DNA of 64,000 bases from Desulfallas thermosapovorans DSM 6562. GTDB taxonomy: Bacteria > Bacillota > Desulfotomaculia > Desulfotomaculales > Desulfallaceae. A program made the translations under genes and the position numbers. Numbering within the stretch: the first letter of the stretch is position 1; every line of letters starts with the position of its first letter. The DNA is taken from assembly GCF_008124625.1 (NCBI RefSeq), contig NZ_VNHM01000001.1, positions 248,001 through 312,000 on the forward strand. Direction: 5' to 3'. The notes under the pieces were generated by a model. The model searched no databases, had not been told where the DNA came from, and saw nothing but the letters and a program-made list of their open reading frames with translations. Of this stretch, positions 1 through 64,000 are shown in pieces.

Positions 1-1308
1 GGCCAGCACAAAGAACCGCTCGTCATTGGGCTGCTCCAGCTTTTGCTCGATTTCATCCTGGGACAGGTCCGCAAATCCGGGGTAAATAAGGCCGGGCACA
101 CCAATTTCCAGGGAGCGAATCGCCTTTAACAGCGCCCCCTCCAGGGAACGGTCAATGGACATTACTTCACCGGTGGCCTTCATCTGGGTCCCCAGGGACC
201 GGTCGGCCAGAGCAAACTTGTCAAAGGGCCAGCGGGGGAATTTGACCACCGTGTAATCTATAGCAGGCTCAAAACAGGCATAGGTTTTACCCGTCACCGC
301 ATTTTTAATCTCATCCAGGTTAAGACCGATGGCAATTTTACTGGCCACCTTGGCGATGGGATAACCCGTGGCCTTGGAGGCCAGGGCTGAAGAGCGGGAC
401 ACCCGGGGATTAACTTCAATAACGTAATAACTGTAACTGTTGGGGTCCAGGGCGTACTGAACGTTGCACCCGCCTTCCACCCCCAGGGCGCGGATAATTT
501 TCAAAGCAGCGCTGCGCAGCATCTGGTACTCCCGGTCGCTTAGGGTTTGGGCCGGGGCCACCACCACGCTGTCCCCTGTATGCACCCCCATGGGATCAAT
601 GTTTTCCATACTGCAAATGGTGATACAGTTATCGGCACTGTCCCGCATTACTTCAAACTCGATTTCTTTCCAGCCCACCAGGCTGCGTTCAATGAGGGCC
701 TGGTGGATAATACTGGCCTTTAGGCCCTTGGTGCAGGTACTGATCAGCTCATCCATATTGTAGACCATGCCGCCGCCGGTGCCGCCCAGGGTATAAGCCG
801 GGCGAACCACCAGGGGAAAGCCGATTTCCCTGGCAAAGTCCACCGCTTCTTCCACCGAGGAGACGATGACACTTTCGGGCACGGGCTCGTTGATTCTTTC
901 CATGGTGGATTTAAACTGTTCCCGGTCCTCGGCCCGTTTGATGGCATCCAGCGGGGTACCCAGCAGTTGCACATTATATTTTTCCAGCACTCCCATATCA
1001 GATAACTGCAGCGCCATGTTCAGTCCCACCTGGCCGCCCAGGGAGGGTAAAAAACCATCGGGCCTTTCCTTCTCAATAACCCGGGTGACAAATTCGGGGG
1101 TAATGGGTTCAATATAAATCCGGTCGGCCATGTTGCTGTCCGTCATAATGGTGGCCGGGTTACTGTTGATCAGTACCACTTCCAGCCCTTCCTCCCGCAA
1201 TGACCGGCAGGCCTGGGTGCCCGCATAGTCGAATTCAGCGGCCTGGCCGATGATGATAGGACCCGAGCCCACCACCAAAACCTTTTTAATCCCTTGCTTA
1301 ATAGGCAT
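1..1308 (-). CDS. carB: carbamoyl-phosphate synthase large subunit (N-terminal part, cut by window edge)
   Basis: Large subunit of carbamoyl-phosphate synthase. It makes carbamoyl phosphate from bicarbonate, ATP and ammonia passed from CarA, for pyrimidine and arginine synthesis. The first 436 residues are visible and the rest lies beyond the left edge; the family is about 1070 residues long. The N-terminus [20 protein letters not shown] and the following IGQAAEFDY are the family signature. The first ATP-grasp domain follows, with [12 protein letters not shown] near residue 170 and [10 protein letters not shown] near residue 300. The ATG at 1308 is one base past the carA stop, as expected for a translationally coupled pair. 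It is the last visible gene of the leftward pyr operon. Identity is very secure. Confidence 0.97.
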
Positions 1309-1309
1309 G

Positions 1310-2389
1310 TTACCGTCCCTCCCCGCGCATCATATCCATAAACTGGTCAAATATATAATCCGATTCCTGCGGCCCCGGTGATGCCTCGGGGTGATACTGC
1401 ACCGCAAACAAAGGCAGGTGTTTATGCCGGATACCTTCCACCGTGTGGTCATTTAAATTGATATGGGTAACATCAACATCCAACCCGGCCAGCGAATCCT
1501 CAGCCACGGAAAAACCGTGGTTGTGGGAGGTAATGTAAACCCGCCCGGTACGCAGATCCTTTACCGGGTGGTTGGCACCACGGTGACCGAACTTCATTTT
1601 ATAGGTTTTAGCGCCCAGGGCCAGTGCCATGACCTGGTGACCCAGGCAAATACCGAACAGAGGGTACTTGCCCATGATAGCCCTGGTGGTGGCGATGGTT
1701 CCCGGCACGTCCTCGGGGTCACCGGGGCCGTTGGATATGAGCACCCCATCGGGGGCAAGCTGGGCAATTTGCCCGGGAGTAATATCCGGCGGCACCACCA
1801 TCACAGTGCAATCCCGTTCTTTAAGCTTGCGAATGATATTTTGTTTTGATCCCAAGTCAATGAGCAATACCCTGGGACCGCCCCCGGCAATGGTATAAGA
1901 CTCCTTGACAGCCACACCGGCCACTAGTTTTTGACCGCTTAAAGTTGGGCAGGTTTTGGCCCTCTCCACCAATAGAGCCGGGTCCACCGTCCCCGTGGCA
2001 ATAACGCCCCGCATGGTTCCATAACTGCGCAGGTGTCGGGTGAGTGCCCTGGTATCCACCCCGCTGATGCCCGGCACCCCCTCCCGGGCCAGAAAGTCAC
2101 CGATACGGTAACCGGCCCGCCAGTTGCTGGGATGGTCACAGGCTTCTTTAACCACGAAACCCCGAATAAAGGAGTTTCCGGCCTCGAAGTCCTCACGGTT
2201 AATACCGTAATTACCGATCAGCGGGTAAGTCATCACCACTATTTGGCCGCAATAGGAGGGATCAGTAAGTATCTCCTGGTAACCGGTCATGCCGGTGTTA
2301 AACACAACCTCCCCCCATTGCTCCCCTGTGGCACCAAAAGACCGGCCTGTAAAGACTGTCCCATCTTCAAGGGCTAAATAAGCTTTCAA
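1310..2389 (-). CDS. carA: carbamoyl-phosphate synthase small subunit (glutaminase)
   Basis: Glutamine amidotransferase subunit of carbamoyl-phosphate synthase; it hydrolyses glutamine and channels ammonia to CarB. The product is about 359 residues. The N-terminal half is the CPSase small-chain domain ([15 protein letters not shown], then [17 protein letters not shown]). The C-terminal half is a class I GATase with the nucleophile in GICLGHQ and the catalytic His-Glu in [10 protein letters not shown]. The reading frame is open upstream to 2452, but I choose a TTG start at 2389 because CGGAGGTG lies seven bases before it and the protein then begins where the family begins. It sits between pyrC and carB and is probably controlled by the upstream PyrR attenuators. 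Confidence 0.95.
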
Positions 2390-2473
2390 ATGTATACACC
2401 TCCGCAGTTTATTCAATTGTATCCGTTTATGAAATGTGTTCCGCCCCGCCATATAAAATGGCGGGCTTTATGA

Positions 2474-3745
2474 TCATATAGTGGTATAAATACAGGCGCC
2501 CGATCGTATGGTAATTACCGGCAGCCCCTGCAGGGTTCGGCCGGCAAAGGGAGTGTTTTTACCTTTGCTGGCAAACTGCTCGGGATCAACCTGTCTGGTT
2601 AGCAAGGGGTCTATAACCGTTATATCCGCAACGCTACCTTCAGCCAGTGTGCCCCGGTCAATCCCCAGTATGCGGGCCGGATGCAGCGCCAGTTTCGCCA
2701 CCGCCTGCAAAGGAGTAAGTATACCGGTGTGCACCAACTCGGTCCAGACCAGCCCCACCGCGGTTTCCAGCCCCACCAGGCCAAAGGGTGCCAGGTCGAA
2801 TTCCACGTTCTTTTCATCATAGGTATGGGGTGCATGATCGGTGGCGATTACATCCAGGGTACCGTCAGCCAGCCCTTCCCGCACCGCCTGGACATCCGCC
2901 TCACCGCGCAGTGGCGGGTTAACCTTGGCCGCGGTATTATAATGGGTCACCGCCTGGTCGGTTAAAGTAAAGTGGTGCGGTGTAACCTCGGCAGTAACGG
3001 GGCAACCCCTCTTTTTGGCTTCCCTGATCAGCGCCACGGAACCCGCGGTACTGACATGGGCTATATGCAGCGGGCAGCCTGTTTCTGAAGCCAGGATGAT
3101 ATCCCGGGCCACCATAACTTCCTCGGCGGAGGCGGGAATTCCCTTTAGCCCCAGTATGGTGGATTGGTATCCTTCGTGCATTACCCCGCCCGCGGCCAGG
3201 GTTTGTTCCTCACAGTGGGAAATAACCGGAACACCCAACATCTTGCAGTACTGCATAGCCCGTCGCATCAGCCCGGCATCGGACACCGGCCGGCCATCGT
3301 CGGAAAAGGCCACCGCCCCGGCATCCCGCATATCAGCCAGTTCGGCCAGTTCCCCGCCCCGGCTGCCCCTGGTAATGGCACCTATGGGATAAACGTTAAC
3401 CTGACCTTCCTCCGCTGCCCGCTTGTTGATAAATTCGATGATGAAACGGTTATCGGCAACCGGGTCGGTGTTAGGCATGCAGGCCACACCGGTAAAACCG
3501 CCCCGGGCCGCCGCCGCGGTGCCGGTGGCAATCGTTTCCTTGGCTTCATAGCCCGGTTCCCGCAGGTGCACGTGCATATCTATCAAACCCGGCACCACCA
3601 GCTTGCCGGTGGCGTCAATGATTTGTGTATCCTCATCCTCCGCAAACCGGGCGCAAATGATACCGTCCCGCACATATATATCGGCCGGCTCGTCTTTGCC
3701 CACAGCGGGATCAATTACCCGTCCGCCCTTAATGATCAGCTTCAT
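2474..3745 (-). CDS. pyrC: dihydroorotase
   Basis: Zinc-dependent dihydroorotase, third step of UMP synthesis. The 423-residue length fits the class I bacterial enzymes. Metal-binding signatures are visible: [10 protein letters not shown] near residue 58 and ATDHAPH near residue 302, with SHCEE and HIAHVST between them, as in amidohydrolases. The ATG at 3745 has GGGGAGGTG eight bases upstream; a GTG at 3754 lies in frame but overlaps this ribosome binding site. The first 17 bases overlap the 3' end of pyrB, so translation is probably coupled. Confidence 0.96.
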
Positions 3746-4667
3746 GGTGAGCACCTCCCCCGGTTAACAGGTACAACAGAGCCATCCGAACCGCTACGCC
3801 GTTGGTTACCTGTTCTTCTATTAACGCCACAGTACTGTCGGCAATATCATGGCCTATTTCCACCCCGCGGTTCATGGGCCCGGGGTGCATAACCAGCGCA
3901 CCGGGTGCGGCCAGGGCCAGGCGCTCCCGGTTTAAACCGTACAGCCGGGCATATTCCCGCAAGCCCGGAAACAGGCCTTGCCGCTGCCTTTCCTTTTGAA
4001 TGCGCAGCATGATGATTACATCCGCGCCCGCCAGGGCCTCCTCGGGCCGGTAAAACACCCGGGCACCGGTTTGCTCCAGCTCCGGAGGCAGCAATGTAGG
4101 CGGGCCGCAAACCCGCACCTCGGCCCCCAGTTTGGTAAACCCCCAAATGTCGGAGCGTGCCACCCTGCTGTGCAGTATGTCTCCCACGATAACCACCGTG
4201 AGGCCGTCGATTTTTCCCCGGCGTTCCCGTACCGTAAAAAGGTCCAGCAGCGCCTGGGAAGGATGCTCATGGGCCCCATCCCCCGCGTTAATCACCGCCG
4301 CCTTAACGGTTTTGGCCAGCAGGTGCGGCGCCCCGGCCATGGGATGGCGCAGCACCACCACATCGGCACCCAGTGATTGGATAGTCCGGGCGGTATCGTA
4401 TAAACTTTCACCCTTGGCCACACTGCTGGAGGAACTGGATATATTGATGCTGTCCGCACTCAGGTATTTAGCCGCCAGTTCAAAGGAGCTACGGGTACGA
4501 GTGCTGTTTTCGTAGAAAAGGTTCACCACGGTGCGACCCCGCAGCGTGGGTACTTTTTTAATGGGCCTGGTGATTATTTCCTTCATAGGCTTTGCGGTAT
4601 CCAGTAAGAAACTGATTTCACCAGCGCTAAGGTCTTTTAATGCCAACAAATCCTTGTGTTTATACAA
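3729..4667 (-). CDS. pyrB: aspartate carbamoyltransferase catalytic subunit
   Basis: Condenses carbamoyl phosphate with aspartate, the committed step of pyrimidine synthesis. The product is 312 residues with the carbamoyl-phosphate loop [11 protein letters not shown] near residue 50, the [11 protein letters not shown] signature near residue 135, and [12 protein letters not shown] near residue 265. The frame is open far upstream through the attenuator, but a TTG at 4667 preceded by GGAGGGGG gives the usual length ([10 protein letters not shown]...). Translation from the upstream ATG at 4772 would start inside the leader RNA, so I reject it. No pyrI regulatory-chain gene is visible. Confidence 0.95.
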
Positions 4668-4696
4668 TCCAAAATAACCCCCTCCCCAATAAATAA

Positions 4697-4730
4697 GCCT
4701 CCCCGGGTTTATCAAAAACCCGGCGGAGGC
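4697..4730 (-). terminator. intrinsic terminator of the pyrR-pyrB attenuator
   Basis: On the minus strand a stem pairs GCCTCCGCCGGGTTT with AAACCCGGGGAGGC around a short loop, followed by TTATTTATT. It lies between the PyrR-binding loop and the pyrB ribosome binding site. It would stop transcription when PyrR with UMP/UTP blocks the antiterminator. Confidence 0.85.
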
Positions 4731-4805
4731 CGGCTGAGCTACGACACAGGGATATACCGTGCCAAATGTCATATGGACGGCACAAAATCCCCAAACGAGC
4801 TGAAA

Positions 4806-4848
4806 GCTCTCCCTTGCCAGCCTCTCGGGACCGCTTAAAAGGAGCCAA
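4806..4848 (-). promoter_or_regulatory. PyrR-binding loop ahead of pyrB
   Basis: The minus strand reads GGTCCCGAGAGGCTGGCAAGG inside a stem closed by CTCCTT and AAGGGAG. This matches the conserved PyrR anti-antiterminator loop, whose hallmark is TCC-N-GAGAGGCT. It follows the pyrR stop and precedes the terminator at 4697-4730, so it forms a second attenuator inside the operon that separates pyrR from pyrBC-carAB. Confidence 0.85.
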
Positions 4849-4854
4849 AGCTAT

Positions 4855-5430
<576 letters not shown>

Positions 5431-5432
5431 TT

Positions 5433-5468
5433 AAAAAACCTGTCTACCCGGTAAGAGGCATAGACAGG
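5433..5468 (-). terminator. intrinsic terminator of the pyrR leader
   Basis: On the minus strand CCTGTCTA pairs with TAGACAGG, and TTTTTT follows at once. It lies between the upstream PyrR-binding loop and the pyrR start, so it is the terminator of the first pyr attenuator. Confidence 0.88.
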
Positions 5469-5490
5469 CACACTGACCCTGTTTATACTA

Positions 5491-5530
5491 TGTATCCTTA
5501 CCGGTCTCACGGGACCGATTTTAAAGGTGG
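5491..5530 (-). promoter_or_regulatory. PyrR-binding loop ahead of pyrR
   Basis: The minus strand reads CGGTCCCGTGAGACCGGTAAGG, flanked by CCACCTTT upstream. The TCCCGTGAGACCGG core is the PyrR-recognised loop. With the terminator at 5433-5468 it forms the first attenuator of the operon. Confidence 0.85.
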
Positions 5531-5545
5531 TTTTTCATCTACACA

Positions 5546-5574
5546 ATACTATCAAAAACAACCGGGGACGTCAA
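5546..5574 (-). promoter_or_regulatory. sigma-A promoter of the pyr operon
   Basis: On the minus strand TTGACG (5569-5574) and TAGTAT (5546-5551) are 17 bases apart, a near-consensus housekeeping promoter. The predicted start point lies just ahead of the PyrR-binding loop at 5491-5530. Confidence 0.8.
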
Positions 5575-5642
5575 CGCATTATACAAATCCCCCGTTCAAA
5601 TTTTCACCCGGTAAAAAACCATTTATACAACATCTTAAAAAT

Positions 5643-5735
5643 GCTGTTCGAAAAGTCTATGCAAGATCCCCCATAATCTCTACGGTAGCTGTCATTTGCA
5701 GTGCTCATACGCCAAAGCCTGCTTTTCCAACAGAC
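5643..5735. repeat. dispersed intergenic repeat, copy 1
   Basis: A stretch of about 93 bases starting GCTGTTCGAAAAG and ending CTTTTCCAACAGA, so its ends form imperfect inverted repeats. The middle (ATAATCTCTACGGTAGCTG, then CATTTGC) is shared with copies at 19921-19980, 22711-22798 and 36087-36160. It has no coding capacity and looks like a small non-autonomous mobile element. Confidence 0.65.
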
Positions 5736-5737
5736 TC

Positions 5738-6013
5738 TTAAAGTTTATTAATACCTAAAAAGATTAATGCTACTCCCAGCATTATGGTGGCCATACCCGC
5801 CAAAGACACTTTGCCGGCCAAACCCACCAATCCCAGGGTGGTAACGATAATTAAAATGGTGGGTCCCACCATGGCCAGCACGGCATTAATTTTAAATGCC
5901 GTTTCCACCTTATTGAAGTGCAGCATCAACATGGCCGCTGTAAATTCAATGGTCGCGGATAAAAAGCGCACCGCCGCCATGGAAATGACTATCTTGTCAA
6001 AAATAAGAAACAT
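5738..6013 (-). CDS. YqhV-like small membrane protein (DUF2619)
   Basis: A 91-residue protein with about three hydrophobic segments and the family pattern MFLIFDKIVISMAAVRFLSA, then LMLHFNKVETAFKINA and LAMVGPTILIIVTTLGL. This resembles Bacillus YqhV, a DUF2619 protein encoded beside the spoIIIA sporulation operon. The function is unknown. The ATG at 6013 has GGGGGTGGAAGG just upstream. Here the gene is away from spoIIIA, between a dispersed repeat and an MFS transporter gene. The family call is from recall of the YqhV sequence. Confidence 0.7.
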   Translation of the reverse strand: MFLIFDKIVISMAAVRFLSATIEFTAAMLMLHFNKVETAFKINAVLAMVGPTILIIVTTLGLVGLAGKVSLAGMATIMLGVALIFLGINKL

Positions 6014-6129
6014 TACCTTCCACCCCCGTTTTATACTATTTTTTCTTATGCGGGAGTGGGTGTTAAAATGCATAGCACTTGTCTCTTAGAGTTAAAATAT
6101 CCGTGTCTTTAGAAAGGATGTGGAGCGTC

Positions 6130-7476
6130 ATGGGGGCGCAAGCCGGAGCAGCCGCACTGGCCGCCATTGCGGCCGTGCCTTTTATTATGGTACTGGGCAA
6201 TTCCATGCTTATACCGGTATTGCCACAATTACAGGCAGCGCTGAATCTTAGCGAGATAAAAGTCAGCATGGTCATCACCGCTTTTTCCATACCCGGCCTG
6301 CTCATACCGCTGGCCGGATTTTTATCCGACCGCATCGGCCGTAAAAAAGTAATTATCCCTGGCCTGATACTATATGGGCTGGGCGGAATCATCGCCGGGC
6401 TGGCCGCCATGTTTCTACACGAAAGGGCTTATACATGGATTATCAGCGGGCGGATAATTCAGGGCATCGGTGCTGCGGGCACCACTCCCATTGCCATGGC
6501 CTTCACCGGTGATTTGTTTTCCGGCCCTAAACGCAGCAAGGCCCTGGGGGTGGTGGAAGCAGCCAACGGCTTCGGCAAAGTACTGAGCCCCGTGCTGGGG
6601 GCCGCCATTGGCTTGATTGTCTGGTACGCCACTTTTTTATTTTTCCCGGCCATCATCATACCCATCGTGCTGGGCATCTGGTTTTTAACCAGGGAACCGG
6701 AAGAAAACCGGGCCACCCAGAGTATAGCCCAGTACGGCAAGTCTATAAAAAAGGTATTTAAAAATAAATCGGTGCTGCTGGCCACCATTTTTTTGAGCGG
6801 TATGGTTGCCCTGCTTATACTATTCGGCATACTGTTTTTCCTCAGTGATTACCTGGAGGAAACCGTGGGTTTGACCGGTCTCGTCAAAGGCGCGGCTCTG
6901 GCGGTACCTGTGCTGTTTATGTCGGTTACTTCTTTTGTCACCGGCCTGCTGATCAAAAAAAAGGTGCGGCTGATGAAATGGCTGGTGGTAACCGGGCTCG
7001 GCCTGGTGGCTGTTTCCCTGGCCGCCCTGAACATATACGAAAATATTTATCTTTTCTTTGCCGGCATTTCCATGGCCGGTTTAGGTACGGGACTGCTGTT
7101 GCCATGTTTGAATACCATCATCACCAGCACCACCGATACCCAGGAAAGGGGTCTTGTCACTTCGGTATATGGCAGCGTGCGCTTTTTAGGGGTGGCCGCG
7201 GGGCCGCCTCTGTTTGGCTACCTGATGGATATCAGCAACGCTTACATGTACTGGGGCGGCACCATACTGGCCGGGGTAACAGCGCTGGCGGCATTATTCT
7301 TTATCAGAGTCAAGGACTTGACAGCGGCGGGCGATTCGGGAGCGGGACAACAGCCGCAACAGGCCAATGGCCAGGCGGTACAGGCCGTAAGAACCGAGTT
7401 TGTATTTGCCCCTGCTCGCAAACCCCTGCCCGGAGGTAAAAAGGACAAAGGGAAAGAGGACATGCCCGGGGAATAA
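6130..7476 (+). CDS. MFS transporter, drug-efflux type
   Basis: A 448-residue major facilitator superfamily permease with about 12 hydrophobic segments. The loop between helices 2 and 3 carries GFLSDRIGRKKVI, the MFS motif A. AGTTPIAMAFTGDLF and the glycine-rich GLGTGLLLPCLNTI also fit proton-driven multidrug exporters. A hydrophilic tail of about 50 residues follows the last helix. I chose the ATG at 6130 (preceded by GGAG); in-frame starts at 6079 and 6118 are possible. The substrate cannot be told. It is a single gene followed by a terminator. Confidence 0.85.
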   Translation: MGAQAGAAALAAIAAVPFIMVLGNSMLIPVLPQLQAALNLSEIKVSMVITAFSIPGLLIPLAGFLSDRIGRKKVIIPGLILYGLGGIIAGLAAMFLHERAYTWIISGRIIQGIGAAGTTPIAMAFTGDLFSGPKRSKALGVVEAANGFGKVLSPVLGAAIGLIVWYATFLFFPAIIIPIVLGIWFLTREPEENRATQSIAQYGKSIKKVFKNKSVLLATIFLSGMVALLILFGILFFLSDYLEETVGLTGLVKGAALAVPVLFMSVTSFVTGLLIKKKVRLMKWLVVTGLGLVAVSLAALNIYENIYLFFAGISMAGLGTGLLLPCLNTIITSTTDTQERGLVTSVYGSVRFLGVAAGPPLFGYLMDISNAYMYWGGTILAGVTALAALFFIRVKDLTAAGDSGAGQQPQQANGQAVQAVRTEFVFAPARKPLPGGKKDKGKEDMPGE

Positions 7477-7530
7477 CGTTACCCGGCCCACGGTTACTGC
7501 AACAATTATTCTTATCCTTAATAAAATGAG

Positions 7531-7566
7531 GGGAACAGGCTTATGCCCGGTGTTCCCTTTTTTATT
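7531..7566 (+). terminator. terminator after the MFS gene
   Basis: GGGAACA pairs with TGTTCCC, with a second inner GGC/GCC pairing, followed by six T residues on the plus strand. Confidence 0.75.
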
Positions 7567-7796
7567 TTCGCGGTTAGGACGGGAGCAATGCATAGCATGG
7601 CATATGCAGTAACTAATACACCGGCAAATGAATAGTATAGGTAAAACATGGTTTTATTGTATGGATAAGGATAATGGGTTGGGCACGCCTGTGATAATGC
7701 AAAAACTTTAAACAAGCACCATGGGAAAGGGGGTTTTAGTATCTGATTATTGGCACGCTCAATTAACAACTGGCTTCAATGGGGGTGCGGTAACAA

Positions 7797-8939
7797 ATGC
7801 AGTGGAAAAAGTTAAATAAGATTACCTCAGCGCTGGCACTATTAGCCATATTAACGCTATTTGCAGGGATTTATGCAGCCTTTGCCGGAGTAACCTTCCG
7901 GACGGCAGTCAACCACCCGGTGGGCAGCAACCCCAACGGCATCACCGCGGCGGATTTTGACAATGATGGCAGAATAGATCTGGCCACGACAAACTTGTTG
8001 GACCATAACGTGTCGGTTTTGCTGGGTAACGGAGATGGCAGTTTCGACGCGGCTACCGACTTCCCGGTGGGGAATTCCCCCCGCGGTATAACTGCAGCGG
8101 ACTTTAACCACGACGGCAACATAGATCTGGCGGTAATAAACACTTTAAACGATAATGTTTCTGTTCTGCTGGGGGACGGTAACGGTAATTTCGGCCCGGC
8201 CACGAACTTTCCCGCCGGTAATCTGCCCATAGGCATTACCGCAGCGGACTGTGATAACGACAACAACGTGGACCTGGCGGTAACAAGCCTCAGTGATAAC
8301 GTTTCCATTCTTTTGGGTAACGGTGACGGCACCTTCGGGACAGCCACCGATTTTCCGGTGGGGCACTCTCCTTTCAGTATCACTGCGGCGGACTTTAACC
8401 ATGACGGTAATGTGGATCTGGCCACGGCCAATAATCTTGATAGCAGTGTATCAGTACTGCTGGGCAATGGCACCGGCAATTTCGCCCCGGCCACCGGCTC
8501 ACCATTCACGGTTGGGAACGGTCCCTTTGGTATTACAGCTGCAGATTTTAATCACGACAGCAATGTGGATTTGGCGGTGACAAATATTAACGAACAAAAC
8601 GCATCGGTATTGCTGGGCAACGGAACCGGCAATTTCACTTCAGCTCCCGGCTCTCCCTTTCTGGTGGGCGATGGACCCATAGGGATAGCCACAGCAGATT
8701 TCAACAATGACAATAACGTAGACCTGGCCGTGGCAAACTCCGGCGACTCGGATGTCTCAATCCTGTGGGGTGACGGGAAGGGCAGTTTCAAAGCAATCAC
8801 TGATTTCCCGGTGGGGGAGTTTCCTTTTGGCATCACCACAGCAGATTTTACAGGTGACAACAAGCCGGGACTGGCCACGGCAAATGCCAACTCGAACAAT
8901 GTCTCTGTTTTACTGCAGGAAGTATACGGTCACAAATAA
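7797..8939 (+). CDS. secreted FG-GAP/VCBS repeat protein, probably a seven-bladed beta-propeller
   Basis: A 380-residue protein with an N-terminal signal segment (hydrophobic residues 11-30, ending near AAFAG). The rest is seven tandem repeats of about 50 residues. Each has a PVG-x-x-P-x-GITAADF segment, a DxNxDxxxDL calcium-loop-like motif (for example DFDNDGRIDLA, DFNHDGNVDLA), then NVSVLLGNGDGSF. This is the FG-GAP/VCBS pattern of integrin-type propellers. The loop of the last repeat is degenerate (DFTGDNKPGLA), and the protein ends soon after it. There is no anchor motif, so it is probably released or loosely bound. No partner gene is adjacent, and its ligand is unknown. Confidence 0.85.
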   Translation: MQWKKLNKITSALALLAILTLFAGIYAAFAGVTFRTAVNHPVGSNPNGITAADFDNDGRIDLATTNLLDHNVSVLLGNGDGSFDAATDFPVGNSPRGITAADFNHDGNIDLAVINTLNDNVSVLLGDGNGNFGPATNFPAGNLPIGITAADCDNDNNVDLAVTSLSDNVSILLGNGDGTFGTATDFPVGHSPFSITAADFNHDGNVDLATANNLDSSVSVLLGNGTGNFAPATGSPFTVGNGPFGITAADFNHDSNVDLAVTNINEQNASVLLGNGTGNFTSAPGSPFLVGDGPIGIATADFNNDNNVDLAVANSGDSDVSILWGDGKGSFKAITDFPVGEFPFGITTADFTGDNKPGLATANANSNNVSVLLQEVYGHK

Positions 8940-8990
8940 TAGTTAACCGGTGCCTTTGCATGGTTGGTGTTTAATTGATAAAACTGTATA

Positions 8991-9050
8991 TCCCGGGTTT
9001 TCGGCGGTACGCACAGTAATGGTACCCACCGTAATACCCGGGACTTTTTT
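8991..9050 (+). terminator. terminator-like hairpin after the FG-GAP gene
   Basis: TCCCGGGT (8991-8998) pairs with ACCCGGGA (9036-9043), with a smaller hairpin GGCGGTAC/GTACCCACC inside, followed by six T residues. Confidence 0.7.
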
Positions 9051-9061
9051 GTTCATAAAAA

Positions 9062-9328
9062 AAACCCGCCAGGATCATTGCCTGGCCGGCAGATACCAAA
9101 CATTTTATTAATGATGACTTTATGTATCGAAACCTCTTTTTCGGTATCGTAGGCGCCACGCTGATACATGTTGCAGCTGTCAAGCAAAGTTTAACCAATG
9201 ACCGCATTAGGAAATTTTTCATAGAACTTTTGAATTCCGAGATTAGCATACAGGACAATTTTATCAAATATGGCAAGATGAAAGGATATTTAAACACCGT
9301 CCCCACGTATAAATTAAAAGAAGATTAG
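9062..9328 (+). pseudogene. 3' remnant of a DUF3231 (coat-protein-like) gene
   Basis: An open frame encodes PARIIAWPADTKHF, INDDFMYRNLFFGIVGA, VAAVKQSLTNDRIRKFF and finally KYGKMKGYLNTVPTY. This matches the C-terminal pattern of DUF3231 proteins of spore-forming Firmicutes, in which YR-x-LF-x-GI and K-GWLN-x-P-x-Y are typical. The N-terminal half is missing: the frame is closed by a stop at 9056-9058, right after the terminator of the preceding gene. The internal ATG at 9122 has no ribosome binding site. I read it as a truncated, dead gene. The family assignment is from recall. Confidence 0.6.
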
Positions 9329-9499
9329 CCAGCAGGAAAATATGCTCATTATGACTTTACGCTTAAGCACTGATTACGGCTGGTCCTAATCGCAACAAAA
9401 TTTTATATATCGTGGCTGATGGAAAAGTCCATGACCGGCTTTTACAGCGCTTGCACGGGTGCAAGGTGTTTGAAGCCTTAATGGCTGTAATGCAAAAAA
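9329..9499. other. non-coding spacer with nothing recognised
   Basis: No frame with a ribosome binding site, no strong hairpin and no repeat match was seen between the DUF3231 remnant and the terminator of the carbonic-anhydrase-like gene. Confidence 0.4.
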
Positions 9500-9535
9500 G
9501 GCGGAAAAGGCGGGCAAGTAACCCCACCCGCCCGC
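9500..9535 (-). terminator. terminator of the carbonic-anhydrase-like gene
   Basis: On the minus strand GCGGGC pairs with GCCCGC across a short loop and is followed by TTTTCCGCCTTTTTT. Confidence 0.7.
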
Positions 9536-9538
9536 GCA

Positions 9539-10078
9539 TTATTCATTAATTAAATATAAAAGTTTGTCGTCTATACCATAAAACAAAGGGACCACTAAAA
9601 TTTTGGGATAGCGCTGGCGCAATCTTCGGGCTTCGCTAATAACAAAATCGATTTCATTATCAATTTCAAACATGGGTGCGTAATTCATGAAGTGCTCTTC
9701 TGCCCGCTCCTTATCCCAGCCGGCCCAGTCCACCAACCCCTGCACAAATTTATCTTTTTTGGCCATCAAGTTAACCATACCGCATTTATCATGGCCAATT
9801 AAAGCAATGGCTTTGACGCCCCCAACAGCCACGGCGTATGATATTTTAAATTCAATATGACGCAGGTTGCCCCCGCCGGTACGGAGAATATAAGCAAAGT
9901 TATCGGGTATACGCAATTGCTTGCGATTATCCATGCACATGCCGATTACTACTTCCGCATGTTCATAATTATCCAGGGGGGCATTCAGGTTGTGATACTG
10001 CAATAAAAGATCGATGGGTGTGTTGCGATATTTGGGGAAAATATCGTCAACGGAACGAATTGGCACCAAGTTATCCAT
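9539..10078 (-). CDS. beta-carbonic anhydrase-like protein
   Basis: A 179-residue protein of the beta-carbonic anhydrase family, zinc enzymes that interconvert CO2 and bicarbonate. The zinc-ligand motifs are present: C48-x-D50-x-R52 (GMCMDNR) and H96-x-x-C99 (GHDKCGM). The glycine-rich RTGGGNLR between them also fits. The N of CMDNR replaces the more usual S or A. The ATG at 10078 has GGGAGG seven bases upstream. It is a single gene with its own terminator. Some family members without CO2 activity bind other small molecules, so the activity is likely but not proven. Confidence 0.8.
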   Translation of the reverse strand: MDNLVPIRSVDDIFPKYRNTPIDLLLQYHNLNAPLDNYEHAEVVIGMCMDNRKQLRIPDNFAYILRTGGGNLRHIEFKISYAVAVGGVKAIALIGHDKCGMVNLMAKKDKFVQGLVDWAGWDKERAEEHFMNYAPMFEIDNEIDFVISEARRLRQRYPKILVVPLFYGIDDKLLYLINE

Positions 10079-10136
10079 ACTAAGACCTCCCATATAGTTT
10101 TATATTCTAGCACAGTCACTCCATTAGATTTGTACC

Positions 10137-10249
10137 ATAATTCACTTAGCAGAAAAAAATAATAGCTAAATATGTATCACAAAACAAGTGATCATTATTT
10201 TAGCTATTCGATAACCATATGGTTTATTCCTGCAAGGAAAGTGAATTAT
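10137..10249. repeat. nested inverted-repeat element
   Basis: Outer arms are a perfect 11-base inverted repeat, ATAATTCACTT (10137-10147) and AAGTGAATTAT (10239-10249). Inside, an imperfect pair of about 22 bases (around 10158-10180 and 10187-10209, containing TAGCTAAA and TTTAGCTA) surrounds AAAACAA. A separate perfect palindrome, AACCATATGGTT, is at 10213-10224. The segment is AT-rich and non-coding. It could be a small non-autonomous transposon or a structured RNA. Confidence 0.6.
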
Positions 10250-10293
10250 TTCTTTAAGTGACAAAAGTAAAGAAAAATTTTTACCTCAAATTT

Positions 10294-10641
10294 TCAGCAT
10301 TCAAACCAGGCCCGGGCATATTTCGTAGTGATGGGATAATGGTAATATTCGCCCGACAAACATTTTATAATTGCTATTATGGCGAAGACAGTATATACAA
10401 TTCCCAATATCGCCAGGGGAACGACCAGCAAAAATCCGATAAGTAAAAGGCACAGTATCCCCACCCCCACCCCTAAAAGCAGGGATATAATATGCATGGT
10501 CAGCGACTCCCGGGCGTGATGGTTAACAAAATCATCATCCTTCTTTAATAAATAGACAATCAGCGGCACCACTATAGGCAGGCCAAAGAATATGGAACCG
10601 TGACACACCGCACCTAAAAGTTTGCTTTCCGGTAAAACCAT
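10294..10641 (-). CDS. DUF4870 family membrane protein
   Basis: A 115-residue protein with about three membrane segments. The pattern HGSIFFGLPIVVPLIVYLLKK followed by DDDFVNHHARESLTMHI is the DUF4870 signature (N-H-x-x-E/Q-A/S-L). A small soluble tail carries GEYYHYP. The ATG at 10641 is preceded by GGAGGGAGGT. The function is unknown. It is a single gene upstream of the nested palindrome. Confidence 0.8.
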   Translation of the reverse strand: MVLPESKLLGAVCHGSIFFGLPIVVPLIVYLLKKDDDFVNHHARESLTMHIISLLLGVGVGILCLLLIGFLLVVPLAILGIVYTVFAIIAIIKCLSGEYYHYPITTKYARAWFEC

Positions 10642-10786
10642 TCGTTTTACCTCCCTCCACCGGGCTTTCTGTTCACCAATTGGGGCAAATCAGGCACCAA
10701 CTTTCAGTACAATCTGTACTATTTTCTCATTAACTTCCTCGATTATCAACCCAAACCTGCTCCGGCACCTCTTATAAAATACAATA

Positions 10787-10809
10787 GGAGAAGCCGCTAT
10801 GGCTTCCCC
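10787..10809 (-). terminator. terminator of the S-layer-homology gene
   Basis: On the minus strand GGGGAAGCC pairs with GGCTTCTCC, followed by TATTGTATTTT. Confidence 0.75.
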
Positions 10810-10833
10810 TTTAAGTTCGAGTTACTAATGCAA

Positions 10834-12513
10834 TTAGTCGTCTTCCTCCACCACTTCAAATACCCAATCGTTAACACCAATGCCCGGGAATTTATTACCG
10901 GACAGGTCTTCTATAATGCCTGACGAAATAGTTATGCCGTATTCTCCCACCGGCAGTTTTTTATCAAATTCAATAACCAGTTGGTCTTCATCAATATTAA
11001 CATCATCAGGAGTTAGTAAAGCATTGGTGGTTGTATTAAATACTATTGCCGTATTTTTACTGGATTTCTCGTTTACCCATTGCACCGGTTCATCAAATTT
11101 TACCGTTATTTTTTTGATACCGTACTCAACCTTTGCACCATCTTTAGGATTTAATTTCTCTGGTTTCGGGGCGTCTTCATCTTCATCTTCACCTTCAAAT
11201 GTTGCAAATCGCCAGTCCCTGGAGTTAATACCGGCAAATTTATTGCCTTCTTTATCCTTGATGATATTTGCCGGGATATATACTGCATAACGACAGTTTT
11301 CTTCCAACCCTACCTTCAGTTCGATGATTAAATCCCTACCGTCAATTTCAACATCCCCAATATTAATGCTCCGGTCCTTAGTGATATTTTCCACCCCTAT
11401 TTTATCCTTAATATCCTTTAGGGATTTAACGGGGTAGATTTTTTCATCAAAGGTAACCACCAGTTCATCAATACCGGCTTTAACATCACCGGCACCATCT
11501 TTGGGATTGAGTTTGACAACTTCCGGGGCAGCCTCGTCTTTGTTCTCATCGTCATTATCCGCGGCACCTTCTGAGCCCGCACTTACCACAATGGCTTTAC
11601 GGGCTGAGTTGAGCACCAGTGAAACCGCGTAACCCCTTTCAATATCCTCTAGTTCCACTGCTTCGCCATCAACAAATATGGCAGCATCATCAGCCACCTG
11701 CACCAGTATTGTCAACCGGTCATCACTGCCGGGGACTATGGATATAAAGGCCGGGTCCGATGGCATTACATCATCCACGGTACCTTTAATAAATTCAAAT
11801 CTGGGGTTCAACGAAAACATATTTTGACACCGGAACAACATAGCCGCGATTTCCGCTCTTTGCACCGGGTTTTGGGGCTTAAAGACATTACCGGGGTAAC
11901 CTCTCATAATACCGGCCCGGGCCATCTGGGCCACATAATTTTTAGCATAACCCGGTATTTTACCGGCATCGATGAATTGTACGGTCCCACCTGACAAGTT
12001 ACCCAACATATCACTGTTTGAAAGCGCCCTGGCCAGCCACACGGCCACCTCATATCTCTGGGCCGCTTCGTTACCATTAAAATTCTTTAATTCTTCCCGG
12101 GTTATAATACCCTTGTCCAAAGCCAGGGCAACCATGCCACTGGCCCAGCTTTTCGGCACCAACTTCAAACTTTTGCCGGTGGGTGATTCATCCTCGTAGC
12201 CCATGGCACGCATCAACATGACCAGTGCCTCGTTTTTGGAGACTTCTTTCTGGGGATAAAACTTCCCATCCGGGAATCCCACAATGATGCCTTGCCTTTG
12301 CATGGCCGTTACAGGTTCGGCCGCCCAGTGACCATAGACATCGCCCATCATGGTAAAGGATATTTTTTTCAATTGTCCCGGAGGTATTTTGCCGTTACCT
12401 TTACCGTTGCCGTTGTTTTTGGCCAGAGCATCCGTTGGCGATATCATGGCGAAGGCAAATACAGCCACCGCAAGCATGCCTCCAATAAAGCATTTCCACC
12501 TGTTAATCCGCAA
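10834..12513 (-). CDS. S-layer homology (SLH) protein with two SbsA-type Ig-like domains
   Basis: A 559-residue cell-surface protein. A signal peptide occupies residues 1-31 (MRINRWKCFIGG..., ending SPTDALA). Three SLH-like modules follow between about 55 and 235 (VYGHWAAEPVTAMQRQGII-x-GFPDGKFYP; WASGMVALALDKGII; YAKNYVAQMARAGIMRGYPG), which anchor proteins to secondary cell-wall polymers. The C-terminal half has two repeats that begin KLNPKDGA and contain a VTFDE or VKFDE strand (about 335-440 and 455-555), typical of SbsA Ig-like domains (Big_5). Acidic linkers rich in D and E join the parts, and the protein ends in EEDD. The TTG at 12513 follows GGGGAG. It is probably a structural or enzyme-less surface protein; its ligand is unknown. 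Confidence 0.85.
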   Translation of the reverse strand: MRINRWKCFIGGMLAVAVFAFAMISPTDALAKNNGNGKGNGKIPPGQLKKISFTMMGDVYGHWAAEPVTAMQRQGIIVGFPDGKFYPQKEVSKNEALVMLMRAMGYEDESPTGKSLKLVPKSWASGMVALALDKGIITREELKNFNGNEAAQRYEVAVWLARALSNSDMLGNLSGGTVQFIDAGKIPGYAKNYVAQMARAGIMRGYPGNVFKPQNPVQRAEIAAMLFRCQNMFSLNPRFEFIKGTVDDVMPSDPAFISIVPGSDDRLTILVQVADDAAIFVDGEAVELEDIERGYAVSLVLNSARKAIVVSAGSEGAADNDDENKDEAAPEVVKLNPKDGAGDVKAGIDELVVTFDEKIYPVKSLKDIKDKIGVENITKDRSINIGDVEIDGRDLIIELKVGLEENCRYAVYIPANIIKDKEGNKFAGINSRDWRFATFEGEDEDEDAPKPEKLNPKDGAKVEYGIKKITVKFDEPVQWVNEKSSKNTAIVFNTTTNALLTPDDVNIDEDQLVIEFDKKLPVGEYGITISSGIIEDLSGNKFPGIGVNDWVFEVVEEDD

Positions 12514-12741
12514 TAAAAACCACTCCCCGCATTATTTTTGGATGGATTTAACCACCTGTCTTGATATACGTAACTGCACCGTTATTTGGCAGGTCAACCA
12601 GGTAACCAATCCGCAGGCCAGTGAATATTTTCTAATCAAGTGCACAAAAATCTCTTTCCCGGCTAGAAAAATTAAAAGGGGGTGGGCAACTGCATGCGTT
12701 CTCCCGGCGTATGCGAAATAACCGGGAAAGGGGTTGGTAAT

Positions 12742-13563
12742 TTGTCTGAATACGCGTATTCCAGTAAATGGCGGGAGGTTATTTCCTTCCCGCTTGGTGA
12801 ACGATTGAACAAACCCAGAAACAAAGGACTAACCATGGTAATCGATAAAGGTATGGGCATAGGGGAAACCAGGGACCTTTTAAAAATCAATTACCAGCAC
12901 ATTGATTTCATCAAGCTGGGTTTCGGAACACCGGCCCTCTATGCCGAAGGGGCTTTGGAAGAAAAAATACAACTGGTGCGTTCATACAATATTGATATTT
13001 ATCCGGGAGGCACATTTTTAGAAGTGGCATTATTACAAAACAAGGTCAGGGAGTTTCTCGACACCTGCAATTTTTTTGGCTTCACGGCCATTGAGGTGAG
13101 TGACGGAACCATACCCTTGAGCCAGGAGGTGAGAGAAGAAACAATAACATTAGCTGCCGAAAAGGGATTTAGAGTATTAACCGAAGTGGGCAAAAAAAAC
13201 AACGGCGCCGAAATACCGGTGGAAACACTGGCCCGCATGGCCCTTAAAGATTTGCAAAACGGTGCTTACAAGGTTATTCTGGAAGGCCGGGAATGTGGTC
13301 TTAATGTAGGGCTCTATGATGCCAATGGTAAAATGGCAGATGATGATTTGCAGGTACTTCTGGATTATATCGGCGATCCGTCTTTAATTATCTGGGAAGC
13401 ACCCCTAAAAATTCAACAGCAAGATCTGATTACCCGGTTTGGTTCGGATGTAAACCTGGGCAATATCCCACCCCAGGAGGTGCTGGCGGTGGAGGCACTG
13501 CGGGTGGGACTGCGGGCAGATACCCTGCAGCTGGTGCTAGCCGATCTGGATGAACCAAAATAA
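12742..13563 (+). CDS. ComA-like phosphosulfolactate synthase
   Basis: A TIM-barrel protein of the phosphosulfolactate synthase family (ComA, Bacillus YitD), which adds sulfite to phosphoenolpyruvate. Recognisable segments are KGLTMVIDKGMG, DFIKLGFGT, YPGGTFLEVA, AIEVSDGT, TEVGKK, VILEGRECG and WEAPLKIQQ. These hold the acidic and basic active-site residues of the family. I choose a TTG start at 12742 after GGAAAGGGG, giving 273 residues. The product may feed sulfolactate in spores, as known in Bacillus, or coenzyme-M-like compounds. No comB or comC partner is adjacent, so the pathway is an inference. Confidence 0.8.
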   Translation: MSEYAYSSKWREVISFPLGERLNKPRNKGLTMVIDKGMGIGETRDLLKINYQHIDFIKLGFGTPALYAEGALEEKIQLVRSYNIDIYPGGTFLEVALLQNKVREFLDTCNFFGFTAIEVSDGTIPLSQEVREETITLAAEKGFRVLTEVGKKNNGAEIPVETLARMALKDLQNGAYKVILEGRECGLNVGLYDANGKMADDDLQVLLDYIGDPSLIIWEAPLKIQQQDLITRFGSDVNLGNIPPQEVLAVEALRVGLRADTLQLVLADLDEPK

Positions 13564-13594
13564 AAGGCTAATTACGGTTTTTTACTTGTTCGCT

Positions 13595-13632
13595 CCGGTG
13601 CCGGGTGTTGTAAGGTAAACACCCGGCACCGG
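13595..13632. terminator. strong GC-rich hairpin after the ComA-like gene
   Basis: A perfect 15-base stem pairs CCGGTGCCGGGTGTT with its complement around eight bases. The following T run is weak, so this may be a terminator or another RNA structure. Confidence 0.55.
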
Positions 13633-13763
13633 CAAATAGTTTTAAAACCGTCAATAATGTGGAAATGTAATGCTACCATCAAGCAACCACTTAGTTAAAC
13701 CAGGTAATACAGTGAAAGGCGGCGGCATATATTTACTAAAAATTGTCATGGCGAGGCGAGATC

Positions 13764-14216
13764 ATGAATGGAGTACCACTGCTGGTGGCGCTGCTCCTGG
13801 TGGGCATTATTGCCCGCTCCAATTTAATTGCCACCGCTGCCTGCGTATTACTGATAATTAAATTTTCCAATTTGCATTTTATATTTTCGTTGCTTGAAAA
13901 AAGAGGCCTAGAAATAGGCTTGTTATTTTTATTACTGGCTATTTTGGTACCCGTGGCCAGCGGTAAAGTAACGGAAAAAGAATTAATCGGCACCTTTACT
14001 TCCCTGCCGGGCATACTGGCCATCCTTGGGGGGGCACTGGCCACCCATTTAAACGGTGAGGGGTTACGGCTGCTGCAAATCGACCCCGAATTGATTTTCG
14101 GGCTGCTGATCGGCTCAATATTCGGCATTGTATTTTTAAACGGCGTTCCCGTGGGGCCATTGATGGCAGCCGGGTTGACCGCACTGTTTCTGGAAACAAT
14201 TCGTTTATTTAAATAG
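13764..14216 (+). CDS. DUF441 family membrane protein
   Basis: A 150-residue, very hydrophobic protein with four or five membrane segments. The pattern LLVGIIARSNLIATAACVLL, then LLAILVPVASGKVT, and GSIFGIVFLNGVPVGPLMAAG matches the DUF441 (YeaL/YtwI) family of unknown function. The ATG at 13764 follows GAGGCGAG. It converges with rluD. Confidence 0.82.
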   Translation: MNGVPLLVALLLVGIIARSNLIATAACVLLIIKFSNLHFIFSLLEKRGLEIGLLFLLLAILVPVASGKVTEKELIGTFTSLPGILAILGGALATHLNGEGLRLLQIDPELIFGLLIGSIFGIVFLNGVPVGPLMAAGLTALFLETIRLFK

Positions 14217-14228
14217 CAAAAAACAACT

Positions 14229-15158
14229 TTAAACAGTTTTTTCGTCAAACCCCAATTTTTTTAATATAGTGGTTAGCTCCGCCGGCAAAGGGGCACGAAA
14301 TTCCATGTATTCACCGTTGCGGGGATGGATAAACCCCAACAGGTAAGCATGCAGAAACTGACCCTCCAAATTAAAATGGGGCTTACCCGGTCCATATCTG
14401 GTATCTCCCACCAGCGGGTGCCCAATGTAAGCCATATGTACCCTGATCTGGTGGGTACGTCCCGTTTCCAGGCGTAATTTTAATAATGTATAATTACCTG
14501 CCCGGCCCAGTACCCGGTAATGGGTCACCGCTTTTTTGGCATTGCGACTGGTTACGGCCATTTTCTGCCGGTCCCGCGGGTCCCGGCCAATGGGTGCATC
14601 CACCACCCCCCGGTCACTGGACAGCACACCGTGAGCCAGGGCCAGGTAACCCCGCCGGACAGTATGCTCCTTTAACTGGCCCGCCAGGTGCTCATGGGCC
14701 AGGTCATTTTTAGCCACCATCAACAAACCCGAGGTATCCTTGTCAATGCGGTGCACAATGCCGGGCCTGAGCACACCGTTGATACCGGAAAGGTCCCGGC
14801 AGTGATAAAGCAGGGCATTAACCAGCGTACCCGTGTAATTTCCCTCCGCCGGGTGCACCACCATGCCCCTGGGCTTATTCACCACTATGACATCCATATC
14901 CTCATAATAAATTTCAAGGGCTATGGGCTCGGGCTGTACAGTAAGTTCCACGGGCGGCGGCAGGTTAACAACAACGGTATCCCCTTCCTTTAACCTGTAA
15001 TTGGCCCGGGCCGCTGCCCTGTTCACTGTGACGGCACCATCGCCGATAAGCTTTTGCACAAAGGACCGGCTCAGCTTACCCTCCCTGGAGGTCACAAAAA
15101 CATCCAAACGCACCCCGGCCTCCCCGGCCTCCACCCGGTAAATTTCAGTTTTCGGCAT
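14229..15158 (-). CDS. rluD: RluD-type 23S rRNA pseudouridine synthase
   Basis: A RluA-family pseudouridine synthase, about 309 residues. An N-terminal S4 RNA-binding domain (about 12-70, RLDVFVTSREGKLSRSFVQKLI) precedes the catalytic domain. That domain has the family motif HRIDKDTSGLLM near residue 134 with the catalytic Asp, and GRTHQIRVHMAYIGHPLVGD near residue 225. The ATG at 15158 overlaps the last 14 bases of lspA, as is common for the lspA-rluD pair. The exact uridine target (RluD type rather than RluC type) is inferred from this neighbourhood. Confidence 0.9.
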   Translation of the reverse strand: MPKTEIYRVEAGEAGVRLDVFVTSREGKLSRSFVQKLIGDGAVTVNRAAARANYRLKEGDTVVVNLPPPVELTVQPEPIALEIYYEDMDVIVVNKPRGMVVHPAEGNYTGTLVNALLYHCRDLSGINGVLRPGIVHRIDKDTSGLLMVAKNDLAHEHLAGQLKEHTVRRGYLALAHGVLSSDRGVVDAPIGRDPRDRQKMAVTSRNAKKAVTHYRVLGRAGNYTLLKLRLETGRTHQIRVHMAYIGHPLVGDTRYGPGKPHFNLEGQFLHAYLLGFIHPRNGEYMEFRAPLPAELTTILKKLGFDEKTV

Positions 15159-15615
15159 TGGCGTCCACCCTTTGCTGTTCCCCTTTATCATTGCGCCAAA
15201 TATCTATAATTAGAAGCACGGCACCTATAACTATTGCCGTGTCCGCCAGGTTAAAGACCGGCCAAACCCGAAAATCCAAAAAATCAATCACTCGACCCAG
15301 GCGCACCCGGTCAATCAAGTTACCCAGCGCGCCCCCCGCAACCAGGCCCGAAGCCAGGCGCACCAGAATCCTTTCCCGGGGTAAAAAGCGATAACCCACC
15401 AGCACCCCCACCACCACCAGCAACGAGACAACAATAAACAGGGTTGTTTTTTCGGCCAGTATACCAAAGGCAGCACCGGGGTTTAAAATATAGGTGATAT
15501 AAAAAACCGGCGGCAAAACCGGAATGGACTCTCCCAGCAGCATAGACGATGTGATGATATACTTGGAAAACTGGTCCAGGAGGAGTGTAACCAGCACAAT
15601 AACAAAAAAACGCAA
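15145..15615 (-). CDS. lspA: lipoprotein signal peptidase (signal peptidase II)
   Basis: A membrane aspartyl protease that cleaves prolipoprotein signal peptides. The 156-residue protein has four membrane helices. The catalytic regions are YILNPGAAFGIL near residue 46, GGALGNLIDRVRLGRVIDFLDF near residue 100 and VFNLADTAIVIG near residue 125, with Asp in GNLIDR and in FNLADT. I chose a TTG at 15615 after GGGGAGG, because the frame from 15681 adds residues not typical of the family. The gene is coupled to rluD. Confidence 0.94.
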   Translation of the reverse strand: MRFFVIVLVTLLLDQFSKYIITSSMLLGESIPVLPPVFYITYILNPGAAFGILAEKTTLFIVVSLLVVVGVLVGYRFLPRERILVRLASGLVAGGALGNLIDRVRLGRVIDFLDFRVWPVFNLADTAIVIGAVLLIIDIWRNDKGEQQRVDANAEN

Positions 15616-15658
15616 ACTTATAAACCTCCCCAAATATAACGCTATATGATATAATACC

Positions 15659-15683
15659 ACATGTTTGGATATCGGAAACATGT
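15659..15683. promoter_or_regulatory. operator-like palindrome between lspA and vanZ
   Basis: A perfect 8-base inverted repeat, ACATGTTT-N9-AAACATGT, lies in the divergent region, 44 bases upstream of the lspA start and 72 bases upstream of the VanZ-family gene. It could be a regulator site; no regulator is known. Confidence 0.45.
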
Positions 15684-15755
15684 CTGTTAAATTACTGTCA
15701 AACCATCATTAGGGTTAAATAGCAGCCCAGCCATTTATACAGGAGTCGGGGGACT

Positions 15756-16130
15756 ATGTACTGGATTCCCGCCATCCTTTGGATGGCCCTGATATTTTAT
15801 TTATCCGGGCGGACAGGCAGTGAACTACACTCCTTGTTTCCCTTTATCGACAATCTTAACCCGGGCCATATAGTAGCCTACTTTGTGCTGGGACCTTTAT
15901 ATTACCTGGCCTTACACAGGTACCACCATGCCCGTCCCTTTGTAAAAGCCTTTCTGCTGTGCCTGTTATATGGTATCACCGATGAAATACACCAGCATTT
16001 TATTCCCACCCGCTATCCCGACCTCTATGACATAGCCCGGGACCTTTTGGGGGCGGGACTGGGGCTGGCTGTGGTTTATCTTGTTCAAAGGAAGGGCACC
16101 ACGAGCCAATCCGGCACGTCAAGAAAATAA
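15756..16130 (+). CDS. VanZ-like membrane protein
   Basis: A 124-residue membrane protein of the VanZ-like family. Signatures are WIPAILWMALIFYLSGRTG at the N-terminus, HIVAYFVLGPLYYLAL in the middle, and YGITDEIHQHFIPTRYPDLYDIARDLLGAGLG at the C-terminus, with the conserved DE-x-HQ and R-x-x-D-x-x-D. Its role is not clear; VanZ of the vancomycin cluster gives low teicoplanin resistance, but most homologues are uncharacterised. GGAGTCGGGGG precedes the ATG. Confidence 0.85.
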   Translation: MYWIPAILWMALIFYLSGRTGSELHSLFPFIDNLNPGHIVAYFVLGPLYYLALHRYHHARPFVKAFLLCLLYGITDEIHQHFIPTRYPDLYDIARDLLGAGLGLAVVYLVQRKGTTSQSGTSRK

Positions 16131-16164
16131 ACGCAGCAGAATTAATGGCGGCAAACCACGTTGT

Positions 16165-16193
16165 CTAAATATTTTTAATCTTAAAATATTTAG
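16165..16193. promoter_or_regulatory. AT-rich palindrome upstream of the thiolase operon
   Basis: A perfect 11-base inverted repeat, CTAAATATTTT and AAAATATTTAG, is separated by seven bases. It lies between the VanZ stop and the thiolase gene, 139 bases before the thiolase start. It may be an operator or a weak terminator of the VanZ gene. A possible -10 (TATACAAT) follows near 16234. Confidence 0.45.
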
Positions 16194-16331
16194 AAAAGAA
16201 GGACTTTTTCAAAATTAAGAAGAAAATTATGTTATACAATAGGAGTAAATCATTTTGGTATTGTTAAAGTTTTCAGAATAGCTAATCAACTGCTAATGTT
16301 CGAGCTTGATTAAAACAAGGAGGTCAAAAAC

Positions 16332-17513
16332 ATGCAAGATGTCGTAATAGTAGCAGGCACCAGGACACCAATCGGCGACTTTGGCGGTTCGCTGCGCACC
16401 GTAACGGCAGGCGGGCTGGCCGTTGCTGTAATTAAAGAAGTAATCAAACGTGCCGGCGTAAACCCGGCGGACATCGACGACGTTATCCTGGGCTGCTGTG
16501 TACAAAGCAGTGAAGAACCAAACATTGGACGCACCGCAGCTTTAATGGCCGGACTGCCGGACACGGTGACCGGCATGACTATCCAGAGACAGTGCGCCTC
16601 GGCCATGCAGGCGATTATTTCCGGTTACCAGCAGATAGTCACCGGCGATTCGGATATCGTCCTGGCCGGCGGCACTGAAAGCATGAGCACCGCACCATAC
16701 GTATTAAAAAAAGCCCGCTGGGGCATGCGCCTGCAGCATGGTGAATTTACCGATGCGCTGTGGGAGACCCTCACCGATCCCATCCATAAAATAATGATGG
16801 GGGAAACAGCCGAGCGGCTGGCAGACAAGTATGGTATTACCAGGGAAGAACAGGATATAATTGCTTACCGCAGCCATAAAAACGCCATTAATGCCATCGA
16901 GAAGGGTTACTTTGCCAAAGAAATTGTACCGGTACCCGTCCCACAGCGTAAAGGTGACCCGGTGTTGGTGGATCGTGACGAGCACCCCAGGGCGGACATC
17001 AGCATGGAAAGCCTGGCCAAGCTGCGCCCGGCCTTTCGTAAAAACGGCACCGTAACGGCGGGCAACGCCTCGGGCTTAAATGATGCCGCCGCGGCAGTGA
17101 TCATCATGTCGGCGGATAAGGCCCGGGAGCTGGGCATAAAACCGCTGGCCCGCATTGTCAGCCACGCCCGGGCCGGGGTGGAACCCGATTTGATGGGTTA
17201 CGGCCCTGTGCCGGCCATAAAAAAGGCCCTGAAGCGGGCCGGGCTAAGCCTGGCCGACATTGATTTAATTGAATTGAACGAAGCATTTGCCGCCCAGTAT
17301 TTAGCCTGTGAAAAATTGCTGGATCTGAACCGGGAAATCACCAACGTTAACGGCAGCGGCATCAGCCTGGGTCACCCGGTGGGCTGCACCGGCACCCGCA
17401 TCGTGGTTACATTACTCAATGAAATGGAACGGCGCAATGCCCGTTACGGCATGGCTTCACTTTGCGTGGGCGGCGGTATGGGAATAGCCATTATTTTGGA
17501 AAGGGAGGTCTAA
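16332..17513 (+). CDS. acetyl-CoA C-acetyltransferase (thiolase)
   Basis: Thiolase that joins two acetyl-CoA into acetoacetyl-CoA or cleaves 3-ketoacyl-CoA. The product is 393 residues. The nucleophile Cys is C88 in [17 protein letters not shown] near residue 316, [16 protein letters not shown] near residue 342 and CVGGGMG near residue 379 provide the other catalytic His and Cys. AGGAGG lies ahead of the ATG. It forms an operon with the dehydrogenase four bases downstream, suggesting a butyrate or fatty-acid-type C4 pathway. The direction of flux cannot be told from sequence. Confidence 0.95.
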
Positions 17514-17517
17514 ATCG

Positions 17518-18369
17518 ATGACTATTAACGTAATCGGGGTTGTGGGAGCAGGCACAATGGGTAACGGTATCGCCCAGGTGGCCGCCAAAGCAGGTTACCG
17601 GGTGATTATGCGTGACATTACCGGTGAATTGGTCAACCGGGGTATGGCAGTGATCGAAAAGAACCTGGCCCGGGAAGTAAAAAAGCAAAAATTAACCGAG
17701 GCGGATGCCGCCGCCGCGCTGGAACGTATCAAGGGCACCACTTCCCTTGCCGACTTGGCGGTCTGTGATTTTATTATTGAGGCCATTATCGAAAAAATGG
17801 AACTGAAAAAAGAGCTTTACAGGGAATTGGATCAAATCTGCAAGCCCGAAGCTTATTTCGCCTCCAACACTTCGGGCTTGAGCGTAACCGAAATGGCCGC
17901 GGTTACCAGAAGACCCAACAAATTTATCGGTATGCACTTTTTCAACCCCGTGCCCGTAATGAAGCTGGTTGAATTGATCCGGGCCGCCGAGACAGATGAT
18001 GACACAGTGCAAGTAACCCGGGAACTGGTGGAAAAGATGGACAAAGAAAGCATTATGGTTAACGAGGCACCATTATTTGCCGTAAACCGCATACTGGTAC
18101 CCATGCTCAACGAGGCCATGTTTGTGCTGATGGAAGGGGTCGCTTCGGCGGAAGACATCGATAAAGGCATGAAACTGGGTGCCAACCACCCCATCGGACC
18201 TCTGGCCCTTTCAGATTTAATCGGACTGGATACGCTGCTCATGGTATGTGACACCCTCTATACCGAAACGGGCGATTCCAAGTATCGCCCCTGCCCGCTG
18301 CTTAGAAAACTGGTACGTGCAGGACACCTGGGCCGGAAAACCGGACGCGGTTTTTACAATTATAACTAA
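17518..18369 (+). CDS. 3-hydroxybutyryl-CoA dehydrogenase
   Basis: NAD(P)-dependent 3-hydroxyacyl-CoA dehydrogenase, 283 residues. The N-terminal Rossmann motif is GVVGAGTMGNGIAQVAAKAGY. The catalytic His-Glu region is MHFFNPVPVMKLVELI near residue 141, and the C-terminal domain carries GANHPIGPLALSDLIGLD and ends GRKTGRGFYNYN, as in clostridial Hbd. It starts four bases after the thiolase stop with AGGGAGG upstream. It converts acetoacetyl-CoA to 3-hydroxybutyryl-CoA in the same pathway. Confidence 0.95.
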   Translation: MTINVIGVVGAGTMGNGIAQVAAKAGYRVIMRDITGELVNRGMAVIEKNLAREVKKQKLTEADAAAALERIKGTTSLADLAVCDFIIEAIIEKMELKKELYRELDQICKPEAYFASNTSGLSVTEMAAVTRRPNKFIGMHFFNPVPVMKLVELIRAAETDDDTVQVTRELVEKMDKESIMVNEAPLFAVNRILVPMLNEAMFVLMEGVASAEDIDKGMKLGANHPIGPLALSDLIGLDTLLMVCDTLYTETGDSKYRPCPLLRKLVRAGHLGRKTGRGFYNYN

Positions 18370-18415
18370 TTACACAGCTAATTAAAAACTGCTGGAAAAG
18401 GGGAGGGAATAAGTA

Positions 18416-18751
18416 ATGGAATGTAATCAAACAACGGGCGATGTTTCCCCGGTGATCAACAGATTTATGTTTCGCCAGGTGGAAAACCTATTGTATGAAC
18501 ACCCTGCGGTGGACGAAGTGGCGGTAATATACGCGCCCGGCCAGGATGGCAAAGAATGCCTGGTTGCATTTATTGTGCCCCGGGCTGATAATGTTACCGA
18601 AACCGAAATATTGGCTTTTATGCAACAAAGCAACCAGTTGGCAGCCGAAAATCTACCCCGGCTTGTTAAGTTTATCCCAAGGATCCCCAAGTCACCCAGC
18701 GGAAAAGTGTTAAAAATGAAGCTATTGGAAGAAGCTGAAATAGCAACATAA
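18416..18751 (+). CDS. free-standing C-terminal domain of an AMP-forming acyl-CoA ligase
   Basis: A 111-residue protein that matches only the small C-terminal domain of acyl/aryl-CoA synthetases: VENLLYEHPAVDEVAVIYAPGQDGKE, FIVPRADNVTETEILAFMQQ and finally PRIPKSPSGKVLKMKL with the Lys that normally contacts the adenylate. The large N-terminal ATP-binding domain is absent and there is no remnant upstream. A ribosome binding site (GGGGAGGG) precedes the ATG and a good terminator follows, so it looks like a real small gene. It shares the operon with thiolase and hbd. It could complement a separate N-domain protein or be a regulatory leftover. Confidence 0.75.
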   Translation: MECNQTTGDVSPVINRFMFRQVENLLYEHPAVDEVAVIYAPGQDGKECLVAFIVPRADNVTETEILAFMQQSNQLAAENLPRLVKFIPRIPKSPSGKVLKMKLLEEAEIAT

Positions 18752-18762
18752 AAAACCCGGCG

Positions 18763-18794
18763 AAAAACCCGCGTAGTTTTTACGCGGGTTTTTT
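18763..18794 (+). terminator. terminator of the thiolase operon
   Basis: ACCCGCGTA pairs with TACGCGGGT around TTTTT-type loop bases and is followed by TTTTTT. Confidence 0.9.
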
Positions 18795-18846
18795 ATGCCC
18801 CGGGCCCGGGACGGGTACAATAACGAAAAAAGGAGGTATTTGCTTT

Positions 18847-19065
18847 ATGGATACTGCGTGCGTATTATGCAACGGCCTGGAGAAGCTATTACCCCGTTGT
18901 CCCTGCGGCCATACTATGGTTGATGCCGGTCCCGTGACGGATTACAAGGGACCGTACAGCCCGTACTTCAACATGAGCTTTGAGGATGAATGCTGCCGGC
19001 ACCTGTTTACCTGTCCCGCCTGTGGAACGGACCGGGTAATGAGCATACCTTTGCGTAAAATATGA
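18847..19065 (+). CDS. small zinc-ribbon-like protein
   Basis: A 72-residue protein with Cys pairs at CVLC (residues 5-8), CPC (18-20), CC (near 49) and CPAC (near 56-59). These could bind zinc. It starts at an ATG after AGGAGG. The function is unknown and no family is recognised. It stands alone between the thiolase operon and another small gene. Confidence 0.6.
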   Translation: MDTACVLCNGLEKLLPRCPCGHTMVDAGPVTDYKGPYSPYFNMSFEDECCRHLFTCPACGTDRVMSIPLRKI

Positions 19066-19169
19066 ACAACCTATCTTTGCCAATCCCGGCAGGCCTCCAA
19101 ACTTTCACCATAGAAGTTTTGCGGCATATTATAGAGATATAATTATTTAGATAAAGGAGGCCGTGTAAT

Positions 19170-19424
19170 TTGTCCAATAGAAATGCCAATCCTTTTTCAT
19201 TGTTTCTAATTCTTATTTTACTGGTTCTCAGTACCGATAGCCAGGCCGATGTCAAACTGGGATTTGTCAGAGGACTGATCGACCAAACATCGCGTTCCTT
19301 AAGCACCCTGCGGGAAGGGATCACTGCTATGAATAACAGTTTTGAACATGCCCGCACCATGTTCATGAACATGAATGACACGAATTTGAATAACGAGAAC
19401 CATGAGTCCAATGAAACCCAATAA
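19170..19424 (+). CDS. small hypothetical protein with N-terminal hydrophobic segment
   Basis: An 84-residue protein from a TTG start nine bases after AAAGGAGG. Residues 9-21 are hydrophobic (FSLFLILILLVLS), followed by a polar helix and an Asn/Glu-rich tail. It may be membrane-attached, or a short sporulation or surface peptide. No family is recognised. It ends two bases before the convergent ferredoxin gene. Confidence 0.5.
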   Translation: MSNRNANPFSLFLILILLVLSTDSQADVKLGFVRGLIDQTSRSLSTLREGITAMNNSFEHARTMFMNMNDTNLNNENHESNETQ

Positions 19425-19425
19425 T

Positions 19426-19833
19426 TTAACCGTGAATCAGTGCAGGCAGGCACTTGGTGCATACCCAAAGGCTTTGCCCTTTTTTTCGGCATGGCAGAAC
19501 AGCTACCTCGTCTTCATTCCTGCCACAGTTGAAGCAGGCCTGGGGAATATATGTCCCCGGGTTTTGTTTTACATGCATCTCCACGGCGTGCTCATCAAAA
19601 TCGGGTGCTTCCCGGGTTTCCACGGACAGTGCCCCCCGGGGGCACACTCCGATACAAAAACCGGCCCCGTCACATAACTCCTCCCTGGTCACCTTAGCCT
19701 TGCCGTTTTCAATGGTAATGGCGCCTTCCACGCAAGGGCTTACACAAAGCCCGCAGCCGTTGCACTTTTCCTCGTCTATTTTAACTATTTGTCTTTTTGC
19801 CACGTTGTTCACCTCGCTAATATTTTCTGTCAT
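19426..19833 (-). CDS. 4Fe-4S ferredoxin with a C-terminal cysteine-rich tail
   Basis: An electron carrier with two iron-sulfur motifs. The first is C-x2-C-x2-C-x3-C (KCNGCGLCVSPC). The second is C-x2-A-x2-C-x3-CP (CDGAGFCIGVCP), in which one Cys is replaced by Ala; this CDG-x-G-x-C form is common in a known subfamily. A tail with CFNC, a single C and CTKC could form a further metal site. The ATG at 19833 has AAGGGG upstream, and a GTG at 19803 has GAGGTG six bases upstream, giving MAKRQIVKIDEEKC. Either start is possible. A CRP-like palindrome lies about 50-70 bases upstream. Confidence 0.88.
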   Translation of the reverse strand: MTENISEVNNVAKRQIVKIDEEKCNGCGLCVSPCVEGAITIENGKAKVTREELCDGAGFCIGVCPRGALSVETREAPDFDEHAVEMHVKQNPGTYIPQACFNCGRNEDEVAVLPCRKKGQSLWVCTKCLPALIHG

Positions 19834-19883
19834 TAATATACCCCTTTGGGCTACTGTTTAAAGTAATATTGCCCCCATTAAAA

Positions 19884-19901
19884 GTGTGATATTGATCACA
19901 C
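19884..19901. promoter_or_regulatory. CRP/FNR-type palindrome upstream of the ferredoxin gene
   Basis: GTGTGATATTGATCACAC has 7-base inverted arms around four bases and fits the TGTGA-N6-TCACA pattern of CRP/FNR-superfamily regulators. It lies about 51-68 bases upstream of the ferredoxin ATG. Which regulator binds, if any, cannot be told. Confidence 0.6.
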
Positions 19902-19920
19902 CCGGGGCTTGCGTGAGCGA

Positions 19921-19980
19921 CGCAAGCCAGCCGGCGTAGAGATTTTAAACGAATCTCGCACGGATCTTTCGAACAGTTCC
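19921..19980 (-). repeat. dispersed intergenic repeat, copy 4 (partial)
   Basis: The minus strand reads GGAACTGTTCGAAAG, then AATCTCTACGCCGGCTGGC, matching the core of copies at 5643, 22711 and 36087. The distal end is replaced by a GC-rich hairpin GCTTGCGT/ACGCAAGC (about 19906-19926). Confidence 0.6.
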
Positions 19981-21192
19981 CTAGAGTGTATAATAGTCCA
20001 AAACCCGGATCACCGCCGTAATTACATCATCCACATCCCGGTCGGTCATAGCGGGGTATAAAGGCAGGGTTAACAAACGATTATACAGTTCCTCGGCCTG
20101 CAGGCAAAGGCTGCCTTCCAAAGTGCACACGTCGGGGTGGCCAATCCACAGGTAGTAAGGGTGTAAAAATACCGGCAGGTAATGTACGCCCACTTCAATG
20201 TTTTCCGCCCGCAGAGCATAAAAAATATCCGAGCGGCTGGCTTTGAGATTCTCCAAACGCAGCGCCAGCAGGTAATAGTGCCAGGTGGAGCGGCCCCGGG
20301 GATTTTGTTCCGGCAGCACCACGGCCGGGTGACCGGCCAAAGCCCGGTTATATTTTTCCGCAATGGCGGTGCGCCGGGCAATAAATTCCTCGGCCCGGGC
20401 CAATTGACCAATACCAAGGGCGGCCTGCATTTCAGTCATCCGGTAGTTATAACCCCGGTCTTGCATTTCCACCCGCCATGGCCCCTCGGGCCTGGCCAGT
20501 TTTTGGGGATCGCGGACCATACCGTTTTCCCGGAATATCAGCATCCACTGGTAAAATTCCTCGGAGTCGGTGGTTACCACGCCGCCCTCCCCCGTATAAC
20601 AATGCTGGGGATCGCTAAAACTAAACACCGTCAAATCACTTAAAGCGCCGATTTTTTGTCCGCCATATTCACCGCCCAAAGCATGGGCGGCATCCTCTAT
20701 AACAATGAGGTTATGCTCCCGGGCCAGCCTGTGTAGCGCTTCCATGTTGCAGGGATTACCGGCAAAATGTACCGGTATCAGTGCTGCGGTGCGGCTGCTT
20801 ATTTTTGTCGCCACCACCCCGGGATCAATATTAAATGTGGCGCTGTCTATATCGGCAAAGGTGTGTATGCCCCCCTGGTATAGAATACAATTGGCGGTGG
20901 CGGGGTGGGTCAGCGGTGAAGTGATAACCTCCTCCTGGTGACCGACTGCAGCGGACATCAGGGCAATATGCAGCCCCGCTGCGCCGGAAGATACCGCCAC
21001 GGCATACCTGGCACCAACATACTTCGCCACAGCCCTTTCAAATTTTTGCACGGTTTCACCACAGCCCAGTTTTCCCCCGCGCAGCACCCCGGTTACCGCC
21101 AGTATATCGTTCTCATGTACCGAAGCCTCTGCCAGCGGCAAAGAATTTTCCCGTACCGGTTTTCCCCCGGCAACAGCAGGTTTATCGATCAT
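19981..21192 (-). CDS. DegT/DnrJ/EryC1/StrS family protein lacking the catalytic lysine
   Basis: A 403-residue fold-type I PLP protein of the sugar aminotransferase family. Family segments are LRGGKLGCGETVQKFE, VSSGAAGLHIAL near residue 68, PVHFAGNPCNM near 140, VIEDAAHALG with D167 that pairs with the PLP pyridine nitrogen, and FSF-...-TGEGG at 190-204. In active aminotransferases the PLP lysine lies six residues after F190; here Q196 occupies that position (FSFSDPQHCYTGEGG). It may be a non-transaminating or inactive homologue. ATG 21192 follows AGAGGGGG. No sugar-nucleotide genes are adjacent. Confidence 0.85.
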   Translation of the reverse strand: MIDKPAVAGGKPVRENSLPLAEASVHENDILAVTGVLRGGKLGCGETVQKFERAVAKYVGARYAVAVSSGAAGLHIALMSAAVGHQEEVITSPLTHPATANCILYQGGIHTFADIDSATFNIDPGVVATKISSRTAALIPVHFAGNPCNMEALHRLAREHNLIVIEDAAHALGGEYGGQKIGALSDLTVFSFSDPQHCYTGEGGVVTTDSEEFYQWMLIFRENGMVRDPQKLARPEGPWRVEMQDRGYNYRMTEMQAALGIGQLARAEEFIARRTAIAEKYNRALAGHPAVVLPEQNPRGRSTWHYYLLALRLENLKASRSDIFYALRAENIEVGVHYLPVFLHPYYLWIGHPDVCTLEGSLCLQAEELYNRLLTLPLYPAMTDRDVDDVITAVIRVLDYYTL

Positions 21193-21285
21193 CTTTTCCC
21201 CCTCTGATTAAACCAGGCATACGCGCCTGTTAATAAATGATTTCGATGGCAAGTATATTATTAGCACATATTTCAGGAGCTGAAA

Positions 21286-22686
21286 ATGATTACTTCCTCC
21301 AAAAGCGAATTTTTTTTCAGTGTGTTAATGGCCATCGCCGGAGCGGTGCTGTTAATCAGCCTGTTCGGACACATGCAGTTTAATATCGAAGCCCTCCAGT
21401 TTCGAGTATCGGCGCAGATTAGTGAAAAGGGTTACACCGTAGTGGAATTACCGCCCCTGGGTACCGTGCGCGCCCACACCCACAACGCACCACTGTCTTT
21501 GTCGGTACGGCTGGAAAATATCGACTTGCAGTCAATACAGCGTTTTTTGAACCACAACACGGGCCGCGACGAAATTATCCAGCAAAGCAAAACGGTACTG
21601 CGGCAGGTGGCTGCGGTATTTATTGCCAAGCTGCTGGCCTTGGCCCTGCTGGGCGGAGTGACGGGTGTTTTTATCACCCGTAAGGGCAGCCCCCCCAAAT
21701 ATATCGCCGGTGCACTGGCCGGCATGATACTGGCAGGGGGTTTACTGGCTGCCACATACTTCACCTATGACAGCAGCGCCTTTCGCAACCCTCAGTACTC
21801 GGGCGTTTTGCGTATGGCCCCGTGGATGGTCAACCTGGCCCAGGAAACCTTCGGCAAAATTGAGCTCCTGGGTGAAAACCTGTCCATCATAGCCGAAAAT
21901 CTTAATCAAATTTATGAACGGGTGGACAGTTTACAGCCCATTGGAAATGAAACCGAAGAATTTAAAATATTGCATATATCCGACCTGCATAATAACCCGG
22001 CCGGTATGGATTTCGTACTGCAGGTGGCCGGGCTGTTTGGGGCCGATATGATCATTGATACCGGAGATATCACTGATTTTGGTACTCCGCTGGAAACAGT
22101 GCTGCTGGAACAATTAAACCATATTGATATACCCTACTTTTTTATTCCCGGCAATCACGATGCGCCGGCCATTACGGAAAAGATGGAGCAAATACCCAAC
22201 GTTACCGTGGTAAAGGGATTGGTGGAAAAATACGGGCTGACCTTTTACGGGGTGCCTGATCCGTCCTCCACCACCAGCGCAGTGACACCGCCCGACTTAA
22301 GCACCATACCCAGGCTGACCCGGCAAGTACAGGAAAGCATCGATCAGCTGGGGCCGGAAAAGGTGGATATCGCACTGCTGCACAATGATAAAATGGCCCG
22401 CTCACTGGCCGGTTATGTGCCGGTGATACTGTTCGGACACAACCACCGGATGGAGATACACCAACAAGGGGGCAGTATTTTGATTAACGCGGGCACCTCC
22501 GGCGCGGCGGGTTTGCGGGGATTACAAACCAAACAAATACCCTATTCCGTAGTGCTGCTGCATTTCCACCCCGGTGAAACAGGTAAAAAGCGTCTGGTGG
22601 CGGCGGATACCATTTCAGTTAGCAATCTGGAACAAGGGTTTACCCTGAACAGGATCAGGTTCGACATCCCGCCGGAACCGGATTAA
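21286..22686 (+). CDS. membrane-anchored calcineurin-like metallophosphoesterase
   Basis: A 466-residue protein. Residues 10-30 are a membrane helix, followed by an extracytoplasmic segment and two more helices (about 110-130 and 138-160). The C-terminal metallophosphoesterase domain has the metal-binding motifs DLH (HISDLHNNP, near 228), GDITD (near 258), GNHD (near 286), and GHNH (near 386). The substrate is unknown; such proteins often act on phospholipids, nucleotides or cell-wall intermediates. AGGAG lies ahead of the ATG at 21286. It is a single gene followed by a dispersed repeat. Confidence 0.85.
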   Translation: MITSSKSEFFFSVLMAIAGAVLLISLFGHMQFNIEALQFRVSAQISEKGYTVVELPPLGTVRAHTHNAPLSLSVRLENIDLQSIQRFLNHNTGRDEIIQQSKTVLRQVAAVFIAKLLALALLGGVTGVFITRKGSPPKYIAGALAGMILAGGLLAATYFTYDSSAFRNPQYSGVLRMAPWMVNLAQETFGKIELLGENLSIIAENLNQIYERVDSLQPIGNETEEFKILHISDLHNNPAGMDFVLQVAGLFGADMIIDTGDITDFGTPLETVLLEQLNHIDIPYFFIPGNHDAPAITEKMEQIPNVTVVKGLVEKYGLTFYGVPDPSSTTSAVTPPDLSTIPRLTRQVQESIDQLGPEKVDIALLHNDKMARSLAGYVPVILFGHNHRMEIHQQGGSILINAGTSGAAGLRGLQTKQIPYSVVLLHFHPGETGKKRLVAADTISVSNLEQGFTLNRIRFDIPPEPD

Positions 22687-22710
22687 TATTTCATATTATA
22701 TTTAAGTTTA

Positions 22711-22798
22711 AGGGGCTGTATAAAAAATCCGCCCAAGTTTCACTTATAACCTCTACGTTGGCTGGCATTTGCGATGCTTACGCAGGTGCCTGCTTTTG
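22711..22798 (+). repeat. dispersed intergenic repeat, copy 2
   Basis: Starts GGGGCTGTATAAAAAATCC and contains TCACTTATAACCTCTACGTTGGCTGGCATTTGCG-like core sequence (22741-22773) and GCCTGCTTTT near the end. It matches the copies at 5643, 19921 and 36087. It sits just after the metallophosphoesterase stop. Confidence 0.65.
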
Positions 22799-22913
22799 GG
22801 ATAAACTATTTAAAGGCAATTTATTTTCAGAGGCAGGTTTTTTCCAAACAAGCCAGAAATAATTTACAGCGGTAAAAAAAGCGCGTCAGCATAGCAAGGA
22901 GAGTGAATTATTA

Positions 22914-24107
22914 ATGCCCATAGCCCAGAAAATAGAAACTTCCCTGTCCAATTCATCCTGGATCCGCAGGATGTTTGAAGAAGGGGAGAAATTACGTAAA
23001 ATTTACGGAGCCGAAAAGGTATATGATTTTACCCTGGGCAACCCCGACGTGGAACCTCCCGAGGCATTCCACCGGGAGCTGCGGAAAATCGCCGCCGACC
23101 CGGTACCGGGCATGCACAGGTACATGAGCAACGCCGGTTACGAAGAAACCAGGCAAGCCATAGCCGGTGTACTGGCGGAGGATACCGGCCGGCCTGTAAC
23201 CCCCGGTCACATTGTCATGACCTGCGGGGCCGGCGGCGGGCTTAACGTGGTTTTAAAAACGCTGCTCAACCCCGGCGAGGAGGTAATCGTCACCACCCCC
23301 TACTTTGTGGAATACAGGTTTTACGTGGATAACCACGGCGGCCGGATAAAGGAAGTACCCACCAAAGCTGATTTTCAGCTGGATACGGCAGCCCTGGCCG
23401 AAGCCATCGGACCCAATACCCGGGCCATTATCATCAATTCGCCCAACAACCCCTCGGGCGCGGTTTACCCCGCCGAAACCCTGGCAGAGCTGGGCAGGCT
23501 GCTGGAACAGAAGGAACGGGAACTGGGTACGCCGGTCTACCTGATTTCCGACGAACCCTACGCTAAAATTGTATATGAGGGCACCACCGTGCCCAATGTA
23601 TTTAACTATATTAAAAACTCCATTATAGTTACTTCCCACAGCAAGGATCTGGCACTGCCCGGTGAACGTATCGGTTACATCGCATTAAACCCGGATATCG
23701 AGGACAGTGAGCTTATCTTCGACGGGCTGGTATTTTGCAATCGCACTCTGGGCTTCGTCAACGCCCCTGCCCTAATCCAGCGTTTGATTACACCGCTGCA
23801 ACGTCAAAGTGTAGATATTGCGGCTTATCAGGAAAAAAGGGACGTTATTTATAAACACCTTACCGAGCTGGGATTTGAGGTAACCAAACCCATGGGTGCA
23901 TTTTACTTCTTCCCCCGCTGCCCCATTGAGGACGATGTGGAATTTGTACGCCGGGCCCAGAAATACAATTTACTGCTGGTTCCCGGCAGCGGATTCGGAC
24001 TGCCGGGACATTTCAGGCTTTCCTACTGCATGGACATGCAGGTTATCAAAAGAGGTTTGCCCGCCTTCACAGAGCTTGCCCGGGAATTCAATTTAACCGG
24101 TAAGTAA
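22914..24107 (+). CDS. class I/II pyridoxal-phosphate aminotransferase
   Basis: A 397-residue aminotransferase. Motifs are FTLGNPDVEPP near residue 39, GAGGGLNVVLKTLL for cofactor binding near 105, INSPNNPSGAVYP near 170, SDEPYAKIVYEG near 210, and SHSKDLALPGERIGYIA with the PLP lysine near 242. It resembles aspartate- or alanine-type enzymes, but the substrate is not certain. The ATG follows AAGGAGAGTG. It is a single gene with a terminator. Confidence 0.88.
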   Translation: MPIAQKIETSLSNSSWIRRMFEEGEKLRKIYGAEKVYDFTLGNPDVEPPEAFHRELRKIAADPVPGMHRYMSNAGYEETRQAIAGVLAEDTGRPVTPGHIVMTCGAGGGLNVVLKTLLNPGEEVIVTTPYFVEYRFYVDNHGGRIKEVPTKADFQLDTAALAEAIGPNTRAIIINSPNNPSGAVYPAETLAELGRLLEQKERELGTPVYLISDEPYAKIVYEGTTVPNVFNYIKNSIIVTSHSKDLALPGERIGYIALNPDIEDSELIFDGLVFCNRTLGFVNAPALIQRLITPLQRQSVDIAAYQEKRDVIYKHLTELGFEVTKPMGAFYFFPRCPIEDDVEFVRRAQKYNLLLVPGSGFGLPGHFRLSYCMDMQVIKRGLPAFTELAREFNLTGK

Positions 24108-24168
24108 GCACCCTGTTTTACCACAAGCTGTTCATCTAATAACAATAAATAAGGGGTTATTGCATAAC

Positions 24169-24205
24169 GGGCTGGAGATGCATGGCCACTTCAGCCCTTT
24201 TTTCT
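24169..24205 (+). terminator. terminator of the aminotransferase gene
   Basis: GGGCTGGAG pairs with CTTCAGCCC and is followed by TTTTTTC. Confidence 0.85.
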
Positions 24206-24210
24206 TTAAA

Positions 24211-24246
24211 AAACAAACCGCGAGTTCCGGAGAACCCGCAGTTGCG
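24211..24246 (-). terminator. terminator of the small gene at 24312-24470
   Basis: On the minus strand GCGGGTTC pairs with GAACTCGC around TCCG and is followed by GGTTTGTTTTTT. Confidence 0.75.
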
Positions 24247-24311
24247 GTACAGTTAAGTTACGCGACCGGCCAAACCAAATAATAAAAATTATTACGAACA
24301 GCCTGTTAACA

Positions 24312-24470
24312 TCAAAAACCGTATTTTTTTTGTTTGGTTGTAAGGTTATTGGGTGGAGTCTTATAGGGGTTTTGCCGCAATGCTTTGCCCTTTTCATCTT
24401 TATCCCACAGCCTGGCGGGAGATTCCCCGCGTACCAACTCGTGCTTAAAAGTATCTTTTAAACCGGGCAT
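24312..24470 (-). CDS. 52-residue hypothetical protein
   Basis: A short open frame, MPGLKDTFKHELVRGESPAR at the start and NNLTTKQKKYGF at the end, rich in charged residues. The ATG at 24470 has AGGTGGTG six bases upstream and the frame is followed by its own terminator at 24211-24246. These signals make it a likely real gene. No family is recognised and no function is proposed. Confidence 0.55.
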   Translation of the reverse strand: MPGLKDTFKHELVRGESPARLWDKDEKGKALRQNPYKTPPNNLTTKQKKYGF

Positions 24471-24532
24471 TGTCATCACCACCTGTAGTTAATTTTTATT
24501 ATTTTGCCTCACTCCAGGTGGCTGATACAATG

Positions 24533-24563
24533 AAAAAATCCCCGAAACGTAAAAAATCCGGGG
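24533..24563 (-). terminator. terminator of the gene at 24628-24960
   Basis: On the minus strand CCCCG pairs with CGGGG around an AT-rich loop and is followed by ATTTTTTC. Confidence 0.65.
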
Positions 24564-24627
24564 AATGGGGAACGTACCATATTAAACTTACTGTTTAGAT
24601 AACAAGTATATAAAAGGTTGGTGTGGA

Positions 24628-24960
24628 TTAGTTTTCTTCTTCGGTGAGCAATATTATTTTTTCGTGCATGTGCAGGTTTAACTGCTCCAGCACTTTTTTC
24701 AGCGACTCGGCATCCCGCAGAAAAAAGCCGCTTTCCCACCGGTCCACCAGATATGCAATAAACTCCAGGTAACCATGGATCATGGTGAGTGTATACAAAT
24801 CTTTAAACCGGTTATTATTTGCCGGCTGGCAGTTACGCTCGGGAGAATTTTTATGGGTCAGTGTAAAGTTGGACAATGTTTCATCGTCCCTGGCCCAGGT
24901 AAGAATCCCTTCGTGAACAGCAACTTCTTCCCCACAAATATCACAAACAAACCTGGACAT
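24628..24960 (-). CDS. hypothetical protein with an N-terminal CxxC motif
   Basis: A 110-residue protein starting MSRFVCDICGEEVAVHEGIL. The CDIC pair with H41-type and C49-type residues further on (LTHKNSPERNC) could bind zinc. The C-terminal half is helical with acidic ends. GGGGGGAG precedes the ATG at 24960; an upstream in-frame start at 24990 overlaps this site. The function is unknown. Confidence 0.6.
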   Translation of the reverse strand: MSRFVCDICGEEVAVHEGILTWARDDETLSNFTLTHKNSPERNCQPANNNRFKDLYTLTMIHGYLEFIAYLVDRWESGFFLRDAESLKKVLEQLNLHMHEKIILLTEEEN

Positions 24961-25132
24961 CAAAATATACTCCCCCCTTAAAAAAGACATGAAGAATTCC
25001 CTATGCTATAATATATCATAATACAGGCAAGGTAACCAGAACCTAAAATACGGCAGTCACCATAACCGAATCGGCTGCTGTATGTGTATCCATTTGTTTA
25101 ACGTTTTATTCCTGGGAGGTCATAACCTGACA

Positions 25133-25981
25133 ATGCTGCAATGGTACATTGAAGACGCCGGGGGAGGCTGCAGGGCATTTTCCGAAGTGCTGGTACTGGT
25201 CTGTGAACAACCCCGGCGAATATATAAAAGATATCTACCCCTTACCTGGGACAATAAACTGAGCATGGAAGAAGTGGCCCGCCGAAAAGTACTGGAAATG
25301 ATGCGGGAAGCCGGGGTAAGCCGGAATGACCGCCTTTACGTCTGCTCCGGTAATATTTTTTTCGGGTTGCATAAATGGCTCACTGAAAACGGTTACCAAT
25401 GGGAGACCGCAAAAATGGAGGGTCTGGCCCACGAAGTGGCCGAAAGTATTTTTCAACAACAAATAATAGCAGCGGGTTTTCCGGCCGATATAAAACTTGA
25501 AGAACGCAACTACCGGGATTATTATCGTCAAGTTGATGCCTGGATAAAGGAAGACCCCGCCCGGGCTAAATATATAAAGGACATGAAGGTGCGCTGTAAA
25601 CCCGATCACACGCGCTACCTGCTTAAGGGCAACGCCGGTAGTGCCCGCACCTGTTCCCGCTGCCGTAAAAAAATAATGCCCTATAGTCCCATTGTTCACT
25701 ACCGTTTCAGGGAACAGGGCAAAAAAAAGAGCCGGTTTTTTCATCCCGGCTGTTCACCGGTTAAACCACATAAAAACAAACTACACCAGGTTCATATTCA
25801 CTGGCGGGGCCAAGAACTGCAAGGGGTTGTTTTACCGGCCCGGGAACCCCTCCCCTGCATGGTGTGCGGCCGGGAAGTACCCGCCGGCACCAGAGCGGTA
25901 TATGCCTGCAGGGACAAAGAGATTGTTTTCGGACACCCGGCATGTTTTGAGCACACCGGCAAAAATAACGGCAATGCATAG
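25133..25981 (+). CDS. hypothetical protein with two PARP-type-like zinc-finger motifs
   Basis: A 282-residue protein. The N-terminal 170 residues (LQWYIEDAGGGC..., then DRLYVCSGNIFFGLHKWLTE) match nothing I recognise. The C-terminal part has two similar cysteine modules: C-x2-C-x26-H-x2-C (CSRCRKKI...FFHPGC, about residues 180-215) and C-x2-C-x22-H-x2-C (CMVCGREV...FGHPACF, about 245-275). This spacing and the FH-x-x-C ending resemble PARP-type zinc fingers, which read DNA breaks in eukaryotes; that is a pattern comparison only. GGGAGG lies ahead of the ATG at 25133 with a long gap, so the start is not certain. Confidence 0.55.
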   Translation: MLQWYIEDAGGGCRAFSEVLVLVCEQPRRIYKRYLPLTWDNKLSMEEVARRKVLEMMREAGVSRNDRLYVCSGNIFFGLHKWLTENGYQWETAKMEGLAHEVAESIFQQQIIAAGFPADIKLEERNYRDYYRQVDAWIKEDPARAKYIKDMKVRCKPDHTRYLLKGNAGSARTCSRCRKKIMPYSPIVHYRFREQGKKKSRFFHPGCSPVKPHKNKLHQVHIHWRGQELQGVVLPAREPLPCMVCGREVPAGTRAVYACRDKEIVFGHPACFEHTGKNNGNA

Positions 25982-25986
25982 CTAAA

Positions 25987-26709
25987 TCAGTACGAAACAA
26001 TCAACCGGGGCGTAAAGTTAAGATAATCAGCACTGGTTAAATGAAAATTTATGCCCCAAGCCCGGTCGGGCAACCGGTACCGGCAGGCTTTGGCATGTAA
26101 GTGACCGTAAACCACCGTTGCCACTTCATATTTTTGCAGCAATTCTATAAAACCCGAATAATCGTGTTTTTCATTGGTGGGCATATAGTGCATCATCACC
26201 AATTTAGGCCCCGCCTGAGCGCTTCGTAATGAGTTTTCCAGCCGGATCAATTCCCGGCGATATATTTTTTCGTCCTCCTCCTTGAAGTAAGCACCGTTTG
26301 GGCAAAGCCAACCCCGGGTGCCGCAGATGTTGATTCCGTCCAGTTCAACATGATCATTTTGTATTAAATGCACATTGGACGGTACCGCTGCCCTGGCCCG
26401 GGAAATGCTCTGCCACCAGTAATCATGGTTACCCTGTACACAAATCAACCGCCCCGGTAATGAACCCAGGTAATCGAAATCCGTACGGGCTTCATCAAGC
26501 CGCATAGCCCAGGATATATCCCCCGGCACCAGCACCACATCATCCTCCTTTACCAGCCGGTGCCAATTCTCATAAATCCGGCGCGCGTGATTATGCCAGG
26601 TTTTGTCCAAATCCACCATGGGTTTGTACTCCCGGTTTGCATCCCAATTATCCACATGCAGGGCACCTGTGAAGGAAAGGTGCAAATCAGCGATGGCGAA
26701 TATCCTCAA
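25987..26709 (-). CDS. calcineurin-like metallophosphoesterase
   Basis: A 240-residue cytoplasmic phosphoesterase. Metal-binding motifs are in order: ADLHLS at residue 7, GDISWAM near 63, GNHDYWW near 93, MHYMP near 172 and YGHLHA near 200. The pattern WAMRLDEA and GTRGW is seen in a conserved Firmicutes group of unknown substrate. The ATG at 26709 begins MRIFAIADLHL. It converges with the zinc-finger-like gene, six bases from its stop. Confidence 0.82.
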   Translation of the reverse strand: MRIFAIADLHLSFTGALHVDNWDANREYKPMVDLDKTWHNHARRIYENWHRLVKEDDVVLVPGDISWAMRLDEARTDFDYLGSLPGRLICVQGNHDYWWQSISRARAAVPSNVHLIQNDHVELDGINICGTRGWLCPNGAYFKEEDEKIYRRELIRLENSLRSAQAGPKLVMMHYMPTNEKHDYSGFIELLQKYEVATVVYGHLHAKACRYRLPDRAWGINFHLTSADYLNFTPRLIVSY

Positions 26710-26877
26710 TTAATAAATCCCCCTGTGTAAACTCCCGGTGAAAAATCATCCGATGGAGATGTGATGATTATTCTTTTCGCCTGCCAGGATATTTATTCCT
26801 GCATTTCAACAGTGATAATTATGTTGCCAAAAACCCTTTCCCACAAAGGATAAAGGCTTTTTGGCGCCATAATTAAG

Positions 26878-26904
26878 AATCCCCTGCGCAGCCCACAGGG
26901 GATT
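26878..26904 (-). terminator. terminator-like hairpin after the small membrane peptide genes
   Basis: AATCCCCTG pairs with CAGGGGATT. On the minus strand it follows the stop at 26928 and is followed by CTTAATTATGG. A second inverted repeat, GCCAAAAA/TTTTTGGC, lies at about 26826-26864. Confidence 0.6.
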
Positions 26905-26927
26905 ACCATGCAAACCGGTGGATATGA

Positions 26928-27038
26928 TTATTTTTTACTGGCGCCGTATACACCGTAACCCATGCCAAAGACCAGCAGGATCAGAATTAAGAACAAAATG
27001 AAGCTGCCGTCAAAATATGTGCCACCACCGTAAGCCAT
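26928..27038 (-). CDS. YjcZ-like small membrane peptide, paralogue 1
   Basis: A 36-residue peptide: MAYGGGTYFDGS, a hydrophobic helix FILFLILILLVFG, then MGYGVYGASKK. The ATG at 27038 has GGAGGGGTG upstream. The glycine/tyrosine-rich start and single helix resemble the YjcZ-type sporulation peptides of Bacillus. Its paralogues lie at 27087-27185 and 28462-28575. The function is unknown; a spore-membrane or coat role is an inference. Confidence 0.7.
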   Translation of the reverse strand: MAYGGGTYFDGSFILFLILILLVFGMGYGVYGASKK

Positions 27039-27086
27039 TATTCACCCCTCCTTTTTTGTTATAAACATTAAATGGTTGCTTAACTA

Positions 27087-27185
27087 TTAAGCACCCCATC
27101 CATAGAAGCCCATGCCGAATACCAGCAGGATCAGAATCAGAAATAGAATGAAGCTACCATCAAAATAAGTACCTTTACCCGACAT
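27087..27185 (-). CDS. YjcZ-like small membrane peptide, paralogue 2
   Basis: A 32-residue peptide, MSGKGTYFDGS followed by FILFLILILLVFG and MGFYGWGA. It shares TYFDGSFILFLILILLVFG with paralogue 1, so the two arose by tandem duplication. AGGAG lies ahead of the ATG at 27185. Nothing else is seen between it and the acyltransferase-like gene at 27330. Confidence 0.7.
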   Translation of the reverse strand: MSGKGTYFDGSFILFLILILLVFGMGFYGWGA

Positions 27186-27329
27186 TCCAGACTCCTCCTT
27201 CATTTTTCAATTTTGTAATAACATAATATTTAACGGGCTGCAAAATTGTTACAGTTGCTGTAAAATTTTTACCACTTTCCCGAATTATCGCCCGGCTAAA
27301 TGCCACTAATTTTACCCACCGGTATATAA

Positions 27330-28376
27330 TCAGTCCAGGCTCCGCCGGTAAACCCGGAAAAGCTTGATAATCTGACCGCCAAACAAGGGCATGATAATTT
27401 TTCTTTTGACAGTATCGTTACTTTCAGCCACCTGGGAGGCTTCTCCCCGGGTATATCCGTGCTCTTTACACCAGGTATAAAAACTCCTTAACAACTGCCA
27501 GTGAATGCCTTGATGCCTGAACTCGGGTACTATACCGCCGATGGCCAGCCGAATTACTCCACCATCTCCGTCCTGGCCGGGTTTTTGGTAAGGGATTGAT
27601 AAAAACATACCTGCAGGCCGCCCGTGCACCTCGGCGATCATAAATAAATCCGGCGGAACCCGGGATGACAGGCTCATTAAAAAACCCCTGGTATCCGCCA
27701 GGGACAGCGGTATGAACCCCCACATCCCCGCCAGCATCCTGTTATTTATTTCCTGGACAATTTTAGCCTCACGCCCGCTGGCATAATTCACCGGCCTGAT
27801 CATTACACCCGGCACGCTCCCGGTGCGGGCCAACTGCCGGGGGAGTTCTCCGGGTAGCGTCCACTTAAAACATTCCAGGTCATGTATTTTCTCCAACCCG
27901 GCATCCTCCACCAGCCTTTGATAATAGGGGGGATTATAAGGTATTTCCATCTGTGGTTCATACTCAAATCCCTTGATCATTAACCCCACCTGCTGGTTGG
28001 TATTTAAAGTAGCAGGTCCAATCATCACTGTTTTACCCTGCTTTTTCAGCCATTTGGCAGCAGCGTCAAGGAGGGCCGCGGCGACACCGGAATCGTCGAT
28101 ACATTCAAAACAACCCCAGAACCCTTCTTCCGGCCGGGGATTTAGCCCATCAACGGAGGCGGTTACCCGCCCCACGGGCTGATCGTCAATAGTGGCCACA
28201 TAGTTGGCAAATTTCAGGTGCTGTAATAACGGGTTGGCCAAGGGCATAAAACGCAAGCCCGTGGCATATTTACCCGCCGAAGGCGGCACAGTCCCCCGCC
28301 CGTAAACCAGGTCGGGTACTGATAAAAAAGATTGCATGGCCGCAGGATTATCAACCCTGGTGATATGCACTTTCAT
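27330..28376 (-). CDS. GNAT-like acyltransferase of unknown substrate
   Basis: A 348-residue protein of the acyl-CoA N-acyltransferase fold. The C-terminal half has GVIRLAIGGIVPEFRHQGIHWQLL, resembling the acetyl-CoA-binding strand and loop of GNATs, though the usual Q/R-x-x-G-x-G/A is altered to RHQGIHW. GPATLNTNQQVGLMIKGFE and ERGFWGCFE-type segments in the N-half match a conserved family seen in many bacteria (YghO-like). The ATG at 28376 has GGAAGGAG upstream. The substrate is unknown. The two YjcZ-like genes follow downstream on the same strand. Confidence 0.65.
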   Translation of the reverse strand: MKVHITRVDNPAAMQSFLSVPDLVYGRGTVPPSAGKYATGLRFMPLANPLLQHLKFANYVATIDDQPVGRVTASVDGLNPRPEEGFWGCFECIDDSGVAAALLDAAAKWLKKQGKTVMIGPATLNTNQQVGLMIKGFEYEPQMEIPYNPPYYQRLVEDAGLEKIHDLECFKWTLPGELPRQLARTGSVPGVMIRPVNYASGREAKIVQEINNRMLAGMWGFIPLSLADTRGFLMSLSSRVPPDLFMIAEVHGRPAGMFLSIPYQKPGQDGDGGVIRLAIGGIVPEFRHQGIHWQLLRSFYTWCKEHGYTRGEASQVAESNDTVKRKIIMPLFGGQIIKLFRVYRRSLD

Positions 28377-28396
28377 ATTTTTCTCCTTCCCGTACC

Positions 28397-28433
28397 GAAA
28401 AAACTTTGGAGTTGCCATAAAAGCAACTCCAAA
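28397..28433 (-). terminator. terminator after the third YjcZ-like peptide gene
   Basis: On the minus strand TTTGGAGTTGC pairs perfectly with GCAACTCCAAA around seven bases, followed by GTTTTTTC. Confidence 0.85.
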
Positions 28434-28461
28434 ATTTCAGAAATATCTCTTTCCATCAAGT

Positions 28462-28575
28462 TTATTCTTCCGCCGCCTGGTAAGACCCGTAGCCTTTAAA
28501 GCCCATTCCAAACACAATTAAAATCAAGATCAGGAAAAGGATCAAACCGCTGGATTGAAAACCGCCGTATGCCAT
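28462..28575 (-). CDS. YjcZ-like small membrane peptide, paralogue 3
   Basis: A 37-residue peptide, MAYGGFQSSG followed by LILFLILILIVFG and MGFKGYGSYQAAEE. It has the same design as the peptides at 26928 and 27087 but is separated from them by the acyltransferase-like gene and a terminator. GGGAGGAGTT precedes the ATG at 28575. Confidence 0.7.
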   Translation of the reverse strand: MAYGGFQSSGLILFLILILIVFGMGFKGYGSYQAAEE

Positions 28576-28616
28576 TTAGTAACTCCTCCCAGTGTTTTAA
28601 TACTTTCTGTCATATA

Positions 28617-29498
28617 CTATTCAGTTACCCCCTGTGATGTTACTGGCCGGCCCAACTCTTTAAGCACCAGTTCCAGATACATATCCCTGATAATTTTCGT
28701 TACCGCGCCGGGCCTGGCGGATTCCCCCCCGCCCAGTGCATGTCCATCCAGGCTAACCACGGGCATTACACCCATCAATGCGTTGGTTAAGAAGCATTCA
28801 CCGGCATTTTTAATATCCCCGGGGCTTAAATCTGTTTCCATGCACCGGTACCCAAACCGGGGAGCGTATTCCATTACCAGGCGGCGCACGGTGCCCGGCA
28901 GCAATCCCGCTTCCACCGGGGGCGTCAATAATATGCCGTCTTGCACGATAAAAATATTGCTTACCGTGCCCTCCGCCACCATCCCCCTGGTATTTAAAAA
29001 TAAGCCTTCATCATAGCCCTGAAGCCGGGCTTTACGCCGGCCCAGTAGATTTTCCAGGTAATTGGCTGTTTTATGCTTAACCAGAGGTGATTGCTCATTG
29101 CGGGGAAAATCCAGGGTTACCAGCGCAAAACCCTTTGCATATTGCTCCTCCGGGTAGGGCAGGCCTTCCCGCACCGCTGTTATAACGCTACCGCCCTCAT
29201 CACCACCGTCACCGGCTGTGACCATCAGGCGCAGTACACCCTCCCGAATACCGGAACGGGCCAGGGCCCGGCTGCACATCGCAGCTAGAACATCATAACT
29301 ATAAGTTAGCTTAATACCCAGCTCGGATACGGATTGCAGCATTCGTTTCAGGTGGCGGTTGATAAATACCGGCCTGCCCCGCACAACCAGCATGGTTTCA
29401 AACAGGCTGTAACCATACAGCAGTGCCATATCCTTTAATCCCGGTTTCATACCGGTGCCGGTGGCGATTTGACCATTAACCAGGTAAAATTCAGACAA
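28617..29498 (-). CDS. pabC: aminodeoxychorismate lyase (class IV aminotransferase)
   Basis: PLP enzyme that releases 4-aminobenzoate from aminodeoxychorismate for folate synthesis. The 293-residue product has LLYGYSLFETMLVVRGRPVF near residue 28, VKHKTANYLENLLGR with the PLP lysine near 144, EGTVSNIFIV near 176, and AGLLPGTVRRLVM near 196. Branched-chain and D-amino-acid aminotransferases share this fold, but the pabA-pabB neighbourhood fixes the role. A TTG at 29498 follows AAGGAGG. Confidence 0.9.
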   Translation of the reverse strand: MSEFYLVNGQIATGTGMKPGLKDMALLYGYSLFETMLVVRGRPVFINRHLKRMLQSVSELGIKLTYSYDVLAAMCSRALARSGIREGVLRLMVTAGDGGDEGGSVITAVREGLPYPEEQYAKGFALVTLDFPRNEQSPLVKHKTANYLENLLGRRKARLQGYDEGLFLNTRGMVAEGTVSNIFIVQDGILLTPPVEAGLLPGTVRRLVMEYAPRFGYRCMETDLSPGDIKNAGECFLTNALMGVMPVVSLDGHALGGGESARPGAVTKIIRDMYLELVLKELGRPVTSQGVTE

Positions 29499-29549
29499 AT
29501 TATTTTTAGCCTCCTTAAAAAGCTTGTTTAAAAGTAAGCTCTGGTCTGC

Positions 29550-30998
29550 TTATTTCAACCCGGCACAGCCGGTATCCCATCCCAGCGCCCTGATCAGTGC
29601 CCGGGCCTTGTCCAGGGTTTCCATGTATTCTTTATAAGGGTCCGAATCGGCGGTAACGGCCCCGCCCACCTGAAAATACATATTACCTCCGGTGGCCAGT
29701 ATGGTGCGGATAACTATATTTAAATCCACCCGCCCGTCAAATCCGAGATAGCCGATGGAGCCGGTGTATATTCCCCGGCGCACCGGCTCAATTTCCTCAA
29801 TAATTTCCATGGCTCTGATTTTGGGCGCACCCGTTATTGACCCACCGGGGAAAGTGGCGGCCAACAGGTCGGCAATACCCTTGCCGGGCAGCAACCGGCC
29901 TTCCACCGTGGACACCAGGTGGAATACAGTGGCGTATTCCTCCAGGCGGTACAGATCCGGCACGTGGACTGAACCTACCTGGCAAACCCGGCCTAAGTCG
30001 TTGCGCTCCAAGTCAACAATCATCATCAGCTCGGCCCGGTCCTTTTCACTGTGCCACAGTTCCCGGCGCAGGCGCTGGTCTTCTGCAGGGGTGTGCCCCC
30101 GGGGTCTAGTACCCTTGATGGGACATGTTTGCACCAAATCCCCCTCCACCTTTAAAAAACGCTCCGGAGAAGCGGAGATTATTTCCATATCACCGTAGGA
30201 GAGGTAGGCGGCAAAGGGGGCGGGATTAATTTTTCTCAGCCGCCGGTACAGGGTCCAGGCATCCATGGCTTGGGGCACGGTGAAACGCTGGCTCAGGTTG
30301 ACCTGGAAAATATCCCCGGCGGCTATGTATTCCACAGCCCGGGCCGCCGCACTGCAGTACTGGTCCATGGTAAAATTGGACTCCATTTCACGGGCCTTTC
30401 GGGAGCAAAACCCGGTGTCCCGGCCGGGCAAATGCCCGGCTGGCGGGTTTGTATCCGAGCTCAACCAGGTTTCAAACCACTCCAGCCGCTGCCTGGCCCG
30501 CCTGAAGGCCGCCTCACCCCGCTCCGGTAAACCGGTGGATATAATGGTGGCCTCATTTGTCCGTACATCCACCGCCACCAGGGTATCGTAAAAACCCAGG
30601 CAAAGGTCGGGAGTTTGCAAATCATCGACGGCCTGCACCGGTATTTCTTCAAACTGCCGCCCCAGGTCATAACTGAAGTAACCAACCGCCCCGCCGTTTA
30701 ACGGAAATAAACCGCACTCCGGCGGCATGGCCAGTTGTTCCATCAATCTTTGCAATTCCGTCACGGGCGAACCCTGGTATTCAGCCACTTCATTACCCCG
30801 GTGCAGGGTAACCCGGTTTCCCTTGCCGGTCAGCACCATAAAGGGATCGGCCCCCACAAAGGAGTGATGCCCCAGACCGTTAACCTGCATACCCGTGTCC
30901 AGCAAAAAGGGGTAATCCAGGAATTTAAGCTTTTCCAGCAACACCGGCGCTTCAACACGGAAGGACAGTTTTTTATATAAAGGCAAATTAACCGGCAT
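29550..30998 (-). CDS. pabB: aminodeoxychorismate synthase component I
   Basis: Chorismate-using enzyme that makes aminodeoxychorismate with ammonia from PabA. It is 482 residues, with an N-terminal domain ([11 protein letters not shown] near 43) and a chorismate-binding domain. [10 protein letters not shown] near residue 285 has Lys where anthranilate synthase has Ala, the known mark of PabB over Trp[19 protein letters not shown] near 395 and [13 protein letters not shown] complete the site. The start at 30998 overlaps the pabA stop by 11 bases. The order is pabA-pabB-pabC. Confidence 0.93.
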
Positions 30999-31578
30999 GT
31001 CCCATCCCTCCCTCGATGGAATTGAGGTAGTTGCTCATAATTTTTTTCCCGAAGGTGGTCAATATCGACTCGGGGTGGAACTGCACCCCTTCCACCGGTA
31101 AGTGGCGATGACGCACCCCCATTATTTCCCCCCGGGCGGTAACCGCAGTAACCTCAAGGCATTCCGGCAAACTTTCCCTTTCCAGAATCAATGAATGGTA
31201 ACGGGCCACCGCCATGGGATTGGGCAGGCCGGCATATATTCCCCGGCCATCGTGAAATACCCGGGAGGTTTTGCCGTGCATCAGCCTGGGAGCCCGCACC
31301 ACTTTACCCCCCAAGGCCTGGCCGATGGTCTGGTGCCCCAGGCAAACACCGAAAATGGGAATCTTGCCGGCCATACGCCTGACCACCTCCAGGGAAATGC
31401 CGGCCTCATCCGGGCTGCAGGGCCCCGGTGACAGCACAATACATTGCGGGGACAGCGCCTCTATCTCCTCCGGGGTTATTTTGTCATTACGGTATACCTC
31501 CACTTCCTGTCCCAGCTCACAAAGGTATTGATACAGGTTATAAACAAAGGAATCATAATTATCAATGAGCAGTATCAT
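30988..31578 (-). CDS. pabA: aminodeoxychorismate/anthranilate synthase glutaminase component
   Basis: Class I glutamine amidotransferase, 196 residues: [15 protein letters not shown] at the start, [11 protein letters not shown] near 51, nucleophile Cys in [15 protein letters not shown] near 78, and the His-Glu pair in [11 protein letters not shown] near 168. It provides ammonia to PabB. In many Firmicutes one such subunit serves both PabB and TrpE. AGGGAGG lies ahead of the ATG at 31578. It sits right after a terminator-bearing leader at 31610-31720. Confidence 0.92.
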
Positions 31579-31609
31579 GGCTGGCCTCCCTTTAACTTAT
31601 TGGGGCAAT

Positions 31610-31637
31610 AAAAAAAACCAGCCCAAATAAGCTGGTT
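31610..31637 (-). terminator. intrinsic terminator ahead of pabA
   Basis: On the minus strand AACCAGC pairs with GCTGGTT around TTATTTG and is followed by a run of T residues. It lies about 30 bases upstream of the pabA start and downstream of the NUDIX gene. It either ends the NUDIX transcript or is the terminator of a pab attenuator. Confidence 0.85.
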
Positions 31638-31720
31638 CTCACCCCGCAAGTCTCCGAGTCGTCTCGGCTAAACTATCTCATCAACGCTATTGCTCCGCTC
31701 CGCCATTAAATTGTCAGCAT
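31638..31720 (-). ncRNA. candidate structured leader RNA upstream of pabA
   Basis: The minus strand contains the hairpin CCGAG-ACGA-CTCGG (around 31655-31668), flanked by AGTTT and AGACT, which can pair to extend the stem. Upstream is a purine-rich GGCGGAGCGGAGC block. The terminator at 31610-31637 follows directly. It does not match the tetrahydrofolate, T-box or other leader consensus sequences I know. It could be a new folate- or chorismate-linked attenuator, or only a 3' UTR of the NUDIX gene. Confidence 0.4.
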
Positions 31721-31724
31721 CATG

Positions 31725-32315
31725 TTAATACAACCCCGCCCGGGCTGTCAATACCCTTTTCTTTATATCATCACCCAAGCGCTCAATAACCACCCGGTCG
31801 GTGGGAAAGGCCAGCGGCGGGGGGTTATACAGATCAAAATAACCGGCACGGTCCAGGTCATCGCCGGCCCGCAATTCCCCGCCGGTTACCCGGGCCCAAA
31901 ACCAGATACCCACGGTATGTTTTTCCGGGTCATGGAAATTGGACTGTACCGTGTATACCCCAAGGGGCTCTATATCCAGGTTGGTTTCCTCCTTAAACTC
32001 CCGCCGTACCGCCTGGTATACATCTTCGTCATATTCAACGTAACCGCAGGGAATACACCATAACCCGGCGTATTTTCCCCCAACCCGGCGCCCCAGCAGT
32101 ATTTGGTTGCGGGGGTTTAGAACAATGGCGGCCACACCCACCACCGGGTTTTCATATAAAATATACCGGCAGGCACTACAGGTGAGCCGTGGGCGGTCCC
32201 CCTCTCGGTAACGGTATGACAGTTTTCCCCCGCATTTGGGACAGTAAAAAAACCTCTGTTCCAACCTCTGTTCCTTTGCAATCACGCTTATGTTCACCCC
32301 TGTTAAACCGGACAT
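31725..32315 (-). CDS. NUDIX hydrolase with N-terminal zinc ribbon
   Basis: A 196-residue protein. CPKCGGKLSYRYREGDRPRL and CSACRYILY form a four-Cys zinc ribbon as in NudC-type enzymes. The Nudix box is GYVEYDEDVYQAVRREFKEE followed by TNLDI, with the REFKEE metal-binding core. It hydrolyses a nucleoside diphosphate derivative; which one is not clear. The ATG at 32315 is listed, but a GTG at 32285 after AGGGGTG is possible. It is between the zinc transporter and the pab operon. Confidence 0.85.
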   Translation of the reverse strand: MSGLTGVNISVIAKEQRLEQRFFYCPKCGGKLSYRYREGDRPRLTCSACRYILYENPVVGVAAIVLNPRNQILLGRRVGGKYAGLWCIPCGYVEYDEDVYQAVRREFKEETNLDIEPLGVYTVQSNFHDPEKHTVGIWFWARVTGGELRAGDDLDRAGYFDLYNPPPLAFPTDRVVIERLGDDIKKRVLTARAGLY

Positions 32316-32425
32316 AATATAGAGTTATGATAGAAGTTGTTGGAAAAACCCCTCAAGATCAAACCTCAACGTAAACATTCTTTCATGACCTTTTGTGCCC
32401 TGGCAAGGCCATGCATACAAGGTTG

Positions 32426-33235
32426 TTACGCGGTAGCCGCCCGGCGGGAATTTACGGCCAGGGTCAGCACCAGCAGCAGCACCAGCGTCATGACAATGGC
32501 ACCCCCCGGCGGCAAATCCAGATAAAAGGAGCATAACAGGCCTATTAATACAGCCGCCTCCCCGGTGGCGACCGCAGTAACCAGAGTGCCCCGAAAGCTT
32601 TTGGCTACCTGCATGGCCACCGCCACAGGTAAAATCATCAGCGATGAAACCAGCAATATTCCCACAATACGCATGGATACCGCAATGGTCAACGCCGTAA
32701 GGGCAGTAAAGCCCACATTGATCAATTTCACCGGCAAACCGCTGACCCTGGCGGTCTCCTCATCAAAGGTGATGGCAAACTGTTCTTTAATAAAGAACAC
32801 TGTCAACAGAAGCACCGGCAGGCCGATGGCCGCCATGACATAAATATCCTCCCCGGTGATCAGGACGATACTGCCGAACAGGTAACTCATAAAACTGCCG
32901 TTAAAGCCGTTGCCCAAACCAATCAGGATAGCCCCCAGGGCCACCCCGGCCGATAAAATAATGGCAATGGCTAGCTCGGCATAATGCTTGTATTTGTCCC
33001 GCAAGCCTTCAATTAACAGTGAGCCGCCCAGGGCAAAGGCGGATGCCGCCAGCACGGGCTGGGTGCCCATTAAAAGGCCGGCCGCCACCCCGGACAGGCA
33101 AACGTGGGACAGGGCGTCGGCAATCATGGACATGCGGCGCAGGGTGATAAAAAGCCCGATAATGGGGCAAATAACCCCCGCCAGCAGCCCCCCACCCAGA
33201 GCCCGCAGCATAAAATCATACTGAAATATCTCCAA
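32426..33235 (-). CDS. znuB: zinc ABC transporter permease
   Basis: ABC-3 family permease, 269 residues with about eight membrane segments. MIADALSHVCLSGVAAGLLMG near residue 37 is the family signature, and the C-terminal part has VSMRIVGILLVSSLMILPVAVA. It imports zinc (possibly manganese) with ZnuC and ZnuA. It starts seven bases after the znuC stop. It is the last gene of the zur-znuA-znuC-znuB operon, and its link with Zur makes zinc the most likely substrate. Confidence 0.92.
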   Translation of the reverse strand: MEIFQYDFMLRALGGGLLAGVICPIIGLFITLRRMSMIADALSHVCLSGVAAGLLMGTQPVLAASAFALGGSLLIEGLRDKYKHYAELAIAIILSAGVALGAILIGLGNGFNGSFMSYLFGSIVLITGEDIYVMAAIGLPVLLLTVFFIKEQFAITFDEETARVSGLPVKLINVGFTALTALTIAVSMRIVGILLVSSLMILPVAVAMQVAKSFRGTLVTAVATGEAAVLIGLLCSFYLDLPPGGAIVMTLVLLLVLTLAVNSRRAATA

Positions 33236-33242
33236 CGGGTAC

Positions 33243-33995
33243 CTACCCCCTGACCAGACTGTCCGCGCAGTCCAGGCTTATTTTTTCTTCCCGGCTCTGC
33301 GTGCATTCCCGCCAGAGCAGTTCACCGGGATAGTCATGGCAATGGCAGGAGCAAATTTTACGGTCCAGGCAAACCCGCCTGCTGGCCAGGGAAGAAAGCC
33401 ATTCCGGCTCGTGGGACACCAGCAGCATGGTGACGCCATCGGAGCGCAAATCCTTGAGCAGCCGGGCCAAATCCGCCAGGTTGGCGGCGTCCACGCCATT
33501 GGTGGGCTCATCCATCACTAAAATCCGGGGCTTTACCGCCAGGGCGCGGGCAATCATCACCCTCTGCTGCTGCCCCCCGGATAAAGCGCTGATGGGGGTA
33601 TTGCGCCACGACAACATATTCACCCGCTCCAGCGCCTCCTCGGCGCAACGTTTATCCCCCCGGCCGAAAAAGCGAAACATGCCCCGCAGCGCCGCCCGGC
33701 CCGACAGTACCACTTCAAATACCGTGGCCGGGTAACTGCGGTTAAAAAGGGTGGCCCTCTGGGAAACGTAACCGATCCGGTGCCATTCCCTGAACCTGTT
33801 TACCGGCACGCCCAGGATTTTAACCTCCCCGGACTGGGGTTTTAAAAGCCCCAGGATGATATAAAGCAAAGTGCTCTTGCCCGCTCCGTTGGGACCGGTT
33901 ATCCCCACCACTTCACCTTCATGCACATGCAGGGAGATACCGTCCAGCACCGGGTGGCACCCGTAAGTAAAATGCACATTATTTAATTCAATCAT
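33243..33995 (-). CDS. znuC: zinc ABC transporter ATP-binding protein
   Basis: ABC ATPase of 250 residues: Walker A GPNGAGKSTLL at 34-44, Q-loop in VSQRATLF near 77, signature ALSGGQQQRVMIARAL near 137, Walker B ILVMDEPTNGVDAAN near 158, and LVSHEP H-loop. A C-terminal CSCHCHDYPG motif with Cys and His could bind the transported zinc. It overlaps the znuA 3' end by eight bases. Confidence 0.93.
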   Translation of the reverse strand: MIELNNVHFTYGCHPVLDGISLHVHEGEVVGITGPNGAGKSTLLYIILGLLKPQSGEVKILGVPVNRFREWHRIGYVSQRATLFNRSYPATVFEVVLSGRAALRGMFRFFGRGDKRCAEEALERVNMLSWRNTPISALSGGQQQRVMIARALAVKPRILVMDEPTNGVDAANLADLARLLKDLRSDGVTMLLVSHEPEWLSSLASRRVCLDRKICSCHCHDYPGELLWRECTQSREEKISLDCADSLVRG

Positions 33996-35004
33996 GGTTT
34001 TCTATCACTCCCAGGGCCAGGGAAAGGTTGTGCAGGTTTTCCTCCATCACGGCCAGGTAATCTTTACCCGCCTGCCTTTCCCCGGCGGTCAAACCGCCCA
34101 GGGGGTTGAGCACCAGCGTTTCGGCCCCCGCTTCCCGGGCAATCACCTCGGAAACCCGCGGGCTGACCAGGGTTTCAAAGAAGATATATTTGACCCCCTC
34201 CTGGCGTACCGTTTTGATGATTTCCGTCATCCGGGCCGGGCTGGGGTCGGCCTCCGGGGATATACCCCGGATGGGCACCTGCTCCAGGCCATACCGGTGG
34301 GCCAGGTAACCAAAGGCGGCGTGGGATACGATAAACTTGCGCATACCAGCCCCGCCCAGGGTTTCGGCATACCTTTGATCCAATTGTTTTAACTGTTCCT
34401 GGTACTGCCGGGCATTGGCCTCATAATAGGCGGCGTTTTCCGGGTCTGCCTGTTGCACTCCCCGGAGTATGTTATCCACCATCTTGCAAGCGTTTTGGGG
34501 ATCCAGCCAGATATGCGGGTCAATATTCGAGCCGTGCCCGTACCCGTCGTCGTGGCCGCCGGTGTGGGCGTCATGCCCGGCGGTTTCCAAAGGGTGCTGG
34601 TGACCGTGGGCTGGGCCATCCACAGGGAGCAGTGCAATCCCCGCGCTGCAGTCCACCGGCACCGGCCCGCCCTTTTTAAGGCCGGCCAGCACCTTTTCCA
34701 CCCAGGTTTCCATACCCGCGCCGTTGTAAATCAATACCCCGGCCTTTTGCAAGTTAACCATATCCCCGGGTGAAGGTTCCCAATCATGGGGTTCCACTCC
34801 GTCGGGCACCAGCTGCACCACCCGGGCCCGGTCACCGCAAATTCGAGCGGCAAAATCATAAACAGGGTAAATGGTGGCATAAACCAGCATCTCATCCTCC
34901 TGCGTCCCGGTGTCACCCCGTTGGCCGGCGGAATCACTACAGCCCGTTATTGATAAACTGATTAATAATACGATCGATAACCATAAAACAGCTGTTTTAC
35001 GCAA
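33988..35004 (-). CDS. znuA: zinc-binding lipoprotein of the ABC transporter
   Basis: Solute-binding protein of 338 residues. A signal peptide ends in the lipobox LSITGC (Cys near 22), so it is lipid-anchored outside the membrane. YATIYPVYDFAARI, DGVEPHDWEPSPGDM, NIDPHIWLDP, and VSHAAFGYLAHRYGL hold the metal-binding His residues. A histidine/glycine-rich loop (HGHQHP, HDAHTGGHDDGYGHG, residues 133-158) is the zinc-scavenging loop typical of ZnuA. It lies one base from the zur stop. Confidence 0.93.
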   Translation of the reverse strand: MRKTAVLWLSIVLLISLSITGCSDSAGQRGDTGTQEDEMLVYATIYPVYDFAARICGDRARVVQLVPDGVEPHDWEPSPGDMVNLQKAGVLIYNGAGMETWVEKVLAGLKKGGPVPVDCSAGIALLPVDGPAHGHQHPLETAGHDAHTGGHDDGYGHGSNIDPHIWLDPQNACKMVDNILRGVQQADPENAAYYEANARQYQEQLKQLDQRYAETLGGAGMRKFIVSHAAFGYLAHRYGLEQVPIRGISPEADPSPARMTEIIKTVRQEGVKYIFFETLVSPRVSEVIAREAGAETLVLNPLGGLTAGERQAGKDYLAVMEENLHNLSLALGVIENHD

Positions 35005-35439
35005 TTACTTATCCCCCTTTTTTCCACACCGGGCACAATAACCAAAGATCTCAAAATTATGCCTCTCAATGGCAAAATTTTTTTCCCTGATACTCTGCTG
35101 GTCAATGTAATCCAAAGGACAGAAATCCACTTCCTCGGAAAAGCCGCATTTCAGGCAGATTAAATGGTGCCGGTGACCTTCCCTTTCCACCAGTTTGTAC
35201 CTGCCCTTGCCGTCGCCAAAATCCGTTCTGTCCAGCATATTCAGCCGCTCCAACACACCGACATTGCGGTAAACGGTATCCACGCTTAAATTTGGGAAAC
35301 GGGCCGCTATATGGTTATGAATGTCTTCCACGGTCATATGCCTTTTCTCCCGGGCCAGCAAATGGATAATTTCCTGGCGCTGGGGAGTTATTTTATAACC
35401 ATGCTCCTTTAATTTGTCAAAAATATCCTGGGCCGTCAA
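35005..35439 (-). CDS. zur: Fur-family regulator, probably Zur
   Basis: A 144-residue Fur-family repressor: winged helix with GYKITPQRQEIIHLLAREKRH and DTVYRNVGVLERL, a His-rich region EGHRHHLICLKCGF, and CARCG at the end for structural zinc. The linkage to znuACB points to zinc-responsive Zur rather than iron Fur, and it probably represses its own operon. It has a TTG start at 35439 after AGGAG. A palindromic stretch AACAGGAATTGTT lies just upstream (about 35455-35468). Confidence 0.88.
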   Translation of the reverse strand: MTAQDIFDKLKEHGYKITPQRQEIIHLLAREKRHMTVEDIHNHIAARFPNLSVDTVYRNVGVLERLNMLDRTDFGDGKGRYKLVEREGHRHHLICLKCGFSEEVDFCPLDYIDQQSIREKNFAIERHNFEIFGYCARCGKKGDK

Positions 35440-35589
35440 AACAGTATCACTCCTAAACAGGAATTGTTCTTATTTAAATAAAAATACCCCACCTGTTTTT
35501 ACTTGTCAAGTTAATGGACGGTATCCATAGTTAATACTATTTAATAACACAAAGGATTAGAAGTTATCCGGGAATTTTATTCTTTTAAC

Positions 35590-35650
35590 AATGCCTGGCC
35601 CGGCATTAACCAGGCATAAAAATAACCCCTGCCATAGCGGGGTTATTTCT
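35590..35650. terminator. two hairpins, the second a bidirectional terminator
   Basis: TGCCTGG pairs with CCAGGCA (35592-35616), and AATAACCCC pairs with GGGGTTATT (35621-35647) with A and T runs on either side. It follows the gene at 35687 on the minus strand. Confidence 0.7.
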
Positions 35651-35686
35651 TGCGATGGTGATTAATCAAGGAGCAGGTTAGCTGCT

Positions 35687-36022
35687 TTATGAAAGCATAA
35701 TTTTACTGTCGTCCATGATTTTCAACACATGGGCGGCGGCAACCATTTTTGCGTTTAATACATCGGGGGTTTGGTCTTTGGCCAGTTCCATCTGCTCCTT
35801 CACCGTGGCCCCTTCGTTGACGCATTTGAATATCTCATTGCTGATGGTTTGCCGGGATTCATCAAACCTGGCAAAGCTAATAGCGGATGAAAAAACATCC
35901 CGTAGCAAATCCCTTTCCATTTGAGGGTCAAACTCGGGCAAATAAACAACATTGCCCCGGTATATCTCAATTAAAGCAGCCAGCAGATAGCGGGCGTCCG
36001 TACTTTTTTCCTTGTTCTCCAT
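35687..36022 (-). CDS. hypothetical protein, all helical
   Basis: A 111-residue soluble protein (MENKEKSTDARYLLAALIEI at the start, MDDSKIMLS at the end) with predicted amphipathic helices and no Cys pairs except one Cys. AGAAGGAG lies before the ATG. No family is recognised. It is a single gene flanked by a terminator and a dispersed repeat. Confidence 0.6.
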   Translation of the reverse strand: MENKEKSTDARYLLAALIEIYRGNVVYLPEFDPQMERDLLRDVFSSAISFARFDESRQTISNEIFKCVNEGATVKEQMELAKDQTPDVLNAKMVAAAHVLKIMDDSKIMLS

Positions 36023-36086
36023 CGGTCCAACTCCTTCTATATAATATTATTGTAAACAACCTTATTAGAGAGAGTCTCTTCTACAG

Positions 36087-36160
36087 TTTGTTCGAAAAGC
36101 GCAAAAGCCAGCCAACGTAAGGATTACAAGTGAATCCCGCGCGGCATTTCGAACAGCCCC
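36087..36160 (-). repeat. dispersed intergenic repeat, copy 3
   Basis: Both ends carry TGTTCGAAA in inverted orientation (GTTTGTTCGAAAAGCGC on the left; GGGGCTGTTCGAAATGCCGC read from the right). The core read on the minus strand is AATCCTTACGTTGGCTGGC. It is the clearest copy of the family and shows terminal inverted repeats. Confidence 0.7.
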
Positions 36161-36283
36161 TTCCATAATTATGTTATATCATGGATGTGCCGGCATGTCC
36201 ATTAGACATCTTTCCCCCGGTGGTAAAAATAATTCCACGGGTGGTCACAACCGTGGAATGGAATTAGCCTGTTTAGAACCCTA

Positions 36284-37234
36284 TTAATCTATGCCCGCAA
36301 TGCCAATATCTTCGAGACATTTTTGCCTGTATTTTTCCACTTCACCCGTCAGCCGGTTATTATTTTGCTCCACAAGGTCAAGGAAACCCTGGACAATTTC
36401 GGTCAGCCGGCTGGGTTCGCTTTCCGCCAGTACTCTGGCGTAGCCTGTTTTGGCATCAGGGGACATGGCTTTATCATCATAACTGAACAAAGGGGTATTA
36501 TTGAGCCCGAATAAAACAAATTGAACATACAGCCGGTACATATCCCGCACACCGGCAAGCTTGGCTGAGTCAGCATAGGTATCGACAAACTTTTCCTGTT
36601 GCAACGCCCGGGACAGTAATTCATCCCAGCCAATCACCAGCGCGGCATCTTTGGCGGGAGGATTGTTGGAGTGGGCGGCCATAATATCGATATAGGCTTT
36701 AATATCTGGAGTCACCATGGAACTGTATTCCCGGTACCGCTGGTAATCGATAACGGGGTAATACATACCCTCGGCGGTATCCACCTTATAGCCCGCATTT
36801 TTAGTTTGCTGCACCAGCTGTTTTATCTCCTGGTCCTTTATGGTATCAGGGTCGTTAATATCCCCACCGGCCTGGTAGACCGCAAAGAATTTTTGGGCTA
36901 TGCCGTCGGGGTAAAACCTGGCTTCCATCTCGGGTAAATAATCCTGCTGGGCTTTTTCCAGCCCGGTAATCATTTGCGAAGCATTCTCCGGAGAAAGCTT
37001 GGAGATGTTGTCGTCCACGTATTTAATTATTTCATCAATATCCCCACTGCCTGCCACCAGGGCACCGAAGTCATCCATTAGCACAGTTTGCTCTTCCCGG
37101 CTGATGCCTTGCCCGGTGCCTTGACCCCGGTCCGTGTCGTCGCCGGTACCCGCCTGGTTGGTGGAACAACCAATCAGGGACATGGCCAGGCATACTATTA
37201 ATACTGCCGGCAGTAATATTTTTTTCAGCAACAT
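36284..37234 (-). CDS. lipoprotein of unknown function
   Basis: A 316-residue protein with a lipoprotein signal (MLLKKILLPAVLIVCLAMSL followed by IGCS; Cys near residue 23). The mature part begins with a Gly/Thr/Asp-rich linker and then a helical domain with DDFGALVAGSGDIDEIIKYV and an acidic pattern; no known domain is recognised. GGGGAGG lies ahead of the ATG at 37234, so I reject the longer frame from 37291. It is a single gene opposite the thi operon. Confidence 0.7.
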   Translation of the reverse strand: MLLKKILLPAVLIVCLAMSLIGCSTNQAGTGDDTDRGQGTGQGISREEQTVLMDDFGALVAGSGDIDEIIKYVDDNISKLSPENASQMITGLEKAQQDYLPEMEARFYPDGIAQKFFAVYQAGGDINDPDTIKDQEIKQLVQQTKNAGYKVDTAEGMYYPVIDYQRYREYSSMVTPDIKAYIDIMAAHSNNPPAKDAALVIGWDELLSRALQQEKFVDTYADSAKLAGVRDMYRLYVQFVLFGLNNTPLFSYDDKAMSPDAKTGYARVLAESEPSRLTEIVQGFLDLVEQNNNRLTGEVEKYRQKCLEDIGIAGID

Positions 37235-37357
37235 TTTTTCCTCCCCGTTGATAGTAGTTTGCCACCGGGCACCCGCTACACCCTTGCACATTGCCCGGCA
37301 CTTGAATTATATGACTTAATTCCACGGCAAATTGTTCCCCCCAATTTTAGCCACCCC

Positions 37358-37386
37358 TTGACGGGTATTGCCATTAACTATAAAAT
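37358..37386 (+). promoter_or_regulatory. sigma-A promoter of the thi operon
   Basis: TTGACG (37358-37363) and TAAAAT (37381-37386) are separated by 17 bases. Transcription would begin about 20 bases before the TPP riboswitch. Confidence 0.85.
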
Positions 37387-37410
37387 GATTACCATACAAT
37401 TAAATATAGG

Positions 37411-37505
37411 CACACTGGGGGGGCTCCTGAAGCCGGGGCTGAGAGTAAAGCGGCAGCTTTTGACCCTTTGTACCTGATCTGGCTAATACCAGCGGAGGAA
37501 AGTGT
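37411..37505 (+). promoter_or_regulatory. TPP riboswitch (thi box)
   Basis: The conserved TPP aptamer elements are present in order: GGGGGGCTCC, GGGGCTGAGAGTAAAG, GACCCTTTGTACCTGATCTG, and AATACCAGCGGAGGAAAGTG. The ends (ACACT and AGTGT) pair to close P1. It precedes thiM, and the terminator at 37528-37560 follows, so high TPP should stop transcription. Confidence 0.97.
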
Positions 37506-37527
37506 AAATGATTTAAAAGTGTTTAAG

Positions 37528-37560
37528 GATGAACCCTGTGCTGGTTCATCTTTATTTTTT
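37528..37560 (+). terminator. TPP-riboswitch expression-platform terminator
   Basis: GATGAACC pairs with GGTTCATC around seven bases, followed by TTTATTTTTT, between the aptamer and thiM. Confidence 0.88.
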
Positions 37561-37608
37561 TATCCTAAAAAGCCATAATAACTATGCTGTAACTAAGGGG
37601 GAAACAAT

Positions 37609-38427
37609 ATGGAAACCAGCGCTCTGTTAAAAAAATGTGCCGAATTGTGGGACGCCGTGCGCCGCAGCAACCCGCTGGTGCACTGCATCACCAACTATGT
37701 AACGGTTAACGACGTGGCCAATACCATCATCGCCTCCGGGGCCTCCCCGGCCATGGTGGAAAACCCGGCTGAAGCCGGGGACTTCGCCGCTCTGGCCGCC
37801 GCCCTGTACATCAACCCGGGCACACTGACCACGGAACAGGAAGCCGCCATAATGGCAGCAGCAGGTAGTGCCCGTGAAAATAAAGTGCCCGGCCTGCTGG
37901 ACCCGGTGGGCTGCAGTGCCATACCAGGCAGGCGGAAATTGTATCACAGGTTGCAGGAAATTGAATTTTTAAAAGTAGTAAAGGGCAATATCGCCGAAAT
38001 AAAAAGTTTGGCGGGGGTGGCCAGCAAAGCACGGGGGGTGGATTCCCTGGACAGCGGCGACGGCCTGGACACGGTTTGCCGGGAGTTAAGCCGGCGGGAT
38101 AATATTGTTGTGGTAGCCACCGGCGCCGTTGACGTGGTGGCGGATGCCCGGCAGGTGGCAAGCACTGCCAACGGCACACATTTATTTCAACAAATCACCG
38201 GGGCGGGCTGTATGGTGGGGGGAGTTATGGCCGCCTGCCTGGGGGCCGCACCGGAAGAACCGTGGCTGGCCTCGGTAACCGGTCTCCTGGGCTTTAATAT
38301 TGCCGGAGAGCGGGCCGCCCGGCAAACAGGGGACCGGCCGGGGAGTTTTCGGATCGCCCTGGTGGACCGGCTCTACCAGCTGCGGGGCGACGATGTTATT
38401 AAGGAAGGGCGGGTGCAGTGCTGGTGA
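37609..38427 (+). CDS. thiM: hydroxyethylthiazole kinase
   Basis: Phosphorylates hydroxyethylthiazole for thiamine salvage. It is 272 residues with NPLVHCITNYVTVNDVANTI near residue 21, ILASGASPAMVENPAE-type segment near 44, LLDPVGCSA near 104, VKGNIAEIKSL near 124 and ATGAVDVV and ITGAGCMVGGVMAA near 195 with the catalytic Cys. AGGGGG lies ahead of the ATG. It is the first gene behind the TPP riboswitch; thiE overlaps its end by 10 bases. Confidence 0.95.
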   Translation: METSALLKKCAELWDAVRRSNPLVHCITNYVTVNDVANTIIASGASPAMVENPAEAGDFAALAAALYINPGTLTTEQEAAIMAAAGSARENKVPGLLDPVGCSAIPGRRKLYHRLQEIEFLKVVKGNIAEIKSLAGVASKARGVDSLDSGDGLDTVCRELSRRDNIVVVATGAVDVVADARQVASTANGTHLFQQITGAGCMVGGVMAACLGAAPEEPWLASVTGLLGFNIAGERAARQTGDRPGSFRIALVDRLYQLRGDDVIKEGRVQCW

Positions 38428-39059
38428 AGGGTAAACAAATAGATTATGCACTGTACCTGGTGACTGACCGCCATTACCTGGGCGGGCGCGATTTGGTGGC
38501 GGAGGTTTTAAAGGCCGTGGCCGGCGGCGTAACCGTGGTGCAACTGCGGGAAAAGAACGCCAACAGCCGGGATTTTTATCAATTGGCCCTGGCTTTAAAG
38601 GAAGCCCTGGTGCCCCGGGGGGTACCCCTGATTATCAACGACCGGCTGGATATTGCCCTGGCGGCGGACGCCGACGGGTTGCACGTGGGACAGGAGGATT
38701 TACCCGTAACCGTGGTGCGCCCCCTGCTGGGGGAAGATAAAATAATCGGCCTGTCGGTGAGTAACGAAGAAGAACTGCGGGAGGGGGAAAACACCGGGGC
38801 GGATTACCTGGGAGTGGGGCCGGTATTTGCCACCCCCACCAAGGACGACGCCGCGGCACCCCTGGGCATAGAAAAACTGCGCCTGCTACGGCAAAAAACC
38901 CGCCTGCCCCTGGTGGCCATCGGCGGTATTGATTTGGACAACTTAAAAGCCGTCCGGGATACCGGCATGGACGGGGTGGCCGTGGTATCAGCCTTAATGA
39001 CGTCCCCGGATATCCAGGCCGCCGCCCGAAGGATGATTAACCTGTGGCAAAATCGATAA
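38418..39059 (+). CDS. thiE: thiamine-phosphate synthase
   Basis: Joins HMP-pyrophosphate and thiazole phosphate to give thiamine phosphate. It is 213 residues with YLVTDRHYLGG near 12, VQLREKNANSRDF near 40, INDRLDIALAADADGLHVGQEDLP near 73, GLSVSNEEEL near 110, YLGVGPVFATPTKDDA near 130 and VAIGGI near 170. The GTG start at 38418 overlaps thiM; a second GTG is two codons on. Confidence 0.95.
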   Translation: MLVKGKQIDYALYLVTDRHYLGGRDLVAEVLKAVAGGVTVVQLREKNANSRDFYQLALALKEALVPRGVPLIINDRLDIALAADADGLHVGQEDLPVTVVRPLLGEDKIIGLSVSNEEELREGENTGADYLGVGPVFATPTKDDAAAPLGIEKLRLLRQKTRLPLVAIGGIDLDNLKAVRDTGMDGVAVVSALMTSPDIQAAARRMINLWQNR

Positions 39060-39691
39060 TATTTTTTTCGGACTTTGACGGCACCATTGCCGACAAAGAT
39101 GTCTGCGCCACCATGGTGAAACGGTTTGCCGCTTCCGGCTGGCATGAGCTCAACTGTTTGTGGGAAGCGGGGAAACTTTCCACCCGGGATTGCGCCCAGC
39201 GAACCCTGGATCTGATGGACATGACCCCGGCGAAACTGGATGATTTTATCGCAGAACAGGTGCTGGACCCCACCTTTCTCGATTTTGCCGCCTGGGCCGG
39301 GAAAAAGGGATACCCCATATATATATTGAGCGACGGGTACGATAATTACATCCGCCCCATGTTGGCCAGGTACAATCTGGGGCTGCCCTTTTACGCCAAC
39401 CGGATGCATTACCGGCAGGGCTGGAAAATAGAGACCCCCCACGACAACCCTCGCTGTGGGCGCTGCGGGGTGTGCAAAAGTAAAATCATGCTGGAGCTGA
39501 TGGACCCGGACGGCTTGAACGTGTATATCGGAGACGGTTACTCCGATCGCTGCCCGGCGCATTTTGCCGGTTTGGTTTTCGCCAGGGCAGGCAGATCGCT
39601 AGAGGCCTATTGCGCCCGGGAGGGCATAACCGCCCGCCGGTTCAATAATTTTCAGGATATATTAATTCAGATGCAAAAATTAACGGAATAA
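39044..39691 (+). CDS. HAD-superfamily phosphatase (MtnX-like) in the thiamine operon
   Basis: A 215-residue HAD phosphatase. Motif I is FSDFDGTIADKD with nucleophile Asp near 10, motif II is ILSDGYD near 97, and motif IV is GDGYSDRCPAHFA near 167. Four Cys in CGRCGVCKSK near 140 are typical of the MtnX-like group. It starts at a GTG inside thiE (16-base overlap), so it is co-translated with the thiamine genes. In MtnX the substrate is a methionine-salvage intermediate; here a phosphatase role in thiamine synthesis, such as on thiamine phosphate, is inferred only from context. No thiL is visible. Confidence 0.82.
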   Translation: MAKSIIFFSDFDGTIADKDVCATMVKRFAASGWHELNCLWEAGKLSTRDCAQRTLDLMDMTPAKLDDFIAEQVLDPTFLDFAAWAGKKGYPIYILSDGYDNYIRPMLARYNLGLPFYANRMHYRQGWKIETPHDNPRCGRCGVCKSKIMLELMDPDGLNVYIGDGYSDRCPAHFAGLVFARAGRSLEAYCAREGITARRFNNFQDILIQMQKLTE

Positions 39692-39734
39692 AACAGTTCA
39701 AATAAACTTATAAGGAAAGGGGAGGCCGTGACAA

Positions 39735-40520
39735 GTGCTGAAAAGGGCTTTAACCATAGCCGGTTCCGATTCCGGCGGGGGCGCGGGTATTCAGGCGGAC
39801 CTAAAGGCCTTTGAGAATATCGGGGTCTTCGGCATGAGTGCCATCACCGCCGTGACCATCCAGAACACCCTGGGGGTGCAGGGCATACACCAGCTGCCGG
39901 CGGAAACGGTGGCCGCCCAGATAGATGCGGTGATATCCGACATCGGTGTGGACAGCGTTAAAGTTGGTATGCTGGGCAATGCTGCAGTAACTGCGGCCGT
40001 GGCGGAGCGGCTGGCGGCCCATGATGTAAAATATGTGGTGGTGGACCCGGTGATGGTGGCCACCAGCGGCGACCTGCTGCTGGAAACCGACGCCGTGCAA
40101 ACCATTAAAGAAAAATTACTGCCCCGGGCTTTTATCGTTACCCCCAATAAATATGAGGCTGAAATTTTGGCGGGTATAAAGATTACCGGTGCGGACTCTG
40201 TTTACAGGGCGGCCCGGCTAATCCATGGCCTGGGTGCCCGGGGAGTTTTGATCAAAGGCGGGCACATGGATGATCATGAAGCCACCGATGTGTTTTTTGA
40301 CGGGCAAAAAATGCACACCTTTACCCTGCCCAGGGTGGATACCAGGAATACCCACGGTACAGGGTGCACATTATCCTCCGCCATTGCCGCCTACCTTTGC
40401 TTTAACCCGGACCCCGCGGCGGCTGTTCAAGCAGCCAAGGACTACGTTTACCGGCGGATTGCAAAGGCCCGGGACCAGGTCCTCGGCCATGGCTCGGGAC
40501 CTATTTGCCTGCCCGGTTGA
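39735..40520 (+). CDS. thiD: hydroxymethylpyrimidine/phosphomethylpyrimidine kinase
   Basis: Two-step kinase that makes HMP-pyrophosphate. It is 261 residues with ALTIAGSDSGGGAGIQADLKAF at the start, VVDPVMVATSGD near 102, VTPNKYEAEIL near 134, VLIKGGH near 172 and NTHGTGCTLSSAIAAYL near 205, the ribokinase-family anion hole and base. A GTG start at 39735 follows GGGGAGG. It completes the riboswitch operon. Confidence 0.95.
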   Translation: MLKRALTIAGSDSGGGAGIQADLKAFENIGVFGMSAITAVTIQNTLGVQGIHQLPAETVAAQIDAVISDIGVDSVKVGMLGNAAVTAAVAERLAAHDVKYVVVDPVMVATSGDLLLETDAVQTIKEKLLPRAFIVTPNKYEAEILAGIKITGADSVYRAARLIHGLGARGVLIKGGHMDDHEATDVFFDGQKMHTFTLPRVDTRNTHGTGCTLSSAIAAYLCFNPDPAAAVQAAKDYVYRRIAKARDQVLGHGSGPICLPG

Positions 40521-40569
40521 TTATTTTTTCCGGGCCAATTTTTGAAAAAACGGCGGCAAAGATGGTAAA

Positions 40570-41421
40570 ATGGAATATAAATTAAATACCCGTGGGGAAG
40601 TGCCTGCATTGGATATATCCGCCATGAAGATTGAAGAGATTAAGAAAATGCTTGCCGCCAGTGAACAAGTAGATGAAGAAATTTTACCGGTGCTGGCCAG
40701 AGATAGTCGTTCCGGCGTGCAAAAGTTATATAACAAGTTAATTAATGAGAGGGATAAAGGGATTAGAGAAAAGGAACGGCTGAAAAACATTCTTAAATAT
40801 GAGGATAACTGTCGCTCCCAGGGATACCGGTTAATCGCCGGGGTGGACGAAGCGGGCCGGGGTCCCCTGGCCGGTCCGGTGGCGGCCGGCGCAGTGATTC
40901 TGCCGGAGGATATTGAGGCGCTGACCGGCGTTAACGACTCCAAACAGTTAACCGCCGGGAAAAGAAAACAACTGGCGGAGCAAATCAAGGAAGCCGCCCT
41001 GGGCTGGAGTGTGGACCTGGCCACGGTGGAGGAAATCGAAAGGCTGAATATCCGCAACGCCAGCTTCCTGGCCATGGCCCGGGCTGTGGACAAGCTGGAT
41101 GTAAAGCCGGAAATACTGCTGGTGGATGGTTTCATCATCCCCGGGGTAAAAATAAAGCAGCAGGCGATAGTGGGCGGGGACGCCAAAAGCCTGTCCATTG
41201 CGGCCGCCTCCATACTGGCCAAGGTGGAGCGAGATAAAATCATGGAGGAATACCACGCCCTTTATCCCCAGTACGGGTTCGACAAACACAAGGGATACGG
41301 CACCAGGCAGCATATTGAAGCTATTATGCAATACGGCCCCTGCCCGGTACATAGAAGGGATTTTAAACCGGTGAGAAGCTACCTGGACAATCGGAACGGT
41401 TTGTTCAAGGATTATTATTAG
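40570..41421 (+). CDS. rnhB: ribonuclease HII
   Basis: Cleaves the RNA strand of RNA-DNA hybrids and single ribonucleotides in DNA. It is 283 residues. The catalytic Asp-Glu are in AGVDEAGRGPLAGPV near 94, a second Asp is in VNDSKQLT near 123, and LVDGF near 185 and AKVERD near 220 follow. The N-terminal extension of about 85 residues (KIEEIKKMLAAS..., ERDKGIREKERLKNILKYED) is the one seen in Bacillus-type RnhB. The gene marks the left border of the accessory island. Confidence 0.94.
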   Translation: MEYKLNTRGEVPALDISAMKIEEIKKMLAASEQVDEEILPVLARDSRSGVQKLYNKLINERDKGIREKERLKNILKYEDNCRSQGYRLIAGVDEAGRGPLAGPVAAGAVILPEDIEALTGVNDSKQLTAGKRKQLAEQIKEAALGWSVDLATVEEIERLNIRNASFLAMARAVDKLDVKPEILLVDGFIIPGVKIKQQAIVGGDAKSLSIAAASILAKVERDKIMEEYHALYPQYGFDKHKGYGTRQHIEAIMQYGPCPVHRRDFKPVRSYLDNRNGLFKDYY

Positions 41422-41441
41422 TTAAAACGACATGAATATTA

Positions 41442-41470
41442 AGGCCCGGCCTGCATGTGCCGGGCTTTTA
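41442..41470 (+). terminator. terminator of rnhB
   Basis: GCCCGGC pairs with GCCGGGC around eight bases, followed by TTTTAAATTT. Confidence 0.8.
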
Positions 41471-41529
41471 AATTTGCTAATCAGGTGACCGGTGTTCTGG
41501 ATCGGGACATAAGATAGATAATTTTTCGA

Positions 41530-41645
41530 GAATTCGATCCCCTGGAGGGGATTATTTTTATTCCGACTAATAATGTAGCTATTTACTTACACTGGAACGG
41601 CGGGAGGTTTCAATTCCCAAGGGGAATTATTTTTATTCTGCCACC
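41530..41645. CRISPR. degenerate CRISPR remnant: two diverged repeats with one spacer
   Basis: Two copies of the repeat family seen in the array at 47125-47317 lie here. The first (about 41532-41567) contains TCCCCTGGAGGGGATTATTT and ends TTTATTCCGAC; the second (about 41608-41643) contains TTTCAATTCC-CAAGGGGAATT and ends TTTATTCTGCC. They are separated by about 40 bases, a spacer-sized gap. The first copy keeps a stem (ATCCCC/GGGGAT) although its bases differ from the intact repeat, and the second has lost one base. No leader is recognised. Confidence 0.75.
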
Positions 41646-41719
41646 TTATCTAAACAATGCCGGCAAATGCGGTAAAAAAAACTATTAAGTGTTACCATCA
41701 TGCCGCCATATTAAGCCAA

Positions 41720-41755
41720 AACCTGCTACTATAACCAACAGTAACAGGTTTTTTA
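41720..41755 (-). terminator. weak hairpin after the mazF remnant
   Basis: AACCTG and CAGGTT pair across about 22 bases near 41718-41750, with TTTTTT on the plus strand. It could end the toxin-antitoxin transcript. Confidence 0.4.
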
Positions 41756-42115
41756 TGAGGAAAATAATTCAATTAAGCCCTGTTTTATTTTTTGAAAGAT
41801 CTTCTGTTCAAGCGTTCCCACTTATGACCTTATCCTGCGTATATCAACAGCGCGTATTTGGTCGATTAAAACTACTGATGGTTTGGGAAGCCCACCGCAA
41901 CCTTCAGGTATTTGCTGATACAGCAAAGGATTCCGCTTTGTCCATCTTCCAGTTTGCGAGGTTACAGGAACAACTATGACAACCGGGTAGCGAAGATAAC
42001 CCTAGTGCACAGCTGTTATTATTGCCGGTCTTACGCCTGCTTGTTCGTGCCCTTTGGGTAGGTGGGCGGGAAGACTGACTAAAACGACGTCTCCTGCTCT
42101 TATGCCGGCATTCAA
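41753..42115 (-). pseudogene. MazF/PemK-like toxin gene broken by two in-frame stops
   Basis: One continuous frame of 121 codons reads as a MazF-type RNase toxin: GIRAGDVVLVSLPAHLPKGH, EQAGVRPAIITAVH, stop (TAG), GYLRYPVVIVVPVTSQTGRW, TKRNPLLYQQIPEGCGGLP, PSVVLIDQIRAVDIRRIRS, stop (TAA), VGTLEQKIFQKIKQGLIELF. The RPAIIT, PVTSQT and IDQIR segments are MazF family marks. The TAA stands where a Tyr codon is expected. The TTG start overlaps the antitoxin stop (TTGA at 42112-42115), as in intact toxin-antitoxin operons. Both stops were read directly; the gene is probably dead. Confidence 0.8.
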
Positions 42116-42357
42116 GGTTCCCGTCCTCCTATAATTTCTAGGCCTTTTCCTTTAATATAGCGTACAGGCTTACCCTTCGGAGGTCCTTCAGCGCCCCAAT
42201 CATAGACGGGCCAATCTGCCAAATCGGCGTTTAGCCACTTGATGTCTTCAAAATGCGCCTCGTTTATGATAAATTCAAGAAACCTTTTTGCTACCGGAAT
42301 TTCTTTTTCTGGTAGCACATCTATCAACCGGTATAATTCTTTTCTTTGGATACTCAT
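42112..42357 (-). CDS. MazE-like (DUF2281-type) antitoxin
   Basis: An 81-residue protein. KELYRLIDVLPEKEIPVAKRFLEFIINEA resembles antitoxins of the DUF2281 type that sit ahead of MazF/PemK toxins. The C-terminal part, rich in Trp, Asp and Gly, probably wraps the toxin. Its stop overlaps the toxin start. With the toxin dead, it may be a relic or may act against other MazF proteins. The assignment is from pattern and position. Confidence 0.7.
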   Translation of the reverse strand: MSIQRKELYRLIDVLPEKEIPVAKRFLEFIINEAHFEDIKWLNADLADWPVYDWGAEGPPKGKPVRYIKGKGLEIIGGREP

Positions 42358-42360
42358 TTT

Positions 42361-42633
42361 TCACCACCCCTGCTTTCCTTTTCCTTTCTTCCTCTCCCTT
42401 TTCCTCTTCCAGACCAGATAATCAAGAATATTCTCCTTGTCTTCCTCATTTGGCGGTGCGCCGTCAAAATAAATGTTGGTGAACTTCAAGAATTCCTCTA
42501 GCTCCACGTTGGTGGGCGGTGTTTCCAGGTACCACCAGGCGGGATTGGAGGAGTCATTGGTGCGGCCAGGGTCATCTTTTGGGAATTCTATATCAATATT
42601 TATCTTACCACATAGCCCCACCGCAGAAAACAT
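42361..42633 (-). CDS. hypothetical protein upstream of the antitoxin gene
   Basis: A 90-residue frame, MFSAVGLCGKINIDIEFPKD at the start, WWYLETPPTNVELEEFLKF in the middle, and a very basic end (KRKRERKKGKGKQGW). It ends three bases before the antitoxin start, so it may belong to the same transcript. No good ribosome binding site is seen at the ATG, so it may be the 3' part of a longer lost gene. No function is proposed. Confidence 0.4.
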   Translation of the reverse strand: MFSAVGLCGKINIDIEFPKDDPGRTNDSSNPAWWYLETPPTNVELEEFLKFTNIYFDGAPPNEEDKENILDYLVWKRKRERKKGKGKQGW

Positions 42634-42811
42634 TAGATAAAATCCAAATGCCTGCTGCTAGTTCGTTGATAAATTCCAGCGGCGACAAGTCATATAAACT
42701 ACCATGCCCGGGCTATCCACTTGTCGGCTATTTCTATTGCAGCCGGCCATGCAAAAATTATATTATTTAACTAATTATCCCGTTAAATCAAAAAGGATAA
42801 AGGAGGAAAAA

Positions 42812-44980
42812 ATGGCCCTGGTAGAGTTTGATCTGTTTTTGGACGAAAGCGGAGTGTTTAATGATGCAACGTCGCAGGACCGGCGCAATTCGCTGGTGGG
42901 CGGGATACTTGTCCCCCGGGGTGCCCTGACCGAAAAGCAGGCTAGGGATATTCTGTTGTCCGCCTGCCGTGCCTCGGGCATAAACTGGTCCGGGCGGGGA
43001 ACGCTGCACGCCAATGAACTGCCCCGCGAAAAGTTTCCCGCCATGGCCCTGTCCACGGTTCGGCAGTTAACAGCCGGGCAGGTCAAAGTATTCATGGTTG
43101 AAAACACCGAAAGGTTGCAAATTGTTAACCCCGATATAACTTATTTGAACATGCTGGCGGAGGGTATTACCCAGCTTTTCAGCACCCTGAATACCCAGTA
43201 TGAAAGTATCAGCCTGTCCATTGACGCGGCTGTGCGCATGGTAAAGGATAAACAGCACCCCGGCTCGATCACAGGTATTGAGAGGCAGGAATACACCGCC
43301 CGGCTGCAGGAACGGTTGCACTGGGCCTGGCTGCGCCGGGGCATGGCCGGTGGCAGCAGTAAATGGGACGTAAAAAAATTTATCACCGGCTCCGCCAGGG
43401 AAGAGTACCGGCTCATGCTGGCGGATGTGCTGTGCCATGCCTGGTTTTGCAGAAATACCAAGTTTTCAGGTGCAGCACAACAAGAACTGCTGGCAACCAT
43501 CGAAGAGCACGGCTATATATACAGCGTACTGGAGTACGGCACCATCAGTGCCGTGGAGCGCCTGATGGCGGCCGGTGACCTGGGCGAAGCCTTTTTCATG
43601 ATTTGCACCTCCCTGCTAGAGGAACAAAGATTCAACCACCGGGCCACCGCCGATAAATTATATAAGCTTTTGCCCCGGCTGGTTAACAAGTTGATGGAAC
43701 TGCCGGACACCGGGCGTAACTACCACCTGACTACAATCAAAAACCGGATCAACTATATCATCAATGTGGACAGGCGGTACGACCAGGCCCTGTTTTTAAT
43801 GGAACTGCTCAATAACCACCTGTTACGCCCCCTGAAAGAAACACCTGCGGCCGCACTGGATGAAAATTTACTTAACCTGATTACACTGGAAATTTCCTCA
43901 TCAGTGCTGGCCATTGCCAATCACCGGGGCAACGTGCGCATGGCGGAGCAAATTATCAACGAAATAAAAGAAATCATCCCCCCGCTGGCCGGGCACTGGG
44001 AGAACTTCCAGCATATTATGGAATTTCTGTTCTGGGAAGCAGTGCATTTCAATAACTGCTATGATTTTGACGCCACCATCAAGCTGATGAATACCCTGGA
44101 ACGCTTTTATAACGATACCATCGAGCTATATCCAATCGCCCTGCCCGGAGTATTTCCGGACTCGATAAAATCGGATCTGAAAGGAAAAATACTGGGTAAC
44201 AGGCTGCAGGCTTACATGTTCAAAGGCAGGCTGGACCCCGCCAGTTACCGGCTGGCGCAGAGGGACTCCGACGCGGCACTGGACCAGTTCACCAGCGCCC
44301 ACGACCTGTCCCGGCATTACATGTACCGCTGCCACATCGAAACGGATGCCGGTAATTTCCAAGATGCGCTGCACTACCTGGCCCTGGGAGTGAATAAAAA
44401 ACAGCAGGAGGTCACCACCCAGGAAATTGCCGCGGCCCTGGCCGGCGACCGGCACAGGGAATATGATTTCGGCTTGATGCATTATGCCCGCCTGATGGCC
44501 GCCGCGGCCCCCGGGGAGTTGGCCGGTAATATGGAGCAGGCCTGGCAAAAACACGCTCTGGATAACCACCCGGTGCTGAAGGGTTTTACAGACCACCCGG
44601 TGGAAATCATATGCTGGAAAAAGGGCAGCTATTACCTGGCCACGGGCAGTATTAAAGCCGGGTTGGAGTGGCACCGCCGCGCCCTGGAAATTTGTTTCAG
44701 GGATAATGATAATGTAACACTACAGACCATCGGCCTGGGGGTGCTGGCAGAGCAAGCCGGGCACCTGGCCGGGGCCGGTGACAGGTACAGAAAGGAATAC
44801 AAAAATGCTGTGAAGAAAGCCATGGAAAAATACCGGGAGATTTTCGGCCAGCCCGGGCTGCCCGGGGCAATGGTGGACTATTTTGCCAGCTGGCCTGCGG
44901 TGCTGCAACAGGCCATGGAACGCCGGGACGAGGACACCGCCGCCGCACTGCTAAACCTGGCACACCGGATACCGTTTTAG
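42812..44980 (+). CDS. DUF3800-like nuclease-fold domain fused to a long helical-repeat region
   Basis: A 722-residue protein. Residues 5-250 show the DUF3800 pattern: FDLFLDESGVF with D11-E12, NSLVGGILVP, a His-Asn-Glu cluster LHANEL (66-70), D138 in SLSIDAAVR, and LADVLCHAWF with D205. This arrangement of acidic residues is that of RNase H-like metal nucleases, but activity is unproven. Residues 250-722 are helical with TPR-like stretches (for example AEQIINEIKEIIPPLAGHWE and YYLATGSIKAGLEWHRRALE). AAAGGAGG lies ahead of the ATG at 42812. It converges with the CARF-HEPN gene and lies between two CRISPR remnants. Function is inferred from context only. Confidence 0.75.
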   Translation: MALVEFDLFLDESGVFNDATSQDRRNSLVGGILVPRGALTEKQARDILLSACRASGINWSGRGTLHANELPREKFPAMALSTVRQLTAGQVKVFMVENTERLQIVNPDITYLNMLAEGITQLFSTLNTQYESISLSIDAAVRMVKDKQHPGSITGIERQEYTARLQERLHWAWLRRGMAGGSSKWDVKKFITGSAREEYRLMLADVLCHAWFCRNTKFSGAAQQELLATIEEHGYIYSVLEYGTISAVERLMAAGDLGEAFFMICTSLLEEQRFNHRATADKLYKLLPRLVNKLMELPDTGRNYHLTTIKNRINYIINVDRRYDQALFLMELLNNHLLRPLKETPAAALDENLLNLITLEISSSVLAIANHRGNVRMAEQIINEIKEIIPPLAGHWENFQHIMEFLFWEAVHFNNCYDFDATIKLMNTLERFYNDTIELYPIALPGVFPDSIKSDLKGKILGNRLQAYMFKGRLDPASYRLAQRDSDAALDQFTSAHDLSRHYMYRCHIETDAGNFQDALHYLALGVNKKQQEVTTQEIAAALAGDRHREYDFGLMHYARLMAAAAPGELAGNMEQAWQKHALDNHPVLKGFTDHPVEIICWKKGSYYLATGSIKAGLEWHRRALEICFRDNDNVTLQTIGLGVLAEQAGHLAGAGDRYRKEYKNAVKKAMEKYREIFGQPGLPGAMVDYFASWPAVLQQAMERRDEDTAAALLNLAHRIPF

Positions 44981-45003
44981 GGGCCTTTTGGCCGGCAAAT
45001 TAA

Positions 45004-45030
45004 AGCCCGGCTTTTTTGCCGGGCTATTCG
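45004..45030. terminator. bidirectional terminator between the two convergent island genes
   Basis: AGCCCGGC pairs with GCCGGGCT around six T residues. T-rich sequence follows mostly on the plus strand. Confidence 0.65.
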
Positions 45031-45143
45031 TTCGTTATTAATTGCCACCGGGGGATTCTTAAAAAATTAAAATGCGCGTAACAGAGATCGTCCCCCTGAA
45101 CATCCGGTGCAGGTATCTATTATGTGGTAATTGTACAGCCAGG

Positions 45144-46919
45144 TTAATCTCCCAGTTCTATCAATTCCCCCGTGACATAGGGCTGTTCCCGCTGTTCCGC
45201 CGGGTTCCGCCTGTCCACCAGGGCAATGCGCCGCACCTGGACGGCTCCGGATAATGCCTGTTCAAAGACTTGCTGCACAATATGCTGCATAGCCGTGGTG
45301 CCACCGGTGATATTCACCACCACCCGGCTATATTGCTTCATTAACGGCAGCGCAGCGGCACAAATACCCGGGCCTTCGGAAAAACCCGCATGGACGTCCT
45401 GCATATACCGGGTAAAAACATCACCTTCCCAGCTTGCCGCTTGCTTTATTTCATCCAGGTAACAGGCTGCATCAGCGGAAGATATAACAAACAGGGCGTC
45501 GGGATTAATGTGACGCAGGGCCGAATACAACAGCCCTTTGGAAAGCCCCAAAGGGGTGACCAGCAGCGTGCCGCCACCTAAGGGCTCGGCGCTTTCTGCA
45601 GCCATAGGAGAAAAATCAAGTCTCCATTTTGTACCATCTTCCAGCGCATCCTTTAATTCCTGCCACTTGGACCGGATATCCGCCAAGTGTTCTTGGCCCA
45701 GCAAAGCGTTGTTTTGCCGGAAACCATGGTGATGAAGGCCGTTGCGTTTATCCGTCATATATTTCCATAGAGAAGCCAGCCACTGTTGCTGCCCATCAAG
45801 TTGCTCCTTGCGATGACGGTAAGTATCACCCAATGCCCCCAGCTTTTCTTCTACACCCTTACGCCCGTAGTCTTTGTTGGAAAGCCACTTTTCACCAACC
45901 ACCTTTGGTTCATCCCCTGCCTGGACGTGATACAAGCAAACGGAAACCATCCATTCACGTATCAACCCGGCTGCAAAGTTTACATAACCCTGTTCCATAT
46001 ACCTGTCGATAATACTGGCCTGGCGCCGGAGTTCACAGTAATCCAGTCCAAGTTTTTGCTTTCCCTTTTTCAGTCCCGGCAGGGCAAAGGGAGTGATAAA
46101 TTGTTTTATGGTACCAAACAACTCCTCCGGCAGGGGCATTTGGGCCTGCAGGTGCTCCGGCAAAGGCCCGCTCAATTTTTTTAAGAGCTTGTCCGCCGCA
46201 ATACCAAACTCCAATGGCAACGCCTGGGCATAGGCATCAGCCACCTGTTTGAAGTCCTGGCGCAGTTTTTCCACCAACTCGTACGGCTTGCGTTCACGGC
46301 CGCTTACACCTTCCGGCAATACGGCGTAAGGTGCCAATCTATCTAACAGGCTGCCGGCCTGGCCGGTTTCTGAAAATATTCTGGCGGCATAAAACCATTC
46401 CACCATGTCCAGGATGAGGGATACATCCACAATTGGTTTAGGTTTATCCCTTTCTATCATTTCATAGAGGCCATAATAAGCCGCATCTATATTTACACCG
46501 CGAAGAGCTTTTAAATACAGAGCAGCAGTAAAAAATAAAAAGGGAAAAGTTCTATACCCGTGGGTTAAGTCCAGAGTAAGCCGGCATTTTGCAGGAATTA
46601 AATCTTGATCAACTAAAATTTCGTGCATAATCTGCCATAATTCTTCGGTTGATTTGCCATCGGGTATTTTAATGTATACTACATCCATCTTGGGATATTC
46701 CGTTATTACTTTTTCTCTAAACACCGGGTAAATTTTCTCCAAAATTAGAGTTGTGCACAAAACAATAATTTTATGCGGCAACTCTTCCCGTGGTAGGAGT
46801 TGCAGTAAAGCCAAAGTAGCCAAATCTGTTTCAACCTTTTTAGAAGCATCCTTTTCCAGGTAATACACTGTATTTTTTGGGTATGCACTCAATGAAGTTA
46901 ATAGAATTCTACCAGACAA
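45144..46919 (-). CDS. CARF-HEPN ribonuclease (Csx1/Csx2-like) with a second C-terminal CARF-like domain
   Basis: A 591-residue protein. Residues 1-185 resemble the TM1812/Csx2 type of CARF domain: RILLTSLSAYP, LPHKIIVLCT, LTLDLTHGYRTFPFLFFTAA with DLTHGYR at 117-123, and AAYYGLYE. The middle holds a HEPN RNase motif, R392-N393-x3-H397 (TDKRNGLHHHGF). Residues 448-591 form another Rossmann-like domain with LLVTPLGLSKGLLYSAL (453-468) and VVVNITGGTTAMQ (533-545), the loop found in Csm6-type CARF domains. CARF domains bind cyclic oligoadenylates made by Cas10 and switch on the HEPN nuclease. A TTG start at 46919 follows GAGGCG. A CRISPR array lies upstream, but no cas10 is visible here. Confidence 0.85.
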   Translation of the reverse strand: MSGRILLTSLSAYPKNTVYYLEKDASKKVETDLATLALLQLLPREELPHKIIVLCTTLILEKIYPVFREKVITEYPKMDVVYIKIPDGKSTEELWQIMHEILVDQDLIPAKCRLTLDLTHGYRTFPFLFFTAALYLKALRGVNIDAAYYGLYEMIERDKPKPIVDVSLILDMVEWFYAARIFSETGQAGSLLDRLAPYAVLPEGVSGRERKPYELVEKLRQDFKQVADAYAQALPLEFGIAADKLLKKLSGPLPEHLQAQMPLPEELFGTIKQFITPFALPGLKKGKQKLGLDYCELRRQASIIDRYMEQGYVNFAAGLIREWMVSVCLYHVQAGDEPKVVGEKWLSNKDYGRKGVEEKLGALGDTYRHRKEQLDGQQQWLASLWKYMTDKRNGLHHHGFRQNNALLGQEHLADIRSKWQELKDALEDGTKWRLDFSPMAAESAEPLGGGTLLVTPLGLSKGLLYSALRHINPDALFVISSADAACYLDEIKQAASWEGDVFTRYMQDVHAGFSEGPGICAAALPLMKQYSRVVVNITGGTTAMQHIVQQVFEQALSGAVQVRRIALVDRRNPAEQREQPYVTGELIELGD

Positions 46920-47006
46920 TTTTCTCGCCTCTTTTCATAAGATTTTGTTAAATTCATCAAAACCTATAATATCAAAACCCAGTAAAAAATTTTTTTCAAA
47001 ATTAAT

Positions 47007-47030
47007 AATAGAGCCTATATGGGCTCTATT
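47007..47030. repeat. perfect inverted repeat upstream of the CARF-HEPN gene
   Basis: AATAGAGCC and GGCTCTATT form a 9-base stem around six bases. It lies about 90 bases upstream of the CARF-HEPN start and 95 bases before the first CRISPR repeat. It may be an operator, terminator or leader structure. Confidence 0.5.
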
Positions 47031-47124
47031 CTACCGTATCCTCGAAAACCACGTTTGCAACATAAGGGGAATTATTCCGGCCAGAAGCAATTACGAGCAA
47101 AGTAGGAGGGGTTTTTAATATACA

Positions 47125-47317
47125 GCTTCAATTCCCCAAGGGGAATTATTTTTATTCAGACATACCGGTTTAGGAGATGAAACCTTCCCCTGGGAGTTTA
47201 CATTGCTTCAATTCCCCAAGGGGAATTATTTTTATTCAGACGTCGCTGGACGACAGCGACAGCGGACGTCACTTGCACATGTTTCAATTCCCCAAGGGGA
47301 ATTATTTTTATTCAGAC
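47125..47317. CRISPR. CRISPR array: three 37-base repeats, two spacers
   Basis: Three repeats at 47125-47161, 47205-47241 and 47281-47317 are identical except that the third has T in place of C at the second base. Each starts G(C/T)TTCAATTCCCC, has the palindrome AATTCCCCAAGGGGAATT and ends ATTTTTATTCAGAC. Spacers are 43 bases (47162-47204) and 39 bases (47242-47280). A further fragment AAGGGGAATTATT at 47068-47080 suggests a decayed repeat on the left. No cas1 or cas2 gene is visible. The direction of transcription is unknown. Confidence 0.95.
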
Positions 47318-47657
47318 TGCAGGGGTGCTCAGCCCTTGCGGCCCAAGGCCTCCAGAAACGTTTTTCGAGAACCTCCGTTAAGACACCTTATTTTTACCAA
47401 TATGTGGCATTGATCAGATAAAGTCAAACAAACATGCAAGTTTTTCCACCTCTACAATTCGCTATTGGCGCGGGTTTTCCTGCTTCCTTCAACAAAAAGT
47501 TTTTTTGCGAGAACCTCCGGGGTTTTTTGCACACCGGAGGTTCTCGATGTCTGACAATTCTATTTAAGGCCCAGCCCCTGGCCGGTCATAGATGGAATTT
47601 TAGACCAGCGAAAGCACCTTTAAACGTAGGAACAGTTTGACCAGGGAATATTATAAA
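47318..47657. other. non-coding region after the CRISPR array
   Basis: No gene is seen. The region contains a 12-base word CGAGAACCTCCG at 47366-47377 that recurs at 47508-47519 and, inverted, at 47535-47546, plus T-rich stretches. The perfect hairpin is listed separately. Confidence 0.5.
47508..47546. repeat. perfect 13-base inverted repeat
   Basis: CGAGAACCTCCGG (47508-47520) and its exact complement (47534-47546) flank GGTTTTTTGCACA. A third, direct copy of most of the word lies at 47366-47377. It lies between the array and a radical SAM gene and could be a mobile-element end or an RNA structure. Confidence 0.6.
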
Positions 47658-48851
47658 CTAGAACAACCTGGGTTCCTTGTTTTCTTTGATCTGTTTGCTC
47701 CACCTGCGATAGTCTTTTAACTTCCAGGCTCCGCCGCCGGCCAGCTCACTGATACCGCAAACCGGTTCTTTACATAACAAGCAGGCCCCGTCGCAATTCA
47801 CCGGTCTAAAAGTACCGCCTTGCCTGATGTATAAAGGGACGTCCAAACCTTCGCAATTCCTGGTGGTCATAAACTCCCGGTTTAAACCGTGCACCCGTCC
47901 ATTTACCGATTCATATTCCATGCACAGGGCCAAACTCACCCCGTGCCGGCGGCAAATACCAGACATCATTTGAAACAGTAAACGGCGGGTATTTATATTG
48001 ACATGCCACTGGCCGTCCAGGTTTTCTGTATACAGCTCCCGGTACAAGCGGGGAATACTGCTGTTGATACCCGCAAGCTGCGCTATCAGGACAGGCCTGA
48101 TTTTTTGCGGAATATCCATACAACTGGTGATAATATGATCTGCACCGGCCTTAACCGCCATACCCACCAGTTGGTCCAGTTGTCTTTCATCATCAGTGAT
48201 GCCGGGAATAATGGGGTCTATGCGGCATACAGCAAATTTGCCGGCCTGTTTTAACCGGGTTAAATTATCCAACAGTTTTTCAGTGGGTGCACCGCCCGGC
48301 ACTAAACGCCGGCGCAACTCCTCATCCGGGGTAATAATGGATACCTGCCCGAAAGAATGTTCCTGTTTTTCCATTAACCTGAGGGCCTCATCCGTGATAA
48401 CATTTTTAGTGATGAACTCAATGGGCAAATTGCGGTCCACAAAAACTTTAATTAGCTTTTCGGACAGTTGATACTTGATATTTAAAGGCTGAAAAGGGTC
48501 TGTCACCGGAGACAGGTACCCGCAGCTGGCCACTTCCAGCCCGTCCAGCTGGCGGGCCACTTCGAGATGGAAATCTTCAAAAACTGTAACTATTTTCCGG
48601 CTGTGATAAAGATTAAAATATCCCCACATAGCATGGGCATAACAAAAGGCACAATTATGGGTGCACCCGTTGTAAGGGTTTACCAGCAGTCGCTCCGCGG
48701 TACACTCCCGCTTGCCCGGCCACCACCCGTGCAGTTCCTTGGCGGATTTAACGACAATGTGTTTACAGGGCAGTTCCACCAGCGGAAACGTTTTAGTTAC
48801 CTTGCCGAACTTCAAGCTAACCTGTTGGTTATGATTCTTTCTATCGCACAT
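47658..48851 (-). CDS. radical SAM protein, SplB-related family
   Basis: A 397-residue radical SAM enzyme. The cluster motif is C-x3-C-x2-C in NGCTHNCAFCYAHAM near residue 63. The pattern YLSPVTDPFQPLN, EFITKN and SIITPDEELRRRLVPGGAP matches a large family related to spore photoproduct lyase. A second cysteine-rich area near the end (CDGACLLCKEPVC) may hold another cluster. The substrate is unknown. It is the first gene right of the accessory island, on the minus strand with the Rsm22-like gene upstream. Confidence 0.8.
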   Translation of the reverse strand: MCDRKNHNQQVSLKFGKVTKTFPLVELPCKHIVVKSAKELHGWWPGKRECTAERLLVNPYNGCTHNCAFCYAHAMWGYFNLYHSRKIVTVFEDFHLEVARQLDGLEVASCGYLSPVTDPFQPLNIKYQLSEKLIKVFVDRNLPIEFITKNVITDEALRLMEKQEHSFGQVSIITPDEELRRRLVPGGAPTEKLLDNLTRLKQAGKFAVCRIDPIIPGITDDERQLDQLVGMAVKAGADHIITSCMDIPQKIRPVLIAQLAGINSSIPRLYRELYTENLDGQWHVNINTRRLLFQMMSGICRRHGVSLALCMEYESVNGRVHGLNREFMTTRNCEGLDVPLYIRQGGTFRPVNCDGACLLCKEPVCGISELAGGGAWKLKDYRRWSKQIKENKEPRLF

Positions 48852-48925
48852 ACAATACCTCCATACTGACAGCAGACAAAATTATTAACAAGACCGGTTA
48901 AACGACTCCAATGAATTTGCTCAAT

Positions 48926-50287
48926 TTAGCGATATACAACGGCTTTCGTATCCCCACTCAACTTAAGGGTGTAATGACTGCCCCGCGCACCGGGAGCCAC
49001 ACCAACGCCACGCAAATCAATAAAGTCACCGTGTCTGACACTGCGCAGCATATCATTAGCCGGGCTCCAACAGTTTCCCCGGGCTTCTATATAACAATAA
49101 TTATGGGTACCGCAGGTGCCATCGCAAATGTCTATTATCATCAACTCGCTGCGCCGGTAAACGTTGGTGGCCACCCCAACTATGTTCACTTTTTCTCCCA
49201 TATATTTATAGCCGTGCAGCAATTTAACATATCCCTCCCGGGCATATTTCCCGGGGTTGCGATGGGCTTTAAACCGGTTCAACCCGTCCTTGCGCAGTAT
49301 TAAATAGTTAAAATCCACATCATTTTTGGAACAAGCCCCGTACTTTTCAAGTACCTGCACGGAAGCAGGTTTATGCCACGGCTCACAGGCATGACTCCAG
49401 CAAGCGCATCGCCGCTGCTTCCCGGGGTATTTCTTCCACGGGTAAGCACAGGGGGCAAAAGCAGTGGCCAATCCAGCAGACTTTAACTGCCAGTGTAAAC
49501 GGGCGATCCTGCGGGAAATGCCTTCTGTTGCCGGTTCAATAATGACCAGGCTGCCGTTATCAGCGGTCATCTCCAGGGCAAATTGGACAACATCCAGAGC
49601 CGAAGTTGTATCATGAAGTTCGTATTCATTAATTACATGGGAGGGCACGACCAGATTATAGCCCCCTGTGTTTAATAATTTACGAAGCTGATCGCTTTCT
49701 TTTTCCAGGCAGCCACAAACAACAGGATTGACCTTAACCGGGAAAGAGATTTGCTGCAGCACCTGCCAGCTTTTTATATTAGCCAGTGCAAAGTCCAAAT
49801 GCTCCCGGAAGCGGTCCAAAAGCGTAATTTCCACACTCAGGCCTTCCTTGCCGGCAACCAAAGATATCATATCGTAAAAATAAAGAACGGCCAACGAAAC
49901 GGTGCCGGGGCCGGTTCCAATATCCAACAGTTTCAATTTTTTAGGGAGCACTCCTCCCCGTAACAGCCCGAGCAAAACCCTGAGCACTTTGGGAAAATTA
50001 GCCGGCAGGTAATATAAACTGTATGCCGTCCACAACCGGGAATAGTCAGTGGGACCGGCTTGACCTTTGTATGCCGTGGAGATATTACCGGCCAAATGAC
50101 TGAGAATCTCCCGCCCCCATCCCTCCATCACTGCAACAACATCCCCCGGTGCCACGGGCCATCCCATGGAGCGAGATATTTTTCGTGCCAGCATACCGCC
50201 AAGATTGTCGGGAAACAGCCAGCTGCCCCCGGGGCAAAGGATATTTTCCAACCGGTTATACTGTTTTTCATTTAAACGCAAGTACAT
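48926..50287 (-). CDS. Rsm22-like ribosomal small-subunit methyltransferase family protein
   Basis: A 453-residue protein with a SAM-binding domain (LKLLDIGTGPGTVSLAVLYF near 120; SLVIIEPATEGISRRIARLH near 275) followed by the cysteine motif FAPCAYPWKKYP, RRCACWSHACEPWH near 305. This combination is the mark of the Rsm22/METTL17 family, needed for small ribosomal subunit assembly in mitochondria. The bacterial function is not known to me. The C-terminal 60 residues are a beta-rich domain. I chose the ATG at 50287, 11 bases after AAAGGAG; the frame is open to 50317. Confidence 0.75.
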   Translation of the reverse strand: MYLRLNEKQYNRLENILCPGGSWLFPDNLGGMLARKISRSMGWPVAPGDVVAVMEGWGREILSHLAGNISTAYKGQAGPTDYSRLWTAYSLYYLPANFPKVLRVLLGLLRGGVLPKKLKLLDIGTGPGTVSLAVLYFYDMISLVAGKEGLSVEITLLDRFREHLDFALANIKSWQVLQQISFPVKVNPVVCGCLEKESDQLRKLLNTGGYNLVVPSHVINEYELHDTTSALDVVQFALEMTADNGSLVIIEPATEGISRRIARLHWQLKSAGLATAFAPCAYPWKKYPGKQRRCACWSHACEPWHKPASVQVLEKYGACSKNDVDFNYLILRKDGLNRFKAHRNPGKYAREGYVKLLHGYKYMGEKVNIVGVATNVYRRSELMIIDICDGTCGTHNYCYIEARGNCWSPANDMLRSVRHGDFIDLRGVGVAPGARGSHYTLKLSGDTKAVVYR

Positions 50288-50376
50288 CAAATCCCACGCT
50301 CCTTTCCGCATAAGCATACACTGGAGCGCCGGGAAAATTTTTTCAAAACCCCGGTAACAAAAACACCACCATTGCT

Positions 50377-50422
50377 AAAAAAAGCAGCCATGTTCTCCGT
50401 CACCGGAGCAATGGCTGCTTTT
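50377..50422 (-). terminator. terminator of the Dps-like gene
   Basis: On the minus strand AAAAGCAGCCAT pairs with ATGGCTGCTTTT, with an inner CTCCGGTGACGGAG hairpin and a T run after it. Confidence 0.85.
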
Positions 50423-50445
50423 CGATTTTAATCCAACCGGAATTG

Positions 50446-51192
50446 TTACTGCAATCTGGAGCCCGGATTCATGGGACGGTCACCGGCCCGGTCAAATTTT
50501 TCATCCAGCAGGTGATTCATCCCCCGTACCAGGGTATCATCCTCCAGTACACTGTAGAGGTGATATCCAAGGTCTTCCCGTTCCAAAAGCACTTCTTCCA
50601 GAACCTGCACGGTGCCGAAATCCTGCAACTCGTGGGCGCGGGCGATTTGCTTGCGCAGCATTTCCTGTATCTTCAATTCGTGCTCCAGGTCATTGCGGAG
50701 AAAATCCCGCATGGTATAGCGCCCTTCCACTTCATGCTTGATATATGATAGTTCATGCTGGGTGACCGGGTGGGCAGTGGGTACCATGCCAAGCCGGGCC
50801 ACCCTTTCGCCAATCATATCTATATGCTTTTGCGTTTTTTCAATGTGTTCATCAAGTAGATGGTGCAGGCTTATAAATGACTCGGCACCCTCCGTTAACC
50901 AGTGATGCTTGTTATATTGATGCAGGGCAACATTCAAGGCACAAAGGTGATCATCCAGCATTAATGCCATTTCATGACGCACTTCTTTGGGCAGACCAAT
51001 CCCCGCCCCGATTTCCTTGGTAGTTCGCGGTGGTTGCCTTAAAATCATGTCATGGTCACTGGTATGACCCGGCATATTTGGGTTAAAACCTGATTTATTA
51101 AGGTTAAATTCCCCCTGGAAATTTGTCATGTTGGTTACAACGCCGGCTATGTCCCGGGGTGTTTGTGTCACGGGCTGCGTTCTTGTATCCAT
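50446..51192 (-). CDS. Dps/ferritin-like protein
   Basis: A 248-residue protein with a four-helix ferritin-like centre. ALHQYNKHHWLTEG, SLHHLLDEHIEKTQKHID and GERVARLGMVP (about residues 88-140) follow the Dps pattern H-x10-H-x10-D-x2-AER-x2-LG, in which the His, Asp and Glu residues bind iron. It is longer than usual Dps (about 150-180 residues), with a 65-residue N-terminal tail of low complexity. It may protect DNA and store iron under oxidative stress. The ATG follows AGGGAGGAAT. It is a single gene. Confidence 0.75.
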   Translation of the reverse strand: MDTRTQPVTQTPRDIAGVVTNMTNFQGEFNLNKSGFNPNMPGHTSDHDMILRQPPRTTKEIGAGIGLPKEVRHEMALMLDDHLCALNVALHQYNKHHWLTEGAESFISLHHLLDEHIEKTQKHIDMIGERVARLGMVPTAHPVTQHELSYIKHEVEGRYTMRDFLRNDLEHELKIQEMLRKQIARAHELQDFGTVQVLEEVLLEREDLGYHLYSVLEDDTLVRGMNHLLDEKFDRAGDRPMNPGSRLQ

Positions 51193-51439
51193 ATTATTCC
51201 TCCCTGATAGATGGTTTTTGTTATTACCAGTAGTGTTTTCATGTTTCCTTTAAATATGTATCTTTTAATCCCTTACTATGGTGAAAAGGAATTTACGCCC
51301 AAGACCATCTCACATTGTATTGACAATGTCGCCCCATCTACCAAGCATCCCCACATTCGACAAGTAACCCCGTGCAAACCAGTGGTAATTACGCACATCT
51401 ACGTTAATTAACTTACCATCAGATATTGCCGCCTGACAT

Positions 51440-51484
51440 AAAAAACCCCCGTTGAAATATTTTTTTGCATATTTCAACAAGGGG
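51440..51484 (-). terminator. long AT-rich terminator hairpin
   Basis: On the minus strand CCCCTTGTTGAAATAT pairs with ATATTTCAACGGGGG and TTTTTT follows. It lies downstream of the RRM gene and a smaller terminator. Confidence 0.75.
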
Positions 51485-51536
51485 AAAGATTTTCCTCCAT
51501 TTGTTCTGACAGCTTTATTTTGAACATAAAGGAAAA

Positions 51537-51556
51537 CCTCCACAAAAGGAGGCTTT
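51537..51556 (-). terminator. terminator of the RRM gene
   Basis: On the minus strand GCCTCC pairs with GGAGG around TTTTGT, followed by TTTTCCTTT, just after the stop codon. Confidence 0.7.
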
Positions 51557-51570
51557 ATTAATAAACTATG

Positions 51571-51819
51571 CTATTCCCTGGCCCGGGCTTCGTTGACGGT
51601 GATGACCCGCCCCTCGAAATCGGTGCCGTTTAATGCTGCAATCATTCCTTCGGCATCCTCGTCTTTTACCTCCACAAAACCAAAGCCGCGGGAACGGCCG
51701 GTTTCCCTATCGGTAATAATGCGACTGCCCAGTACTTCCCCGTATCGTGAAAAGGCCTCATCCAAATCCTCGGCTTTGGTTTTCCACGGTAGATTTCCCA
51801 CATATAATGTCTTCGCCAT
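51571..51819 (-). CDS. RRM-type RNA-binding protein
   Basis: An 82-residue single RNA recognition motif: LYVGNLPWKT (RNP2) near residue 4 and GRSRGFGFVEV (RNP1) near residue 40, with the aromatic residues that stack on RNA. Such proteins occur in cyanobacteria and scattered anaerobes and often respond to cold. AAAGAGGTG lies ahead of the ATG at 51819; the frame from 51882 is too long for the family. The RNA target is unknown. Confidence 0.9.
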   Translation of the reverse strand: MAKTLYVGNLPWKTKAEDLDEAFSRYGEVLGSRIITDRETGRSRGFGFVEVKDEDAEGMIAALNGTDFEGRVITVNEARARE

Positions 51820-51929
51820 CAGATCACCTCTTTTCCATTGCATTGCTGCTTTCAAATGATGATGTGTCAGTATTATTTGCAAAAGAAAAATGCCTGATGC
51901 AATGTTGGCGGGCTAAGATTTTACCAGCA

Positions 51930-52568
51930 TTAAATTTGGTATAATTTATTTTGATAGATAAATTTTTCCACAGCTTCCGGCAGCAAATATTTTATAGGCC
52001 TGCCTTCCCGCACCCGGTGTCTGATATCGGTGGATGAAATGGCCAGCGCGGGCACCTCGATGGTTTTAATTTTAGCCACAGCTTCCCTGGACAGGTGGCT
52101 CAGTTTATGACCCAAAGCCTCCAGGTTAAACCCCGGTCGGGTGGCCGCAATAAAAAAGCATTCCTGGAGCAGTCCCTCCACGTTTTTCCAGGTTAGTATT
52201 TCCAGCACGGCATCGGAACCCGTGATAAAGAATATTTCCCACCCGGCATATACTTTTTTCATGGCCCGCACCGTGTCAATGGTGTAGGACAATCCTTCCC
52301 TTTTCATCTCCAGGTCGGATATGGTGAAATGGGGGTTGGAACTGACCGCCAGCCTGGTCATTTCCAGGCGATGTTCCGGCGGTGAAATATCCTGTCTGGT
52401 TTTGTGCGGAGGCTTTCCCGCCGGGATAAAGATCACCTTTTCCATACCAAACTGGTAGCGGGCTTCCTCCGCCGCCACCAAATGGCCGTGGTGCACCGGG
52501 TCAAAGGTACCCCCCATCAGGCCGATTCTTCTTTTTTCCGGCTGGGCCGGTTTATTTATATCACTCAT
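51930..52568 (-). CDS. nadD: nicotinate-nucleotide adenylyltransferase
   Basis: Makes deamido-NAD from nicotinate mononucleotide. It is 212 residues with the nucleotidyltransferase motifs GLMGGTFDPVHHGHLVAAEEA near residue 17 (with H-x-G-H), FITGSDAVLEILTW near 112 and ISSTDIRHRVREGRPIKYLLP near 180. The ATG at 52568 has GGAG nine bases upstream; another in-frame ATG lies at 52583. It ends the leftward obg-proB-proA group. The usual partner genes yqeK and rsfS do not follow. Confidence 0.94.
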   Translation of the reverse strand: MSDINKPAQPEKRRIGLMGGTFDPVHHGHLVAAEEARYQFGMEKVIFIPAGKPPHKTRQDISPPEHRLEMTRLAVSSNPHFTISDLEMKREGLSYTIDTVRAMKKVYAGWEIFFITGSDAVLEILTWKNVEGLLQECFFIAATRPGFNLEALGHKLSHLSREAVAKIKTIEVPALAISSTDIRHRVREGRPIKYLLPEAVEKFIYQNKLYQI

Positions 52569-52684
52569 TTTGGCAAACTCCATCAGGTCAGAATAACAAC
52601 GCCCCGGGGGTGCGGCCCCAGGCATACCGGCACTAAATCCGGGTGGATTTTGCGATACAGGGCCTAATGGGGTAAGGTTACCCG

Positions 52685-53935
52685 TTACCCCCTGATTTGC
52701 CCCTGGCCGAATACAATATATTTGTTGGTGGTCAGCTCTTTTAACCCCATGGGTCCCCGGGCGTGCAGCTTTTGGGTGCTGATGCCGATCTCGGCCCCGA
52801 AACCGTATTGACCGCCGTCGGTAAAACGGGTGGAGGCATTGACATATACTGCCGCGGCATCCACTTCATTTAAAAAGCGCATGGCCCGGGTGTAATTCTC
52901 CGTTACAATGGCTTCGGAATGTTTGGTGCCGTAATGATAAATATGATCCAGCGCCTCATCCAGGCTGTCCACCACTTTTACGGCAATAATCAAATCCAGG
53001 AACTCGCCGGCATAGTCTTCTTCGGTGGCCGGTTTTACCCAATCGGCCGCATCCCTGGTACGCTGGCAGCCGCGCACCTCCACCCCGGACTCTTTCAGTG
53101 CAGCGAGGATTCCGGGCAGGAATTCACCAGCCACAGCCCGGTGGATCAGCAATGATTCTATGGCGTTACAAACCCCGGGGCGCTGGCATTTGGCATTAAT
53201 AACGATTCGCCGGGCGGCCTCCAAATCGGCATAGCGGTCCACGAAAACGTGACAGTTGCCCACACCGGTTTCAATGACGGGTACGGTGGCGTTTTGCACC
53301 ACGGTTTGAATTAAACCGGCGCCGCCCCGGGGGATAATTACATCGATATAATCGTTTAATTTCAGCATGATGTTAACCGCTGCCCGGTCGGTAATTTCAA
53401 TCAGGTTGATGGCGCCCTCGGGCAGCCCGGCTCCGGTAGCCGCGGCGGCTATGATATTGGTAATGGCAGTGTTGGAATTGATGGCCTCGGAGCCGCCCCG
53501 GAGCACCACCGCATTACCGGCTTTCAGGCATAACCCGGCGGCATCCACCGTTACATTGGGCCGGGCTTCATATATTATGCCCACCACGCCCAGGGGAACC
53601 CGGGTGCGTCCTATCCGCAGCCCGTTGGGACGGGTCCACATGCTTTCCACTTCCCCCACCGGGTCGGGCAGCGAGGCCACCATGCGCAATCCTTCCGCCA
53701 TATCCGCCACCCGTTCCGAGGTCAACAGTAGCCGGTCGATCAGCGCCCGGGAGAGCCCCTTTTCCCGGCCCGCGCGAACGTCAATTTCGTTAGCCTCCAG
53801 TATCTTCTCAGTGTTCTTGATTAAACTGTCCGCCATGGCCAGCAAAGCATTGTTTTTGATATCCGTGGGCAGGTAGGCCAGCCGGCGGGCCGCCTCTTTG
53901 GCTTTTTGGGCCTTGGCAATGACCTGTTGTTCCAT
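52685..53935 (-). CDS. proA: glutamate-5-semialdehyde dehydrogenase
   Basis: Reduces glutamyl phosphate to glutamate semialdehyde for proline synthesis. It is 416 residues with VPLGVVGIIYEARPNVTVDAA near 115, LRGGSEAINSN near 145, PRGGAGLIQTVV near 200, GVGNCHVFVD near 222 and the Cys of the active site in NAKCQRPGVCNAIESLL near 250, then GPMGLKELTTNKYI at the end. It follows proB by 42 bases in a leftward operon. Confidence 0.95.
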   Translation of the reverse strand: MEQQVIAKAQKAKEAARRLAYLPTDIKNNALLAMADSLIKNTEKILEANEIDVRAGREKGLSRALIDRLLLTSERVADMAEGLRMVASLPDPVGEVESMWTRPNGLRIGRTRVPLGVVGIIYEARPNVTVDAAGLCLKAGNAVVLRGGSEAINSNTAITNIIAAAATGAGLPEGAINLIEITDRAAVNIMLKLNDYIDVIIPRGGAGLIQTVVQNATVPVIETGVGNCHVFVDRYADLEAARRIVINAKCQRPGVCNAIESLLIHRAVAGEFLPGILAALKESGVEVRGCQRTRDAADWVKPATEEDYAGEFLDLIIAVKVVDSLDEALDHIYHYGTKHSEAIVTENYTRAMRFLNEVDAAAVYVNASTRFTDGGQYGFGAEIGISTQKLHARGPMGLKELTTNKYIVFGQGQIRG

Positions 53936-53977
53936 ATTCTAAGCCTCCTTGCAAGGTTAATACTTTGTTCTTTATGC

Positions 53978-55093
53978 CTACTCCAGCGCCAGGTTGTCCC
54001 GGTGGATCACCTCGTCATAATCCTTATAGCCCAGTACCATGGCTATTTCACTGGTTTGTTTGCCCTTGATACGTTCTATTTCGGGGGCGGCATAGTTGAC
54101 TATTCCCCGGGCTATTTCCTTGCCGGTCAGGTCCATTACACTCACCGTATTGCCCATTTCGAAATCGCCTTCCACTTTGACCACCCCCGAGGGTAACAGG
54201 CTTTTGCCCTTTTCCCGCAAGGCCCGGACCGCCCCTTCATCTATGTAAATGCGCCCGCAGACAGTGGCGCTAAAAGCGATCCACCTTTTTTTATTCACCA
54301 GTTTTACCGATGGCCAAAAGGCGGTGCCCAGGGGTTCACCGCTCACCAACCGCCTGATCACGTCGGGCTCGGCGGCCCGGGCAATCACCGTCACCAGGCC
54401 CGAGTGCATGGCTATGCGGGCGGCCTGGATTTTGGTGGCCATACCCCCTGTGCCCACCGCCGACCCCACCCCTCCGGCCAGGGCTTCTATCTCACCGTTT
54501 ATCTCGTGGATTTCCCGGATGACCCGGGCGCCGGGCGTGCCTGGTTTATCATCGTACAGCCCGTCCACATCCGAAAGAAGGATCAAAAGATCCGCGTCCA
54601 CCAGGGCGGCCACCATGGCTGCCAGGTTGTCGTTATCACCCAGTTTGATTTCATCCACCGCCACGGTGTCGTTTTCATTGATCACCGGTATAATATGCAT
54701 GTTCAGCATGGTTTGTAGCGTGTGGCGGGCGTTCAAAAACCGGCGGCGGTCGGCAAAATCCTCCCGGGTCAACAGCACTTGCCCCACCACCAGCCCGTAT
54801 TCGGCAAATAATTTTTCGTACATATGCAGCAGCAAACCCTGTCCCACGGCAGCCGCCGCCTGCTTCTCAGGGATGGTGCGGGGACGTTCTTTAAAACCCA
54901 GTTTGCCCATTCCGGCCCCCACCGCCCCGGAAGTAACCAGCAGCACATCCAGGCCCCGGTTGTGCAAGTCGGCCAGCTGGCGCACCAGCGCCTCAATCTG
55001 GCAGATGTTCAGTTTGCCCGTGTTATAAGTGAGGGAGCTGGAGCCAACCTTGACCACTATCCGCTGCATGCGACTGTAATTTCTCTTTTCCAT
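53978..55093 (-). CDS. proB: glutamate 5-kinase with PUA domain
   Basis: Phosphorylates glutamate, the first step of proline synthesis. It is 371 residues. The kinase domain has IVVKVGSSSLTYNTGKL near 11, LVTSGAVGAGMGKLG near 52, VINENDTVAVDEIKLGDNDNLAA near 130, and VGTGGMATKIQAARIA near 205. A C-terminal PUA domain (about 275-355, GAVRALREKGKSLLPSGVVKVEG) is the usual regulatory part. It starts close after obg. Confidence 0.95.
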   Translation of the reverse strand: MEKRNYSRMQRIVVKVGSSSLTYNTGKLNICQIEALVRQLADLHNRGLDVLLVTSGAVGAGMGKLGFKERPRTIPEKQAAAAVGQGLLLHMYEKLFAEYGLVVGQVLLTREDFADRRRFLNARHTLQTMLNMHIIPVINENDTVAVDEIKLGDNDNLAAMVAALVDADLLILLSDVDGLYDDKPGTPGARVIREIHEINGEIEALAGGVGSAVGTGGMATKIQAARIAMHSGLVTVIARAAEPDVIRRLVSGEPLGTAFWPSVKLVNKKRWIAFSATVCGRIYIDEGAVRALREKGKSLLPSGVVKVEGDFEMGNTVSVMDLTGKEIARGIVNYAAPEIERIKGKQTSEIAMVLGYKDYDEVIHRDNLALE

Positions 55094-55107
55094 GCACCCA
55101 CTCCGCT

Positions 55108-56430
<1,323 letters not shown>

Positions 56431-56520
56431 TCAATGCCTCTTTCTTATTATGTACATTAATGCCCGCCTTCAAAAACGGTACAACCGCGGTCCATTACCA
56501 AATCAGTATATACCAATACC

Positions 56521-57033
56521 TCAGCCGGTTATATGAACTTTAAGCCTAACCCCTTGTTCTTCAGCACGGCGGGCGCTGTCCATTATCCGGGTGGGGGGTA
56601 GGTCGGGGACAGCACCAAAGCTGATTTGCCATGTGCAGTCGCCGGGGGTACCGGTTATGCTGACGGATACCTTACGGCTTAAAACCTCCGGCGGGGACAG
56701 GTAATCTATAATATCGTTTAAAACTTCACCCAGCAGGGCCGCCAAAAGCTCACCGGGCACCGTGCTTTCACCGGGGTTGATTTGTATATCAAAATTAATT
56801 TCAATCCGGTGATTGGCCGCCCGGTTATTGGCATACAGCAAAACCGCGGCCACCTCGGGGATGTTTAAATGTACAACTTTGCTCAAGCTGATAATATCAC
56901 CGGTAACCCTTTTTATGTATTCCCGGGCCGCGGCTTCCTTCTTTAATTGGATCAAGCCCGAAATGACCTGCAGGTGATTTAGAAAATCATGCCTCTGCAC
57001 CGAAAGCAGCTCCAGCATTTTGGCGGTTTCCAA
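56521..57033 (-). CDS. Spo0B-like sporulation phosphotransferase / histidine kinase
   Basis: A 170-residue protein with an H-box helix, LLSVQRHDFLNHLQVISGLI near residue 8, like the SPOB_a domain in which the first His accepts phosphate. The following region (GELLAALLGEVLNDIIDYL near 85) resembles a degenerate histidine kinase ATPase lobe. In Bacillus, Spo0B passes phosphate from Spo0F to Spo0A and lies just ahead of obg, as here. I chose a TTG at 57033 after GAGGGGAGA. Whether it acts in a phosphorelay in this organism is unknown; many clostridia phosphorylate Spo0A directly. Confidence 0.75.
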   Translation of the reverse strand: METAKMLELLSVQRHDFLNHLQVISGLIQLKKEAAAREYIKRVTGDIISLSKVVHLNIPEVAAVLLYANNRAANHRIEINFDIQINPGESTVPGELLAALLGEVLNDIIDYLSPPEVLSRKVSVSITGTPGDCTWQISFGAVPDLPPTRIMDSARRAEEQGVRLKVHITG

Positions 57034-57251
57034 GTAAATCTCTCCCCTCTTACCCGGTCCAGCACCGGCTTGCGGCACATACCAAGCATTATACCACAAA
57101 AAATCAATATTGCGTTAAATTATGGTAATATTCGACGTTTGTGAATAATTTCCTGCTCGCCGGGGGCAGTGTATAAAAAAACGCCACCGGTATTACTTTA
57201 CCGGACCGGCCGGGTACCTTTCCCCCAATGATAAAACCATGGGCGCAATTA

Positions 57252-57280
57252 AAAAAACAGCCCCTTTAAGGACTGTTTTT
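57252..57280 (-). terminator. terminator after rpmA
   Basis: On the minus strand ACAGTCC pairs with GGGGCTGT around TTAAA, followed by TTTTTTT. It partly separates the ribosomal-protein genes from spo0B-obg. Confidence 0.8.
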
Positions 57281-57306
57281 ATGGGTTATACTGCAACTTG
57301 TTTGAA

Positions 57307-57579
57307 CTAGATGGCTGCTTCTGCTGCAACTTCCTTAATATTGACCACCTTTTTATTCTTACCCCTGGTTTGGAAGGATACAATACCGTCCACCTTGGCA
57401 AACAATGTATCGTCTCCCCCGCGCCCCACGTTTTGACCGGGATGTATACGGGTGCCCCGCTGGCGAACCAGAATGCTGCCTGCGGTAACGAATTGACCAT
57501 CGCCCCGTTTAACGCCAAGCATCTTAGGATTGGAATCGCGACCGTTACGAGAACTACCTACACCTTTCTTATGTGCCAA
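57307..57579 (-). CDS. rpmA: 50S ribosomal protein L27
   Basis: A 90-residue L27: [20 protein letters not shown] at the start and [23 protein letters not shown] in the middle. In many Firmicutes L27 carries an N-terminal extension (FF-A motif) removed by the protease Prp; here the protein starts directly at MAHKKG with no extension. A TTG at 57579 follows GGAGGTG. It lies 17 bases after rplU, and no prp (ysxB) gene sits between them. Confidence 0.96.
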
Positions 57580-57596
57580 TTTAATTCACCTCCGTG

Positions 57597-57908
57597 CTAG
57601 GCTTGTATTTTTTCCACCACAACCTTGGTAAAGGGCTGGCGGTGGCCTTTTTTACGCCGGTAATTTTTTTTGGGTTTGTATTTGAAAACAATAATCTTCC
57701 TGTCCTTACCATGTTTTTCCACTTTGAGCAGTACTTTAGCCCCATCCAATACAGGAGTACCCACCTGCAGCTGCCCGTCTTTTTCCACAGCCAGCACTTT
57801 GTTCACTTCGTAGGTCTCTCCCACTTCGGCAGGTAATTTTTCAATATACAGGGTATCCCCTTCACTGACGCGGTATTGCTTACCGCCGGTTTCAATAATA
57901 GCGTACAT
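57597..57908 (-). CDS. rplU: 50S ribosomal protein L21
   Basis: A 103-residue L21: [20 protein letters not shown] at the start, [20 protein letters not shown] and GHRQPFT near the end, all family signatures. The ATG at 57908 follows GGGGGAAAAG. It forms an operon with rpmA behind its own promoter and leader. Confidence 0.97.
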
Positions 57909-58004
57909 TCTTTTCCCCCTCAATTTCAGGACTCGCCGGAACCGGGTAAGGTTTGGCACCTTTTTAAAGACCCTTTCCGTGCGGTATTCGTTAATAGCCT
58001 ACAT
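57909..58004 (-). promoter_or_regulatory. probable L21 ribosomal-protein leader
   Basis: The minus strand between the promoter and rplU contains CCGCACGGAAAGGGTC, GGTGCCAAACC, and CCGGCGAGTCCTG. GGCGAGTCC next to a pseudosymmetric CCGGTTCCGG stretch resembles the L21 leader of Firmicutes, which lets L21 control its own synthesis. Only the elements were compared by eye, so this is moderate confidence. Confidence 0.55.
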
Positions 58005-58010
58005 TAAAGT

Positions 58011-58038
58011 ATTTTATCATAACGACATTCTTTGTCAA
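58011..58038 (-). promoter_or_regulatory. sigma-A promoter of rplU-rpmA
   Basis: On the minus strand TTGACA (58033-58038) and TAAAAT (58011-58016) are separated by 16 bases, a near-consensus housekeeping promoter just after the rng stop. Confidence 0.85.
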
Positions 58039-58062
58039 GCTCATTTGCGTTAAACCGGGGAT

Positions 58063-59757
58063 TTACCCTTTAAGCAACCTGGCCCGGGCGTAAGTACGAA
58101 AAACTTTGTTCACCTCAACGGGCACCGTTTTGCCCACCATCGCCCCGCCTCCCTCGATATCCAGTATAAAGCCGTTAATCCGGGCAATACCGTCGTTATT
58201 GTTACTCACATGGGGCTCTTCCACCAGCACCTCCAGCACCTGGCCCGGTTCAACCGGCAAATCATGACCCTGCATATCCGCCTGGTCATAAATGGGGCGC
58301 ATGGTGACCGATTCGATATGCTGCTCGGCGGAGCCCCTGATATACAGGGTTTTGCCGGTGCGGGCTTCCAATTCCCTCAGGTTGGCCCCTCCGCTGCCGA
58401 TGAGCCGGGCCGCCACCAGGGGGTTGGCCTCGACTAAAATAGTGTCCGCCCCGGTTTGTTTGGCCATCTGGTAAATTTGCTGTTTGATGTTGATACCCAC
58501 TGTTTCCTCGGTTAACACCTTGCCCCGCCCCTCGCAATAGGGACAGGCCTTTTGCAGTACTTCCGCCAAACTGGGCCGTACCTTTTTCCTGGTCATCTCC
58601 ACCAGGCCCAGCTGCGTAATTCCCAGTATGTTGGTCTTGGTTTTATCCTTGCGAATCTCTTCCTCAAGCACTTCCAATACCTGTCGCCGGTGTTCCTCCT
58701 GGTTCATATCGATAAAGTCCACAATAATAATGCCGCCGATATTGCGCAGGCGTAACTGGCGGGCGATTTCCACCGCAGCGTCCAGGTTGGTTTTCAGCAC
58801 CGTGTCTTCGAGATTGGTGCTGCCCACGTATTTGCCCGTGTTTACATCCACAGCGGTGAGCGCCTCGGCCTGGTCGATAACAATGTAGCCGCCGCATTTA
58901 AGCCATACCGTGTTTTTAATGGCCTTTTCAATTTCTACATCGATATTGTTTTCTTCAAAAAGATTGTTTTTTTCGTCCAGGAAAACTTTGACCTTCAGGC
59001 GCGGCCCGGTGATATCCAGTAAGTCCAGTATTTTTTCGTACTCATAACGGGAATCGATAATCAGCCGGTCTACATCCTCGGTAAATATATCCCTTAAGAT
59101 GCGCTGTACCAGTTCCAGATCCCGGTGCAGTAAATTGGGTACCGGTCCGTGGTTGGAGCGGTTGATAATTTTACGCCACAGGTTGGTTAACAGGTTTACA
59201 TCCTGGCGCAGTTCTTCTTCATCAACCCCTTCGGCCACGGTACGTACAATAACGCCCATACCAACGGGCTTGATCCGGGCAGCCATTTCCCGCAGGCGGT
59301 CCCTTTCCTGCTCGTCCTCAATGCGCCTGGAAATACCGATATAATCCACCGTGGGCATTAGCACCAGGTAACGTCCGGGTAAAGTAATGTGGGTGGTCAC
59401 CCGGGCCCCCTTGGTACCGATGGGCTCCTTGACAATCTGCACAATAACTTCCTGGCCTTGCTTTAAAATATCACATATGTTTGTGCCCATGGCTGAATTG
59501 CCCTGCCCCTGCCCCATGTCCGGGGTACGAGCGGGGATAGCATCTTCCACATATAAAAAAGCATTTTTCTCCAGGCCTATATCCACAAAGGAGGCCTGCA
59601 TACCGGGTAACACGTTTTCCACCCGGCCTTTGAATATGTTACCCACCAACCGCTGGTTGGGGGAACGCTCAATGTACATCTCCACCAAAACTTTGTTTTC
59701 CAGTACGGCCACCCTGGTTTCCTCTTCACCCACATTAATAATTATCTCTTTAAACAT
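58063..59757 (-). CDS. rng: ribonuclease G/E family endoribonuclease
   Basis: A 564-residue RNase E/G. It has an S1 domain near 38-120 (GNIFKGRVENVLPGMQASFVDIGLEKNAFLY), a DNase-I-like catalytic core with GGYIVIDQAEALTAVDVNTG near 290 and GGIIIVDFIDM near 330 holding the metal Asp residues, and a zinc link CPYCEGRGK near 410. A C-terminal region (DLPVEPGQVLEVLVEEPHVS) looks TRAM-like. It processes rRNA and mRNA. It is transcribed with DUF2344 and the radical SAM gene upstream, as in other clostridia. Confidence 0.93.
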   Translation of the reverse strand: MFKEIIINVGEEETRVAVLENKVLVEMYIERSPNQRLVGNIFKGRVENVLPGMQASFVDIGLEKNAFLYVEDAIPARTPDMGQGQGNSAMGTNICDILKQGQEVIVQIVKEPIGTKGARVTTHITLPGRYLVLMPTVDYIGISRRIEDEQERDRLREMAARIKPVGMGVIVRTVAEGVDEEELRQDVNLLTNLWRKIINRSNHGPVPNLLHRDLELVQRILRDIFTEDVDRLIIDSRYEYEKILDLLDITGPRLKVKVFLDEKNNLFEENNIDVEIEKAIKNTVWLKCGGYIVIDQAEALTAVDVNTGKYVGSTNLEDTVLKTNLDAAVEIARQLRLRNIGGIIIVDFIDMNQEEHRRQVLEVLEEEIRKDKTKTNILGITQLGLVEMTRKKVRPSLAEVLQKACPYCEGRGKVLTEETVGINIKQQIYQMAKQTGADTILVEANPLVAARLIGSGGANLRELEARTGKTLYIRGSAEQHIESVTMRPIYDQADMQGHDLPVEPGQVLEVLVEEPHVSNNNDGIARINGFILDIEGGGAMVGKTVPVEVNKVFRTYARARLLKG

Positions 59758-59793
59758 TCTTTTTCTCCACCATCTCTTTTTTCCGTTGGCCCG

Positions 59794-60450
59794 TTAAAAA
59801 AGTCTCGTCCTGACAATTTCCAGATCCGCTTTATCCAGCGTCATACCGGTGAACCGGAAAAAGGCCTCCATGACTTCTTCGGGCCGTACATTCATGGTAC
59901 TGCCGGTTTTTAATTCAAGCTGGACCGTTAAACCGCTGACCTGAGAAAGCACTTCCATTTTTAAAATACCTGGTCGTATATCCCGTATCTTTTCCTTGCC
60001 ATCTTTGCTTTTACGGGTCACTTCTATCCGTTCCTGGTCCAAGAAATCCTGCACAGCCCCTTCAGGCAGCGGCCCGGGTAAATCATCGGCATCAATGTGC
60101 ACTACATAACCTGCCCCGGTTAGCGTCGCCATGGGGGCCGGGGCGTTATCGGGCACACTGGTTACTTCCAGCACCGCCAACCCCGGCGGCAGCGTACCAT
60201 TTAAGCGCTGGGCCAGGTCCTTGTGTTCCACCGGCTCCTGTAGTTCCACCTCCAAAACCTCGGCCAATCCCTCCACACCCACGGGCAACGGAGCGGCAAA
60301 ACTGAACCGGGGATGGGGATTAAACCCTTCCGAAAAGGCAATGGGCAAACCGGCCCGGCGAAAGGCACGCTCCAGTGTGCGCACCAGGTCAAGATGGGAA
60401 ATATAGCAGGAGCTTCCCCTTTTACTGTACTGTATCCGGTAACGGGGCAA
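59794..60450 (-). CDS. DUF2344 (TIGR03936) family protein
   Basis: A 218-residue protein: YRIQYSKRGSSCYISHLDLVRTLERAFRRAGLPIAFSEGFNPHPRF near the start is the family signature. It is regularly found with the radical SAM TIGR03960 protein and rng, so it may act in the same unknown RNA or cofactor modification. A TTG at 60450 follows GGGGGGTG and overlaps the radical SAM gene end by 29 bases. Confidence 0.88.
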   Translation of the reverse strand: MPRYRIQYSKRGSSCYISHLDLVRTLERAFRRAGLPIAFSEGFNPHPRFSFAAPLPVGVEGLAEVLEVELQEPVEHKDLAQRLNGTLPPGLAVLEVTSVPDNAPAPMATLTGAGYVVHIDADDLPGPLPEGAVQDFLDQERIEVTRKSKDGKEKIRDIRPGILKMEVLSQVSGLTVQLELKTGSTMNVRPEEVMEAFFRFTGMTLDKADLEIVRTRLF

Positions 60451-62302
60451 CGGTTTCACCCCCCGCCAGGTACGGTTTCGTTGCCAGGGTGGTACACAAG
60501 CCACACCCCGGGCACCGCCCGTTGCGGCAGTCGGGGGTAATTGCCCCCTCCATGGACCGGCGGTGTTCCCGTACCAGATATTTTTTGCTCACCCCGGCAC
60601 TGATATGGTCCCAGGGCAATGTATCATTATACTCATAGCGATGGTAGGCGTACCACCGGGGATCAACACCTGTACTTTCAAAGGCCCTTTGCCACTTGCC
60701 CAAATCAAAAAACTCCGACCAGCCGTCAAATCGGGCACCATTTTGCCAGGCTGCCTCGATGGCGGGAGCCAGGCGCCGGTCACCCCGGGACAGAACAGCT
60801 TCCAAAAAGCTGCTTTGCGGATCATGCCACTTAAAAACAAGCCCCCGGCCGCGCAATAAATCCCGCAGCAAGGCCTGCTTGCGTTTCAGCTCCGCCATGG
60901 TGTTTTGAGGTTCCCACTGGAAGGCGGTATGGGATTTGGGTACAAATGAAGAAACACTGACGGTCACTTTAAGCCTCCCTTTGGCCCGCACCAGGGCATG
61001 CCCTTTGTTCAGTACCCGCCGGGCCAGATTCGCTATCCCATGTAAATCTTCATCTGTTTCCGTGGGCAGGCCGATCATAAAATAAAGTTTAATTGAATGC
61101 CAGCCCGCAGTAAAGGCCGCCTCGACGGCCTCCATCAGGTTATCCTCGGTTACCCCCTTATTAATTACATCCCTCAGGCGCTGGGTACCGGCCTCGGGAG
61201 CAAAGGTCAGGCTGGACCGGCGCACCTTTTGCACTTCCCTGGCCAGACCCACCGAAAAAGCGTCCACCCGCAGCGAGGGTAGCGAAACATTGACGCCTGC
61301 AGGGCCGTGTTGCTTAATAAGTTCACTGACCAGTGGTGCCACCCGGGAATAATCCGATGTGCTCAGGGAGGTTAGCGATATTTCCCCCCACCCGGTGGAA
61401 CAGAGTAGCTCACCGGCATGGCGCAGCAGCGTTTGGGGTTCCTTTTCCCGTACCGGGCGGTAAATAACTCCGGCCTGGCAAAAGCGGCAGCCCCGGGTGC
61501 AGCCCCGCTGCACCTCCAGCATGGCCCGGTCGTGCACCGATTCTATGGCGGGCACCACCATACGGGTGGGAAAATAAGCGGCATCCATGTCCGCCACCAC
61601 CCTTTTTCGCACCAGTGCGGGCACGTTTTTCCCCACCGGAGTGACCATGTGTACAGTTCCCTGCTCATTATACTCCACCCGGTATAATGACGGCACATAA
61701 AATCCGTCGCATCCGGCCAGCCGCAGCAATAAATCCCGCCGCCCCTCGCCGCTGCGCCGTGCGGACAGATAGGCGTCCAATAATTCATTTACAGCCTCCT
61801 CACCCTCACCGATAACGAATACATCGATGAAATCCGCTATGGGCTCGGGATTAAAGGCACAGGGTCCGCCGGCCACCACCAGGGGATAATCCCCCCCGGC
61901 CCGGTCCGCCGACCGCAGGGGAATACCGGCCAAATCCAGCATATTCAGTATGTTGGTAAAACTTAACTCGTACTGCAGGGTAAAACCAATAATATCAAAA
62001 TCCCGCAATGGTCTGCGGGATTCCAGACTGGTAAGCGGCAAGCCCGTATTGCGCAGTTGTTCCTCCATATCAGGCCAGGGTGCGAATACCCTTTCCAGCA
62101 AGGCATCCTCGCGGTCATTGACCATCCCGTATAAAATCTGCAGTCCCAGGTGGCTCATGCCCACTTCATACACATCGGGGAAGGCGAAAGCCATTTTAAC
62201 GTCTGTGCTTTGCCAATCCTTGCGCACCGCATTCCATTCGCCGCCCGAGTAGCGACCGGGCTTTTGTACCCGTCGCAGTATCTTATCCAGCTGTTTCTCC
62301 AT
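60422..62302 (-). CDS. radical SAM protein of the TIGR03960 type
   Basis: A 626-residue enzyme. The N-terminal part (MAFAFPDVYEVGMSHLGLQILYGMVND) resembles a B12-binding-like Rossmann domain; the radical SAM motif is C-x3-C-x2-C in QRGCTRGCRFCQAG near residue 270, followed by LSTSDYSRV and FAPEAGTQRLRDVINKGV. A Cys-rich end (CRNGRCPGCGLC) may hold another cluster. It overlaps the DUF2344 gene and they probably form one functional unit. The substrate is unknown; a tRNA or ribosomal target has been proposed for related enzymes. Confidence 0.9.
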   Translation of the reverse strand: MEKQLDKILRRVQKPGRYSGGEWNAVRKDWQSTDVKMAFAFPDVYEVGMSHLGLQILYGMVNDREDALLERVFAPWPDMEEQLRNTGLPLTSLESRRPLRDFDIIGFTLQYELSFTNILNMLDLAGIPLRSADRAGGDYPLVVAGGPCAFNPEPIADFIDVFVIGEGEEAVNELLDAYLSARRSGEGRRDLLLRLAGCDGFYVPSLYRVEYNEQGTVHMVTPVGKNVPALVRKRVVADMDAAYFPTRMVVPAIESVHDRAMLEVQRGCTRGCRFCQAGVIYRPVREKEPQTLLRHAGELLCSTGWGEISLTSLSTSDYSRVAPLVSELIKQHGPAGVNVSLPSLRVDAFSVGLAREVQKVRRSSLTFAPEAGTQRLRDVINKGVTEDNLMEAVEAAFTAGWHSIKLYFMIGLPTETDEDLHGIANLARRVLNKGHALVRAKGRLKVTVSVSSFVPKSHTAFQWEPQNTMAELKRKQALLRDLLRGRGLVFKWHDPQSSFLEAVLSRGDRRLAPAIEAAWQNGARFDGWSEFFDLGKWQRAFESTGVDPRWYAYHRYEYNDTLPWDHISAGVSKKYLVREHRRSMEGAITPDCRNGRCPGCGLCTTLATKPYLAGGETVAPLPDTVQ

Positions 62303-62541
62303 TTCTACGGCAATCCTCCAAATTATTTGTCACATCACTAAACTACATAACTTGCCAATATATCCAGCAACGGCTATTTAAAATATACCATAAAATACAG
62401 CCCGATTGTAATTGTCAATAAGCCGGTAAAAAATTTTCATTACCTGTCGATTTTATGCAAAGCAAATCGATATTTTTATTTTACCCATTTAACTATTATT
62501 ACATTTTAAAAGTTTGTCAAAAATTAACCTTTGGTGTGATA

Positions 62542-63417
62542 TTATTTTTTAACCAGCTCGCCAACAGGTACATCGGCTCCCCTGTTCAACAGCGCATCGA
62601 TAATAGTGAGCTCGTTAATTGTGCCCATATAATGCCAGCGCCGGTCCAGCACCGTCACCAGGTGAAACCGGCGGGGTAAAAAGGGTTGGATCAGCTGTCC
62701 CAGGGGGATGTTCTCCATGGCTACCAGTTGTTTAACAGGCAGTACACCTTCCCGGCGCAGTTCCTGCTGCTTGCGCATTAAAAGCTGCACAAATAAGTAG
62801 GGCGCGGCACTGCGCTCCCGGGTGGCGGCGTAAAAAAGGAAAAAGGCTGTTACCGGAATATCCAGCCCGCAGGCACCCCACCATATCCCCGGCACACTTA
62901 CCAGCACGATTAGCACGGCAAATGCTTGCCCCAGCAAAGCTGTCCGGTAAGTGGCCGGGGTGATGCCAATACGGGAGGCTAGGTAGGAGCGTAAAATGCG
63001 CCCGCCGTCAAGGGGCAGGGCGGGCAAAAGGTTGAAGGCTGCCATCAGCAGGTTGCACTGCAAAAAAAATGGACCCAGGTCACTATGCCAGAGCCCGTAA
63101 TTTTTTAGTGCCACAGCCAGGGTAATCATGGCCAGGTTGCTGGCGGGGCCGGCCAATGCGGTATAGGTTTCCCGCAACGGGTCCACCTGTAATTCGGTGC
63201 CGGCCCGGGCCACCCCGCCGAAGGGTAGCAGTTCAACTTCATTGGCGGTGATACCCAGGTGGCGGGCCACCAGGGCATGGGCCATTTCATGCACCAGGAC
63301 CACCCCAAAGGCCACCAAACCCCGGTCCAATACCCCGGCCACAAAAAACAAAGCCAGCAAAGCCAGGAAAAAGGGGTTCAGGTAAATATCAACACCAAAT
63401 ACACGCCCCAGTCGCAT
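62542..63417 (-). CDS. spoIVFB: site-2 metalloprotease SpoIVFB
   Basis: A 291-residue membrane-embedded metalloprotease. HEMAH at H43-x-x-x-H47 and the conserved Asp in LPALPLDGGR at D137 bind zinc within the membrane. The C-terminal part resembles a CBS domain (LPRRFHLVTVLDRRWHYMGTI). In Bacillus, SpoIVFB cuts pro-sigma-K in the mother cell membrane around the forespore. Its neighbour upstream is spoIVFA, which supports the sporulation role. It is followed on the minus strand by the radical SAM gene. Confidence 0.92.
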   Translation of the reverse strand: MRLGRVFGVDIYLNPFFLALLALFFVAGVLDRGLVAFGVVLVHEMAHALVARHLGITANEVELLPFGGVARAGTELQVDPLRETYTALAGPASNLAMITLAVALKNYGLWHSDLGPFFLQCNLLMAAFNLLPALPLDGGRILRSYLASRIGITPATYRTALLGQAFAVLIVLVSVPGIWWGACGLDIPVTAFFLFYAATRERSAAPYLFVQLLMRKQQELRREGVLPVKQLVAMENIPLGQLIQPFLPRRFHLVTVLDRRWHYMGTINELTIIDALLNRGADVPVGELVKK

Positions 63418-63431
63418 ACCGGCACCCCCTG

Positions 63432-64000
63432 TTATTCCCCGTTTATATCCATGCGGGCCAGCGGGTCTACCAGCTTGCCGTTTTCCCGCAGTTCAAAATG
63501 CAGCCCTCCACCGGGCACATCACCGTTCTCACCAACCGAGGCAATGGCCTGACCTGCCTGCACCTGCTGGCCTTCTTCCACAGTTACATCCGCCACACAA
63601 CCATATAATGTGTAAGTCCCGGCACCATGATTGATCAATATATATTGTCCCAATTCCTTATCTTCGGCAATTCTTTCCACCTTACCGGCTAACGCGGCGT
63701 ATACGGGTGCTCCCGGTGACGCGCTGATATCTATGCCGGCGTGGTACCTTTCCATATTATCCACCGGAGACTCAGTCCACCCGAACTGCCCCACCACTGT
63801 ACCGGAAACCGGCAAGGACAACTCCTCCTGGACCAACCCGTCACCTGTTACGGGGCTGGCATCAATTCCCGTGCCCGGGCCGTGAATTACCGGGTTGTCC
63901 CAGTTAACCAGCTGCGCAGCCAGTTGAATTGATTTATCCAGTACCGGCCGAAAGTCCCACTGGGCCGTCAGCAAGTACCTTAAATTGTCCCGCACCTGCT
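63432..64000 (-). CDS. spoIVFA: SpoIVFA-like M23-domain protein (N-terminus beyond window edge)
   Basis: The last about 189 residues of a protein with a LytM/M23 domain. HAGIDISASPGAPVYAALAGKV holds the H-x3-D motif, and GQYILINHGAGTYTLYG follows. The usual HLHFE motif is here GGGLHFEL, so the first His is lost; this fits SpoIVFA, which regulates SpoIVFB rather than cutting peptidoglycan. Its place 14 bases ahead of spoIVFB supports the call. The frame stays open to the window end, so the start and membrane segment are not seen. Confidence 0.85.
   Translation of the reverse strand, partial: QVRDNLRYLLTAQWDFRPVLDKSIQLAAQLVNWDNPVIHGPGTGIDASPVTGDGLVQEELSLPVSGTVVGQFGWTESPVDNMERYHAGIDISASPGAPVYAALAGKVERIAEDKELGQYILINHGAGTYTLYGCVADVTVEEGQQVQAGQAIASVGENGDVPGGGLHFELRENGKLVDPLARMDINGE

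Follow-up and report, generated by a model that had tools for sequence, protein, structure and literature searches.

We have found in the genome of Desulfallas thermosapovorans DSM 6562 an island that is probably what remains of a type III CRISPR-Cas locus, one that would have lost its RNA-sensing complex, Cas6 and the adaptation genes while keeping a few repeats and two accessory genes, of which one, encoding a protein with a DUF3800 domain and helical repeats, would provide a second nuclease. The island occupies positions 41531-47317 of the window, by which we mean the 64,000 nt analyzed here (contig NZ_VNHM01000001.1, positions 248,001-312,000 of the forward strand), and contains five 37-nt CRISPR repeats and a MazF pseudogene, together with a DUF3800-helical and a CARF-HEPN-CARF gene that are both intact. 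Both large genes are open and retain their diagnostic residues, and intact type III loci of several lineages incorporate relatives of the DUF3800-helical gene. This repeated linkage supports the proposal of a first-pass annotation that the protein is an unrecognised component; it is apparently a part of type III systems that has been missed so far.

The repeats form two fragments of a single family, with three good copies and two worn ones. The good fragment (47125-47317, minus strand), identified by repeat comparison and Rfam as the remnant of an array, has three near-identical 37-nt repeats (47125-47161, 47205-47241 and 47281-47317; 97-100% identity) and two spacers of 39 and 43 nt; the worn one (41531-41642, minus strand) has two copies (41531-41567, 73%; 41606-41642, 81%) separated by a 38-nt spacer. 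With near-identical repeats, dissimilar spacers and a regular spacing of 75-80 nt within either fragment, these are the remains of a genuine CRISPR array. The Rfam family CRISPR-DR63 is matched on the minus strand (at 41607-41642 in the worn fragment), so that the crRNA-proximal ends read ATTGAAAC or ATTGAAGC. At up to three mismatches the repeat was not found elsewhere in the genome; neither intact spacer gave an exact 30-base match to viral contigs, and one spacer compared with phages by blastn returned chance-level matches only. The island also holds a MazEF-like pair on the minus strand, already described as dead: the mazF-like frame (approximately 41905-42112) is broken by an in-frame stop after ...VRPAIITAVH, and the antitoxin-like ORF of 81 aa that precedes it (42112-42357) is still open and has no convincing family match. 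We do not think that this pseudogene belongs to the system, and regard it as a passenger. The radical SAM (rSAM) gene that follows the island (47658-48851) had been taken for a core gene, which it is not, as it is present in two of 16 family genomes.

The description of the island as CRISPR fragments accompanied by a CARF-HEPN and a DUF3800-helical gene and devoid of cas genes holds. The cas10 and backbone genes of a type III locus are absent, the window as a whole lacks cmr1-6, cas6, cas1 and cas2, and tblastn recovered no fossils of cmr, cas6, cas1 or cas2 between 40.4 and 48.9 kb, so that the loss of these genes is deduced from relatives. Likewise, neither the island nor six relatives gave a match to any DUF3800-associated RNA motif of Rfam. 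The contig of the window gives no confident match to Cas1 or Cas10, such matches being confined in this genome to contig C23, where a complete type III-B Cmr operon with an intact GGDD cyclase motif is accompanied by its own CARF-HEPN-CARF paralogue and adjoined by a type I-B system. The two interpretations offered earlier for the island fare differently in this light. That of a detached accessory module of type III whose cas10 lies elsewhere fits both the Cmr operon on C23 and the presence of DUF3800 relatives within intact type III loci; that of a stand-alone signaling system is without support. Cas10 of C23 could supply the messenger of the island in trans, although the two CARF proteins fall into different PADLOC subgroups (PDLC01840 in the window, PDLC01839 on C23) and may thus need different messengers.

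The CARF-HEPN-CARF protein (591 aa; 45144-46919, minus strand) can be assigned to the Csx1/TM1812 group. Profile searches recovered both of the domains previously proposed, with a match to CARF2--CARF_HEPN_CARF PDLC01840 over residues 1-590 (PADLOC, 3.4e-188) and a DxTHG motif (NCBIfam), and further revealed a second CARF at the C-terminus that had gone unmentioned. Its HEPN motif, R392-N393-x3-H397, is intact, and R392, N393 and H397 are invariant in five aligned homologues. It would be an RNase activated by cyclic oligoadenylate. Where it departs from the other members of the group is in its surroundings, since there is no cas10 locus and its neighbor is the DUF3800-helical gene.

This neighbor (42812-44980, plus strand) encodes 722 aa from an ATG at 42812, behind an AAGGAGG site, from which residues are numbered. 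The protein itself has no family match, including none to PF12686, a family matched by 10 of 18 homologous N-terminal domains (E <= 1, best 1.6e-6). Together with a predicted RNase HII-like fold, these matches bear out the DUF3800 fold proposed for it. The domain (42812-43600) contains DESG at residues 11-14 and conserved His66, Glu117 and Asp205, and its model, built from 18 sequences (pTM 0.82), superposes on RNase HII 1eke with a Z of 12.0 (3.6 Å over 168 residues), well above the rows that are not RNase H; Foldseek alone gave nothing for it at E <= 0.001. This model superseded a full-length one from four sequences, in which much of the N-terminal domain was below pLDDT 50. An RNase HII-type active site has an Asp-Glu pair in the first strand and two further acids; of these, conservation extends to the D-E of DESG and to the late Asp (LMLAD), and the fourth strand lacks a conserved acid, for which Glu/Asp117, mostly conserved and located in the helix that precedes that strand, may substitute. 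The protein is a predicted nuclease. Its C-terminal two thirds (43601-44980) are all-helical and TPR-like, judging by secondary structure and matches to consensus TPR chains (best E 1.4e-4), and no messenger-binding domain was found in the protein.

The linkage to type III systems emerges from a set of 18 full-length relatives, around each of which 8-22 kb were read. Eight are found within or next to type III loci (III-A, III-B, III-D and III-like) or in the remnant of the window, and the CRISPR neighbors identified are type III (or I-B) genes, with no Cas12 or Cas13 near. Since about half lack type III genes in the sequence read and some stand beside Hsp70-like or membrane proteins, the family is not specific to CRISPR. 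On the tree of the 18, the CRISPR label takes four changes, at least three of them forced by starred branches. Within the phylum, a Cas10 palm (E <= 1e-20) is present in 9 of 14 genomes with a DUF3800-helical gene versus 86 of the 398 genomes sampled from the phylum, weaker matches (E about 1e-4 to 1e-11) being left uncounted because E. coli also triggers that model. A scan of genome contigs yielded five loci only, and relatives were found neither in viral contigs (profile search) nor in plasmids and phages (tblastn).

In a sister species (G011, a Desulfoscipio geothermicus MAG), the orthologue, 74% identical, adjoins a CARF-HEPN-Csx3 gene and cmr6-5-4-3-2-1, a few kb from the same rSAM and methyltransferase genes as in the window but on the opposite side of that pair, so that the site is near and not identical. 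In G033, the DUF3800 gene is 50 bp behind a CARF-HEPN gene, at a locus with cas6, cas2, cas4-cas1 and cmr1-6 whose arrays are of the repeat family of the window; in G034, it stands beside arrays of DR63 repeats, with these rSAM and methyltransferase genes and a III-A locus. In G130 (36% identity, another family), cmr6 is followed by the DUF3800 gene 40 bp further on, in the same orientation. In two distant genomes, the CARF-HEPN and DUF3800 ORFs overlap by 4 bp (G727, L066 8978-8981) or are about 4 bp apart, within a III-D locus (G600). The two large genes are thus direct neighbors in G011, G033, G727 and G600, and their pairing is not peculiar to the window.

For an intact locus, the following sequence of events can be proposed. 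Binding of a target RNA by a Cmr or Csm complex would lead Cas10 to make cyclic oligoadenylate, which would open the HEPN RNase in the CARF protein; tuning or ending the signal would probably fall to the second CARF. Through its helical repeats, the DUF3800 protein would attach either to the CARF-HEPN protein or to the effector complex, and once this partner is active, the RNase HII-like metal site of the DUF3800 protein would cut RNA or an RNA-DNA hybrid. In D. thermosapovorans, the messenger could come in trans from Cas10 of C23.

The same loci lend themselves to another explanation, namely that type III loci use the DUF3800-helical protein for crRNA maturation or RNA processing, as a nuclease that trims crRNAs and not as a second effector, and that it is now idle in the window for want of a complex. 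The gene is the last of the cmr operon in G130 and comes 30 bp after cas6 in G758, and a type III ribonuclease with proposed crRNA trimming does exist, the NYN ribonuclease of the Bacteroides fragilis Cmr system (PMC11346440). We consider this explanation unlikely, as the near-overlaps and adjacencies with CARF-HEPN genes point to the signaling branch, and some relatives are away from any array. Just as improbable, in our view, is that the island is a genetic fossil, whose large genes have simply not had time to decay and are neither expressed nor useful: an array of two spacers with worn ends, a dead mazF and the absence of cas genes speak for it, but both ORFs are full length with diagnostic residues in place, and the DUF3800-helical gene shows purifying selection against its G011 orthologue (dN/dS 0.16), an average that is blind to the time after the loss. 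Least credible is a fortuitous gathering of two unrelated genes by a dying array in a defense hotspot, the DUF3800 protein stemming from another defense system, since the convergent order of the window genes, which share no operon, the mazF remnant as a sign that the site collects such genes, and the nine relatives without CRISPR neighbors in the sequence read have to be set against a pairing that recurs with different CARF-HEPN subfamilies, in convergent and operonic order alike, and against the label changes on the tree.

Type III systems are endowed with many accessory proteins of unsettled role. A nuclease-fold protein coupled to CARF-HEPN genes across III-A, III-B and III-D would add to them one that neither PADLOC 2.0 nor NCBIfam recognises, and the window offers a natural test case of effectors that a distant Cas10 of the same genome would serve in trans. 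We found no report of TPR-DUF3800 proteins with type III systems in the open literature, PADLOC and NCBIfam, a scope outside which lie the surveys Shah 2019 and Makarova 2020.

Among known systems, the type III-B Cmr loci of G011, G033 and G130 share with the window the DUF3800-helical gene, the CARF-HEPN gene and, in G033, the repeat family, and differ in having the cmr and cas genes that it lacks. Other accessory enzymes of RNA-sensing CRISPR systems, compared by architecture from the literature, are the type III NYN ribonuclease and the TPR-CHAT protein Csx29, which joins TPR repeats to an enzyme domain and binds its effector; their catalytic domains are unlike that of the DUF3800-helical protein. 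A TPR-DUF3800 accessory of Cas12a2 (V-A2) and a DUF3800 nuclease in some VI-F loci have been described (PMC10910872, PMC12669027) and, by their published description, have the same RNase H-fold DUF3800 and TPR-like repeats beside an RNA-triggered CRISPR effector, so that a coupling to CARF-HEPN genes across type III subtypes would link these systems to the loci of Cas12a2 and VI-F in which this architecture was noted. It is tempting to go further and see in TPR-DUF3800 a second-strike nuclease shared by RNA-sensing systems of the unrelated types III, V-A2 and VI-F, set off by an activated partner on which it docks or by the RNA fragments of collateral cleavage and not by cyclic oligoadenylate, a speculative generalization to which we give a rather small chance. 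What sets our proteins apart from those of V-A2 and VI-F is the company they keep, made of type III genes and CARF-HEPN proteins in place of Cas12 or Cas13.

Bounded by rnhB on one side and a radical SAM gene on the other, the island (41531-47317) holds two large intact genes and a worn array and has no cas genes; Cas10 is encoded elsewhere in the genome. One 37-nt repeat (Rfam CRISPR-DR63) is present in five minus-strand copies at its two ends, two worn at 41531-41642 and three near-identical at 47125-47317 (spacers of 39 and 43 nt); the first-pass annotation was right to assign both fragments to a single family. With up to 3 mismatches allowed, the 2.96-Mb assembly contains no further copy. 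Between the fragments, the MazEF-like pair described as dead does show an in-frame stop in mazF when its frame is read. The two large genes are convergent: the DUF3800-helical gene (42812-44980, plus strand, 722 aa) has a good ribosome-binding site, and the CARF-HEPN gene lies at 45144-46919 (minus strand, 591 aa). Elsewhere in the window, a TPP riboswitch (37407-37517, above the Rfam gathering score) precedes thiamine genes.

Profile searches recovered the CARF and HEPN domains claimed for the 591-aa protein, which matches PADLOC CARF2--CARF_HEPN_CARF (PDLC01840) over its full length at 3.4e-188. Together with a DxTHG motif (NCBIfam), this match places a second CARF domain behind HEPN, an architecture that is already known. 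Comparison with four homologues shows that both the CARF motif and the HEPN motif (R392-N393...H397) are conserved.

The DUF3800-helical protein of the window matches no family profile; the fold claimed for it is nevertheless recovered, as PF12686 matches 10 of 18 homologous N-terminal domains and an AlphaFold2 model of the domain (18 sequences, pTM 0.82) aligns best with RNase HII and HIII chains (1eke: Z 12.0, 3.6 A, 168 residues), the top 18 rows being type 2 RNases H throughout. Among the residues that never vary are a His, an Arg, the first-strand DESG and the LMLAD Asp. The fourth-strand acid usual in RNase HII is missing, and a mostly conserved Glu/Asp in the preceding helix may replace it, in line with the rearranged catalytic site that has been reported for DUF3800 (PMC10910872). 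The remainder is helical, with TPR-like stretches. Against the sister species (G011), the gene is under purifying selection (dN/dS 0.16).

This gene, found in 4/113 genomes of the class, is repeatedly linked to type III systems. In the sister species its neighbours are a CARF-HEPN-Csx3 gene and cmr6-5-4-3-2-1, and the radical SAM and methyltransferase genes known from the window lie a few kb away. In G033, whose repeats belong to the window's Rfam family, it follows a CARF-HEPN gene by 50 bp, in a locus with cas6, cas2, cas4-cas1, cmr1-6, a CARF-HEPN-CARF gene and WYL genes. In G034, from another family, it neighbours DR63 arrays, two WYL genes, a III-A locus and, again, the radical SAM-methyltransferase pair. 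Further out, in G130 (phylum sample, 36% identity), it shares a strand with cmr6 and follows it by 40 bp, with a CARF-HEPN gene at the opposite end of the operon. In G727 it overlaps a CARF-HEPN ORF by 4 bp, and both an array and type III-like genes lie within ~15 kb. In G600 it follows a CARF-HEPN gene by ~4 bp; the III-D locus around it includes cas1, cas2 and an array of 19 repeats. In G758 it stands 30 bp behind cas6, type III-like genes being ~19 kb away on the same contig. G705 has an array 2 kb off and nothing else CRISPR. The two large genes pair in four other genomes (G011, G033, G727, G600), and their overlapping or abutting ORFs in two of them are the best single evidence for a functional link. 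Directly behind the gene in G033, an SMC-like AAA ATPase and a small partner (locus L023, 6562-8333) resemble a known two-gene defence-type pair.

Nine other relatives have no CRISPR genes in the neighbourhood read, and some adjoin Hsp70-like or membrane proteins. Three loci are multi-gene operons, with an Hsp70-like ATPase (L063, 8936-18614) or large unknown proteins (L064, L065), and are possibly another defence system; PADLOC matched neither of two L063 proteins tested. In uncultured Clostridia and Bacillales the gene stands next to two membrane proteins (L030 6122-12115; L031 6609-12399; L032 6425-12115). When the eight genes in or by type III loci or the window remnant, plus that of G705, are labelled CRISPR on the tree of 18, four changes are needed, three forced by starred branches; 29/500 label shuffles need as few, so that the clustering is in itself weak evidence and the argument is carried by the recurrence of the linkage. 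Strong Cas10 palm matches occur in 86/398 phylum genomes but in 9/14 phylum genomes that carry the gene (binomial 0.0007, uncorrected for relatedness).

The radical SAM gene, taken at first for a core gene, is confident in just 2/16 family genomes, exactly those carrying the DUF3800-helical gene; neither it nor the methyltransferase gene (pair at 47658-50317) is core. A 13-17 nt element, CGAGAACCTCCG, has two direct copies and one inverted (47361-47549 and 47434-47640), and a near-perfect hairpin can be drawn for 47508-47546. Spurious ORFs beside a CARF-HEPN fragment in G008 (L026, about 8465-8737 and 10118-10438) resemble the one that runs across this region (MQVFPPLQFA...FLHTGGSRCLTI), which suggests a possible dispersed repeat element.

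Within the genome, confident matches to Cas10 and Cas1 are confined to contig C23, where two WYL regulators, a CARF-HEPN-CARF paralogue and cmr1 to cmr6, with GGDD intact in Cas10, are followed by a type I-B set (cas4, cas1, cas2 and an array start with a different 30-nt repeat). Relocation of the sister species' system to C23 is ruled out by the 42-62% identity of the cmr genes, against 73-83% with G009, whose Cmr operon and CARF-HEPN-CARF gene (L024, 417-8998) are 70-83% identical to those of C23. The proposal of a detached type III module fits this complete operon and the type III relatives; its feeding by the distant Cas10 we infer. The cmr operon would have been lost from the window site, and the C23 Cas10 would serve the island. 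Service of this kind has statistical precedent: genomes with effector-lacking, cyclase-positive type III loci are 2.57 times likelier to carry several loci of type III (PMC11229360). The DUF3800-helical protein would be a nuclease whose helical part may dock either to the effector complex or to the CARF-HEPN protein. The open literature searched contained no report of a TPR-DUF3800 protein with type III systems. Such accessories are known with Cas12a2 and VI-F (PMC10910872, PMC12669027), and CARF-HEPN-CARF proteins and the idea of effectors served in trans are likewise already known.

Follow-up and report, generated by a model that had tools for sequence, protein, structure and literature searches.

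A rare DUF3800-like plus TPR protein family with a predicted, probable helper role in bacterial immunity

The usual mark of an ancillary protein of type III CRISPR systems is a messenger-binding domain of its own. What part might a large protein play, then, if it lies beside a CARF-HEPN gene and CRISPR repeats and carries no apparent sensor of its own? The question is raised by a gene at positions 42812-44980 (+) of the window, the stretch of 64,000 nucleotides of Desulfallas thermosapovorans DSM 6562 that was analysed here. A first-pass annotation had read its product as a DUF3800-type domain with a long helical tail, and had considered a defence role plausible. That role is strengthened by the present analysis, in which most homologues with the same layout lay in defence-like surroundings and half had a CRISPR link. 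A spread over mostly unrelated contexts was not seen, though about half of the homologues lie away from CRISPR loci. From the evidence below we predict that the family probably serves bacterial immunity as a helper common to several systems.

The gene and its two-part product

The window gene is an intact open frame with a ribosome-binding site (AGGAGG, 42801-42806, +) 5 nt ahead of its ATG. Its product of 722 aa has full-length homologues that are 18-75% identical. dN/dS is well below 1, both against the nearest relative (G003, 75% identical; dN 0.15, dS 0.94) and within the homologue pair L016/L017 (dN 0.11, dS 0.96), and purifying constraint is visible in both domains of the protein. The gene is real and under purifying selection. 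A Pfam search of the protein returned no significant family, its single match falling below the cut-off (E 0.096), and a PADLOC search returned no match. An AlphaFold2 model built from six sequences has a mean pLDDT of 82.7; its lower-confidence ten-residue blocks (about 48-61) are in the front domain, around residues 11-30, 101-110, 141-160, and 181-190.

The front domain spans about residues 1-240 (42812-43531, +), as judged from the model, Foldseek, and the alignment. Residues 4-239 of the model follow an order of strands and helices that we interpret as an RNase H-like core, and a Foldseek search against the viral structures of BFVD ranked a DUF3800 protein first (E 1.3e-4, probability 1.00, TMt 0.60). 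When the domain was compared profile to profile with 19 ordinary DUF3800 proteins, only the region of the LAD motif aligned (92% probability, E 6.4e-7). The PDB fold-match lists consisted of TPRs and further chains with helical repeats, and so cover the tail; the matches of a PDB sequence search were likewise almost all TPRs. The Pfam DUF3800 model (PF12686) does not match the window protein even at E ≤ 1 and matches one of the 18 full-length homologues (E 1.2e-5). The DUF3800 reading of the first-pass annotation is thus upheld by structure (model and Foldseek) and not by Pfam, and because PF12686 has no match to the window protein we call it a DUF3800-like plus TPR protein rather than a Pfam member. 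Support for a distant DUF3800-type RNase H-like domain comes from two motifs (DES and LAD), from the fold of the model, and from the Foldseek match.

Residues invariant in 18/18 full-length homologues within this domain are D11, E12, S13, G14, F16, S27, G31, L33, H66, G118, L126, R142, L201, and D205. They include the DUF3800 hallmarks, namely D11 E12 S13, with which strand 1 closes, and the late D205 in an aD motif, and the DES and late D are also invariant in the 19 ordinary DUF3800 proteins. D11, E12, and D205, which had been named as metal ligands from the sequence, are accordingly present and fully conserved. D138, named along with them, is D or E in just 2/18 homologues and is ruled out as a conserved ligand; position 136 is D in 2/18. 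Judging by the alignment, E117, H66, and R142 are better candidates for the active site, position 117 (E117 in the window protein) being acidic in 17/18 homologues. The predicted placement of D11-E12 on strand 1, the position-117 acid on the first core helix, and D205 on the last core helix suggests, from topology, that the acids cluster. An acid on strand 4 is typical of DUF3800 proteins and was seen by eye in ordinary members; it is not conserved in the 18 homologues, and the site may therefore be modified or inactive. We regard the front domain as a probable metal-dependent nuclease.

Most DUF3800 proteins in the sample are indeed short, as had been remarked: 32 PF12686 matches in 199 genomes have frames of 120-386 aa. 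These proteins have in common with the family the N-terminal DES(G), the late AD motif, and an RNase H-like fold match. The family differs from them in its long TPR tail, in having no conserved strand-4 acid, and in having no DUF3800-type small RNA nearby, none being found at 16 family loci (the window, L006-L009, L016-L020, L065, and L081-L085). DUF3800-VII or -VIII RNAs occur at 5/20 short-DUF3800 loci (L041, L045, L048, L049, and L052), where they are adjacent to the short gene on the opposite strand. In addition to the long gene, the host genome of the window carries a short one of the ordinary DUF3800 kind (G000:C22; L034, L089; E 4e-17). The PADLOC model DUF3800_VII, which we take to be the retron type VII effector, gave weak matches in 2/18 homologues (best E 1.2e-4) and none for the window protein, and the PADLOC CARF models matched none of the 18 at E ≤ 0.01. 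An identity of the 722-aa protein as a CARF protein or a known effector was rejected on these results.

From about residue 241 onward (residues 241-722; 43532-44977, +), the model consists of helices alone, in pairs, which repeat with TPR packing. The long helical tail described earlier is therefore predicted to be a TPR superhelix. A CTPR profile matches it (E 1.4e-4), VIA-align gives Z scores of 17-21 against the TPR superhelices of Rap, NprR, LGN, and APPBP2, and H371, G373, A489, R501, and P596 are invariant in 18/18 homologues. Proteins of the Rap/NprR/AimR type resemble the tail in fold only (VIA-align Z about 16-21); they bind peptides or proteins and, to our knowledge, have no RNase H-like domain. 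The tail had been suggested to be a partner- or RNA-sensing arm, and its likeness to the peptide- and protein-binding superhelices of Rap, NprR, and LGN favours partner binding over RNA sensing.

Neighbourhoods of the window gene and its homologues

The window gene faces a gene for a CARF-HEPN-CARF type III ancillary RNase at 45144-46919 (-), recognised by PADLOC model PDLC01840 (E 3.4e-188) and bearing an RNGLHHHG motif. The two genes are convergent and 163 bp apart, and the 722-aa gene is not in an operon with a partner. A short CRISPR array of three near-identical 37-nt repeats, found by repeat search and sequence reading, lies at 47125-47317 (+). Across the island, at 41531-41642 (+), there are two degenerate copies of the same repeat, with an Rfam RF01376 match at 41607-41642. 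The facing CARF-HEPN gene and the nearby array that the first-pass annotation had pointed out are thus both confirmed. No core cas genes were found in the window between 34000 and 54000. Contig C23 of the host genome carries the cmr core genes together with type I-B genes and a CARF-HEPN-CARF gene; its locus L029 holds a III-B cmr operon with CARF-HEPN-CARF, WYL-type regulators before it, and the type I-B genes directly after. The core of the window CRISPR repeat was absent from L029 and from six other loci scanned.

At 42112-42633 (-), two short genes with products of 81 and 90 aa adjoin both the CRISPR remnant and the 722-aa gene. They resemble a toxin-antitoxin pair or a pair of small accessory genes; neither Pfam nor PADLOC gave a useful family match for them. 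Farther off, a TPP riboswitch at 37407-37517 (+; Rfam, 75.7 bits) is followed by what by eye appear to be thiamine genes.

The family is rare in the genomes searched. In search sets that overlap and each include their centre genome, homologues were counted in 4/100 relatives of the window genome, 4/113 genomes of its class, 3/398 drawn from its phylum, 2/391 in the class of G497, 1/15 in the class of G130, and 1/150 in the order of G496. The order of G420 was richer, with 11/151 (8 full-length, 3 touching the TPR part alone), and the full order searched with a wider profile gave 18/189 (9 full-length). Five loci come from GTDB contigs, one of which is a contig already in G003. No relatives were found among viral contigs (searched twice), phages, or plasmids. 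The context study covers 18 full-length homologues; a nineteenth, L126, was found afterwards as the one new full-length homologue in a set sought as an independent test (the order of G420, 189 genomes), which also yielded L127, a match in the TPR part. L126 lies on a 7.8-kb contig, within which there is no CRISPR.

CRISPR arrays or cas/CARF genes lie near 9/18 homologues, the window gene among them, at III-A, III-B, and III-D loci (cmr and csm genes outside the PADLOC scan were identified by eye or with phmmer). At L018 (G130), an array, a CARF-HEPN gene, and III-B cmr1-6 are followed about 40 bp on by the homologue gene on the same strand. At L017/L031 (G039), a CARF-HEPN gene is 49 bp upstream, with cas6-like, cas2, cas4-cas1, and cmr genes and arrays, and at L020 (G003, a Desulfoscipio geothermicus MAG) there is a CARF-HEPN-Csx3 gene and then a cmr operon. 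At L016/L030 (G027) an array is about 3.5 kb off and WYL genes are present, and about 10 kb off there is a csm/III-A locus that includes a CARF-HEPN-CARF gene. Two further homologues are at III-D loci. L086 (G1091) has Cas10d, Cas7-IIId, cas1, a cas2-like gene, an array, and two CARF-HEPN genes around the homologue, one of them 3 bp away; at L084/L108 (G1031), a CARF-HEPN gene overlaps the homologue by 76 bp, and CRISPR arrays and a Cas10d/III-D operon are within about 15 kb. At L087 (G1083) Cas6 adjoins the homologue at the contig end, and L085 (G1158) has a CRISPR array about 2 kb off and a III-A locus on another contig. A PADLOC scan of chosen neighbours found no Cas12 among them. In the L085 array (13240-13482), one spacer is present twice with one repeat-spacer unit between, which is either a recent duplication or an assembly artefact.

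The other 9/18 homologues (10/19 with L126) are outside CRISPR loci, and most of these adjoin NACHT-like, membrane-HEPN-like, or McrBC-like genes. For neighbours other than CARF proteins, HEPN was not borne out by Pfam, so the HEPN label is there a motif-level one (an Rx4-6H-type motif). At L006 (Clostridium sp. Cult1), the homologue is in a same-strand run with a TPR protein and a NACHT-like protein bearing WRNNNIGHG, and the III-A locus of that genome is about 420 kb away. L019 (G420) has a 1501-aa NACHT-like protein with WRNEKIGHG and, on the other side, a UvrD-exonuclease like PADLOC RTasHel. At L081, an HSP70-like gene and a gene of the NB-ARC/NACHT kind share a same-strand run with the homologue, and the neighbour at L065 is a DUF4145 protein, presumably HEPN-like. 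L082 and L083 have DUF2357-like proteins and AAA genes, with PD-(D/E)XK in L082 and a weak match in L083, sets that we take to be McrBC-like. At L007, L008, and L009, the homologue is in a tight operon with a membrane-protein pair (L007:6122-9978, L008:8714-12399, L009:6425-9995) that matches no Pfam family and has RNx4HG in one or both members; these operons may be an undescribed defence module. A strict RNx4HG occurs within three genes at 5/18 family loci vs 0/17 controls, a count that leaves out three controls in which no DUF3800 ORF was picked.

Linkage against controls and on the tree

The controls were 20 ordinary short-DUF3800 loci of the same phylum, drawn from the 32 PF12686 matches and run through the same scripts. 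The family recurs in type III loci: CRISPR/cas/CARF linkage was found for 9/18 family loci (9/19 with L126) and 1/20 controls (P = 0.0025), a count that favours the family since the cas reference set was drawn from family loci. The sole control match was a weak Cas10-like one (1e-5). Arrays alone, which like the PADLOC scans are free of that fault, gave 7/18 vs 0/20 (P = 0.0025). Several control stretches were about 11-12 kb long vs the usual 20 kb, and some family stretches were likewise short. Part of the difference in linkage is one of genome content, since control genomes are poorer in Cas10-like genes (3/19, G000 aside, vs 13/18 family genomes, made up of 8/10 in one scan and 5/8 in another, several matches being weak). 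The base rate of Cas10-like genes in relatives of the window genome is 40/100.

Relatedness also bears on these counts. The window's five-member branch gives 5 of the 9 CRISPR-linked cases, so the independent events are few. With related homologues collapsed by hand to branches, 4/9 were linked vs 1/20 controls (P = 0.02). Three changes of the CRISPR label are required on the tree, and well-supported branches force at least two of them, the places of L087, L085, and L018 being unsure because of long branches. CRISPR linkage is found on at least two separate branches, and the label clusters on the tree more than in shuffles (2/500 as low).

Proposed role and its rivals

We propose, with a probability of about one half, that the protein is an accessory effector-like part without a CARF sensor of its own, and that its TPR arm connects it to immune modules of type III and of other kinds. 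From the predicted domains, the invariant residues, and the observed linkage, we infer a nuclease activity, partner binding, an order of events, and a substrate as follows. The RNase H-like front would be a metal-dependent nuclease using D11-E12, position 117, D205, and the invariant H66 and R142, and the TPR superhelix would dock the protein to a partner, either a neighbouring sensor or an effector. In the window genome and its relatives, this partner would belong to type III CRISPR immunity, where Cas10 would sense target RNA, a second messenger would follow, and the CARF-HEPN protein would be activated. The DUF3800-TPR protein would act on nucleic acid beside or after CARF-HEPN, as a second nuclease or on the products, and on infection would add a second cleavage activity. 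In other lineages, the same part may be used with NACHT-like, membrane-HEPN-like, or McrBC-like sensors. Because some homologues occur without CRISPR, the protein would be expected to work without relying on cyclic oligoadenylate itself. A bolder form of the proposal, which we hold only tentatively, makes it a general "second-stage" nuclease common to HEPN- and STAND-based sensors and recruited via the TPR arm, in effect a sensorless, messenger-independent type III effector. The sensors would then be CARF-HEPN (cyclic-oligoadenylate-sensing), HEPN-NACHT, membrane HEPN pairs, and McrBC-like systems. If true, so recurrent a sensorless companion would amount to a further type III step that is run by protein contact and common to unrelated immune systems.

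The main rival, unlikely in our estimate, is an off-switch or safety factor that limits HEPN or type III activity, for instance by degrading the messenger or toxic RNA products, or that directly antagonises the neighbouring RNase via the TPR arm. The family does adjoin RNase-type effectors with different sensors, and at L017, L084, and L086 the homologue is co-directional and tightly spaced with CARF-HEPN, like a toxin-antidote pair. The window genes are convergent, however, and other homologues are in loci with no Cas10 or CARF found nearby, so degradation of cyclic oligoadenylate cannot be the general function of the family. That variety of partners, half of the homologues being off CRISPR, together with a window gene that is not in an operon with a partner, would suit an independent passenger of defence islands, such as a stand-alone system that accumulates near defence genes. 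We consider a passenger quite unlikely given the operon-like adjacency at L017, L018, L084, and L086, the operons of L007, L008, and L009, and a TPR arm that suggests a partner.

There are two further options. A role in crRNA maturation or decay, as suggested for a Cas12a2-associated TPR-DUF3800 protein (Altae-Tran et al. 2023, PMC10910872), would gain from the Cas6 that adjoins the homologue in L087, but other loci or genomes of the set (L017, L030, L109) have Cas6-like genes too, and no array lies close to roughly half of the homologues, which makes this role improbable. The loss of the strand-4 acid would be expected if the RNase H-like domain were catalytically dead and served as a scaffold; we think this very improbable, since the invariance of D11, E12, D205, H66, and R142 over 18 divergent proteins, with position 117 acidic in 17/18, would be unusual for a dead site.

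The accessory effector-like reading has precedents among class 2 systems. The Cas12a2-linked protein of PMC10910872 is described as joining TPRs to a DUF3800 domain that has an RNase H fold and a "catalytic rearrangement", and it lies beside a branch of Cas12a2, a CRISPR effector triggered by RNA; compared by description only, it resembles the present family, and such a rearrangement would fit a site without the strand-4 acid. In that system Cas12a2 is the effector, accompanied in some cases by UvrD and a second TPR protein, whereas the loci here are III-A, III-B, and III-D with CARF-HEPN genes, or have no CRISPR. According to the 2025 CRISPR-Cas classification (PMC12669027), some VI-F and V-A2 loci contain a nuclease of the DUF3800 family with an RNase H fold, alike as an RNase H-fold DUF3800 accessory of RNA-sensing CRISPR and different in being class 2. 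In the texts searched, no printed type III link for DUF3800 proteins was found, though the supplements of the two papers may list one. The contexts described here would widen the ground on which a common task of the DUF3800 nucleases tied to Cas12a2 and VI-F could be tested (PMC10910872, PMC12669027). Nuclease-protease pairs have been described as recurrently acquired by unrelated immune systems (PMC12799240), and the principle of one part reused across such systems would be common to both cases.

The TPR part also occurs with another front: L127:8291-11431 (-) encodes a 1046-aa protein in which a P-loop-like front precedes the same TPR part, near a Cas6-like gene.
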